In this document: positions 1 through 36,066 of the stretch, in pieces | Position numbering within the stretch: the first letter of the stretch is position 1 | Layout: each line of letters starts with the position of its first letter | Notes under the pieces: model-generated | Database searches by the model: none | What the model saw: only the letters and a program-made list of their open reading frames with translations | Told to the model about the DNA's origin: nothing | Assembly (NCBI GenBank): GCA_002841865.1 | Contig: PHBD01000030.1 | Location: 1-36,066, forward strand | Direction of reading: 5' to 3' | DNA length: 36,066 bases | DNA from: Deltaproteobacteria bacterium HGW-Deltaproteobacteria-19 | Lineage (GTDB): Bacteria; Desulfobacterota; Syntrophia; Syntrophales; PHBD01 | Made by a program: the position numbers and the translations under genes

Positions 1-1
1 C

Positions 2-448
2 ATCGTCCCGGAGGAGTACATCTCGGAGGGCGTGGTCAAGGCGTTTGAAAAGGTGGACCTGAAGGGCGCCCGGGTCCTCCTGCCCCGGGCGGCGGAGGCC
101 AGGGACGTGATCCCCGAGGGGCTCACCGCCATGGGGGCGACCGTGGACGTCGTCACGGCCTACCGGACCGTCCGCTCGGAGAAGACCCGGGAAGAACTGG
201 AGGCGATCTTCGCGGAGGGCAAGGCCGACGTCGTCACCTTTACGAGCCCCTCTACGGTGAAACACTTTCTGGACATCCTGGGCGGGGTGGAGGCCCTGCC
301 CGCGGGCCTCAAGGTCGCCTGCATCGGCCCCATCACCGCCACCGCGGCCCGGAAAGCCGGTCTGGCCATCCACATCCATCAGCAGGAATACACCATCCCC
401 GGAATGGTGGCTGCTATAGAAGAATACTTTAAAAATAAGTCAGATTGA
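2..448 (+). CDS. hemD: Uroporphyrinogen-III synthase, C-terminal part (5' truncated)
   Basis: The frame is open from the first bases of the window, so the start lies upstream; about 148 residues remain. The visible part matches the second half of a HemD domain: a Rossmann-like stretch (KGARVLLPRA), a TAYRT strand, the family-typical VTFTSPSTVKHF segment, and the GPITATAARKAG loop near the end. HemD cyclises hydroxymethylbilane to uroporphyrinogen III, the precursor of siroheme and of the heme made by the ahb genes just downstream. In related anaerobes hemD is often fused behind the methyltransferase cobA; whether that is so here cannot be seen. The assignment to HemD is secure, the fusion state is unknown. 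Confidence 0.88.
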   Translation: MVPEEYISEGVVKAFEKVDLKGARVLLPRAAEARDVIPEGLTAMGATVDVVTAYRTVRSEKTREELEAIFAEGKADVVTFTSPSTVKHFLDILGGVEALPAGLKVACIGPITATAARKAGLAIHIHQQEYTIPGMVAAIEEYFKNKSD

Positions 449-535
449 TTTTCCCGGGAACTTTTTCCTTCTTCCTCCTGTCCAATCCACCAAAAGGCAG
501 CACCCAAAATCCCAGGATGGAAGAAGGAGGAAGTC

Positions 536-1327
536 ATGAAAACCCTGTTTGCGATCTTTGCAGCGCTGTTGATTCTGGCCGGGGGCCCAGCCTGGGCCTC
601 CATCGGTGACTCGGTGGACGTGAGCATCGTTACCGACGACGGCCGGACCCTGCCCCTCCACATGCAGAAAAGCCGGTCCGGTCTGAAGAAGGTCTATGCC
701 GAGGCCGTTCGGGGCGACCACTACCGGATTGTCGTCCACAACCGGATGAGCAGGAGGGTCGGTGTCGTCGTCGCCGTGGACGGCCGGAACATCATCTCCG
801 GCGGGAAGTCGTGGCTGAAGAACACGGAGCGGATGTACATCCTCGAACCCCACGCCAGCAACGAGTACAGCGGCTGGCGGAGCGGCCGGGACCGCGTGAA
901 TCGCTTCTACTTCACCGATGTCCCCGACTCCTATGCCGCCGCCTTCGGCGACACCTCCGCCATGGGCGTCATCGCCGTGGCGGTCTACCCGGAAGTCCGG
1001 CGCTACGAACCGCCGATGGACTTTTCCATGTCCGCGCCCCTGGGCAAGGCCAAGGGCGATGCGGCCCGCCGGCAGGCAGCTCCCTCGGTGCAGCGGGAAG
1101 AATCGAAGAGCGCCGGCACGGGCTACGGCCGGGAAGAGTACTCGCCGTCGCGGCAGGTCCGCTTCGATCCGGAGGCGAGGGCCGTTGAGACGATCCTGGT
1201 GAAGTACGAGTGGCGGGAGACCCTCTGCCGGAAACACGTCATCTCCTGCGGCCACGGGTACCGGGAACACGGAAACCGCCTGTGGGACGGCTACGGCTTC
1301 GCCCCGCCCCCTCCGGGGCGCTACTGA
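536..1327 (+). CDS. Secreted protein of unknown function
   Basis: This 263-residue protein begins with a clear Sec signal peptide (MKTLFAIFAALLILAGGPAWA, cleavage probably after AWA). The ATG is preceded by a strong GGAGG. The mature part has a beta-rich look in its first 150 residues, with conserved-looking blocks RVGVVVAVDGRNIISG, GWRSG and SAMGVIAVAVYPE. A charged, low-complexity linker (about residues 160-210) and a Cys/Gly/Pro-rich tail follow (CRKHVISCGHGYREHG, then a run of prolines). I know of no defined function. It sits between hemD and ahbC, but its location outside the cytoplasm does not suggest a direct part in tetrapyrrole synthesis. Real gene, function unknown. Confidence 0.8.
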   Translation: MKTLFAIFAALLILAGGPAWASIGDSVDVSIVTDDGRTLPLHMQKSRSGLKKVYAEAVRGDHYRIVVHNRMSRRVGVVVAVDGRNIISGGKSWLKNTERMYILEPHASNEYSGWRSGRDRVNRFYFTDVPDSYAAAFGDTSAMGVIAVAVYPEVRRYEPPMDFSMSAPLGKAKGDAARRQAAPSVQREESKSAGTGYGREEYSPSRQVRFDPEARAVETILVKYEWRETLCRKHVISCGHGYREHGNRLWDGYGFAPPPPGRY

Positions 1328-1451
1328 TCAAGCCCGTCACGGGGGAATCGTCACTCCCCGGCCGCAGTCATCCCGTTGCGAAGTCCTCGGGGTTGATTTC
1401 CGGCCGGGGTTCCGGTAGGTAGATGTTTCCCTTTCGGGACGGGAAGGCAAT

Positions 1452-2630
1452 ATGATCGGAATTTCAAAACTCTACTGCGGCGCCGTGGAGGCCGCCGACG
1501 TCCTCCGCTACAACCGGGAGTCGAAGCGGCTGCCTTCGCACCTGCTCCAGTTCTCCGCCGACAAGAAGCCGGTGGTGGTCTGGAACATGACCCGGCGCTG
1601 CAACCTAAAGTGCATCCACTGCTACTCCAGCTCGCGCAACATCCCCTACCGGGACGAGATGACGACGGAGGAGGGGAAGGCCCTGATCGCCGACCTGGCG
1701 TCCTTCGGCTCCCCGGTGATCCTGTTCTCCGGCGGCGAGCCCCTGATTCGCAAGGATCTGCCGGAGCTGGCGCAGTTCGCCGTGGACCGGGGCATGAGGG
1801 CCGTCATCTCCACCAACGGAACCCTGCTCACGCCCGAGCGCATCCGCGTTTTCCGGGAAATCGGCCTGTCCTACATCGGGGTGAGCCTCGACGGCCTGAA
1901 GGAAACCCACGACTTCTTCCGGGGTGTCCCCGGGACCTTCGAGCGGACGATCCGGGGCATCCGGGACTGCCGCGACGCAGGCATCAAGGTGGGCGTCCGA
2001 TTCACCGTGAACCGCCACAACGTGCGGGACGTCCCCGCCATCTTCGACCTTCTCGACGCGGAGGACATCCCCCGCTGCTGCTTCTACCACCTCGTCTATT
2101 CCGGCCGCGGCTCGGCCCTCGTGGAGGAGGACCTTTCCCACGACGAAACGCGGCGGCTCCTGGACCTGATCATGGACCGGACGCGGGACCTCTTCAACCG
2201 TGGCCTCGAGAAGGAGATCCTCACGGTGGACAATCACGCCGACGGCCCCTACGTCTACCTGCGCCTCCTCCGGGAAGACCCGGCCCGGGCCGCGGAGGTC
2301 CTGGAACTCCTCAAGATGAACGAGGGGAACAGCTCCGGCAACGGCATCGGCTGCGTGAGCTGGGACGGCGCCGTCCACGCGGACCAGTTCTGGCGGGGCA
2401 TCTCCTTCGGGAACGTCCGGGAGCGGCCCTTCAGCGCCATCTGGACCGACACGTCCAACGAGCTGATGGCGAAGCTCAAGGACAAGAAGCCCCACGTCAA
2501 GGGCCGCTGCGCCACCTGCCGGTGGCTGGGCGTGTGCGGCGGGAACTTCCGAGCCCGGGCGGAGGCCGTCGCGGGCGACATCTGGGCGCCCGATCCGGCG
2601 TGTTACCTGACGGACCGGGAAATAGCGTAA
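1452..2630 (+). CDS. ahbC: 12,18-didecarboxysiroheme deacetylase AhbC (radical SAM)
   Basis: AhbC is a cytoplasmic radical SAM enzyme that removes the two acetate side chains of didecarboxysiroheme to give Fe-coproporphyrin III in the siroheme-dependent heme pathway. The radical SAM motif CNLKCIHC lies at residues 50-57 and the SAM-binding FSGGEPL block at about 94. A Cys-rich C-terminus (CATCRWLGVCGG) would bind an auxiliary Fe-S cluster. The N-terminus MIGISKLYCG is typical of AhbC and of the related NirJ of heme d1 synthesis. The length of 392 residues is normal. The neighbours hemB, ahbD and ahbA favour AhbC over NirJ, because no nitrite-reductase genes are present. Confidence 0.9.
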   Translation: MIGISKLYCGAVEAADVLRYNRESKRLPSHLLQFSADKKPVVVWNMTRRCNLKCIHCYSSSRNIPYRDEMTTEEGKALIADLASFGSPVILFSGGEPLIRKDLPELAQFAVDRGMRAVISTNGTLLTPERIRVFREIGLSYIGVSLDGLKETHDFFRGVPGTFERTIRGIRDCRDAGIKVGVRFTVNRHNVRDVPAIFDLLDAEDIPRCCFYHLVYSGRGSALVEEDLSHDETRRLLDLIMDRTRDLFNRGLEKEILTVDNHADGPYVYLRLLREDPARAAEVLELLKMNEGNSSGNGIGCVSWDGAVHADQFWRGISFGNVRERPFSAIWTDTSNELMAKLKDKKPHVKGRCATCRWLGVCGGNFRARAEAVAGDIWAPDPACYLTDREIA

Positions 2631-2648
2631 AAAAAGGAGGAGGCGACG

Positions 2649-3623
2649 ATGCAGTTCCCCCTGTACCGGCCGAGAAGGCTGAGAAAAAGCGAGAATTTCC
2701 GGCGCATGGTCCGGGAGACGAGGCTTTCCGTGGACGATTTCGTGTACCCGCTCTTCGCCGTCCCGGGAAAGAGCGTCAAGAAGCCCATCCACTCCATGCC
2801 GGGGAACTTCCAGATGTCCGCGGACTATCTCGTCCAGGAGGCGAAGGCGGCGAAGGAGCTGGGGATCCCGGCGGTCCTCCTCTTCGGCATCCCCGACAAA
2901 AAGGACGAGTTGGCCACGGGGGCCTTCGCGAAGGACGGCGTCGTCCAGCGGGCCGTCCGCGAGATCAAGAGTCGCGTCCCGGATATCCTCGTCATCACCG
3001 ACGTCTGCCTCTGCGAGTACACGAGCCATGGCCACTGCGGCATGCTGGAGAAGGGATCCGTGGACAACGACTCGACCCTGGAGGTCCTGGCGGAGACGGC
3101 GGTGTCCCACGCCAAGGCCGGGGCGGACATGGTGGCACCCTCGGCCATGATGGACGGCCAGGTGGGGGCCATCCGGGAAGGGCTCGATGAGGCGGGCTTC
3201 GACGATCTTCCGATCATGGCCTATTCGGCCAAGTACGCCTCCTGCTTCTACGGGCCGTTCCGGGAGGCGGCGGAGAGCACCCCTCAGTTCGGCGACCGGA
3301 AAGCCTACCAGATGGACCCCGCCAACGGGGACGAGGCAATCCGGGAGATCACCCTGGACGTGGAGGAGGGGGCCGACATCATCATGGTCAAACCCGCTCT
3401 GGCGTACCTGGACGTGATCCGCCGGGCCCGGGAGGAGTTCGACCTGCCCATCGCCGCCTACAACGTGAGCGGCGAGTTCGCCATGGTCAAGGCCGCCGCC
3501 CAGATGGGCTGGCTGGACGGAGAACGGGCCATGATGGAGTGCCTGACCTCGATCCGGCGGGCCGGGGCGGACATCATCATCACCTATTTTGCCCCCGAGG
3601 CGGCGAAGGTCCTCGCCCGCTGA
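2649..3623 (+). CDS. hemB: Delta-aminolevulinic acid dehydratase (porphobilinogen synthase)
   Basis: HemB condenses two aminolevulinates to porphobilinogen, the first committed pyrrole of heme, siroheme and corrinoids. The 324-residue protein has the usual length. It carries the zinc-binding cysteine cluster ([14 protein letters not shown], near residue 118) and both Schiff-base lysines (AYSAKYAS near 193 and [10 protein letters not shown] near 246). The three cysteines indicate the zinc form rather than the magnesium-only form. The start has a strong GGAGGAGG just upstream. The gene lies 18 nt after ahbC and 15 nt before ahbD, so an early pathway step is co-transcribed with the two last ones. 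Confidence 0.95.
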
Positions 3624-3638
3624 TTTTGCGGACAGCGA

Positions 3639-4778
3639 ATGGCTGACACTGGAAAAGAAAGGCGCCTCCCCATCCTGGAGGACACCTTGCGCATGGTGGC
3701 CTGGGAGATAACCCGGCGCTGCAACCTCGCCTGCGTGCACTGCCGGGCCTCCTCCGAGCGGGGACCCTACCCGGGCGAGCTGACCACGGAGGAAGGGCTC
3801 CGGCTTCTGGACGACATCGCCGCCTTCAGCCGGCCCGTCATCATCCTCACGGGAGGCGAACCCCTGCTCCGGGAGGACGTCTACGACCTGGCCGCTTACG
3901 GGACGAAGAAGGGCCTGCGGATGGTCCTCGCCACCAATGGCACCCTCGTGACGGAGGACGCGGCCCGGCGGATGATCGGGGCGGGCCTCCAGCGGGTCAG
4001 CATCAGCCTCGACGGGGCCGACGCGGCGAGCCACGACGCTTTCCGCTGTGTCCCCGGGGCCTTCGCCGGTGCCATGGCGGGCATCGAGGCCATGAAGCGG
4101 GCGGGCCTGGAATTTCAGATCAATACGACGATCACCCGGGCGAACCTGGCCGCGATCGGGCGGATCCTCGATCTCGCCGTCCGGATCGGGGCGGCGGCCC
4201 ACCACATCTTCCTCCTCGTCCCGACAGGGCGGGGGCGGGAGATGGCCGACCAGGCCATCTCGGCGGAGGAGTACGAGGACACCCTGAAGTGGTTCGCCGG
4301 ACAGGAGCATCAGGCGCCCATCCAGCTCAAGGCCACCTGCGCTCCCCACTATTTCCGGGTCGTGCGCCAGCAAAAGAAGCTGACGGCGGGCGATGAAGAC
4401 TCCGGGTCGGCCGGGGTGGGACGCGGCGGTGCACTTTCGGTCGGTGGATCGGCTCCCCATGGCCACCCCCTCCACGCCATGACCCGGGGCTGCCTCGGTG
4501 GGAGCGCCTTCTGCTTCATCTCCCATACCGGCCAGGTGCAGCCCTGCGGCTACCTGGAGGTGGACTGCGGCCGGGTCCGGGAGCGGGGATTCGAGGCGGT
4601 GTGGAAGGAATCGACAGTCTTCCGGGACCTGCGGGATCTGAACCGCTATGGTGGCAAGTGCGGACGCTGCGAGTTCATCCGGGTCTGCGGCGGCTGCCGC
4701 GCCCGCGCCTACGAGGCGACGGGGGATTACCTGGCGGAGGAGCCCCTGTGCATCTATGAGCCGGGGGGCAGTCGATAG
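3639..4778 (+). CDS. ahbD: Heme synthase AhbD (Fe-coproporphyrin III decarboxylase, radical SAM)
   Basis: AhbD oxidatively decarboxylates two propionates of Fe-coproporphyrin III to vinyl groups, producing heme b without oxygen. The radical SAM motif CNLACVHC is at residues 28-35, followed by LTGGEPLL and the C-terminal cysteine set of the SPASM/twitch type (CLGG, QPCGYLEVDCG, CGRCEFIRVCGGCRAR). The protein is 379 residues. It contains a Gly/Ser-rich stretch of roughly 30 residues (about 250-280) between the barrel and the Fe-S domain, where I would expect a shorter linker. The predicted start is ATG with a weak ribosome-binding site, 15 nt after hemB. Pairing with ahbC makes the assignment firm. 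Confidence 0.9.
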   Translation: MADTGKERRLPILEDTLRMVAWEITRRCNLACVHCRASSERGPYPGELTTEEGLRLLDDIAAFSRPVIILTGGEPLLREDVYDLAAYGTKKGLRMVLATNGTLVTEDAARRMIGAGLQRVSISLDGADAASHDAFRCVPGAFAGAMAGIEAMKRAGLEFQINTTITRANLAAIGRILDLAVRIGAAAHHIFLLVPTGRGREMADQAISAEEYEDTLKWFAGQEHQAPIQLKATCAPHYFRVVRQQKKLTAGDEDSGSAGVGRGGALSVGGSAPHGHPLHAMTRGCLGGSAFCFISHTGQVQPCGYLEVDCGRVRERGFEAVWKESTVFRDLRDLNRYGGKCGRCEFIRVCGGCRARAYEATGDYLAEEPLCIYEPGGSR

Positions 4779-4864
4779 AAGGCATGCCGGGCCCTGTCAC
4801 GGTCCGGCGGATGCGGAACAACGGGGCGCACGGGATGCGCCGACAGGGAGAACGGAGCGAAACG

Positions 4865-5263
4865 ATGAAGAAAGCATGGCTGACGGTGGCGTTGATCCTC
4901 ACCTTTCTGGCCGGAACGGCCCTGGCGGCGGGGCCTTCCTTTCAGGAGATGGACACGGACAAGGACGGGAAGCTTTCCCGCCAGGAAGTGGATGCGGCGG
5001 CGGAGAAGGTTTTCAAGGAGGCCGACAAGGACCGGGACGGATACTTGAGCGAGCAGGAGTTCAAGGCGATCCAGGGGGCGCGGTCGAAGTTCAAGGACCT
5101 GGACAAGAACCGTGACGGCAAGCTGTCCATGGACGAGCTCGGGAAGTCGGCGGACCGCAGATTCCAGCACCTGGACCGGAACAAGGACGGCTCCCTGGAC
5201 GGACTGGAGAGCAATGTCCGCCGGGCACCCGAAGTGAGCCCTCTGTTCAGGGTCTATTTCTGA
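4865..5263 (+). CDS. Secreted four-EF-hand calcium-binding protein
   Basis: This 132-residue protein has a Sec signal peptide (MKKAWLTVALILTFLAGTALA) and four EF-hand loops in a row: DTDKDGKLSRQE, DKDRDGYLSEQE, DKNRDGKLSMDE and DRNKDGSLDGLE. Each has acidic residues at the expected calcium-coordinating positions 1, 3, 5 and 12. Little besides the EF-hands is present, so it looks like a periplasmic calcium buffer or sensor. The chosen ATG follows GGAG and gives a proper signal peptide; upstream in-frame starts would put a charged stretch before it. It interrupts the ahb gene run, with 86 nt before it and 77 nt after it, and may be a passenger. Confidence 0.85.
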   Translation: MKKAWLTVALILTFLAGTALAAGPSFQEMDTDKDGKLSRQEVDAAAEKVFKEADKDRDGYLSEQEFKAIQGARSKFKDLDKNRDGKLSMDELGKSADRRFQHLDRNKDGSLDGLESNVRRAPEVSPLFRVYF

Positions 5264-5340
5264 TAATTGTTGCGATGGGCGGGGACCCGCCGGGGCGACC
5301 CGCTCCGGGCGGTCGGGCAGCCCGTTCGGGATGAGGGAAG

Positions 5341-5784
5341 ATGGACGGCAAGGACCGGGAAATCCTGAATATCCTCCAGAAGGGATTCCCCCTGGAGGCG
5401 GCGCCCTTCAGGGCCGTCGGGGAAGAGGTGGGCCTCCCGGAGGAAGAGGTCCTGCGGCGGGTCCGCAGGCTCAGGGAGAAGGGGGTGATCCGGCGCATCG
5501 GGGCCTCCTTCAATCCCCGGAAACTGGGGTTCGTCAGCACCCTCTGCGCCGCCCGGGTTTCCGATGAGAAAGCCGGCGCCTTCGTGAAGACCGTCAACGC
5601 CTATCCCGGCGTCACCCACCACTACCGCCGGGATCACGAGTACAACTGCTGGTTCACCTTCATCGCCCCGTCCGAGGAGGCCCTGGAGACGGCCCTTGCG
5701 GAGATCCGGGAGAAGACGGGAGTCGAGGTCCTGAGCCTTCGCGCGGTCAGGACCTACAAGATCGACGCCACCTTTGAGCTGTAA
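5341..5784 (+). CDS. ahbA: Siroheme decarboxylase subunit AhbA (Lrp/AsnC-like)
   Basis: Siroheme decarboxylase converts siroheme to 12,18-didecarboxysiroheme, the AhbC substrate; the known enzymes are AhbA/AhbB heterodimers built on an Lrp/AsnC fold. This 147-residue protein has an N-terminal winged-helix part (DREILNILQKGFPL, then RRVRRLREKGVIRRIGASFNPRKLGF). An AsnC-like ligand domain follows, with TLCAARV, the HHYRRDHEYNCWFTFIAP block containing the histidine/arginine region that contacts the tetrapyrrole, and a KIDATFEL end. The HEYN-WFTFIAP pattern fits AhbA better than AhbB. No AhbB is visible in the window, so it must be elsewhere or this protein acts alone. It is not expected to be a DNA-binding regulator. 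Confidence 0.85.
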   Translation: MDGKDREILNILQKGFPLEAAPFRAVGEEVGLPEEEVLRRVRRLREKGVIRRIGASFNPRKLGFVSTLCAARVSDEKAGAFVKTVNAYPGVTHHYRRDHEYNCWFTFIAPSEEALETALAEIREKTGVEVLSLRAVRTYKIDATFEL

Positions 5785-5793
5785 TGCCGGCCG

Positions 5794-6777
5794 CTACGCC
5801 AGCGCCCGCCGGCACAGCTCCGTCACGAAGACGGGTTCAAGCCCCTCGTCGCGGGCAACCTTCCGCAGGTTCAGGAAACACATCGGACAGAGAAAGACCA
5901 TGGCCTGGGCTCCGGCGTCCTTCGCATCCTTGATGTTCCAGCCCTTCACCACGGCCGCGCGGTCCCGGTCGCGGGCCATGAGGGGCGCGCCGCAGCAGAG
6001 GGCGTTGATCCGCTCGAACTTCCTCAGGGGGCGTTCCACGCCGAGGAGCTCGAAGATCCGATCGAGGTAGTAGTCCTTTCCCGGGGTGTAGCGGGAGGCA
6101 CAGGGGGCCTGGTAGGCCACGCGGAGCGCAACCTTCTTCAGCTGGTCCTTCCGCTTGAGGAGTTCCCGGTACAGGTACTCGAAGATGTGGACGGGGTGGA
6201 AAGGCACCTTCAGGCCGAACTCCGGCGCCAGGGACGTCAAAAGTGTGTAGCAGTCGTCGTGGAAGCAGACCACCTCTTTGGAATTCAGAGCAGCGAGGTT
6301 GTCGATGAATCGCTGGGCCTCCTTCGCGACCGGGCTCGGCTTGCCGAGGTGGATGTAACCGACGGTGCAGAAGTAGTCGGCCCCCTCGACGATCGTCAGC
6401 CCCTCGAACAGCGGGTTCTCCAGGAGGTCCCGCACCATGTCGCCGACAATGCAGATATTCATCACCGGTTTTCCCGGGTCGCCTTGCTTCACCACGGAGG
6501 GAAGGCCGGACAGGCCCGCGAAGTTCTTGAAGGCCTGCTCCGGGATCCCCAGCGCCCCCGACGCTTCCTGCCGTTCGTTCAGGAGGTCGAAGGGATTGGC
6601 CTGGGTCGGGCAGACCATGTTGCAGGAGGCGCAGGTGACGCAGGCCCCTACGATGGGCGGCGTTCCCCCCGCCACGAGGTCCCGCATCTCCGTTTGGGCG
6701 CGCTCCAGGTCATAGTTGACGTAGGGGCAGAATTCCAGGCAACGTCCGCAGAAATCACACCGTTCCGCATGAAACAT
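5794..6777 (-). CDS. Fe-S oxidoreductase with ferredoxin and CCG (HdrB/HdrD-like) domains
   Basis: The N-terminus holds two 4Fe-4S motifs (CDFCGRCLEFCP and CVTCASCNMVCP). The C-terminal half has the cysteine-rich CCG-type elements CFHDDC, LCCGAPLM and CPMCFLNL found in heterodisulfide reductase HdrB/HdrD, GlpC and related subunits. It is a soluble electron-transfer protein, perhaps reducing a disulfide or passing electrons to a quinone-linked partner; the partner is not evident here. Two ATGs lie close together. AAGGAGG touches the first one (6783) but is correctly spaced (6 nt) from the second (6777), so I prefer 6777. It is the last gene of the minus-strand run, 11 nt after the Spy-like gene, and convergent with ahbA. 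Confidence 0.75.
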   Translation of the reverse strand: MFHAERCDFCGRCLEFCPYVNYDLERAQTEMRDLVAGGTPPIVGACVTCASCNMVCPTQANPFDLLNERQEASGALGIPEQAFKNFAGLSGLPSVVKQGDPGKPVMNICIVGDMVRDLLENPLFEGLTIVEGADYFCTVGYIHLGKPSPVAKEAQRFIDNLAALNSKEVVCFHDDCYTLLTSLAPEFGLKVPFHPVHIFEYLYRELLKRKDQLKKVALRVAYQAPCASRYTPGKDYYLDRIFELLGVERPLRKFERINALCCGAPLMARDRDRAAVVKGWNIKDAKDAGAQAMVFLCPMCFLNLRKVARDEGLEPVFVTELCRRALA

Positions 6778-6788
6778 GGGCATCCTCC

Positions 6789-7289
6789 TTATGATTCATC
6801 CAGCGACCGGTTCTCCTCCCTGTCCTGGATCGTCTTCCGAATCTTCTCCACGGCCATGTTTTTCATTTTTACAAGTTCACGCCGCTGTTCCGCCGTGAGT
6901 TCCTTCAGGGCCTTGAACTGGATCTCCGCTTCGACCTTCGTGAAGGAGGCCAGGACTGACAAGGCCTTCTCCGTCTGCCGCAAGATGCCCTTTTCATCCA
7001 GTCTGTCCGCTGCAAACAGCTGATCCAGGGCAGCCTGTTCCTTCCGGAAGGTTTTTCTCAACTCGGCGCTCTTTCTGACGTCATTCCTGGTCTGCTTCCG
7101 GATGCGGCTGACCTGCTCCTCCGAGATATGCAGCACCTGGACAACCTTCGGGCGCTCCCACCAGTACTGGCCGGGAGTGTCGTCGCTCCGGGCCGGGGCC
7201 GCGGACACGGCGGCATTCGCGATCAGCAGGAAGAGAAGCGCCGCCATTGCTCCGAGGGAGATCTGCCGTCGATGGACGACTCTCTTCAT
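6789..7289 (-). CDS. Periplasmic Spy/CpxP-like helical protein
   Basis: This 166-residue protein has a basic N-terminus and a hydrophobic signal segment (about residues 14-31, GAMAALLFLLIANAAVSAA). An all-helical, highly charged mature part follows. The heptad-like segments and the LTAEQRREL element resemble the LTxxQ motif of the Spy/CpxP family of periplasmic chaperones and metal-stress sensors. The paired pattern (ISEEQVSRI early, LTAEQRREL late) matches the repeated helical hairpin of that family. The selected ATG has AAGGGG upstream. It lies between an acyltransferase and a Fe-S protein in an LPS-related operon, which fits an envelope role. The family call is moderate; the exact role is unknown. 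Confidence 0.65.
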   Translation of the reverse strand: MKRVVHRRQISLGAMAALLFLLIANAAVSAAPARSDDTPGQYWWERPKVVQVLHISEEQVSRIRKQTRNDVRKSAELRKTFRKEQAALDQLFAADRLDEKGILRQTEKALSVLASFTKVEAEIQFKALKELTAEQRRELVKMKNMAVEKIRKTIQDREENRSLDES

Positions 7290-7309
7290 GGTACCCCTTT
7301 CGTTCCCCG

Positions 7310-8230
7310 TCAGCCCCGCCGGTATTTCTCGTCCAGCTGGGCGTTGATGGCCTTCATGATGACTGCGGTGGCTCCCTCGAACTGCTCCCTGTATTTCTGC
7401 TGCGAATCCCGGGACAGGAGCCGGAATTTCTCGGAGATTCGAAACGCCTTCAACTGGTTGTCCAGCGTGATGGGCTCCCCGATCCGGTAGGTGATCCATC
7501 CGCTCTGTGCGACGGGACTGCTGCCGGGATAAACGGCGTCGGAATTGTTGCATCCAACCGGTACGATGGTTTTTCCCGTGTGCAGGGCCACCTGGGCGAT
7601 TCCCGTCCGCCCTTCCCCGAGCTGGGAACCGCGGGTTCCTTCAGGGAAAATGATGACGCTCAGCCCCTTTTCGAAGAGTGCGTAAAGGCTCAGGTCCGCC
7701 ACCTTCTCCATGATCTTCTCGTACAGGTCGCGGATGAAATCCACAAAGCTGTCCCCCATCAGCCGGGTGATCTCAGCCAGGTCCTTCCGGTACGCCTCCA
7801 GGTCCTCGTATTTCCCGTCGATGATATCGCGGAACTTCCGGTATTCTTCCCGATCAATCAGCTTTCCGAAGCGCTTTTTGTAGAATTCCTCAATGAGGTA
7901 ACCCATGGACGGCACCGGAATCAGGTTGCAGAGATCCAGGCCCTTGGCGAGCAGGGAGTTCCGATAGTACTTGCCCTTCACCCAGACCGTCGTGAACGGG
8001 AATTTCAACCGCCACAATTTGTACTGGAAAGGCCAGTAGTTGAACCGGTCCGTGTGGTTCATCGCGAAGATGACGTTCTCGTCCCGGGGGATCCGCTCGA
8101 TGTTCTCGAACCGGATGTCCAGCTTGCGGAAAATCTCGTAATTGGGTTTCAGGAACAGCGTGGCCACGATCTTTTGCGCCGTGGGTTCTGCCACCAGTCG
8201 GATATTCTTCAGATATTCCAGGTCCACCAT
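7310..8230 (-). CDS. PlsC-like phospholipid/glycerol acyltransferase
   Basis: The 306-residue protein carries the acyltransferase motifs of the PlsC (LPLAT) superfamily: an NH-containing block I (NHTDRFNYW, near residue 59), FPEGTRG as block III (near 199) and IVPVG as block IV. Block I departs from the usual NHX4D, because the position five residues after His is Asn and the only nearby Asp is at +2. A long charged helical insertion (about residues 105-180) separates blocks I and III. It probably transfers an acyl chain to a glycerophosphate or lipid A-type acceptor at the inner membrane. Its position 33 nt after kdsB inside the Kdo/8-amino-Kdo operon hints at LPS lipid acylation, but ordinary phospholipid synthesis is equally possible. 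Confidence 0.75.
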   Translation of the reverse strand: MVDLEYLKNIRLVAEPTAQKIVATLFLKPNYEIFRKLDIRFENIERIPRDENVIFAMNHTDRFNYWPFQYKLWRLKFPFTTVWVKGKYYRNSLLAKGLDLCNLIPVPSMGYLIEEFYKKRFGKLIDREEYRKFRDIIDGKYEDLEAYRKDLAEITRLMGDSFVDFIRDLYEKIMEKVADLSLYALFEKGLSVIIFPEGTRGSQLGEGRTGIAQVALHTGKTIVPVGCNNSDAVYPGSSPVAQSGWITYRIGEPITLDNQLKAFRISEKFRLLSRDSQQKYREQFEGATAVIMKAINAQLDEKYRRG

Positions 8231-8263
8231 CGCTTCCGTTCCCTCCTTCTTTTGTAACCTCCT

Positions 8264-9010
8264 TCAGGATGAGAATTGCTCCTCCAGGAGCCGCCGGATC
8301 CGGTCCAACTCCTGGGGCGTGTCCACTTCAATGGAGTCGTGTTCCGTGACCACCACCCGGATGCGGTAGCCGTGCTCCAGGGCCCGAAGCTGTTCCAGGG
8401 ATTCAAGGCGTTCGAGGGTCCCCTCGGGGAGCTTCGTGAAGGTGTCGAGAAAGTGTTTCCGGTACGCGTAGATGCCGTGATGCTTGAAGTAATCCGCCGT
8501 CTTTCCCCGGTCCCGGACGAAGGGGATCGTGGAGCGGGAGAAATAGAGCGCGTTGCCGTCCCGGTCGAATACCGTCTTCACGGCGTTCGGGTGGGTGATC
8601 TCCTCGTCCCGCCGGATCCGGTAGATGAGGGTGGACATGGGCAGGGAGGGATCCGCGATGAGGGGTGCCACCACCTCGTCGATCTGGACCGGCTCGAAGA
8701 CGGGCTGGTCGCCCTGGACGTTCACGACGATGTCGTCCTCCCGGAGGCCCAGGATCCCCGCCGCTTCGGCGATCCGGTCCGAACCGGAGCGGTGCGTGTC
8801 CACCGTCATGACGGCCCGTCCTCCGAAGGCCTCCACAGCCGCGAAAATGCGCGGATCGTCCGTGGCGACGGCAGCCAGGTCCGCCGTTCCGGACATGAGG
8901 ACGCGCTCGTAGACGTGCTGGATCATGGGCTTCCCCGCCAGGTCCGCCAGGGGTTTGCCCGGGAAGCGCGTCGATTCGTACCGAGACGGGATGATAACGG
9001 CGATGGTCAT
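8264..9010 (-). CDS. kdsB: CMP-Kdo synthetase (3-deoxy-manno-octulosonate cytidylyltransferase)
   Basis: KdsB activates Kdo with CTP to CMP-Kdo, the donor for the LPS inner core. The 248-residue protein has exactly the usual length. It has the nucleotide-binding N-terminus PSRYESTRFPGKPL, the VNVQGDQPVFEP block, and the family-typical R-S-T-I-P-F and HHGIYAYRK segments. The start is the ATG at 9010, only 2 nt after the hldD stop. Because kdnA and kdnB lie upstream in the same run, the natural substrate may be 8-amino-3,8-dideoxy-Kdo (Kdo8N) rather than Kdo, as described for the Shewanella enzyme of the corresponding cluster. This substrate preference cannot be read from the sequence. Confidence 0.93.
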   Translation of the reverse strand: MTIAVIIPSRYESTRFPGKPLADLAGKPMIQHVYERVLMSGTADLAAVATDDPRIFAAVEAFGGRAVMTVDTHRSGSDRIAEAAGILGLREDDIVVNVQGDQPVFEPVQIDEVVAPLIADPSLPMSTLIYRIRRDEEITHPNAVKTVFDRDGNALYFSRSTIPFVRDRGKTADYFKHHGIYAYRKHFLDTFTKLPEGTLERLESLEQLRALEHGYRIRVVVTEHDSIEVDTPQELDRIRRLLEEQFSS

Positions 9011-9012
9011 GG

Positions 9013-10005
9013 TCACTGGATTGCGCAGCACTGGCCCAGATAGGGATCGTGCTGCGAGAGATGGTTTGCGACGTAATCCTGCACGGCTTCCTCCAGGGGG
9101 GCGGATGGGACGGGACAGCCCGTAGAGGCGAGGCGGTCCATCTTCGCTTCCGTGAAGTACTGGTACTGCTCGTCCAGCCCCGGCGGCATGTCGATGTAGT
9201 CGATGACGGCGGGACGGTCCATGGCCCGGAAGACCGCCGCCATCAGGTCGTTCCAGGTCCGGGCCTTTCCGCTCCCCAGGTTGAAGATCCCGTTGGCCTC
9301 CGGGTGGTTCAGGAGCCACCACATCGCCTCCACGCAGTCCTTCACGTAGACGAAGTCCCGCATCTGCCCGCCGTCGGGATATTCGGGGCGGTACGACTTG
9401 AACAGCCGGACCTTCCCGGTGGCGCGGATCTGGTGGAAGGCCTTGAAGACAACGCTCGTCATGTCGCCCTTGTGGAACTCGTTGGGGCCGAAGACGTTGA
9501 AGAACTTCAGGCCCGCCATGTGCTGGTCGGCGCCGCGCTTGAGCGCCCAGAGGTCGAAGACCTGCTTCGAGTAGCCGTACATGTTGATGGGCTTGAGGAG
9601 CGAGGTGGTCGCGTCGTCGTCGGAGAAGCCCAGGGAGCCGTCGCCGTAGGTGGCCGCGGAGCTGGCGTAGAGGAAGCGGATGCCGTTCCGGATCGCCCAG
9701 TCGGCCAGGCGGCAGGAATAGAGGTAGTTGTTCGTCCAGAGGTAGTCGGCGTCCTTCTCCGTCGTGGACGAGCAGGCGCCCATGTGGACCACGGCCCGGA
9801 CGGTGAAGGGAACCTGGTCGGCATAGACCATCTTGAGGAAATCGTCTTTGTGGATGTACTCGACGAACCGCCGGTTCACGAGGTTTTTCCACTTGTCGGA
9901 GGTCCCCAGGCGGTCGACGACGACGATGTCCTCGATGCCTTCGCTGTTGAGCTTCCACACGAAGGCGCTGCCGATGAAGCCGGCGCCGCCGGTGACGACG
10001 ATCAT
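9013..10005 (-). CDS. hldD: ADP-L-glycero-D-manno-heptose 6-epimerase
   Basis: HldD (RfaD) epimerises ADP-D-glycero-D-manno-heptose to the L-glycero form used in the LPS inner core. The 330-residue protein is an extended short-chain dehydrogenase with the NADP-binding GGAGFIGS near the N-terminus. It also has HMGACSSTTEKD, the YGYSK catalytic tyrosine/lysine pair and the FFNVFGPNEFHKGDM block, all diagnostic of HldD. The ATG at 10005 has AAGGAAG upstream; the in-frame ATG at 10026 lacks a ribosome-binding site. It sits between kdnA (53 nt) and kdsB (2 nt), so heptose and Kdo8N supply are co-expressed. Confidence 0.93.
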   Translation of the reverse strand: MIVVTGGAGFIGSAFVWKLNSEGIEDIVVVDRLGTSDKWKNLVNRRFVEYIHKDDFLKMVYADQVPFTVRAVVHMGACSSTTEKDADYLWTNNYLYSCRLADWAIRNGIRFLYASSAATYGDGSLGFSDDDATTSLLKPINMYGYSKQVFDLWALKRGADQHMAGLKFFNVFGPNEFHKGDMTSVVFKAFHQIRATGKVRLFKSYRPEYPDGGQMRDFVYVKDCVEAMWWLLNHPEANGIFNLGSGKARTWNDLMAAVFRAMDRPAVIDYIDMPPGLDEQYQYFTEAKMDRLASTGCPVPSAPLEEAVQDYVANHLSQHDPYLGQCCAIQ

Positions 10006-10058
10006 GCCTGCATCTTCCTTCCGCATGGTTGAAAGGCCTCTCGCGCTTCCCGGCCCCG

Positions 10059-11261
10059 CTACAGGGCCTCGGCCGCCTTCTTCACCGCCGCCCGGATCTG
10101 CTCCAGGCGCCCCTCGGGCATCCGGATCGGGAGGCCCAGGAAGAGGGTCCGCCCCAGCAGATCGTGGGCCTGCGGGTACTGGCGGATGCTGTAGTCCACC
10201 TTCCCCCGGTAGATGGGATTCGTGAAGGGGAAGCTCTTCGGGTTGGCCGTGGACCAGGCGATCAGGTGCTCCCAGTTGGCCAGGTAGTGCCACTTGTTCT
10301 TCTTGAAGCAGACCGTGTCGACGCCGCCCGCGCCGAGGGCCGCCTGGAAGGCCTCCGCCTGTGCCTCCGTGGGGAAGTTGAAGGCCAGGTGCGTCGCCGT
10401 GTCGCCATCCGGGTCCGGGATCGCCCGGAAGCCGATCCCGGGGATGCCCGCCAGCATTTCCTTCACGGCGGCCTTGTTCTTCTTCTGCTCCGCGATGATG
10501 AAGTCGAGCTTCCGGAGCTGGGCGAGGCCCAGGGCTCCCTGGAATTCGTTCATCCGGAAGTTGAAGCCGAGGATGGTGCGGCCTTCCATGGCCCGGCTGA
10601 CGTTCGGGTTGTGGTCGTGACCGTGGTCGTGGTACCAGTCGGCCCGGTCGTAGAGGTCCTTCCGGTTCGTGATGACCATCCCGCCCTCGCCGGTGGTCAG
10701 GGTCTTGTAATAATCAAAGCTGAACGTGCCCATCTCCCCGAAGGTGCCGAGTTTTTTCCCCCTGTAGCTCCCGCCGACGGACTGGGCGTTGTCCTCCAGG
10801 ACCATCAGCTGGGAGCTGCGGCAGGTCTCCAGGATCCGGCCGATGTCCGCCGGGGCGCCGCACATGTGGACGGGGATGACGGCCTTCGTATAGGGCGTCA
10901 TTTTCCGGACGATGTCGTCGGGGTCCATATTCAGGGACGCGTCGATGTCCGCAGCGACGGGGATGGCCCCCACCTCGAGGACGGCCTCGTACGTTGCGAT
11001 AAAGGTAAAGGCCGGGACGATGACTTCATCGCCGGGGCCCACGCCCATGGCGGAGAGAGCCACCGACAGGGCCGTCGACCCGGACGTGACGCCCAGGGCG
11101 TGGGCGGCTCCGTGATATCGCTTGAACTCCTCCTCGAACTGGCGGACCTTGAAGACGCCCTTCCGCTCCGTATCGAATCCGTAACGCGCGAAGACGCCCG
11201 TCTCCAGGACGTCCAGGACTTCCTTTTTCTCCTCGCTGCCGATCAGTTCCATTCCGGACAT
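10059..11261 (-). CDS. kdnA: 8-amino-3,8-dideoxy-Kdo aminotransferase KdnA (PLP, DegT/DnrJ family)
   Basis: KdnA transaminates the 8-oxo form of Kdo to 8-amino-3,8-dideoxy-manno-octulosonate (Kdo8N), using PLP and an amino donor. The 400-residue protein has the DegT/DnrJ/EryC1 fold signatures: VTSGSTALSVAL for phosphate binding, LEDNAQSVGG with the pyridine-contacting Asp region, and SFDYYKTLTTGEGG with the Schiff-base lysine. The blocks ARYGFDTERKG near the N-terminus and YHDHGHDHNPN are not general for sugar aminotransferases and match my recollection of the Shewanella KdnA. The adjacent Fe-type alcohol dehydrogenase (kdnB) and kdsB strongly support the call. The ATG at 11252 is an alternative start. 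Confidence 0.85.
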   Translation of the reverse strand: MSGMELIGSEEKKEVLDVLETGVFARYGFDTERKGVFKVRQFEEEFKRYHGAAHALGVTSGSTALSVALSAMGVGPGDEVIVPAFTFIATYEAVLEVGAIPVAADIDASLNMDPDDIVRKMTPYTKAVIPVHMCGAPADIGRILETCRSSQLMVLEDNAQSVGGSYRGKKLGTFGEMGTFSFDYYKTLTTGEGGMVITNRKDLYDRADWYHDHGHDHNPNVSRAMEGRTILGFNFRMNEFQGALGLAQLRKLDFIIAEQKKNKAAVKEMLAGIPGIGFRAIPDPDGDTATHLAFNFPTEAQAEAFQAALGAGGVDTVCFKKNKWHYLANWEHLIAWSTANPKSFPFTNPIYRGKVDYSIRQYPQAHDLLGRTLFLGLPIRMPEGRLEQIRAAVKKAAEAL

Positions 11262-11306
11262 GGCTTTTTCTCCATCCTTGTCGTTTTTGATCGCGGGAAG
11301 GGACGC

Positions 11307-12464
11307 TCAGAGGGCATCCCGGTAAATATCGATGGCGTCCTCCCGGGTGACTTTCCGGGGGTTGTTGGCCAGCGGGCGCGCCACGGTGAGGGCGACGTCC
11401 GCCAGGGCCGGCAGGTCCTTCTCGGCGATGCCGAATTCCTCCAGGGTCATCGCCAGGCCGCAGTCCTCGATGAGGAGTTCCACTGCGTCCAGGGCTAGCG
11501 TGGCGGCGTCCCGCATCGAGAGATCCTCCACTTCCTGTCCCATGGCATCGGCCAGGATGGCGAACTTCTCGATGGTGCCGGGAAGGTTGTAGGCCATCAC
11601 GGCGGGAAGCATCAGGGGGTTGGCCATCCCGTGGGGGATTCCCCAGGCGCCGCCGAGGGGATACGAGAGGGAGTGGACCGCCGTGACGCCCGCATTTGCC
11701 AGGCCGAGGCCCGCGTAAAGGCTCCCCAGGAGCATGCGCTCCCGGGCTTCCAGGTCGCTCCCGTTGTGGACGCAGGTCCGCAGGTTCTCGGCGATGAGGC
11801 CGACGGCCTCCAGGGAAATCGTCTCGCTCATGGGCGACGCGTTGATGGAGGTGTACGACTCGATGGCGTGGCAGAGGGCGTCGATCCCCGTGGAGGCGGT
11901 GGCCTGCGCGGGCAGGCTCAACGTCAGTTCCGGGTCCAGGAGGGCGACCTCAGGATAAAGGAAGGGGCTGTTCATGCCCTCTTTCTTCTTCAGGTTCTTC
12001 CGGACGAAGACGGCCGTGAACGTGACTTCGCTGCCGGTGCCGGCGGTGGTGGGGACCATGATGGTCGGAAGGCCCGGGCCGGGGACCTTGTTCAGGCCCA
12101 GGTAATCCAGGGCCTTGCCCTTGTTGCCGGCCAGGGCGGCCACGGCCTTGGCCACGTCCATGGAGCTTCCGCCTCCGATCCCCACGACGAGATCGCACTT
12201 GCCCTTCAGGGCGGCCTTGGCGCCCTCGTCGGCCCGCTCCAGGGCCGGCTCCGGCTCCACTCCGTCAAACAGCGAATAGCGCAGGCCGCTCTTGTCGAGC
12301 AGGTCCTTCACGGTTTTCCGGAAGCCTGCCTCGGCCAGGGCGTGATCGAGAACGATCAGGGGGCGTGCCCCCCCCAGTTCCCGGATGTGGTCGGCCAGGC
12401 TGCGGAAGGAGCCCGTGCCGAAAACGATCTTTTTTGCCCCCGTATAGGTAAACGGTCGGATCAT
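11307..12464 (-). CDS. kdnB: Kdo 8-dehydrogenase/oxidase KdnB (iron-type alcohol dehydrogenase fold)
   Basis: KdnB oxidises the C8 hydroxyl of Kdo to the aldehyde used by KdnA. The 385-residue protein is a group III (Fe/Zn) alcohol dehydrogenase. It has the NAD-binding GIGGGSSMDVAKA and TTAGTGSE, and the metal-ligand set GIDALCHAIESY (Asp, His), AVHSLSYPLGG (His) and IPHGMAN (His). By fold alone it could act on many alcohols; the call as KdnB comes from its position directly upstream of kdnA in an LPS-core operon. In an anaerobe NAD(P)-linked oxidation is more likely than an oxygen-using reaction. It is the first gene of the minus-strand run, with AGGAGG 8 nt before ATG. Confidence 0.78.
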   Translation of the reverse strand: MIRPFTYTGAKKIVFGTGSFRSLADHIRELGGARPLIVLDHALAEAGFRKTVKDLLDKSGLRYSLFDGVEPEPALERADEGAKAALKGKCDLVVGIGGGSSMDVAKAVAALAGNKGKALDYLGLNKVPGPGLPTIMVPTTAGTGSEVTFTAVFVRKNLKKKEGMNSPFLYPEVALLDPELTLSLPAQATASTGIDALCHAIESYTSINASPMSETISLEAVGLIAENLRTCVHNGSDLEARERMLLGSLYAGLGLANAGVTAVHSLSYPLGGAWGIPHGMANPLMLPAVMAYNLPGTIEKFAILADAMGQEVEDLSMRDAATLALDAVELLIEDCGLAMTLEEFGIAEKDLPALADVALTVARPLANNPRKVTREDAIDIYRDAL

Positions 12465-12520
12465 CGTTTTTTTCCTCCTGTTCCGCCGCTGAAGCGGCCA
12501 AGGTGTTGAAACAAGGCATG

Positions 12521-12549
12521 CTTATACATGATGAGGGACCCTATGGAAA
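12521..12549 (-). promoter_or_regulatory. Candidate sigma-70 promoter of the kdn/LPS operon
   Basis: On the minus strand TTTCCA (12549-12544, 4 of 6 matches to TTGACA) is followed after 17 nt by TATAAG (12526-12521, 5 of 6 matches to TATAAT). Transcription would begin near 12514, about 50 nt before the kdnB start, and the leader would contain a small GCCGC-TGAA-GCGGC hairpin (12485-12498). The divergent RNA methyltransferase gene begins at 12628, so this 163-nt gap serves both directions; I saw no comparably good plus-strand promoter in it. Confidence 0.4.
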
Positions 12550-12627
12550 GGGAAAAAACGGGACCGCCGGTTCGGGCAAACCCCGGTTTGCTTTGCCTTT
12601 TCAGGGAGGTGTGATAGGAGGGGACCC

Positions 12628-13800
12628 ATGAATCCTTGGAAAACGTCACGCCGCATCGTCCTCACCTGCGCCCGGGGCATGGTCCCCTTCCTTCTCACGG
12701 AAACGGCCGGGCTGGGATTCGCCATCCGCGGGGAGACGGAGACGGCCGTGGAAACGGAGGGGTCCCTCACGGACTCCCTGCGCCTGAACCTCCGCCTCCG
12801 GACGGCCCACCGGGTCCTTTACCACCTCGCGACCCTGGAGGCCGACGGCCCCGGGAGCCTTTACGGGGGAATCACCGATCTCCCCTGGGAGGAATACATC
12901 CACGAGGACGGCTACCTGACGGTGACCTGCACGGTGAACAACCCTACCATCAACGACTCCCGCTTCGTGAACATGAAGGCGAAGGACGCCATCGTGGACC
13001 GCATGACCGCCCGGCGCGGCCGGCGCCCGGATTCCGGTCCGGAGCGGACCGGGGCGGTCGTCCACGTACACTGGCAGGGCAACCGGGCGGAGGTCTTTCT
13101 GCATACCTCCGGAGAGCCGCTGTCCCGCCGGGGATACCGGCAGATCCCCATGGCGGCGCCCATGCAGGAGACCCTGGCGGCAGGAGTCCTGATGGCGGCG
13201 GGCTGGAAAGGGGAAGGGAACCTCGTCAACCCCATGTGCGGGAGCGGCACGCTGGCCGTCGAGGGAGCCCTGATGGCCCTGAACCGGGCCCCGGGTCTGC
13301 ATCGTGAGCATTTCGGGTTCATGTCCGTCCGGGGTTTCCCGGAAAAGGAATGGGACGCCCTCCTCCGTCAGGCCCGCAAAGAAGGCCGGCGAAGTCTTCC
13401 CGGCCGCATCGTCGCCACCGACATCGAGCGGGAGGCCGTGGCGGCAGCCCGGCTGAACGCCCGGCGGGCCGGGGTGGAGGAGCACATCTCCTTTTCCGCC
13501 GGCGACTTCATGAGAACGGAGGTCCCCCCCGGAGATGGACTCGTGATTTTCAACCCCCCCTACGGAGAGCGCCTTGGGGATCAGGCTGTTCTCGGGGAAT
13601 TGTACGGCCGCCTCGGAGACTTCCTGAAGAAATCCTGCCAGGGATACGCCGGCGCCGTCTTTACGGGGAACCTGGCCCTGGCCAAGCGGATCGGCCTCCG
13701 CACGAACCGCAGAATCCCCTTCTTCAACGGGGACATCGAGTGCCGCCTTCTCCTGTACGATCTCTACGGCGGCAGCCGGAAACCGGACCGCGGAGTTTGA
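12628..13800 (+). CDS. THUMP-domain RNA guanine-N2 methyltransferase (RlmL N-half/YpsC-like)
   Basis: This 390-residue enzyme has a THUMP-type RNA-binding N-terminal part (residues 1-160) and a class I SAM methyltransferase domain. The latter has the NPMCGSGTLAVEGALMA motif near 200 and the catalytic FNPPYGERLGD (NPPY) near 307. This is the layout of the first half of E. coli RlmL, which makes m2G in 23S rRNA helix 74, and of the stand-alone YpsC proteins. The substrate is therefore most likely 23S rRNA, with tRNA (TrmN/Trm14-like) as the alternative. The start has AGGAGGGG four nt before ATG. It is the first gene of a plus-strand run leading into murI. Confidence 0.85.
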   Translation: MNPWKTSRRIVLTCARGMVPFLLTETAGLGFAIRGETETAVETEGSLTDSLRLNLRLRTAHRVLYHLATLEADGPGSLYGGITDLPWEEYIHEDGYLTVTCTVNNPTINDSRFVNMKAKDAIVDRMTARRGRRPDSGPERTGAVVHVHWQGNRAEVFLHTSGEPLSRRGYRQIPMAAPMQETLAAGVLMAAGWKGEGNLVNPMCGSGTLAVEGALMALNRAPGLHREHFGFMSVRGFPEKEWDALLRQARKEGRRSLPGRIVATDIEREAVAAARLNARRAGVEEHISFSAGDFMRTEVPPGDGLVIFNPPYGERLGDQAVLGELYGRLGDFLKKSCQGYAGAVFTGNLALAKRIGLRTNRRIPFFNGDIECRLLLYDLYGGSRKPDRGV

Positions 13801-13855
13801 ATTTTCCTCCTTCGTGGGGTAAGAAGAAGGTCATCGATTCGGCGAGGAGAGGCTC

Positions 13856-14662
13856 ATGGCGGACATGATCAGGCAGCCCATCGGCGTGTTCGACTCCGGC
13901 GTGGGGGGGCTCACGGTGGTGCGGGCTCTCATGGAGCGGATTCCCTTCGAGGACATCATCTATTTCGGGGATACCGCCCGGGTGCCCTACGGCGTCAAGT
14001 CCGTCGAGACGGTGACCCAGTACGCCGTCGAGATCACGGACTTCCTGCTGAAGAAGGGAGTCAAGCTCCTCGTCATCGCCTGCAACACCGTCGCCGCCGT
14101 GGCCGGTGACGCCGTGCGGAGCCGCTCGCCCATGCCGGTTCTGGACGTCATCGACGCCGGCGCCCGGTCCGCCGTCCGGGAGACCCGCTCCGGCCATATC
14201 GGCGTCATCGGGACCCCCGCCACGATCAACAGCAACGCCTATGCCCGGGCCATCCATGCTCTGGATCCGGCGACCCGCATCTTTTCCCAGGCCTGTCCGC
14301 TTTTTGTGCCCCTCGTGGAGGAAGGATGGCTCGATCACCCGGTAACGCGGATCACGGCCAACGAATACCTGAAGCCCGTCCTGGCGGAGCACCTCGATAC
14401 CCTGGTCCTGGGGTGCACCCATTATCCCCTGCTGAAGCCACTCCTCGGAGAGATCGCCGGTCCCGAGGTTCACCTGGTGGATTCGGGGGAGGCGATGGCG
14501 GATGCCACGGCGGACCTCCTGGCGGAGCTTCACCTGGGAAACCCGCGCCGGGAGAAGCCCTCCTATTCCTGCTACGTCAGCGACGTTCCCTTCCGGTTCC
14601 AGACCATGGCCGAGCGGTTTCTCGGCAGGACGATCGGCCACGTCGAACTGGTGAAACTCTGA
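13856..14662 (+). CDS. murI: Glutamate racemase
   Basis: MurI interconverts L- and D-glutamate for peptidoglycan synthesis in the cytoplasm. The 268-residue protein has the N-terminal GVFDSGVGGLTV with the substrate-binding Asp and Ser. Both catalytic cysteines are present (VIACNTVAAV near residue 76 and GCTHYPLL near 187). DTARVPYG and the C-terminal HVELVKL are typical. The length is normal and no residue appears missing. Its TGA stop abuts the ATG of the downstream ketosynthase gene, so cell-wall and ketosynthase genes may share a transcript even though no functional link is evident. Confidence 0.95.
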   Translation: MADMIRQPIGVFDSGVGGLTVVRALMERIPFEDIIYFGDTARVPYGVKSVETVTQYAVEITDFLLKKGVKLLVIACNTVAAVAGDAVRSRSPMPVLDVIDAGARSAVRETRSGHIGVIGTPATINSNAYARAIHALDPATRIFSQACPLFVPLVEEGWLDHPVTRITANEYLKPVLAEHLDTLVLGCTHYPLLKPLLGEIAGPEVHLVDSGEAMADATADLLAELHLGNPRREKPSYSCYVSDVPFRFQTMAERFLGRTIGHVELVKL

Positions 14663-15898
14663 ATGATGGAACGGGTCGTCGTCACCGGGCTGGGAACCCT
14701 CAACGCAACCGCCAAGAGCGCCCCTGGCTTCGCGCAGGCCCTGCGGGAGGGCCGCTGCGGGATCGGGCCGTTTTCGGTCTTCGATCCCTCGACGTTCCGG
14801 ACGCAGATCGCCGCGGAAGTGAAGGATTTCAATCCCCGCGACCACATCCCCCGGCCGTACCCGATCAAGCGCATGTCCCGGGCGGACCTTCTCGGGTTCG
14901 CCGCCACCCTGGAGGCCCTGCAGGACGCCGGGCTGGCCCCCTTTCCGCCGGAGCTGGCGGAGGAGACGGGCGTCGTCATCGGCGGAGGCGGGGGGGGACT
15001 CCTGGAAGGGGAGCGGTTCTACGGGGAGTACCTGCGTACCGAAGGCCGGCTGGCCCGCTTCTCCGCCCTGTCGGCGGTCTACTGCGCTTCCTCGGCGGAC
15101 CGGATCGCAGCCCTCCTGGGGCTCTGGGGACCCAAGACCACCTTCATGACGGCCTGCTCTTCCGGGGCCACGGCGATCGGCTACGCCCGGGACCTGATCC
15201 GGGGGGGGACGGCGCCCGTCGTCATCGCCGGCGGGACCGAGCCGCTCTGCCGCATCACCTACGCAGCCTTCAACGCCCTCCAGGCGGTGGACCTGGAGCC
15301 CTGCAAGCCCTTCGCCGGGAACCGGGCCGGCCTGTCCCTGGGGGAGGCGGCGGGGATCCTGGTCCTCGAGTCCCTCCGCCACGCCCGGGCCCGGGGGGCG
15401 CGGATCTATGCCGAGGTGCTGGGCTACGGCGTCACCTGCGACTCGCACCACATGACGGCCCCCGACCCGGAGGCCTCCGGGGCGGTCCGGTCGATGCGGG
15501 AGGCCCTGCGCGACGCCGGCGTTTCCGCGGAGCGGGTCGATTACGTCAACGCCCACGGCACCGCCACGCCGGCCAACGATGCCATGGAGAGCCGGGCCAT
15601 CCGGCACGTCTTCGGAGACCGGGCCGGGCGGATTCCCGTCAGCTCCACGAAGTCCATGACGGGCCACACCCTGGGCGCCTCCGGGGCCCTCGAAGCGGTC
15701 GCGTCCGTCCTGGCGATCCGCCACCGCTTCATCCCGCCGACGATCCACTGCACCGTGCCGGATCCCGAGTGCGACCTCGACTATGTCACCGAGGGGGCGC
15801 GGGAAGCGGACCTTTCGGTGATCCTGTCCAATTCCTTCGCCTTCGGGGGGAACAACACCTCGCTCGTCATCGGACGGTTCGATGGAGGGAAGGGGTAG
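14663..15898 (+). CDS. Beta-ketoacyl synthase (FabF/KS-alpha type), catalytically intact
   Basis: This 411-residue protein is a condensing enzyme that should extend an acyl chain with a malonyl-thioester. The thiolase-fold active site is complete: nucleophile Cys165 in MTACSSGATAIG, His298 in VNAHGTATP and His335 in KSMTGHTLGASG. Early (VVVTGLGTL) and late (NSFAFGGNNTSLV) family signatures are present. It begins directly at the murI stop, as ATGATG, so 14666 is the alternative start. The following gene encodes a dead homologue, which makes the pair look like a KS-alpha/chain-length-factor heterodimer rather than housekeeping FabF. No acyl carrier protein gene is in the window, so the carrier must be encoded elsewhere or the substrates are CoA esters. 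Confidence 0.88.
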   Translation: MMERVVVTGLGTLNATAKSAPGFAQALREGRCGIGPFSVFDPSTFRTQIAAEVKDFNPRDHIPRPYPIKRMSRADLLGFAATLEALQDAGLAPFPPELAEETGVVIGGGGGGLLEGERFYGEYLRTEGRLARFSALSAVYCASSADRIAALLGLWGPKTTFMTACSSGATAIGYARDLIRGGTAPVVIAGGTEPLCRITYAAFNALQAVDLEPCKPFAGNRAGLSLGEAAGILVLESLRHARARGARIYAEVLGYGVTCDSHHMTAPDPEASGAVRSMREALRDAGVSAERVDYVNAHGTATPANDAMESRAIRHVFGDRAGRIPVSSTKSMTGHTLGASGALEAVASVLAIRHRFIPPTIHCTVPDPECDLDYVTEGAREADLSVILSNSFAFGGNNTSLVIGRFDGGKG

Positions 15899-15899
15899 C

Positions 15900-17135
15900 A
15901 TGGACCGGCGCGTCGCGATCACCGGCATCGGTATCGTCTCTCCCCTCGGCTCCGGCCGCGAGGCCTTCGGGAAGGCCCTCCTCGCCGGACAGAGCGGGAT
16001 CGCGCCGCTTGCCGCCTTCTCCGCGGAGGCCTTCCCCTGCAGGCTGGCCGCGGAGATCCGCGATTTCCAGGCGAGGGATTTCGTCTCCATCAAAAACCTC
16101 CGGCGGATGGATCGCCTCTCCGCCGTGACGACGGCAGCGGCCCGGATGGCCCTGGACGATGCGGGTCTGGCGATCACACCGGCCAACCGGGACCGCACGG
16201 GCATGATTCTGGGAACGGCCTGGGGCGGAACCGACGTAACGGTCTCGTTTGCCCGGGTCCTCGTGACGGAGGGTCCCGGGTCCGTCAACCCGATCCTGGT
16301 GCCCAACGTGGTCATGAACGCCCCGGCGGGCCACGCGTCCATCGAGCTGGGATTCCGGGGGATCAACACGACGGTCAACCACTATTCCGTTTCGGCGGAG
16401 TCGGCCCTGGCCTACGGCGCCCGGGAGATCCGGCGGGGTGCCGCGGACGTCCTTCTTGCCGGCGGGGCCGATGTCCTGGCCCCTTTCTATTTCGAATCCC
16501 TGACGCGCTTCAAGGCCCTGTCGCCGCTCCAGGGCGGCGGCTCCGAGGGGGCGCGTCCCTTCGACCTCCGGCGGAACGGGCCGGTGGCCGGGGAGGGCTG
16601 TGGCATCCTCTGCCTGGAGCCCCTGGAGGCGGCCCGGGAGCGGGGCGCGACCGTCTATGCGGAGATCACAGGCTCCGGGATGGCATCCTCGCCGGCGCCC
16701 ATGACCGGCTGGCCGGATGGTCCGCGGGGATTCATCCTGGCGGCCCGTCGGGCGCTCAAAGCTGCCGGTTGCACTCCGGAGGAAGTCGACATTGTCTTCG
16801 CGGCCGCCAGCGGTGGCCTCCAGCCGGACCTCCTGGAGGCGGAGGGTCTGGAACGGATTTTTGGAACGGATGGTAAACGCCCGCTCGTGACGGCCCTGAA
16901 GGGCGCCCTCGGAGAGAACTTCACCTCCGGGGGGATGAGGGCGGCGGCCCTGGCCCTGGCGTTGCGGGACGGCGTCGTGCCGCCCACCCTGGGCCTGGAG
17001 GAGCCGGTCCGGCCTCTGTCGGTCGTCGTGGGGCAGTCCGTCCGGGGGGCATTCCGGCGGGGGCTCCTGAACGGGATCTCACACGGGGGGACCTACGTCT
17101 CCCTTCTGTTTTCGAGTGTCGAGGAAGAATCATGA
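15900..17135 (+). CDS. Ketosynthase-like chain-length factor (active-site residues lost)
   Basis: This 411-residue protein has the ketosynthase fold (VAITGIGIVSPLGSG at the N-terminus, SHGGTYVSLLF at the end) but lacks the catalytic triad. In ungapped alignment the nucleophile position is Ser163 (NHYSVSAES). The first histidine motif reads FAAASGGLQ, and the second reads ALKGALGENFTSGG with no His. Loss of all three residues in a protein next to an intact KS is characteristic of chain-length factors (KS-beta) that pair with KS-alpha in type II polyketide and related systems. The start at ATG 15900 follows GGAGGGAAGGGG, one nt after the previous stop. The CLF role is inferred. Confidence 0.82.
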   Translation: MDRRVAITGIGIVSPLGSGREAFGKALLAGQSGIAPLAAFSAEAFPCRLAAEIRDFQARDFVSIKNLRRMDRLSAVTTAAARMALDDAGLAITPANRDRTGMILGTAWGGTDVTVSFARVLVTEGPGSVNPILVPNVVMNAPAGHASIELGFRGINTTVNHYSVSAESALAYGAREIRRGAADVLLAGGADVLAPFYFESLTRFKALSPLQGGGSEGARPFDLRRNGPVAGEGCGILCLEPLEAARERGATVYAEITGSGMASSPAPMTGWPDGPRGFILAARRALKAAGCTPEEVDIVFAAASGGLQPDLLEAEGLERIFGTDGKRPLVTALKGALGENFTSGGMRAAALALALRDGVVPPTLGLEEPVRPLSVVVGQSVRGAFRRGLLNGISHGGTYVSLLFSSVEEES

Positions 17136-18655
17136 ACATCGGAGAATGGATTGAAAAGAGGGCCTTCACCCACCCGGACCGGGAATTCCTGAAAGACGGG
17201 GAGCGGGTCGAGAGCAACCGTGCCTTCAACGAGCGGGTCAACCGGACGGCCCGGGCGCTCCAGAACCTGGACATCGTGAAGGGCGAGCGCTTGGCCCTCC
17301 TGATGGGTAACACGAGCGAGTTCCTGGAGATCTTCTTCGCCTGCGCCAAGACGGGGGCCATCCTGGTGCCGGTGAACTACCGCCTGGCGGGGCCGGAGAT
17401 CGAATACATCCTCCGCGATTCGGCCCCCCGGGGGCTCGTCTATGCCGCCGAGTTCACCGAGAAGGCGGCGCCCCTCAAGGATTCGAACCTGGGGATCCGC
17501 CACTGGATCCGCCATGGCGGCGACTCTCTTCCCGGGGAATCGCTCCTGGCGGACCTGACGGCAACCGAGTCGGATGGCGAGCCGTCGCCGATGGAGGAAG
17601 TGACGCCGGAGGACCCCCTCTTCATCATGTACACCTCCGGGACGACGGGCGATCCGAAAGGGGCCGTCCTGACCCACGGGAACATCCTCTTCGGGGCCGT
17701 CCATTCCCTCATCGGCTACGGCGTCAACCGGACCTACCGGTCCCTCGTCGTGGCGCCCCTCTTCCACATCGGCGCCCTGGCGGCGTCGGTCACGCCGGTC
17801 ATCTACGCCGGCGGGTCCGTCGTCCTGTCGGGATTCTTCAACGCCTCGGAGGTCCTCCTGACCATCGTCCGGGAGCGGATCAATTACATGTTCGCCGTCC
17901 CGGTCATGTTCCAGCTTATGTCGGACACGCCCGAGTGGGCCGGGGCGGACCTGTCCCACGTCCACTTCTTCATCTCCGGCGGTGCGCCGATCCCGCTCCC
18001 GGTCATCCGGAAGTACCAGGACGAGAAGGGAATCGGCTTCGTCCAGGGCTACGCCCTCACGGAGACGGGGCGACTCACGTCGCTGGACCTGGAGGACGCC
18101 GTCCGGAAGGCCGGGTCCGTGGGCAAGGAGGTCTTCCACGTGCGGCTCCGCATCGTCGACGACCAGGACCGGGACGTCGCCCCCGGGGAGCCCGGGGAGA
18201 TCGTCGTCCGGGGCCCCAATGTCTTCGCGGGATACTGGCGGAAGCCGAAAGAGACTGCGGAGGCCAAGAAGGGCGGCTGGTTCCGCACCGGCGACATGGG
18301 GCGGCGGGACGAGGACGGGTTTCTCTACATCATCGGCCGCAAGGTGGAGATGATCATCTCCTCCGGGGAGAACATCTACCCCGCCGAGGTGGAACGGGCG
18401 ATCCAGTCCCTTCCGGCGGTGAAGGAGGCGGCGGCCGTGGGCATGCCGGACCCGAAGCGGGGCGAGGTGGTGGCGGCCTTCGTTCTGCTCAGGGAGGGCG
18501 AGGCCGTGACGGAGGAGGAGATCCTGGCGGGGCTCCAGGGGAAGATCGCCCCCTTCAAGATGCCGAAGCGGGTCTTCTTCGTCGATTCCTTCCCCCGGAA
18601 TCCCGGCGGCAAGATCCTCAAGCGCATCCTCCAGAAGCGCCTGCGGGAGGGATGA
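17132..18655 (+). CDS. AMP-forming acyl-CoA synthetase/ligase
   Basis: The 507-residue enzyme belongs to the ANL adenylate-forming superfamily and would activate a carboxylic acid as acyl-AMP and transfer it to CoA or possibly a carrier protein. All core motifs are present: the P-loop-like MYTSGTTGDPKG near residue 166, GYALTETG near 309, GWFRTGDMGRRDEDGF near 385 and the C-terminal catalytic lysine context NPGGKILKR. The length fits medium/long-chain or aryl-CoA ligases; the substrate cannot be read from the sequence. It overlaps the preceding CLF-like gene by four nt (ATGA), and its product probably supplies or recycles the acyl substrate of the KS pair. Confidence 0.88.
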   Translation: MNIGEWIEKRAFTHPDREFLKDGERVESNRAFNERVNRTARALQNLDIVKGERLALLMGNTSEFLEIFFACAKTGAILVPVNYRLAGPEIEYILRDSAPRGLVYAAEFTEKAAPLKDSNLGIRHWIRHGGDSLPGESLLADLTATESDGEPSPMEEVTPEDPLFIMYTSGTTGDPKGAVLTHGNILFGAVHSLIGYGVNRTYRSLVVAPLFHIGALAASVTPVIYAGGSVVLSGFFNASEVLLTIVRERINYMFAVPVMFQLMSDTPEWAGADLSHVHFFISGGAPIPLPVIRKYQDEKGIGFVQGYALTETGRLTSLDLEDAVRKAGSVGKEVFHVRLRIVDDQDRDVAPGEPGEIVVRGPNVFAGYWRKPKETAEAKKGGWFRTGDMGRRDEDGFLYIIGRKVEMIISSGENIYPAEVERAIQSLPAVKEAAAVGMPDPKRGEVVAAFVLLREGEAVTEEEILAGLQGKIAPFKMPKRVFFVDSFPRNPGGKILKRILQKRLREG

Positions 18656-19797
18656 TGGAGATCCTGCCCTGGACCGGCGAGCACCGGGCCTTCCGTGAGG
18701 ACTTCCGCGGGTTCCTCGCCAGAGAGGTCTTTCCCTTCGTGGACCGGTGGGAGTCCGACGGCATCGTCCCCCGGTCAGCCTGGCGGGCCATGGGCGCGGC
18801 GGGGTTTCTCTGCACCGACGTGCCCCGGGAGTACGGCGGCCGCGGCCTCGATTTCCTATATTCCGTCATTGTCGTGGACGAGATGGCGAAGACGAACTGC
18901 TACGGCCTCTCGCCCCGGCTCCACAGCAACGTGGTCGTCCCCTACATCACATCCTTCGCCTCGGAAGAGCTCAAGCACCGCTATCTCCCCGGGTGCATCG
19001 CCGGCGAGATCGTCACCGGCATCGCCATGACGGAGCCCCACGCCGGGAGCGACGTGGCGGCCATCCGAACGAGCGCCGTGGAGGACGGCGACGTCGTGGT
19101 CCTGAACGGCCAGAAGACCTTCATCTCCAATGGAACCAACGGCGACCTCTTCGTGGTGGCCGCCAAGGACCCGGCGACGGAGGACCCCCACCGGGCCGTG
19201 GACATCTACCTGGTGGAGGGGAAGACCCCCGGGTTCGAACGGGGGCGCCGGCTGAAGAAGGCGGGCTGGCACAGCCAGGACACGACGGAGATCTTCTTCC
19301 ACGACTGCCGGGTGCCCCTGACCCACCGCCTCGGCGGGAAGGGCTCGGGATTCAAGAACCTGATGCGGCACCTCCAGCCGGAGCGCCTCGTCGTGGCCAT
19401 CGGCGCCGTCTCCGCGGCGGAGTGGGTCCTGGAGCACACGATTTCCCACGTGAAGGGGACGGACGTTTCGGGGCGGGCCCTGTCGTCGTTCCAGCACGTC
19501 CGCTTCGAGATCGCCGAGATGGCGACGGAGGTCCGGATCGGCCGGACCTTCGTGGACAAGCTCATCGCCGACCACATCGAGGGGATGAACGTCGTCCGGG
19601 AGGTCTCCATGGCCAAGTGGTGGACCACCGAGACGGCCTGGCGGATCGCCGACCGGTGCCTCCAGCTCCACGGCCGTCTGGGCCTCGACGAGAGCGGCCC
19701 CCTCGCCCGGGCCTGGCGGGACCTCCGCGTCACCCGCATCCTCGCCGGCACCAATGAAATCATGAAAGGCATCATCGCCCGGATGACGGGGGTATAA
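18652..19797 (+). CDS. Acyl-CoA dehydrogenase family flavoprotein
   Basis: The 381-residue protein has the ACAD fold with FAD-binding MTEPHAGSDVA near residue 125 and the C-terminal AGTNEIMKGIIAR. The position that carries the catalytic Glu in short- and medium-chain enzymes (YEGT) is Ala (LAGT). Long-chain and isovaleryl enzymes place the base on another helix, and a Glu is present there (VLEHT), so activity is still plausible. It would introduce an alpha-beta double bond into an acyl-CoA. ATG at 18652 overlaps the ligase stop by four nt; 18655 is an alternative. Tight coupling with the ligase suggests the two act in sequence on the same acyl chain. Confidence 0.87.
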   Translation: MMEILPWTGEHRAFREDFRGFLAREVFPFVDRWESDGIVPRSAWRAMGAAGFLCTDVPREYGGRGLDFLYSVIVVDEMAKTNCYGLSPRLHSNVVVPYITSFASEELKHRYLPGCIAGEIVTGIAMTEPHAGSDVAAIRTSAVEDGDVVVLNGQKTFISNGTNGDLFVVAAKDPATEDPHRAVDIYLVEGKTPGFERGRRLKKAGWHSQDTTEIFFHDCRVPLTHRLGGKGSGFKNLMRHLQPERLVVAIGAVSAAEWVLEHTISHVKGTDVSGRALSSFQHVRFEIAEMATEVRIGRTFVDKLIADHIEGMNVVREVSMAKWWTTETAWRIADRCLQLHGRLGLDESGPLARAWRDLRVTRILAGTNEIMKGIIARMTGV

Positions 19798-19825
19798 AAG
19801 GGTCTGCTCTCTTTTTGAGGAAGCC

Positions 19826-20935
19826 ATGAACGTCCGGATCGTAAATCTTCACCCGGGGTGCGAGAACAACGCCCTGTTTCTTTCCCGGGCCAGGCGGTAC
19901 TTCGAGCTGAATGGCCATGGGGTAGGGGGCGACGGGGAGTCGGACCTGGTGTTCGTGGGTGCTTGCGTCGTGACCGATCAGATGAGGCGGCGTTGTGAGG
20001 CGGCCGTTGTCGAGGGGATGCGCCGCCATACCCGGGCTGACTTCATCGTCTTCGGCTGCCTGGCGGCGTTTCCCGAGGACCTGCAGGCGTGCCTCGGCGG
20101 GGAGGCCGCCCGGATCCGGTTCATCCCGTACGGAGCGAGCGCCGAACTGGACGCCCTCGTCGGGGCGCGCGTTCCTTTCGAGACCGTCCACGTCTCGCGC
20201 CTGGACGGGCACCGGCCCTACCAGCCCCGCATGGGACCGGACGACCGCTACCTCCTGATCGCCCAGGGATGCGCCAACGACTGCAGCTACTGCAGCATCC
20301 GTCTGGCCAAGGGGCGGGTCCGGAGCCGGCCGGCGGAGGAGATCGAGGCGGAGGCCCGCGAGCTGTATGGCCAGGGCGTCCGGACCGTGACCCTGCTTGC
20401 GGACGACTGCGGCTCCTATGGCCTCGACCGTGACGACGACCTGCCAGGGCTGCTCGGGCGGATCTGCGAAATCGCCCCGGACCTCCGGATCAAGCTCTAC
20501 ACGGTGTTCCCGGCCCTGTTCCTGAACTATGCCGACCGGCTGGAGCCGTTTTTCGCCGCCGGGCGCATCCCCTATGTCTGCCTGCCCGCCCAGTCCGCCT
20601 CTCCGCGCATCCTGGACCTGATGAACCGCCGCTACGACCCGGGCCGCCTGGCTGAAACGGTCTTGCGGCTCCGTTCCCTCGATCCCGGCGTCTTCGTCTA
20701 TTCCCACTTCATCTTCGCGTTTCCCACGGAGACCTGGGAGGAGCTGGCAGAAAGCGTCTCCTTCGCCGGCCTGTTCGACCACTCCGTCTTCATCGGCTAC
20801 GGCGGGAACCGCCTGACCCGGGCGGCGGTTCTGGCCTCCCGGTATGACGACCGGGACCGACAGGCCAAGGCGGATTACCTGGGTCGGCTGGTGGCGGAAG
20901 GAAAGCTCGCCTCGTTCGTGGTGCCCTATGCCTGA
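19826..20935 (+). CDS. Methylthiotransferase-like radical SAM enzyme without TRAM domain (first copy)
   Basis: This 369-residue protein has the architecture of MiaB/RimO/MtaB methylthiotransferases minus the C-terminal TRAM RNA-binding domain. An N-terminal UPF0004-type domain carries the three expected cysteines (Cys12 in HPGCENN, Cys47 in VGACVVTD, Cys78 in FGCLAAF). The radical SAM motif CANDCSYC is at 149-156, followed by LLADDCGSYG and LDLMNRRYD. Known relatives insert sulfur or a methylthio group at an unactivated C-H bond of tRNA or ribosomal protein S12; loss of TRAM suggests a different, probably small or peptide, substrate. GAGGA precedes the ATG. It is a paralogue of the next gene, with which it overlaps by 8 nt. 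Confidence 0.8.
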   Translation: MNVRIVNLHPGCENNALFLSRARRYFELNGHGVGGDGESDLVFVGACVVTDQMRRRCEAAVVEGMRRHTRADFIVFGCLAAFPEDLQACLGGEAARIRFIPYGASAELDALVGARVPFETVHVSRLDGHRPYQPRMGPDDRYLLIAQGCANDCSYCSIRLAKGRVRSRPAEEIEAEARELYGQGVRTVTLLADDCGSYGLDRDDDLPGLLGRICEIAPDLRIKLYTVFPALFLNYADRLEPFFAAGRIPYVCLPAQSASPRILDLMNRRYDPGRLAETVLRLRSLDPGVFVYSHFIFAFPTETWEELAESVSFAGLFDHSVFIGYGGNRLTRAAVLASRYDDRDRQAKADYLGRLVAEGKLASFVVPYA

Positions 20936-22094
20936 TCCCGCGGCAGCCCCGAAGCCCGGCATCTTCGTCTTCAACCCGAGCAGGCGCTGCGCCCCCGGGG
21001 CATACCTCTTCACCCAGGCGGTCCGCTTCTTCCTCCTGAACGGCCACCCCCTGGTGCGGGACATCCGGGAGGCCGGGATTATCCTGGTGAACTCCTGCTG
21101 CGTCACGGAGGGAAAGATCGACACGTCCCTGGCGGCGCTGGAGACCGCCAGGGCTCAGGGGAAGGGGAAGACCGTGATTCTCCTGGGCTGTCTGGCCGGC
21201 CTGCCGGATGCCCCGTTCGACCCGGAGGGGATGCTGTGCGTCGGTCCGAAGGACCTGGACCTTCTCGACGCGCATTTTCCCCACCGGATCCCCGTCGGGG
21301 CGGCCGCGGCGAGCCGCCTGCCGCCGGAGTTCTTCCTGCCGGGCCAGCACCTCGGACCGCAGGACGCCTTCCTCTTCATCGGGCAGGGGTGCGTCAACGG
21401 ATGCTCCTACTGCAACATCCGCCGCGCGAAGGGCGGCCTGGCGAGCGTACCCGTGGAGGCGGTCCTCTCCCGGGCCCGCAGCGGGCTGGACCGCGGCGTG
21501 CGGGAATTCGCCCTGCTGGCGGACGACTGCGCCAGCTACGGCCGGGACATCGGGAGCGATCTGGCCGAACTGGTTGCCCAGCTCCTCGGGCTGGACGGCG
21601 GCCTGTCGCTCAAGCTGAGCTATGTGTTCCCGGCCTTCGTGGAGGAGCGCTTCGACGATCTGGCGCCGCTTTTCGCCACCGGGCGCATCCGCTATGCGAA
21701 CATCCCGCTCCAGTCGGGCTCGCAGCGCATCCTGGACCTGATGAACCGGCGCTATCCAGTCGGCCGGGTCGTGGAGCGCGTGCGGCGGCTCCGGGAGATC
21801 GCCCCCGGGTCGCTCCTCTGTACCCATGTCCTCATCAATTTTCCCACGGAGACCCGGGATGATTTCGAGGCGTCCCTCGCCCTGGCGGACGCCTTCCGCG
21901 ACACGTATTTTCTCCACTATTCGGACAACCGGGGGACCCCGGCGGCCCTCCTGGAGCCGAAAGTGCCGGCGGAGGAGGCGCTGTGGCGGCTGGATGCCGC
22001 TGCGGATTTCGTGAACGCCCGGGGGCGGGGGGTGGTGATCCGGGATTTCGACTGCGACCTGCCCTACAACCTCAGCCGGGATCGGGGTGCCTGA
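20928..22094 (+). CDS. Methylthiotransferase-like radical SAM enzyme without TRAM domain (second copy)
   Basis: The 388-residue product parallels the preceding protein. UPF0004-like cysteines lie at 21 (SRRCAPG), 57 (NSCCVTEG) and 88 (LGCLAG). The radical SAM motif CVNGCSYC is at 155-162, then LLADDCASYGRD, LQSGSQRILDLMNRRY and FPTETRDDF. It too ends without a TRAM domain. The similarity between the two is obvious in the middle and weak at both ends, consistent with an old tandem duplication and separate specialisation. The ATG lies inside the end of the previous gene, implying coupled translation. Each could act on a different site of one substrate, or the two could form a heterodimer; both are inference. 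Confidence 0.8.
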   Translation: MPDPAAAPKPGIFVFNPSRRCAPGAYLFTQAVRFFLLNGHPLVRDIREAGIILVNSCCVTEGKIDTSLAALETARAQGKGKTVILLGCLAGLPDAPFDPEGMLCVGPKDLDLLDAHFPHRIPVGAAAASRLPPEFFLPGQHLGPQDAFLFIGQGCVNGCSYCNIRRAKGGLASVPVEAVLSRARSGLDRGVREFALLADDCASYGRDIGSDLAELVAQLLGLDGGLSLKLSYVFPAFVEERFDDLAPLFATGRIRYANIPLQSGSQRILDLMNRRYPVGRVVERVRRLREIAPGSLLCTHVLINFPTETRDDFEASLALADAFRDTYFLHYSDNRGTPAALLEPKVPAEEALWRLDAAADFVNARGRGVVIRDFDCDLPYNLSRDRGA

Positions 22095-22095
22095 C

Positions 22096-23607
22096 ATGGC
22101 CCTGCCGCTCATCAAGGTCGTCCAGCTCACCCTCACCAACCGGTGCCAGCTCAACTGCGGGCACTGCGGGGTGGCGGAGCTCAGGAACGTCATGCCCGGC
22201 GAGCTGACCCTGGAGCAGATCGACGACGTCTTCCGGGACCTCCGGCTGGCCGGCTGCCTGGTGGTGGACCTCTTCGGCGGCGAGCCGACGCTGCGGAAGG
22301 ACCTGTTTGAGATTATCCGGCGCGGAAAGGCCTCCGGATTCATGATGTCCCTGGAGACGAACGGCTGGCTCCTGGACGGGGCCTTCGTCCGGGATCTGGA
22401 AGCGGCGGGCCTGGATCAGATCTACCTCAGCCTGGACGATTACCGCCCGGAAGAGCACGACCGGCGGAGGGGAAGGGCGGGGAGCTTCGAGCGGGCCGTC
22501 CGGGCGCTGGAGCTGGTGGCGGCGACCTCCATGATTGTTCACGTCTCCATCGTGCCGCAGACGGCCGAATTCTTCACCGGTGGCGGCATGAATCGGTTCA
22601 TGGCCTTTGTCCTGGCGAAGGGGGCTGAGAAGGTGCGGCTCCTCCTGCCCCGCTTTTCCGGCCGGTCGGCCCGCCCCGACGGGACCCCCTTTGCGGCCCG
22701 CCGGGAGCGGGATCTCTTCGCCTGCATCGCCCCGGAGTACACGCCCCATATCTACGTTCACACACCGGGAACGCCGGTGGGAGAGACGAATAAGTGCACG
22801 GCCAAGAACATCTTCTGCCACATCATGAGCAACGGCTGGATCGCCCCCTGCCCGTACCTGCCCCTCGTCTTCGGTGACGCGACGCGCGAGTCCGTGGTGG
22901 AGGTGTTCGAGCGGATGCAGTCCCATCCGCTGGTCCGGCTGGGCGGCGACACCTGCCCGATGCGGAACCCCGACTACATCGAGGAGCATATCCGTCCGAT
23001 GGGAGCGGGACGCCCCTTCTATCCCATCGCCTCGGAGAACCAGGTGGATCTCGGCGCCCCCTGCCCGCCGGACTGCCGCGGCTGCGATGCCGCCGGAAGG
23101 CCGCCACGCAGGCCCGCCGAGGCGGTGATCCGTGACCTTCAGGCCGTGGATCCGAACTACCGGAGCATCGAGTTCTACGGCGGGGATGCGCTGGTCCGGG
23201 CTGATCTGATCGGCATTCTCGGCCGGGTTCTCCCGGGCATGGATATCAGCCTTTGGACCACCGGCCGCTTCGTGCCGGAGGATCCGGGGTTCCGGGAACG
23301 GCTGCGCTCCTTTCCCGTCCGCGCAATCCGGGTGATGATGCCTCTTGACGGTGCGGGGACGCCGGGCGGCTTTGGAGACGCCCTGGGACGGATCCGGGCC
23401 GTTCAAGGGCTGGGCATCCCCGTCCATCTGTACGCGCCGGCGGACGCCCCGGCGGAGGCGCACCGTATCATGGCCGAAAACGCGGCCCGACTGGGGGTGG
23501 AGCGGATCTATCTCTTCCTCCGGGATTCGGCAATGCCCCTGCCGAACGCGGTCGCCTGTTTCGGCAAGGCCCTCGGCCGGGCTTCACTGGCCTGGGCCCG
23601 ACCTTGA
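22096..23607 (+). CDS. Radical SAM/SPASM protein with a second radical-SAM-like C-terminal half
   Basis: The 503-residue protein starts with a standard radical SAM domain: CQLNCGHC at residues 17-24, DLFGGEPTLRKDL and LETNGW. A SPASM/twitch-like cysteine set follows (Cys234, Cys241, Cys252 in IAPCPYL, and a further CP near 289). The remaining 180 residues are unusual. A second CX3CX2C (Cys323, Cys327, Cys330 in CPPDCRGC) is followed by FYGGDALVRADL (compare GGEP), then LWTTGRF and RVMMPLDG in the order of barrel strands. This looks like a degenerate duplicate radical SAM domain. SPASM proteins commonly modify peptides or enzymes. It starts one nt after the previous stop. Confidence 0.82.
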   Translation: MALPLIKVVQLTLTNRCQLNCGHCGVAELRNVMPGELTLEQIDDVFRDLRLAGCLVVDLFGGEPTLRKDLFEIIRRGKASGFMMSLETNGWLLDGAFVRDLEAAGLDQIYLSLDDYRPEEHDRRRGRAGSFERAVRALELVAATSMIVHVSIVPQTAEFFTGGGMNRFMAFVLAKGAEKVRLLLPRFSGRSARPDGTPFAARRERDLFACIAPEYTPHIYVHTPGTPVGETNKCTAKNIFCHIMSNGWIAPCPYLPLVFGDATRESVVEVFERMQSHPLVRLGGDTCPMRNPDYIEEHIRPMGAGRPFYPIASENQVDLGAPCPPDCRGCDAAGRPPRRPAEAVIRDLQAVDPNYRSIEFYGGDALVRADLIGILGRVLPGMDISLWTTGRFVPEDPGFRERLRSFPVRAIRVMMPLDGAGTPGGFGDALGRIRAVQGLGIPVHLYAPADAPAEAHRIMAENAARLGVERIYLFLRDSAMPLPNAVACFGKALGRASLAWARP

Positions 23608-23650
23608 AAAACAGGCTTGGATCAATGCCCCGTCTGCAGGAGGAGGCGGA

Positions 23651-23746
23651 ATGGCGCGAATTCACGGGACGATGCCCGATTATGCCGCAAGCCGGGGGAA
23701 TTTTTCGTTGTATTTTGGGGGACGGATAGGTAAAAGGCCATACTGA
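23651..23746 (+). CDS. Possible small peptide, candidate precursor (31 aa)
   Basis: A 31-codon frame begins at ATG 23651, 43 nt after the SPASM radical SAM gene. Its ribosome-binding site is one of the strongest in the window: AGGAGGAGG at 23638-23646, with the first AGGAGG 7 nt from ATG. The peptide reads MARIHGTMPDY followed by a Gly/aromatic/Arg-rich tail (SLYFGGRIGKRPY) and has no cysteine. Size, position and Shine-Dalgarno strength resemble precursor-peptide genes of radical-SAM-modified RiPPs. It could equally be a chance frame in high-GC DNA, since nothing in its sequence matches a known precursor family. Confidence 0.3.
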   Translation: MARIHGTMPDYAASRGNFSLYFGGRIGKRPY

Positions 23747-23828
23747 TCGTCCAGGCAAACCCGGCCTTCGCGGAGCGGAAAAATCAGCGAGGGCCGCAGG
23801 AATCCACGCGGGGAGGGAAGGTTCCAAA

Positions 23829-24005
23829 ATGCAGGAAATCTTGACGGCCGTCACCTACCTGGTGGTCTGGCTCCTCTGCGAGCGGGTCATCGGGATCGAG
23901 AGCGGACTGGTGAATCTGATTGTCTCGCTGGGGGCGGCCGTGGGCGTTTACGTCTTCATCGCCGTCCGGGACCACCGCAAGAAGAAAGAAAGCGGAGAGC
24001 CCTAG
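23829..24005 (+). CDS. Small membrane protein, 58 aa, unknown function
   Basis: ATG 23829 has GGGAGGGAAGG upstream and opens a 58-residue frame (MQEILTAVTYLVVWLLCERV and on). It encodes two hydrophobic segments (about residues 4-20 and 26-46) separated by a short IGIESG turn, and a strongly basic tail (RDHRKKKESGE). This predicts a two-helix inner-membrane hairpin with the basic end in the cytoplasm. It follows the radical SAM genes on the same strand and may be the last gene of that operon. No function is recognised. Confidence 0.6.
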   Translation: MQEILTAVTYLVVWLLCERVIGIESGLVNLIVSLGAAVGVYVFIAVRDHRKKKESGEP

Positions 24006-24159
24006 CGGCCGCCGGTTTCGAATCCACGAAGACCAGCGCCGCCGCCGTCATCGCCGGCCCCATCCGCCGCCCGGCCGTTTCAGCGGCGGACACGGGATGA
24101 AGACCCGTCCTTTCCCCGGGACGCATGGTTTTCCATTGCTGCGGTTGCAGGTCCGTCCT

Positions 24160-25191
24160 TTATCCCCCCGCCACAAGCACCTTTGCTCCCCGGATCTTTC
24201 CTTCCGTCAGTTCCGCCAGGGCCCGGTTCGCCTCCTCCAGGGAATACGCCAGCACTTCCGGCCGGATGGGGATCTCCGCCGCCATGGCCAGGAATTCCGA
24301 AATGTCCCGGCGGGACACATTGGCCACGCTCTTGATCTCCTTCTCCATCCAGAGATGTTCGGGGTAATGGAGGGAGAGGATGGTCTCCTTGTCGCCCTCC
24401 TCCTTGCGGATCGCGTTGATCACCAGCCGGCCTCCCGGGGCCAGGTTTTTCAGGGCCTCCACGATGGGCTTCCAGGCGGGGGTCGTGTCGATCACGGCGT
24501 TGAGCCGTTCCGGGGCCGTATCGGCCGTATCCCCCGCCCAGACGGCGCCCAGTTCCCGGGCGAAGGACCGCTCCCGTTCGCTTCGGGCGAAGACGAAGAC
24601 GGGCGTGTCGGGGAAACGGTGCCGGACGAGCCGCAGGACCAGATGGGCCGAGGCTCCGAATCCTGTCAGGCCCAGACGCTGCCCGTTTTGAAGGCCCGAC
24701 AGCCGGAGGGACCGCCAGCCGATGGCTCCCGCACACAGGAGAGGCGCCGCCTCGATGTCGCTGAAGACCGGCGGCAGGGGATGGGCGAAGGCTTCCGGAA
24801 CGGTCATGTATTCAGCGTACCCTCCATCCGCGTCCCGTCCCGTCGCCTTGAAGTCCGGGCAGAGATTCTCGTTTCCCCCCAGGCAGAACGAGCAGCGGCC
24901 GCAGGCACGGTTGATCCAGCCTACGCCGACCCGTTCTCCGACCGGAAACCGCTCCGCTCCGGGTCCACGCCCGATGACGCGGCCCACGACCTGATGGCCC
25001 GGAATGACGGGGAAGCGGGGCGGCGGCGTCCGTCCCTCGATCTCGTCCAGCTCCGTGTGGCAGACGCCGCAGGCGGAGACCCGGAGCAGGACCTCGCCTT
25101 CTCCCGGAACGGGGGTGGGAACCTCTGCAAACTCCAGGGGAGCGCGGTTCTCGCTGAAATGGGAGATTCCCTTCAGGATCATCGCCTTCAC
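24160..25191 (-). CDS. Zinc-dependent alcohol dehydrogenase (MDR family)
   Basis: The 343-residue protein has the medium-chain dehydrogenase layout: catalytic-zinc ligands in CGVCHTELD and PGHQVVGRV, and the four-cysteine structural zinc loop CGRCSFCLGGNENLC. The nucleotide-binding fold follows, with a somewhat unusual glycine motif (LTGFGASAHL). It oxidises or reduces an alcohol/aldehyde with NAD(P); similarity to the AdhA/cinnamyl-type group suggests a broad substrate range. The start is GTG at 25191, since an AGGAG overlapping the end of the upstream gene is well placed for it; ATG 25182 is an alternative. It is translationally coupled to the enolase-superfamily gene before it. Confidence 0.85.
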   Translation of the reverse strand: MKAMILKGISHFSENRAPLEFAEVPTPVPGEGEVLLRVSACGVCHTELDEIEGRTPPPRFPVIPGHQVVGRVIGRGPGAERFPVGERVGVGWINRACGRCSFCLGGNENLCPDFKATGRDADGGYAEYMTVPEAFAHPLPPVFSDIEAAPLLCAGAIGWRSLRLSGLQNGQRLGLTGFGASAHLVLRLVRHRFPDTPVFVFARSERERSFARELGAVWAGDTADTAPERLNAVIDTTPAWKPIVEALKNLAPGGRLVINAIRKEEGDKETILSLHYPEHLWMEKEIKSVANVSRRDISEFLAMAAEIPIRPEVLAYSLEEANRALAELTEGKIRGAKVLVAGG

Positions 25192-25201
25192 GGGGGCGCT
25201 C

Positions 25202-26428
25202 CTATTTCCCTTTCTTCATGGCCAGCTTGAGGGCCGTGAAGAGTCCCTTTTCCCGGATGGCCTTCGCGGCGATCCCCCCGGGGGTGATCTCGAAGAACTT
25301 CTCCCCGTAGCGGGCGAGCCTGTCCTCGTCCAGGACGATGCCGAGACCCGGGGCCTCCGGCAACGGAACGGTGCCGTCGGGAGAGATGCGGATCGGCTCC
25401 GCCAGGATCCCGTCGCGGTACTCGGGGATCCAGGCGGGCGGTTCATAAGGGTACTCGAGAGGGGGTTTCCGGGGACCCGCGGCGTAGAGCTGGAGATTGA
25501 CGAGAAAGCCGATGCCGTTCGTCCAGGTGTGGGGACTGAAGTCCAGGCCCTGGGCGGCGCAGGCGTCCATGACCTTCTTCGAGTCGCCGATGCCGCCGCC
25601 CATCGTGGCGTCGGGCTGGTAGATGTCGAAGCTCCCCTTCTCCAGCATGATCTTGTACTCCTGCCAGCCGGCGTTGAGTTCCGCCCCGGCGATGGGAACG
25701 TCGGAGCGGCGGCGGAGTTCCGCCAACTCGTCCCAGGCGTACATGTCCAGGGGCTCCTCGAGCCAGGAGACCCCAAGGTCCTTGCCGGCCCGGGCGAATT
25801 CGGCGGCCCGCTCGAGATCCCAGACCGGCGGCTTCTCGATGATCGTGACAGGCCAGCCCTGGTTGGCGTCGACGCCGATCTCCATGGAGTCCCCCACGGC
25901 CCGGCGGACTGCCTCTACCTGGGTGACGTCCTCCTTGAGCGTGGCGCCGTGGACCCGGAGCTTCACCGTCCGGAACCCCATCTCCCGGAGGCGGAGCACC
26001 TCCTCGGCCCGCTGTGCCGGGGGATGGACCTCGCCGGTGGAGGCGTAGACGGGGACGGGCCGGTCATCCGTGCCGCCGAGGAGCGCCCGGACGGTCTTCC
26101 CCTCCGCCTTGCCCCGGATGTCCCAGCAGGCCGCCTCGATCCAGTAGTTTCGCCAGCCCAGATAGCTGATTTCACGGAGGCGCCGGCGGACCAAGTCGAT
26201 GTCCGTCGGGTCCAGGCCGATCAGGTAGGGGCCGATGAGTCCGCCCAGGCCTTCCCGCTCCCGCTCGAAGGCCATGCCGGCCGAGAGACCCTGGAGCCCT
26301 CCGTCGGTGGTGAGGCGGATCAGGGTGAAGCGGTTCACCGTCTGGGGATAGCCGGGAATCCAGGACGGCCAGAAGGATTTGGGCAGGGGGATGGCCACGT
26401 GGAATAGTTCGATCCGGTCGATTTTCAT
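25202..26428 (-). CDS. Enolase-superfamily enzyme (mandelate racemase-like)
   Basis: The 408-residue protein has a capping domain followed by a modified TIM barrel. The catalytic elements visible are VKLRVHG on strand 2, the metal ligands VDANQGW (Asp), WLEEPLD (Glu) and AGAELNAG (Glu), and SPHTWTNG with a His as in the mandelate racemase subgroup. Such enzymes abstract the alpha proton of a carboxylate, most often as sugar-acid dehydratases or racemases. The substrate is unknown. ATG 26428 is chosen because AAGGAG precedes it; an in-frame ATG at 26500 lacks a good site. It pairs with the zinc alcohol dehydrogenase downstream (10 nt), perhaps in a small catabolic unit. Confidence 0.82.
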   Translation of the reverse strand: MKIDRIELFHVAIPLPKSFWPSWIPGYPQTVNRFTLIRLTTDGGLQGLSAGMAFEREREGLGGLIGPYLIGLDPTDIDLVRRRLREISYLGWRNYWIEAACWDIRGKAEGKTVRALLGGTDDRPVPVYASTGEVHPPAQRAEEVLRLREMGFRTVKLRVHGATLKEDVTQVEAVRRAVGDSMEIGVDANQGWPVTIIEKPPVWDLERAAEFARAGKDLGVSWLEEPLDMYAWDELAELRRRSDVPIAGAELNAGWQEYKIMLEKGSFDIYQPDATMGGGIGDSKKVMDACAAQGLDFSPHTWTNGIGFLVNLQLYAAGPRKPPLEYPYEPPAWIPEYRDGILAEPIRISPDGTVPLPEAPGLGIVLDEDRLARYGEKFFEITPGGIAAKAIREKGLFTALKLAMKKGK

Positions 26429-26525
26429 GGCAGTCTCCTTTCTCTTTAAAAAAAGAATTCGATCGATCGCGCCTTTGGGCGGCGCGCTCGTTTCCGCCAC
26501 GGATGAGAAGCCGGGGGCAGGCCGA

Positions 26526-27431
26526 TCAGGCGATGCGTCCGATCAGTTCTTCCAGTTCCTCCCGGTTGAACCGGTAAGCAATCCGGCAGAAGTGACAGTT
26601 CACCTTGGCCTCTCCCTGCTCTTCCAGCATCTCCTTGAGCTCGTCGGCCCCCAGGCTCAACAGGACCCGTTCGATCCGGCTGCGGCTGCAGGAGCACCGG
26701 AGGGTCAGGGGCTGGGTCTCCAGGATGCGGAACGGGATTTCGGAGAAGATGTCCCGGAACAGGTCTTCCGGAGTCTTTCCTTCCCGGAGAAGCGTAGTAA
26801 CGGGGGGCATCGCCTCCAGGCGCGAAGCGATGCGTTCCACCGTCTCCGGATCCGGCGGGGGGAGCGACTGGACCAGGAACCCCCCGGCGGCGGACACTCG
26901 GCCTTCGGATTCCACGTAAACGCCCAGGGCGACGGCGGAGGGGATCTGTTCAGATTCGAGGAGATAGTAGGCCAGGTCCTGGGCGATCTCGCCGGAACGG
27001 AGGCGAACGATGCCCTGGCAGGGCTCCTTCAGGCCGAGGTCCTTCAGGACCGTCAGGAAGCCGTTTATCCCCAGAGCGCCGGAGACGTCCAGCTTTCCAC
27101 CCCGGTCGGGCACATCGGCCCCCGGGTTCTGGACATAGCCGCGGACGCAGCCGTTCCGCTCCGCTTCCACCACGATCTTACCCAGCGGGCCGTCGGCCTC
27201 GAACTTTACGGCCAGTCCCTGACCTTCCTTGAGGAGAGAGGCAAGGAGCGCCCCACCGGTGAGAGCGCGTCCGAGAGCGGCGGCAGCCACCGGGGATGTC
27301 CTGTGGCGTCGGGCAGACCGGGCGACAAGATCCGTGGTGACGCAGGCCAGGGCCAGGACCCTGCCGTCTTCAGACATGGCCCGGACCAGGTAGCTCTTCG
27401 AGTCATCTCGTCCTGAAGGTGTTGTGATCAT
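26526..27431 (-). CDS. hslO: Redox-regulated chaperone Hsp33
   Basis: Hsp33 is a cytoplasmic holdase activated by oxidative unfolding when its zinc-bound cysteines form disulfides. The 301-residue protein has the N-terminal core (RHRTSPVAAAALGRAL, then GPLGKIVVEAE and a GINGFLTVLKDLG segment). The C-terminal zinc switch is complete: CSC near residue 229 and CHFC near 262, giving the CXC-X(n)-CXXC pattern. In an anaerobe it would protect against air or hypochlorite exposure. ATG 27431 gives the normal N-terminus; an upstream frame extension has no ribosome-binding site. It is transcribed away from the HdrA operon. Confidence 0.92.
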   Translation of the reverse strand: MITTPSGRDDSKSYLVRAMSEDGRVLALACVTTDLVARSARRHRTSPVAAAALGRALTGGALLASLLKEGQGLAVKFEADGPLGKIVVEAERNGCVRGYVQNPGADVPDRGGKLDVSGALGINGFLTVLKDLGLKEPCQGIVRLRSGEIAQDLAYYLLESEQIPSAVALGVYVESEGRVSAAGGFLVQSLPPPDPETVERIASRLEAMPPVTTLLREGKTPEDLFRDIFSEIPFRILETQPLTLRCSCSRSRIERVLLSLGADELKEMLEEQGEAKVNCHFCRIAYRFNREELEELIGRIA

Positions 27432-27775
27432 GGTTTCTGCCTGGGGCTTGGTGAGCGTTTCGGGCCTCTCGAATGAGCCCTGCGGGCGATCTTCATGACC
27501 CGGGGATGTAACAAAAAACCCTTTACGTTGCAAGTGGTTGTTCTCTTTCAGGGGTCTGTGTCAGGTATTCAATTGGGGGGTGAAATCGACTTGACAGAAC
27601 GCCCTAATCATGGTAGCGGCACCGACGGCTTAAGGCCCCTCCATGAGGGGCGACGTGTCAGGCCTGTTCTCTATTAAAGGTCCGCATTTCCGCCCATTTC
27701 AGATTCTGTCGTTTCATCCGGGGCGGGATGACGGGACGCACGCAAACATTCTGAGATATCCCGAGGTGGTGTCCA
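27432..27775. promoter_or_regulatory. Divergent intergenic region between hslO and the HdrA operon
   Basis: This 344-nt stretch holds no convincing gene. On the plus strand there is a perfect TTGACA (27591-27596), but the hexamer at the right distance (TAGCGG, with an extended-type TG before it) is poor. Two inverted repeats follow: GCCCCT-CCATG-AGGGGC (27635-27651) and TCATCC-GGGGCG-GGATGA (27714-27731), either of which could be an operator or an RNA hairpin in the leader of the HdrA gene. GAGGTGG before the GTG at 27776 is the ribosome-binding site. The local AT content is higher than in the flanking genes, as expected for a promoter region. Confidence 0.35.
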
Positions 27776-30700
27776 GTGGCTCAAGCAAGTGAAAAAATCG
27801 GTGCGGTCATGGTGGTGGGATCCGGAATCGCCGGCATTCAGGCGTCTCTGGATCTGGCAAACTCCGGCTTGAAGGTTTACCTGGTGGAAAAAGGCATCAG
27901 CATCGGCGGCGTCATGGCCCAGCTTGACAAGACCTTTCCCACCAACGACTGTTCCGCCTGCATCCTCTCCCCGAAGCTGGTGGAAGTGGGCCGGCATCCC
28001 AATGTGGAGATTCTCACCCGGCGGACTGTCGAGTCCGTCGAGGGCGAACCGGGCCACTTCAAGGTCCGGATGACGAAGGCGCCGCGGTTCATCGACCTCT
28101 CCAAGTGTACCGGCTGCGGTGACTGCGCCAATGTATGCCCCATCTCCGTTCCTTCCGACTTCAACGAAAACCTGAGCGAGCGGAAGGCCACCTACCGGCA
28201 TTTCCCCCAGGCCATTCCCAGCGGCTTCGCCATCGACAAGCTCGGCACCTCTCCCTGCAAGGCGAACTGCCCGACCCACATCAGCGTTCAGGGGTATGTC
28301 GCCCTCATCGCCACGGGGAAATTCAAGGAAGCGCTGAAGCTCATCAAAAAAGACAACCCGTTCCCCATCGTCTGCGGCCGGGTCTGCAACCATCCCTGCG
28401 AGACCGCCTGTATGCGCGGCAAAGTGGACGAGCCCATCGACATCATGCACCTGAAGCGGTTTGTGGCCGATCTCGATCTGAAGGACGAGACCCGCTACAT
28501 TCCCGATAAGAAGGAGAGCAAGGGGAAGAAGGTGGCCGTTGTAGGCGCCGGCCCCGCTGGTTTGACCTGTGCCTACTACCTGGCCGCCGAGGGCTATGAC
28601 GTCGAGGTCTTCGAATCCCTCCCCGTGGCCGGCGGCTGGCTGGCGGTGGGTATTCCCGAGTACCGTCTCCCCAAGGACGTCCTCCGGGCCGAGATCAAGG
28701 TCATCGAGGACCTGGGGGTCAAGATCCACCTGAACAGGCCCGTGGGCAAGGACCTTCCCTTCGTCCAGCTCCAGAAGGACTTTGACGCCGTCTTCATCGG
28801 CTGCGGAACCGTCAACAGCAGCAAGCTGAACATCCCCGGAGAAGACATGCAGGGCGTCATCCACGGCGTCGATTACCTGAAGCGGGTGAACCTGGGCGAG
28901 AAGGTCTTCCTGGGCGACAAGGTTGCCGTGGTTGGCGGCGGGAACGTCGCCATGGACGCCGTCCGGACGGCCATCCGCACGGGTTCGAAGGATGTCTTCA
29001 TCCTCTACCGCCGGTCCCGCGCGGAAATGCCCGCCGCACCGGAGGAGATCGAGGAGGCCCTGGAAGAGGGCATCAAGATGGAATTCCTCGTGGCCCCCAA
29101 GCGGGTCGTGGGAGAGGGCGGAAAGGTCACGGGCATCGAGTGCACCCGGATGGAGCTGGGCGAGCCCGACGCCAGCGGCCGCAGGCGGCCCATCGAGATA
29201 AAGGGATCCGAGTTTGTCGTTCCCTGTGATGCCCTGATTCCCGCCATCGGCCAGGAGGCGGACCTGGGTTTCGTGACGCCGGAGAGCGGCGTCGCCATCA
29301 ACAAGTGGAAAAACTTCGACGTCGACGGTGTGACCTTCGCGACGAACGTCCCCGGTGTCTTTGCCGGCGGCGACGTGGTCACGGGTCCGCAGACGGTCGT
29401 GAAGGCCGTCTTCGCCGGGAAGGAAGCGGCGGTGTCCATCGATCGTTATCTTCAGGGCGAGGACATGGCAGCCGGTCGGGCGAAAGACTGGACCAAGGAC
29501 CTGGCTGACAAGGCCGACGTGAGCGCCGTTCCGAAGGCCCCCCGGGCGAAGTATCCCCACATGAAGCCCGAAGAGCGGCGGACCACCTTCCAGGAAGTCG
29601 GCATCGGCTTCGACGAGGAGGAGGCCGTCCGGGAAGCCCAGCGCTGCCTCGCCTGCGGCATCTGCTCCGAGTGCTACCAGTGCGTCGATGCCTGTATTGC
29701 GAAGGCGATCAACCATGACGATACGTTCGAGGAAGAGACCATCGAGGTCGGCGCCGTTATCGCCGCCCCGGGTTTCGAGACCTTCGACGCCTCCATCCGC
29801 GGCGAATACGGCTTCGGCACCTACGCCAACGTCGTGACGGCCATCCAGTTCGAGCGGATCCTTTCCGCCTCGGGTCCCTACTTCGGGCACGTCCAGCGCA
29901 TCTCCGACGGTAAGGAACCCAAGAAGATCGCCTTCATCCAGTGCGTGGGCTCCCGCGACACCTCCTGCGGAAACAGTTGGTGCTCCTCCGTGTGCTGCAT
30001 GTATGCGACGAAAGAGGCCATCATCGGCAAGGAGCACGCCAAGGAGCTGGAGCCGACGATCTTCTTCATGGACATCCGGGCCCACGGCAAAGACTTCGAC
30101 CGCTTTGTCAACCGGGCGAAAAACGAATACGGGATCCGGTACATCCGCTCCATGCCCTCCAGCGTCAAGGAGCTCCAGCAGTCCAAGAACCTGCTTCTGA
30201 AATACGTCACCGAGGACGGAAAGCTCGTCGAGGAAGAGTTCGAGATGGTGGTCCTTTCTGTCGGCCTCACGCCTCCCCCGGAGGCGGCGAAGCTGGCCAA
30301 GGCCCTCGGAATCGACCTGGAGGAGCACGGCTTTTGCCGGACCGCCCTCGAGAATCCCGTCCAGACCACCCGGGGCGGCGTCTTTGTCTGCGGTGCCTTC
30401 GGCGGGCCCAAGGACATCCCCGAGACGGTCATGGAGGCATCCAGTGCCGCTGCCTGCGCCTCCGGACTCCTGGCTGAACGCCGAGGCACGATGATCACCG
30501 AAGAAGAGTTGCCGCTGGAGACGGACATCCGCGGGGTCGGCCCCCGGACGGGCGTCTTCGTCTGCCACTGCGGCATCAACATCGGCGGCGTGGTCGACGT
30601 CCCGGGAGTTGTCGAGTACGCCAAGACCCTGCCCAACGTGGTCTTCGCCACGGATAACCTCTTCACCTGTTCCCAGGACACGGCTGTGAAGATGGGCGAG

Positions 30701-32200
30701 GTCATCAAGGAGCAGAACCTGACGCGCGTTGTCGTCGCCTCCTGCTCCCCCCGGACCCACGAGGGTCTTTTCCAGGAGAACTGCGAGAAGGCGGGGCTCA
30801 ACCGCTACCTCTTCGAGATGGCGAACATCCGGGACCAGGATTCGTGGGTCCATATGCATGAGCCCGAGGCGGCCACCGAGAAGGCCAAGGACCTGGTCAG
30901 AATGTCCATCGCCAAAGCCCAGTTCCTGAAGCCCCTGAAGCCGGGACAACTGGGTGTCAACAAGAACGTCCTCATCATCGGCGGCGGGCTGGCGGGCATC
31001 ACTGCGGCCCTCTCCTTCGCGGACCAGGGATTCCAGTCCTACATCGTCGAGAAGAAACCTTCCCTGGGCGGAAATTACGCGAGCCTGTATTACACCCTCG
31101 AGGGGCTGGACACGAAGAAGCACCTGGCGGGCCTGATCGATCGGGTGAAGAAGAGCGAGCTGATCCAGGTCTATACGGGAACGGAGATCAAGAAGATCGA
31201 AGGCTTCATCGGCAACTACAAGACCACCATCACCACCAAGGATGGAGAGAATCAGTTCGAGCACGGCGTCGTCATCGTGGCCACCGGCGGTTACGAGCTG
31301 GAGACGAAGGAATACCTGTACGGCCAGTCGGACCGCGTGTTGACCCAGCGCGACCTGGAGAAGATGATCGCGGAAAAGGACGCGAAGGCCACGGCGGCCA
31401 AGAGCATCACGATGATCCAGTGCGTCGGGTCCCGCATCCCGGAACGCCCCTACTGCAGCCGCTACTGCTGTTCAGAGGCGATGAAAAACGCCCTGAAGCT
31501 CAAGGAGATGGACCCGGAAAAGGACGTCACGGTCATCTACCGCGATATCCGGACCTTCGGCCTCAAGGAGGACTACTACAAGAAGGCCCGGGAACTGAAC
31601 GTTAAGTTCGTCCGGTACGACGAGGACCGGAAACCCGAGGTGAGAGCCGAGGGAGACAAGCTGGTGATCCGCCTGCTCGATCCCATCCTCAACGAGACGG
31701 TGGAGTTGAAGACGGATCTCCTCGCGCTCAGCGTCGGCACCGTTCCGAACCCGGAAAACGCGGAAATCGGAAAGATGCTCAAGGTGCCGACCAACCAGGA
31801 CGGATTCTTCCTGGAGGCCCACGTGAAACTCCGTCCGGTCGATTTTGCCACCGATGGCGTCTTCATGTGCGGCATGGCCCATGCGCCGAAGCTCAGCGAG
31901 GACTCCATCGTGCAGGCCAACGCAGCGGTATCCCGGGCCTGCACGATCCTGACGAAAGACTTCATCGAAGCCGAGGGAAAGACGGCTTATGTCAACAAGG
32001 AGCGATGCGCTGCCTGCGGGCTCTGCGAGGCCAACTGTCCCTTCAGCGCCATCGCCGTGGACCTTGCTGAGGGGTGCGCAGCAGTCAATGCCGTCCTCTG
32101 CAAGGGCTGCGGGGTTTGCACGGCATCCTGCCGCATGAACGCCGTGGACCTTAACGGCTTCAACAACGAGGAAGTGCTGGCGCAGATCGCCGCCATGTAA
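27776..32200 (+). CDS. hdrA: Giant HdrA (HdrL-type): tandem HdrA with inserted GltD/NfnB-like NAD(P)H module
   Basis: This 1474-residue flavin/Fe-S protein would be the bifurcating core of the complex. Order: first HdrA-like FAD motif (GSGIAGIQASLDLA, about 15) and CTGCGDCANVCP (about 112). A complete GltD/NfnB-type unit follows (CKANCPTH about 161, CNHPCETACMRG, FAD motif VVGAGPAGLTCAYY about 252, NAD(P) motif VVGGGNVAMDAV about 381). Then come CLACGICSECYQC (about 624) and CGNSWCSSVCC (about 732). A second, full HdrA begins near 925 (VCHCGINIGG), with FAD motif IIGGGLAGITAAL (about 1064), CSRYCC (about 1228) and two C-terminal ferredoxin motifs (CAACGLCEANCP, CKGCGVCTASC). The start is GTG. 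The GltD unit implies direct NAD(P)H exchange. All HdrA cysteines are Cys, not selenocysteine. Confidence 0.9.
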   Translation: MAQASEKIGAVMVVGSGIAGIQASLDLANSGLKVYLVEKGISIGGVMAQLDKTFPTNDCSACILSPKLVEVGRHPNVEILTRRTVESVEGEPGHFKVRMTKAPRFIDLSKCTGCGDCANVCPISVPSDFNENLSERKATYRHFPQAIPSGFAIDKLGTSPCKANCPTHISVQGYVALIATGKFKEALKLIKKDNPFPIVCGRVCNHPCETACMRGKVDEPIDIMHLKRFVADLDLKDETRYIPDKKESKGKKVAVVGAGPAGLTCAYYLAAEGYDVEVFESLPVAGGWLAVGIPEYRLPKDVLRAEIKVIEDLGVKIHLNRPVGKDLPFVQLQKDFDAVFIGCGTVNSSKLNIPGEDMQGVIHGVDYLKRVNLGEKVFLGDKVAVVGGGNVAMDAVRTAIRTGSKDVFILYRRSRAEMPAAPEEIEEALEEGIKMEFLVAPKRVVGEGGKVTGIECTRMELGEPDASGRRRPIEIKGSEFVVPCDALIPAIGQEADLGFVTPESGVAINKWKNFDVDGVTFATNVPGVFAGGDVVTGPQTVVKAVFAGKEAAVSIDRYLQGEDMAAGRAKDWTKDLADKADVSAVPKAPRAKYPHMKPEERRTTFQEVGIGFDEEEAVREAQRCLACGICSECYQCVDACIAKAINHDDTFEEETIEVGAVIAAPGFETFDASIRGEYGFGTYANVVTAIQFERILSASGPYFGHVQRISDGKEPKKIAFIQCVGSRDTSCGNSWCSSVCCMYATKEAIIGKEHAKELEPTIFFMDIRAHGKDFDRFVNRAKNEYGIRYIRSMPSSVKELQQSKNLLLKYVTEDGKLVEEEFEMVVLSVGLTPPPEAAKLAKALGIDLEEHGFCRTALENPVQTTRGGVFVCGAFGGPKDIPETVMEASSAAACASGLLAERRGTMITEEELPLETDIRGVGPRTGVFVCHCGINIGGVVDVPGVVEYAKTLPNVVFATDNLFTCSQDTAVKMGEVIKEQNLTRVVVASCSPRTHEGLFQENCEKAGLNRYLFEMANIRDQDSWVHMHEPEAATEKAKDLVRMSIAKAQFLKPLKPGQLGVNKNVLIIGGGLAGITAALSFADQGFQSYIVEKKPSLGGNYASLYYTLEGLDTKKHLAGLIDRVKKSELIQVYTGTEIKKIEGFIGNYKTTITTKDGENQFEHGVVIVATGGYELETKEYLYGQSDRVLTQRDLEKMIAEKDAKATAAKSITMIQCVGSRIPERPYCSRYCCSEAMKNALKLKEMDPEKDVTVIYRDIRTFGLKEDYYKKARELNVKFVRYDEDRKPEVRAEGDKLVIRLLDPILNETVELKTDLLALSVGTVPNPENAEIGKMLKVPTNQDGFFLEAHVKLRPVDFATDGVFMCGMAHAPKLSEDSIVQANAAVSRACTILTKDFIEAEGKTAYVNKERCAACGLCEANCPFSAIAVDLAEGCAAVNAVLCKGCGVCTASCRMNAVDLNGFNNEEVLAQIAAM

Positions 32201-32252
32201 CGGGCGGCGGGGATACGCGGCTGAATTGAATCCCAAGAGAAACGGAGCCGAT

Positions 32253-32690
32253 ATGTCTGGACAAGAAGCCAAGGAAAACTGGGAGCCGAAAATCGTGGCC
32301 ATCGTCTGCAACTGGTGCACCTACGCCGGGGCGGACCTGGCCGGAATCAGCCGGATCCAGTATCCTCCGAACGTTCGCATCATCCGCGTCCCCTGCACGG
32401 GACGGATCAATCCCTTTTACGTCGTGAAGGCCCTTCAGGAAGGGGCCGACGGCGTCCTGGTTTCCGGCTGCCACCCCGGTGAATGCCACTATCTGTCGGG
32501 TAACCTGTCGGCCCGCCGGAAATTCGCCACGCTGAAACGTTTCCTCTCCTACATCGGCCTGGAGGGGGATCGGACCATCTTCACGTGGGTGTCCGCCTCT
32601 GAAGGGGAACGGTTCGCCAAGGTCATCAAGGGGGTGACGGAGCGGGTGACCGCCCTCGGGCCGGCAAACAAGCTGGTGAAAAAGCTCTGA
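32253..32690 (+). CDS. MvhD/FlxD-like [2Fe-2S] electron-transfer subunit
   Basis: The 145-residue protein has the five conserved cysteines of the methyl-viologen-reducing hydrogenase delta family: CNWCTYAG near residue 20, VPCTGRI near 46, and GCHPGECHY near 70. In HdrA-containing complexes this subunit carries electrons between HdrA and the NAD(P)H-, formate- or hydrogen-oxidising partner. No hydrogenase genes are visible, so the partner here is more likely the Flx-type proteins. ATG 32253 follows GGAG; an upstream in-frame TTG/ATG extension is not typical of the family. It lies 52 nt after the giant hdrA. Confidence 0.9.
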   Translation: MSGQEAKENWEPKIVAIVCNWCTYAGADLAGISRIQYPPNVRIIRVPCTGRINPFYVVKALQEGADGVLVSGCHPGECHYLSGNLSARRKFATLKRFLSYIGLEGDRTIFTWVSASEGERFAKVIKGVTERVTALGPANKLVKKL

Positions 32691-32817
32691 GCCGTTGGGA
32701 GCCGCCCCGGCGGATCAATGGCATCCGGTGAGGGAAACCGATCCGGAAACGGTTCGGCCGGGCGCAGGGTACCAGACGAAATTTCGTATTCAACTCGAAG
32801 ACGAGGACTCGAACAAA

Positions 32818-33825
32818 GTGGAAAACATTCAGAAAAAGCTACGGGAAGAGGCAGGTAGGCTCCTGGAGGAGAAGAAGGTGGATGTCATCGTCGGCTACGA
32901 GGCGGGAACACTGCCCGCAACGGCGACTCCCTGTTTCATCACCCTTCCGGAAGAAGCCCAGAAGCTGGTGTGGAATTCCTTCTGCACACAGAACCTTGCC
33001 AAGTTCGTCCACGACATGATCTCCCAGCATCGGAATGCGCAGAAGCGGGTCAAACCCGAGGACCGGAAGAAAAAAGTGGTCGGTGTGGTGGCCCGGGGCT
33101 GTACGAGCCGGTCCATTGTCCTTTGTCTCCAGGAGAGGCAGTACAATCGGGACGAGGTCGTGATCCTCGGCGTGCCCTGCACGGGATATGTGGAACGGAA
33201 GAAGCTCTCGGCAGCCCTCGGTGGCGAGGAAGTTCTCGAAGCAATCGTCGCCGGCGACTCGATCACCGTGAAAACGCCCGCCGGCGAAAAGAAACTGGCC
33301 CTGAAGGATGCCCTGGCAGACTGCTGTCTCACCTGCCGCTTCAACAATCCGGTCATCTCGGACGTGATGCTTGGAGAGAATGCCGCACCCATGGACGCCG
33401 ACCGGGAATATGAGGAAGTGACGGCCTTCGAAAACCTCCCGATCGAGGAGCGCTGGGCCTATTTCGAGAAGGAGATGGCCAAGTGCATCCGTTGTTACGC
33501 CTGCCGACAGGCCTGCCCGTCCTGTTATTGCGCCATCTGCTTCATGGACCAGAGCCAGCCCCAGTGGGTCGGTATCGGTGAGGACGCCACGGACACCCAG
33601 GTCTTTCAGCTCATGCGCCTCTATCACATGGTGGGCCGCTGCGTGGATTGCGGCTCCTGCGTGTCCGTCTGCCCCATGGGAGTGGACCTGAGAAAATTCC
33701 TCAAGAAACTCGACAAGGACGGCCTCGAGATGTTCAACAACCGGGTCGGTGCTTCGATGGAAGATGTTCCGCCGCTGTCGGCCTACAGCGAAAACGACAA
33801 GGACGATTTTATTTTCAATCCGTAG
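32818..33825 (+). CDS. FrhB/FlxC-like iron-sulfur protein
   Basis: About 335 residues. The first half resembles the FrhB/FdhB group of F420- or flavin-linked beta subunits (VDVIVGYEAG, VVGVVARGCTSR, ILGVPCTGYVERK, CCLTCRFNNP). The second half carries many cysteines arranged as CIRCYACRQACPSCYC and CVDCGSCVSVCP, i.e. two 4Fe-4S clusters plus extras. Such proteins occur in HdrABC-Flx gene sets of sulfate reducers and syntrophs, where they link HdrA to the NADH-oxidising Flx part. The start is uncertain: GTG 32818 gives a sensible N-terminus (VENIQKKLREEA) with GAGG upstream, while TTG 32695 would add 41 residues of atypical sequence. Confidence 0.78.
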   Translation: MENIQKKLREEAGRLLEEKKVDVIVGYEAGTLPATATPCFITLPEEAQKLVWNSFCTQNLAKFVHDMISQHRNAQKRVKPEDRKKKVVGVVARGCTSRSIVLCLQERQYNRDEVVILGVPCTGYVERKKLSAALGGEEVLEAIVAGDSITVKTPAGEKKLALKDALADCCLTCRFNNPVISDVMLGENAAPMDADREYEEVTAFENLPIEERWAYFEKEMAKCIRCYACRQACPSCYCAICFMDQSQPQWVGIGEDATDTQVFQLMRLYHMVGRCVDCGSCVSVCPMGVDLRKFLKKLDKDGLEMFNNRVGASMEDVPPLSAYSENDKDDFIFNP

Positions 33826-33901
33826 AGAAATGAGCAAGGTGATGGTCAAATCCTTCGGGTGCTGGCCGTTGACGGAAGATTGCGAGACGAACGGAGAGGA
33901 T

Positions 33902-34429
33902 ATGAAGACATTTCTCGATGAAGTGAACGAAAAAATCCACGGGGTCCCCATCCAGCGATGCTACCACTGCCGGAAATGTACCGCCGGCTGCCCCTTGGCC
34001 TCCGTCATGGAATACAACCCCAACAAGATCATCAAGATGATCCAGTTGGGAATGAAGGAGAAGGTACTGGGCAGCTCCACCATCTGGTTGTGCGCGTCCT
34101 GCGAGACCTGCATCACCCGCTGCCCGAACGAGGTGGACATCGCCCGCATGATGGATGCTCTCCGCGAGATGGCCATCGTCTCCGGCGTCGGAGCCCGGGA
34201 AAAGAACGTTCTCCATTTCCACGAGGCCTTCCTGGCGAACATTCGTTCCAACGGCCGCATCAATGAGACGATGATGACGGTCAATTACAAGCTCAAGTCG
34301 GGAGATCTTTTCTCCGATGCCGCAATGGGGATCAGCATGTTCATGAAGGGAAAGCTGGCACTGATCTCTCCCAAGACGAAGGATATCCAGTCCGTGCGGG
34401 GCATCTTCGATAAGACGAAGAACGCCTGA
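33902..34429 (+). CDS. hdrC: Heterodisulfide reductase subunit C-like
   Basis: HdrC bridges HdrA and HdrB with two 4Fe-4S clusters. The motifs CYHCRKCTAGCP and CASCETCITRCP are both complete, spaced about 45 residues apart as in the family, and the C-terminal part is helical (KLKSGDLFSDAAMGISMFMKG) like HdrC partners elsewhere. I prefer ATG 33902 (MKTFLDEVNEK), preceded by GGAGAGG, giving 175 residues; ATG 33830 would add a 24-residue stretch with two isolated cysteines that is unusual for HdrC and has a weak ribosome-binding site. The substrate in a bacterium without methanogenic thiols is unknown. Confidence 0.88.
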   Translation: MKTFLDEVNEKIHGVPIQRCYHCRKCTAGCPLASVMEYNPNKIIKMIQLGMKEKVLGSSTIWLCASCETCITRCPNEVDIARMMDALREMAIVSGVGAREKNVLHFHEAFLANIRSNGRINETMMTVNYKLKSGDLFSDAAMGISMFMKGKLALISPKTKDIQSVRGIFDKTKNA

Positions 34430-34458
34430 CGCAACAGTCCACCTGAAGGAGGCACGCG

Positions 34459-35310
34459 TTGAAAGTTCAATATTATCCGGGATGTTCCCTCCACGGGACG
34501 GCGAAGGAATATGACCAGTCCGTAAAGGCGGTCAGTCGGGCCCTCGGGATCGAGCTGAAGGAAGTGGAGGACTGGTCCTGTTGCGGGGCGACATCGGCCC
34601 ACGCCACCAATTTCAAGTTGTCCGTGGCCCTTCCCGCCCGGAACCTGGCGGCGGCCGAGAAATCGGATCTCAAGGATGTCATGGTCCCCTGCGCTGCCTG
34701 CTTCAACCGCTTCAAGTCGGCCCAGCATCATCTTGCCGGGGATGCCGCCCTGAAGACGGAAGTTGAGAAGATCCTGGGCCGGAAAGTCGAGGGGACGGTT
34801 TCCGTCCGCAACCCGATTGATATCTTCTGCAAAGACATCGGCCTGGACACTTTGGAAGGAAAGGTCACCCGGAAACTGACCGGTCTGAAGCCCGTTTCCT
34901 ATTACGGATGCCTCCTGCTGCGTCCGCCGGAAGTATGCCAGTTCGACGACTACGAAAATCCCGTGCTTCTGGACAAACTGCTGGGGGCGATGGGCGCGGA
35001 TGTCCGTCCTTGGTCATACAAGACCGACTGCTGCGGCGGCAGCCTGACCATCAGCCGGACGGACATCGTGATCAAGATGGTGGACAAACTGGTCGCCATG
35101 GCCCGGGAGGCGGGTGCAAACTGCGTCGTGACCGCCTGTCCTGTCTGCATGGCCAACCTGGACATGAGGGCCAGCGAGAATGTCCGCCTGCCCGTTTTCT
35201 ATTTTACGGAACTGGTGGCTCTGGCGATGGGGCTCCAGGGACCCGCGTCCTGGTTCAAGCTCCACAACGTGGACCCGACTCCCCTGGTGAGCGGGCTGGG
35301 CCTCCTGTAG
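34459..35310 (+). CDS. hdrB: Heterodisulfide reductase subunit B-like (two CCG domains)
   Basis: The 283-residue protein contains two complete cysteine-rich CCG domains: PGCSLHG ... SCCGATSAH ... PCAACF, and YGCLLLRPPEVC ... DCCGGSLTI ... ACPVCM. In methanogen HdrB these bind two non-cubane 4Fe-4S clusters that cleave a disulfide. The intact ligand set predicts true disulfide (or similar thiol-coupled) chemistry, with a bacterial disulfide or a redox protein as likely substrate. The start is TTG 34459 with AAGGAGG upstream. With HdrA and HdrC it completes an HdrABC core. Confidence 0.92.
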   Translation: MKVQYYPGCSLHGTAKEYDQSVKAVSRALGIELKEVEDWSCCGATSAHATNFKLSVALPARNLAAAEKSDLKDVMVPCAACFNRFKSAQHHLAGDAALKTEVEKILGRKVEGTVSVRNPIDIFCKDIGLDTLEGKVTRKLTGLKPVSYYGCLLLRPPEVCQFDDYENPVLLDKLLGAMGADVRPWSYKTDCCGGSLTISRTDIVIKMVDKLVAMAREAGANCVVTACPVCMANLDMRASENVRLPVFYFTELVALAMGLQGPASWFKLHNVDPTPLVSGLGLL

Positions 35311-35386
35311 CGTATAGGACCCTTTCGGCCGGCCGCCGCGAACCGGTGGTGACAAACATCATTCAGACAGAAGAAAAAGGGACGTT

Positions 35387-36066
35387 ATGGAAAAACGGTT
35401 GATCAAGAAGGACGCCCTAGGGGGCATCATCAGGAAGATCGGTGAGGACGGGCCTGTGTTCGCGCCGGTGAAGGTGGAGGACAACGTCCTCTTCAAGCTG
35501 CTGGAGAAGGGGGAGGAGCCACTCACGGCCTTTTCCAACAGCAAGAACGCACCGAAGAACTTCTTCTTTCCGCGGACGGAAGTGATGATGCGCTATACGC
35601 GGACCCCGAAAGGGACTGAATTCGCGAGCCTGGAAGCAGATAGCGGGCAGGCCGTCCTCTTCGGCGTTCGCCCCTGTGACGCCCGGAGTTTCGCCCTCCT
35701 GGACATGCTCTTCGATCAGGAGAAATACAAGGATCCCTTCTGGATCGACAAGCGGAACAAGACGACGATCGTGGCCTTGGCCTGCAGCCGTCCGCCTTAC
35801 ACGACCTGCTTCTGCACCTCCGTGGGGGGACACCCCGTTTCGTCCGAGGGGGCCGACGTCCTCCTGACGGATCTGGGCGATCAGTTCCTGGCGGAGTTCG
35901 TCACCGAGAAAGGGGCAAAACTTCTGAAGTATTTCGGTGACGTCCAGGCGGACGAGGGTGCTGCGAAGAAAAAGGAAGAAATCGCCGCCCAGGCGGAGCA
36001 GGCCATTTCGTCCAAGATTCCCGCGAAGGAAATCAAGCCGATTCTGGACGTGAATTTCGAACACCC
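35387..36066 (+). CDS. HydB/AsrA/FlxB-like Fe-S subunit (3' truncated by window)
   Basis: The frame opens at ATG 35387 and runs off the window end after about 226 residues. Visible features are MEKRLIKKDALGGII at the start, the FGVRPCDARSFALLDM block and LACSRPPYTTCFCTS. These are typical of the beta subunit of cytoplasmic sulfhydrogenases and anaerobic sulfite reductase subunit A (HydB/AsrA), and of FlxB. These proteins end with two 4Fe-4S ferredoxin motifs, which should lie just beyond the window. The role is electron transfer between an NAD(P)H-oxidising flavoprotein and the HdrA/MvhD part. It starts 76 nt after hdrB. Confidence 0.8.
   Translation, partial: MEKRLIKKDALGGIIRKIGEDGPVFAPVKVEDNVLFKLLEKGEEPLTAFSNSKNAPKNFFFPRTEVMMRYTRTPKGTEFASLEADSGQAVLFGVRPCDARSFALLDMLFDQEKYKDPFWIDKRNKTTIVALACSRPPYTTCFCTSVGGHPVSSEGADVLLTDLGDQFLAEFVTEKGAKLLKYFGDVQADEGAAKKKEEIAAQAEQAISSKIPAKEIKPILDVNFEH

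Follow-up and report, generated by a model that had tools for sequence, protein, structure and literature searches.

Three radical SAM genes follow one another on the forward strand of the window, by which we mean the whole 36,066-nt stretch of DNA analysed here (Table 1). The first two encode methylthiotransferase (MTTase)-like proteins, MTT1 and MTT2, whose ORFs overlap by 8 nt, and MTT2 overlaps the third gene by another 8 nt. The longest ORF of MTT2 starts at 20844 (416 aa), and the ATG given in Table 1 is preferred because it matches the orthologue in G001, a genome of the same genus, which is 388 aa long. Compared with the G001 orthologues, MTT1 and MTT2 have dN/dS ratios of 0.157 and 0.218, and they are therefore real genes under purifying selection.

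Table 1. Genes and motifs of the trio, numbered along the window
Feature	Position	Strand	Remarks
MTT1, TRAM-less methylthiotransferase-like radical SAM enzyme	19826..20935	+	369 aa
MTT1 Cys12 codon, first N-domain cluster cysteine	19859..19861	+	invariant, 37/37
MTT1 Cys47 codon	19964..19966	+	invariant, 37/37 TRAM-less proteins
MTT1 Cys78 codon	20057..20059	+	invariant, 37/37 TRAM-less proteins
MTT1 CX3CX2C radical SAM motif, residues 149-156	20270..20293	+	
MTT1 LADDCGSYG motif, residues 191-199	20396..20422	+	
MTT2, second TRAM-less methylthiotransferase-like enzyme	20928..22094	+	388 aa
MTT2 CX3CX2C radical SAM motif, residues 155-162	21390..21413	+	
MTT2 LADDCASYG motif, residues 197-205	21516..21542	+	
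Third trio gene, radical SAM enzyme	22087..23607	+	506 aa; weak SPASM match, second CX3CX2C
Second CX3CX2C of the third gene, residues 326-333	23062..23085	+	

Both MTT proteins match Radical_SAM in Pfam, and UPF0004 is matched by MTT2 above the cut-off (27.9 bits, cut-off 27) and by MTT1 below it (19.4 bits). The first-pass annotation had noted that both keep three UPF0004-type cysteines and the CX3CX2C motif, and all six cysteines (12, 47, 78, 149, 153, and 156 in MTT1) indeed proved invariant in the 37 TRAM-less proteins compared, which include the pair. The N-domain cysteines are spaced CX34CX30C and CX35CX30C in the pair; the spacing described for MTTases is CX35-36CX32-33C (PMC5352715). 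In the LADDC[GA]SYG region, Asp194 and Gly199 (MTT1 numbering) are found in 37/37 TRAM-less proteins and Cys195 in 29/37, and the motif differs from the LGQNVNSYG- or TGIHLGAYG-like letters of MiaB and MtaB, LGQNVNSYG-like being the form in MiaB, and from the AQDTTxYG-like letters of RimO. The pair scores 149.2 and 178.2 bits with TIGR00089, under the subfamily cut-off of 251, and 115 and 138 bits with the RimO model TIGR01125 (cut-off 357). Searching the PDB with a profile of the TRAM-less family retrieved RimO (4JC0, E 9e-49) and MiaB (7MJZ, E 1.2e-48).

The neighbour that had been called a SPASM enzyme is a radical SAM gene adjoining the pair, as stated, and its SPASM assignment is a sub-threshold one (15.1 bits, cut-off 21.5). 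Its second CX3CX2C motif occurs in seven of the nine proteins compared and is missing from the two short ones. Homologues (53.7-57.6% identity) adjoin MTT genes at L042, L064, L067, and L072, and L071 carries a fusion of an MTT from the same subclade with the beginning of a SPASM-type protein (57% over 72 residues, truncated by the contig end).

Absence of TRAM and phylogenetic placement

Both proteins had been described as ending where MiaB, MtaB, and RimO run on into a TRAM domain, and length and profile ends agree on this. Of the 429 positions of the TIGR00089 profile, their alignments reach 361 and 354, and 66 and 79 residues follow the FPTET motif in MTT1 and MTT2. Canonical proteins of the tree have 126-160, as measured in the 39 of 52 where the motif was found (the other 13 are not measurable in this way). 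Pfam gave no TRAM match in MTT1 or MTT2; as a positive control from the same genome, it gave TRAM in MiaB and TRAM_2 in RimO. The genome's own MtaB also lacks a TRAM-type Pfam match, which makes the Pfam blank weak by itself and the length argument the stronger one.

The label TRAM-less was first assigned by motif, length, and exclusion. In the second tree, the tail past the FPxE motif is 60-102 residues in 31 of the 37 TRAM-less rows and longer in five (L071, 148; L073, 216; L083, 350; L077, 377; L079, 420), and L075 is not measurable. Ten of the 37 rows were searched with Pfam (the five long-tailed ones, L075, and four others), and none gave a TRAM match. L071 and L077 owe their extra length to a second radical SAM domain, and a resemblance to the B12-binding radical SAM protein of L065 was seen for L079 and L083.

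With the TRAM region trimmed, the 37 TRAM-less proteins form one clade (support 100/99) outside MiaB, MtaB, and RimO. MiaB (100/96), MtaB (100/100), and RimO (100/99) each occupy one side of a branch, neither window protein falls inside any of them, and each of the four groups is recovered in this way in 100% of 200 bootstrap trees. RimO is the nearest group to the TRAM-less clade (98/93), a placement barely better than one as sister to MtaB (p-AU 0.048). The tree was built without e-MtaB and the fifth MTTase family, MTL1, whose home is the epsilonproteobacteria. MTT1 belongs to a seven-row subclade (98/91; named members L042, L044, L064, L066, L067, and L072) and MTT2 to a separate five-row subclade (100/99); the pair had been read earlier as two diverged, overlapping copies. 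The proposal that they had lost TRAM needs rewording: the domain is absent, and the absence is common to the sampled RimO-sister clade, not local to the pair.

Canonical MiaB, RimO, and MtaB, for which the first-pass annotation had suggested a check, are all encoded elsewhere in the window genome, each above its NCBIfam equivalog cut-off; NCBIfam was applied to these three, and the other canonical rows were labelled by motif and BLAST. In the first tree, two of 39 TRAM-less rows did not join the clade and had very long branches (L070 8558-11059, from an 833-aa frame truncated to 520 residues, and L083 5185-6321), and both were omitted from the second tree and the cysteine count. The first tree had itself been built without six rows (the repeats L008, L009, L099, and L115 and the fragments L033 and L087), and L085, L093, and L098 yielded no row. 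MTT2 alone as query gave no match in the genome-contig search, and an eight-row alignment gave 35 loci, 15 of which (L084-L098) are canonical-type or fragmentary relatives. The spread is patchy, with matches at E<=1e-38 in 9/395 genomes of the phylum and MTT1/MTT2-type genes at E<=1e-36 in 4/155 genomes of the class.

The pair thus resembles RimO (TIGR01125), its nearest clade, in the three-cysteine auxiliary cluster domain and the CX3CX2C core, and shares the two-domain core and its cysteines with MiaB and MtaB. It differs from all three in lacking TRAM and in having their canonical copies as co-residents, and it lies outside the RimO clade. MTL1 is an MTTase-like family too; the literature searched held no relevant paper under that name.

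Prenyltransferase-like partner genes

In G091, L067, and L072, the trio is clustered with a second radical SAM enzyme (rSAM2), an O-methyltransferase, and two poorly named ABBA-like families. Gene orders were read by homology over all frames, and the order in G091 is giant gene, famX, rSAM2, prenyltransferase, MTT1, MTT2, SPASM, kinase, O-methyltransferase, exporters. Contig C68 of the window genome (G000) and contig C2 of G001 have this order minus exactly the trio, which would stand between prenyltransferase and kinase; in both genomes it is located elsewhere, with the same internal order as in G091. In the window, the trio is not near the prenyltransferase and follows genes for ketoacyl synthases (KAS), a ligase, and an acyl-CoA dehydrogenase.

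The first prenyltransferase family occurs in 10/12 genomes of the MTTase subclade versus 0/15 tested genomes with other TRAM-less members (Fisher p 7.8e-6, relatedness not corrected for); it was not found in the genomes of L070 and L071, whose completeness is unstated. The MTT-prenyltransferase link consists of gene neighbourhood, one fusion, and co-presence. The first family spans distant bacteria, from Geobacter to a marine Margulisbacterium and a genome of the Chitinivibrionales. The core pathway (HxsC-like radical SAM, ABBA prenyltransferase, and O-methyltransferase) occurs without the trio as well and is often accompanied by a second protein of ABBA fold, one with a DUF3467-type N-terminus. 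The best match of rSAM2 is to HxsC-type peptide maturases, far under the cut-off.

The two partner families, fam3 and famX, are encoded outside the window and are predicted to have the ABBA (PT-barrel) fold. For the AlphaFold2 model of the first family (pLDDT 81.9), the 48 top-ranked of the 50 rows listed by Foldseek belong to ABBA prenyltransferases (best E 3.8e-6), with moderate TM-scores of 0.34-0.57 by query length, and the VIA comparison gave Z up to 13.8 with an rmsd of 4.0 over 246. Similarly, all 50 listed Foldseek rows for the second family (pLDDT 87.5) are ABBA prenyltransferases (best E 6.5e-8), with Z 15.8 and an rmsd of 3.7 over 250 in the structural comparison. The predicted fold is revealed by structure and not by sequence: hhalign of the first against the second family gave no match (probability 0.2%), PDB sequence searches gave no prenyltransferase among the matches listed (best E 0.31 and 0.0054), and the catalytic region of neither family has a Pfam or NCBIfam name. 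The match at E 0.0054 is a viral protein with no stretch passing on its own. Both families share their predicted fold with the cyanobactin/indole prenyltransferases KgpF, LimF, AmbP1, PagF, and CymD, to which they are 7-17% identical in the listed structural matches; unlike the known ABBA prenyltransferases listed, they are encoded beside radical SAM enzymes. They may thus transfer prenyl groups, a shared fold alone being no proof of this.

Candidate substrates and chemistry

The missing substrate-gripping domain and the company of prenyltransferase-like proteins suggest that MTT1 and MTT2 probably decorate a natural product or protein. We lean, by a modest degree over even, towards tailoring MTTases for a prenylated, O-methylated product that is neither tRNA nor S12. 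They would dispense with TRAM because of such a target, and MTT1, MTT2, and the SPASM-like radical SAM enzyme would form a three-gene tailoring cassette added onto the core prenyltransferase pathway. By analogy with RimO and MiaB, an auxiliary [4Fe-4S] cluster on the three N-domain cysteines would carry sulfur that one SAM methylates, and a second SAM would yield the 5'-deoxyadenosyl radical that abstracts hydrogen from a substrate carbon, giving C-SCH3. The trio and the prenyltransferase module would share one product, with each MTT acting at a different position, and this product could be a small molecule, a peptide, or a giant exported protein. Non-tRNA substrates had been proposed earlier from two diverged copies lying beside a SPASM enzyme, reasoning that is weak by itself; the genome-scale link to the ABBA prenyltransferase cluster is a better argument for them. 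The tree placement and the canonical copies elsewhere, either of which might have overturned that proposal, speak in its favour.

Divergent enzymes that modify tRNA or S12 and manage without TRAM would fit the kinship of the pair with that family, and TRAM is not the sole recognition domain, since what separates MiaB from MtaB has been mapped to the two non-TRAM domains (PMC10702137). Such a role is nevertheless very improbable given the resident canonical enzymes, the patchy spread, and the prenyltransferase linkage of the MTT genes. The trio might instead work with the KAS1-KAS2-ligase-dehydrogenase operon directly upstream and modify a fatty-acid- or polyketide-type product: operon and MTT1 are on the same strand with a 28-nt gap, G001 repeats this order with a gap of 70 nt, and KAS2, aligned by eye, has Ser at the FabF active-site Cys position, presumably like chain-length factors. 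KAS2 homologues (E<=1e-80), however, occur in 65 of the 155 class genomes versus the four with MTT-type genes, the KAS2 homologue and the trio of G091 lie on different contigs (C6 and C3, respectively), and among 26 loci compared KAS2 is at the MTT locus only in the window and its G001 counterpart. Being common in the class and unlinked at the other loci, the operon was rejected as main partner and is a distinctly doubtful one.

A somewhat less remote, still unlikely alternative keeps the product and changes the chemistry, to methyl-free sulfur insertion, C-S cross-linking, or a radical reaction that does not involve sulfur. The extra Cys195 and the altered motif ADDCGSYG, compared with MiaB and RimO, would suit this, and auxiliary clusters also occur in non-MTTase enzymes such as LipA and MoaA (PMC5352715), whereas the solved relatives at the 1e-40 level are RimO and MiaB and all six cluster cysteines are retained at near-canonical spacing. 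Overlapping with the tailoring reading, and a little more credible than a change of chemistry while still short of probable, is a protein or peptide as target of the whole set: either the giant exported LEPR-XLL/RTX-repeat protein or the small DUF3467 protein whose gene lies beside the prenyltransferases. The giant ORF (10,794 codons, G001 C2:106547-138931) has a LEPR-XLL N-terminus above cut-off, its locus also holds accessory SecA, M50/HlyD fusion, and HlyD genes, a similar Trp-containing C-terminal tail ends four of the six giant proteins compared (two from one genus), RimO itself acts on a protein, and the best match of rSAM2, though far under the cut-off, is to peptide maturases. Against it, the MTT, SPASM-type, and prenyltransferase genes of L066 and L069 lie on short contigs that carry no exporter genes, the C-terminus differs in L121 and L122, and a PqqD-like match is below cut-off (16.3 versus 23.4 bits). 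A comparison of 1270 short ORFs from 18 loci gave no convincing RiPP precursor: apart from two weak pairs and what appear to be shadows of reading frames, the small DUF3467 protein is the sole one to recur across genera. That such a ribosomally made target is decorated jointly by the MTT pair, both ABBA-fold families, the O-methyltransferase, and two or three radical SAM enzymes is a speculative proposal that we hold with low confidence.

Implications for methylthiotransferases

MTTase families number five (PMC5352715), with tRNA and S12 as the only known substrates (PMC10702137). TRAM-less MTTases or an MTT-prenyltransferase cluster are not described in the literature searched (titles and abstract starts of the papers listed, with subscription journals mostly outside), including the accessible parts of these two papers. 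A conserved clade that lacks TRAM and has ties to a prenylation pathway would represent a third kind of MTTase target, and it bears on what sets MTTase specificity. TRAM-less MTTases are also candidate enzyme types for methylthio groups without an assigned enzyme, as discussed for methylthio-F430 (PMC10702137). The two partner families would add cryptic ABBA-fold proteins unnamed in Pfam and NCBIfam, and, if the proposal of a ribosomally made target were true, a methylthiolated, prenylated secreted protein or peptide would be a new class of protein maturation.

The TRAM-less pair and its neighbours

The first-pass annotation had MTT1 and MTT2, two methylthiotransferase (MTTase)-like radical SAM proteins, ending without a TRAM domain, and this held. 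In Pfam both match Radical_SAM and, weakly, UPF0004, with no match reaching beyond residue 319. Matches to the TIGR00089 profile (429 positions) end at profile position 361 for MTT1 and 354 for MTT2, and the tails after the FPTET motif comprise 66 and 79 residues, respectively, versus 126-160 in canonical MTTases (measured in the 39 of 52 proteins whose motif could be located). Pfam was run as a positive control on the canonical enzymes of the window genome and detected TRAM in MiaB and TRAM_2 in RimO; because MtaB gave no TRAM-type match, the lack of TRAM is argued here from tail length and profile coverage.

Both junctions within the trio (MTT1, MTT2, and the third gene) are 8-nt overlaps, and dN/dS against G001, a genome of the same genus, is 0.157, 0.218, and 0.153, respectively. 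The proposed SPASM neighbour stood in part: a radical SAM gene does adjoin, but its SPASM match is under the Pfam cut-off. It carries a second CX3CX2C near residue 326, found in seven of nine proteins compared and missing from both short ones, so that two radical SAM-type cluster sites may be held. The 58-aa protein downstream, hydrophobic by eye and 94.8% identical in G001, had no NCBIfam match.

The genes directly upstream would be alternative, less likely partners. Co-transcription with them is plausible because only 28 nt separate MTT1 from the acyl-CoA dehydrogenase gene preceding it, yet a functional tie to the trio is less likely because KAS2 homologues occur in 65/155 class genomes. 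By eye, Ser replaces the active-site Cys in KAS2.

Coordinates of the genes and proteins discussed (L, fetched locus; C, contig)
Feature	Location	Strand	Remarks
MTT1	window 19826-20935	+	ORF, 369 aa
MTT2	window 20928-22094	+	ORF, 388 aa
Third gene, radical SAM	window 22087-23607	+	ORF, 506 aa
58-aa protein	window 23829-24005
KAS1, KAS2, acyl-CoA ligase, acyl-CoA dehydrogenase	window 14663-19797
More distant TRAM-less MTTase	L074 9905-11149		Geobacter
More distant TRAM-less MTTase	L075 9944-11164		Desulfosarcina
More distant TRAM-less MTTase	L076 9965-11158		Geomonas
MTTase-like core	L077 5192-7237		350-420 residues after FPxE
MTTase-like core	L079 9932-12133		350-420 residues after FPxE
MTTase-like core	L083 9944-11923		350-420 residues after FPxE
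famX prenyltransferase-like C-terminus in larger protein	L067 11231-14557		1108 aa
famX prenyltransferase-like C-terminus in larger protein	L072 14900-17974		1024 aa
Giant open frame, G001	C2:106547-138931 (L108 547 to L106 12932)		10,794 codons

A TRAM-less clade beside RimO

Besides the pair, the window genome encodes three full-length MTTases, each over its NCBIfam equivalog cut-off (MiaB, 541.5 bits; RimO, 453.3; MtaB, 422.5). MTT1 and MTT2 need not serve tRNA or S12, because all three canonical enzymes are present in the same genome; according to PMC10702137, tRNA and S12 are the sole MTTase substrates known.

In a first tree of 91 proteins (28 MiaB, 14 RimO, 10 MtaB, and 39 TRAM-less), a single clade takes in 37 TRAM-less rows (branch support 100/99), with RimO adjacent (98/95); the two outliers, of which one is a wrongly cut 833-aa frame and the other a distant row, have very long branches. 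In a second tree, which lacks both outliers, e-MtaB, and the fifth MTTase family and has the TRAM region trimmed, all 200 bootstrap trees separate each of the four groups from the rest by a single branch. RimO neighbours the TRAM-less clade (98/93), and the MtaB-neighbour alternative is barely rejected (p-AU 0.048). The pair thus lies outside the MiaB, MtaB, and RimO clades. It was also described as two diverged copies with intact cluster cysteines, and both points were borne out: MTT1 and MTT2 stem from an old rather than a recent duplication because they fall in separate subclades, and all six cysteines are kept in 37/37 TRAM-less proteins, as is Asp194 (an extra Cys195 occurs in 29/37). Tails are short in 31 of these rows (60-102 residues), longer in five, and unmeasurable in one; Pfam found no TRAM in the ten checked (the five long-tailed, the unmeasurable, and four others). 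Most simply, TRAM would have been lost once, in the ancestor of the clade. In their parts MTT1 and MTT2 are like RimO and MiaB, but they differ from each named family tested (MiaB, RimO, MtaB) in TRAM and in clade.

MTT2-type matches occur in 6/155 class genomes (E<=1e-36; four MTT1/MTT2-type, two more distant TRAM-less proteins) and in 9/395 genomes drawn from the phylum (E<=1e-38). An alignment-based scan of genome contigs yielded 35 loci, among them some from Geobacteraceae, Desulfobacteraceae, Chitinivibrionales, Margulisbacteria, and Omnitrophota. The TRAM-less MTTases of L059-L063 (G187, G256, G334, G357, G284; 401-432 aa) form a distinct, well-supported subgroup with ADDTGAYG where others carry ADDCGSYG. 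Beside the L076 MTTase lie a DUF3641 radical SAM protein (the family of ArsS), a UbiE/ArsM-like methyltransferase, MoeA, a molybdate transporter, and a B12-radical SAM enzyme, so this MTTase may supply a methylthio step to a pathway related to arsenic or metals. The extra part after FPxE is a second radical SAM domain in L077; in L079 and L083 it resembles the B12-binding radical SAM protein of L065.

Prenyltransferase-like partners and the trio cluster

Two partner families encoded outside the window, fam3 and famX, have predicted ABBA prenyltransferase folds, a prediction of fold and not of activity. Neither Pfam nor NCBIfam gave a match for fam3 (286-296 aa); its AlphaFold2 model, built from 14 sequences (mean pLDDT 81.9), retrieved ABBA aromatic or peptide prenyltransferases as the best 48 of 50 listed Foldseek rows against PDB (best E 3.8e-6) and gave Z 13.8 in VIA-align (rmsd 4.0 over 246 residues). 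In famX a DUF3467-type N-terminus is the sole named part; for its model (pLDDT 87.5) all 50 listed rows are prenyltransferases (E 6.5e-8 to dimethylallyltryptophan synthase), and the match to CymD has Z 15.8 (rmsd 3.7 over 250 residues). Identities in these structural matches are 7-17% and TM-scores moderate; PDB sequence searches with either family found no prenyltransferase, and in profile comparison neither finds the other. Lys, Arg, and Tyr residues invariant in both would fit a putative diphosphate site. The 1024-aa famX-type protein of L072 has a U32-peptidase-like match near its N-terminus (20.4 bits, cut-off 22.4).

The cluster in G091 (L042) runs from a giant protein end through DUF3467-fused famX, the HxsC-like radical SAM enzyme rSAM2, fam3, MTT1, MTT2, and the SPASM-like gene to a kinase-like gene (opposite strand), an O-methyltransferase, a small DUF3467 protein, GAF-HlyD, M50-HlyD, accessory SecA, and HlyD. 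Both MTTs also occur with the SPASM-like gene, rSAM2, fam3, and the O-methyltransferase in L067 and L072, where the arrangement differs; L064 (Geobacter) carries MTT1 without MTT2, and L066 (Margulisbacteria) and L069 have smaller gene sets. Contig C68 of the window genome (L105, 9,677 bases) carries the giant end, famX, rSAM2, fam3, a kinase-like match split across two frames, the O-methyltransferase, the small DUF3467 protein, and part of GAF-HlyD, within which it ends; G001 C2 (L106, L107) has the same genes, then M50-HlyD, SecA, and HlyD. In both, exactly the trio is absent between fam3 and the kinase-like gene: either the three genes moved out of the cluster together in the window genus, or they entered it in G091. 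A fusion lends independent support to joint action of the MTT and the SPASM-like enzyme: on the truncated contig of L071 (Desulfobacterales), an MTT belonging to the same subclade continues into the beginning of a SPASM-type protein that shares 57% identity with the third window gene across 72 residues.

fam3 occurs in 4/395 phylum and 8/155 class genomes, six of them without the trio (G022, G120, G121, G140, G277, G526). rSAM2, fam3, and the O-methyltransferase are present in all five trio-less loci fetched (all but that of G121; one rSAM2 is cut by a contig end), and the trio would thus seem to be an optional extension of a core pathway. The six genomes have 17 MTTase matches (two to three each; open frames of 420-494 codons, except a 350-codon frame beside a contig end), presumably canonical to judge from length and number. 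Conversely, the 17-row MTT1/MTT2 subclade of the first tree has genes in 12 genomes, ten of which have fam3, either on the MTT contig (L042, L064, L065, L066, L067, L069, L072) or elsewhere (G000, the window genome; G001; the Chitinivibrionales genome of L068); it was not found in those of L070 and L071. Outside the subclade it was found in 0/15 genomes tested (16 handles, two denoting one genome; Fisher p 7.8e-6, uncorrected for relatedness), and no match lay on the contigs of five other TRAM-less loci (L077, L079, and loci in G048, G284, and G357).

Nature of the product

The giant open frame of G001 has a LEPR-XLL N-terminus and calcium-binding-type repeats, and its neighbours (accessory SecA, an M50-HlyD fusion, GAF-HlyD, HlyD) look like a dedicated export system for giant proteins. 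That these genes adjoin the core speaks for a protein or peptide product, as do the RimO kinship of the MTTs, the HxsC-like rSAM2, and the M50 protease fusion, which matches the daptide intramembrane protease model (156 bits, cut-off 300) and PqqD (16.3 bits, cut-off 23.4). A small molecule would agree with the finding of no short precursor gene when one was looked for, with FlxJ and BchU as the best NCBIfam rows of the O-methyltransferase (far below cut-off), and with loci that have no exporter. The literature searched, its scope leaving out most subscription journals, gave no account of the TRAM-less clade or of the prenyltransferase-linked cluster. Common to the protein and small-molecule cases is a reading that we somewhat favour, in which MTT1 and MTT2 would be MTTases dedicated to tailoring a prenylated product.
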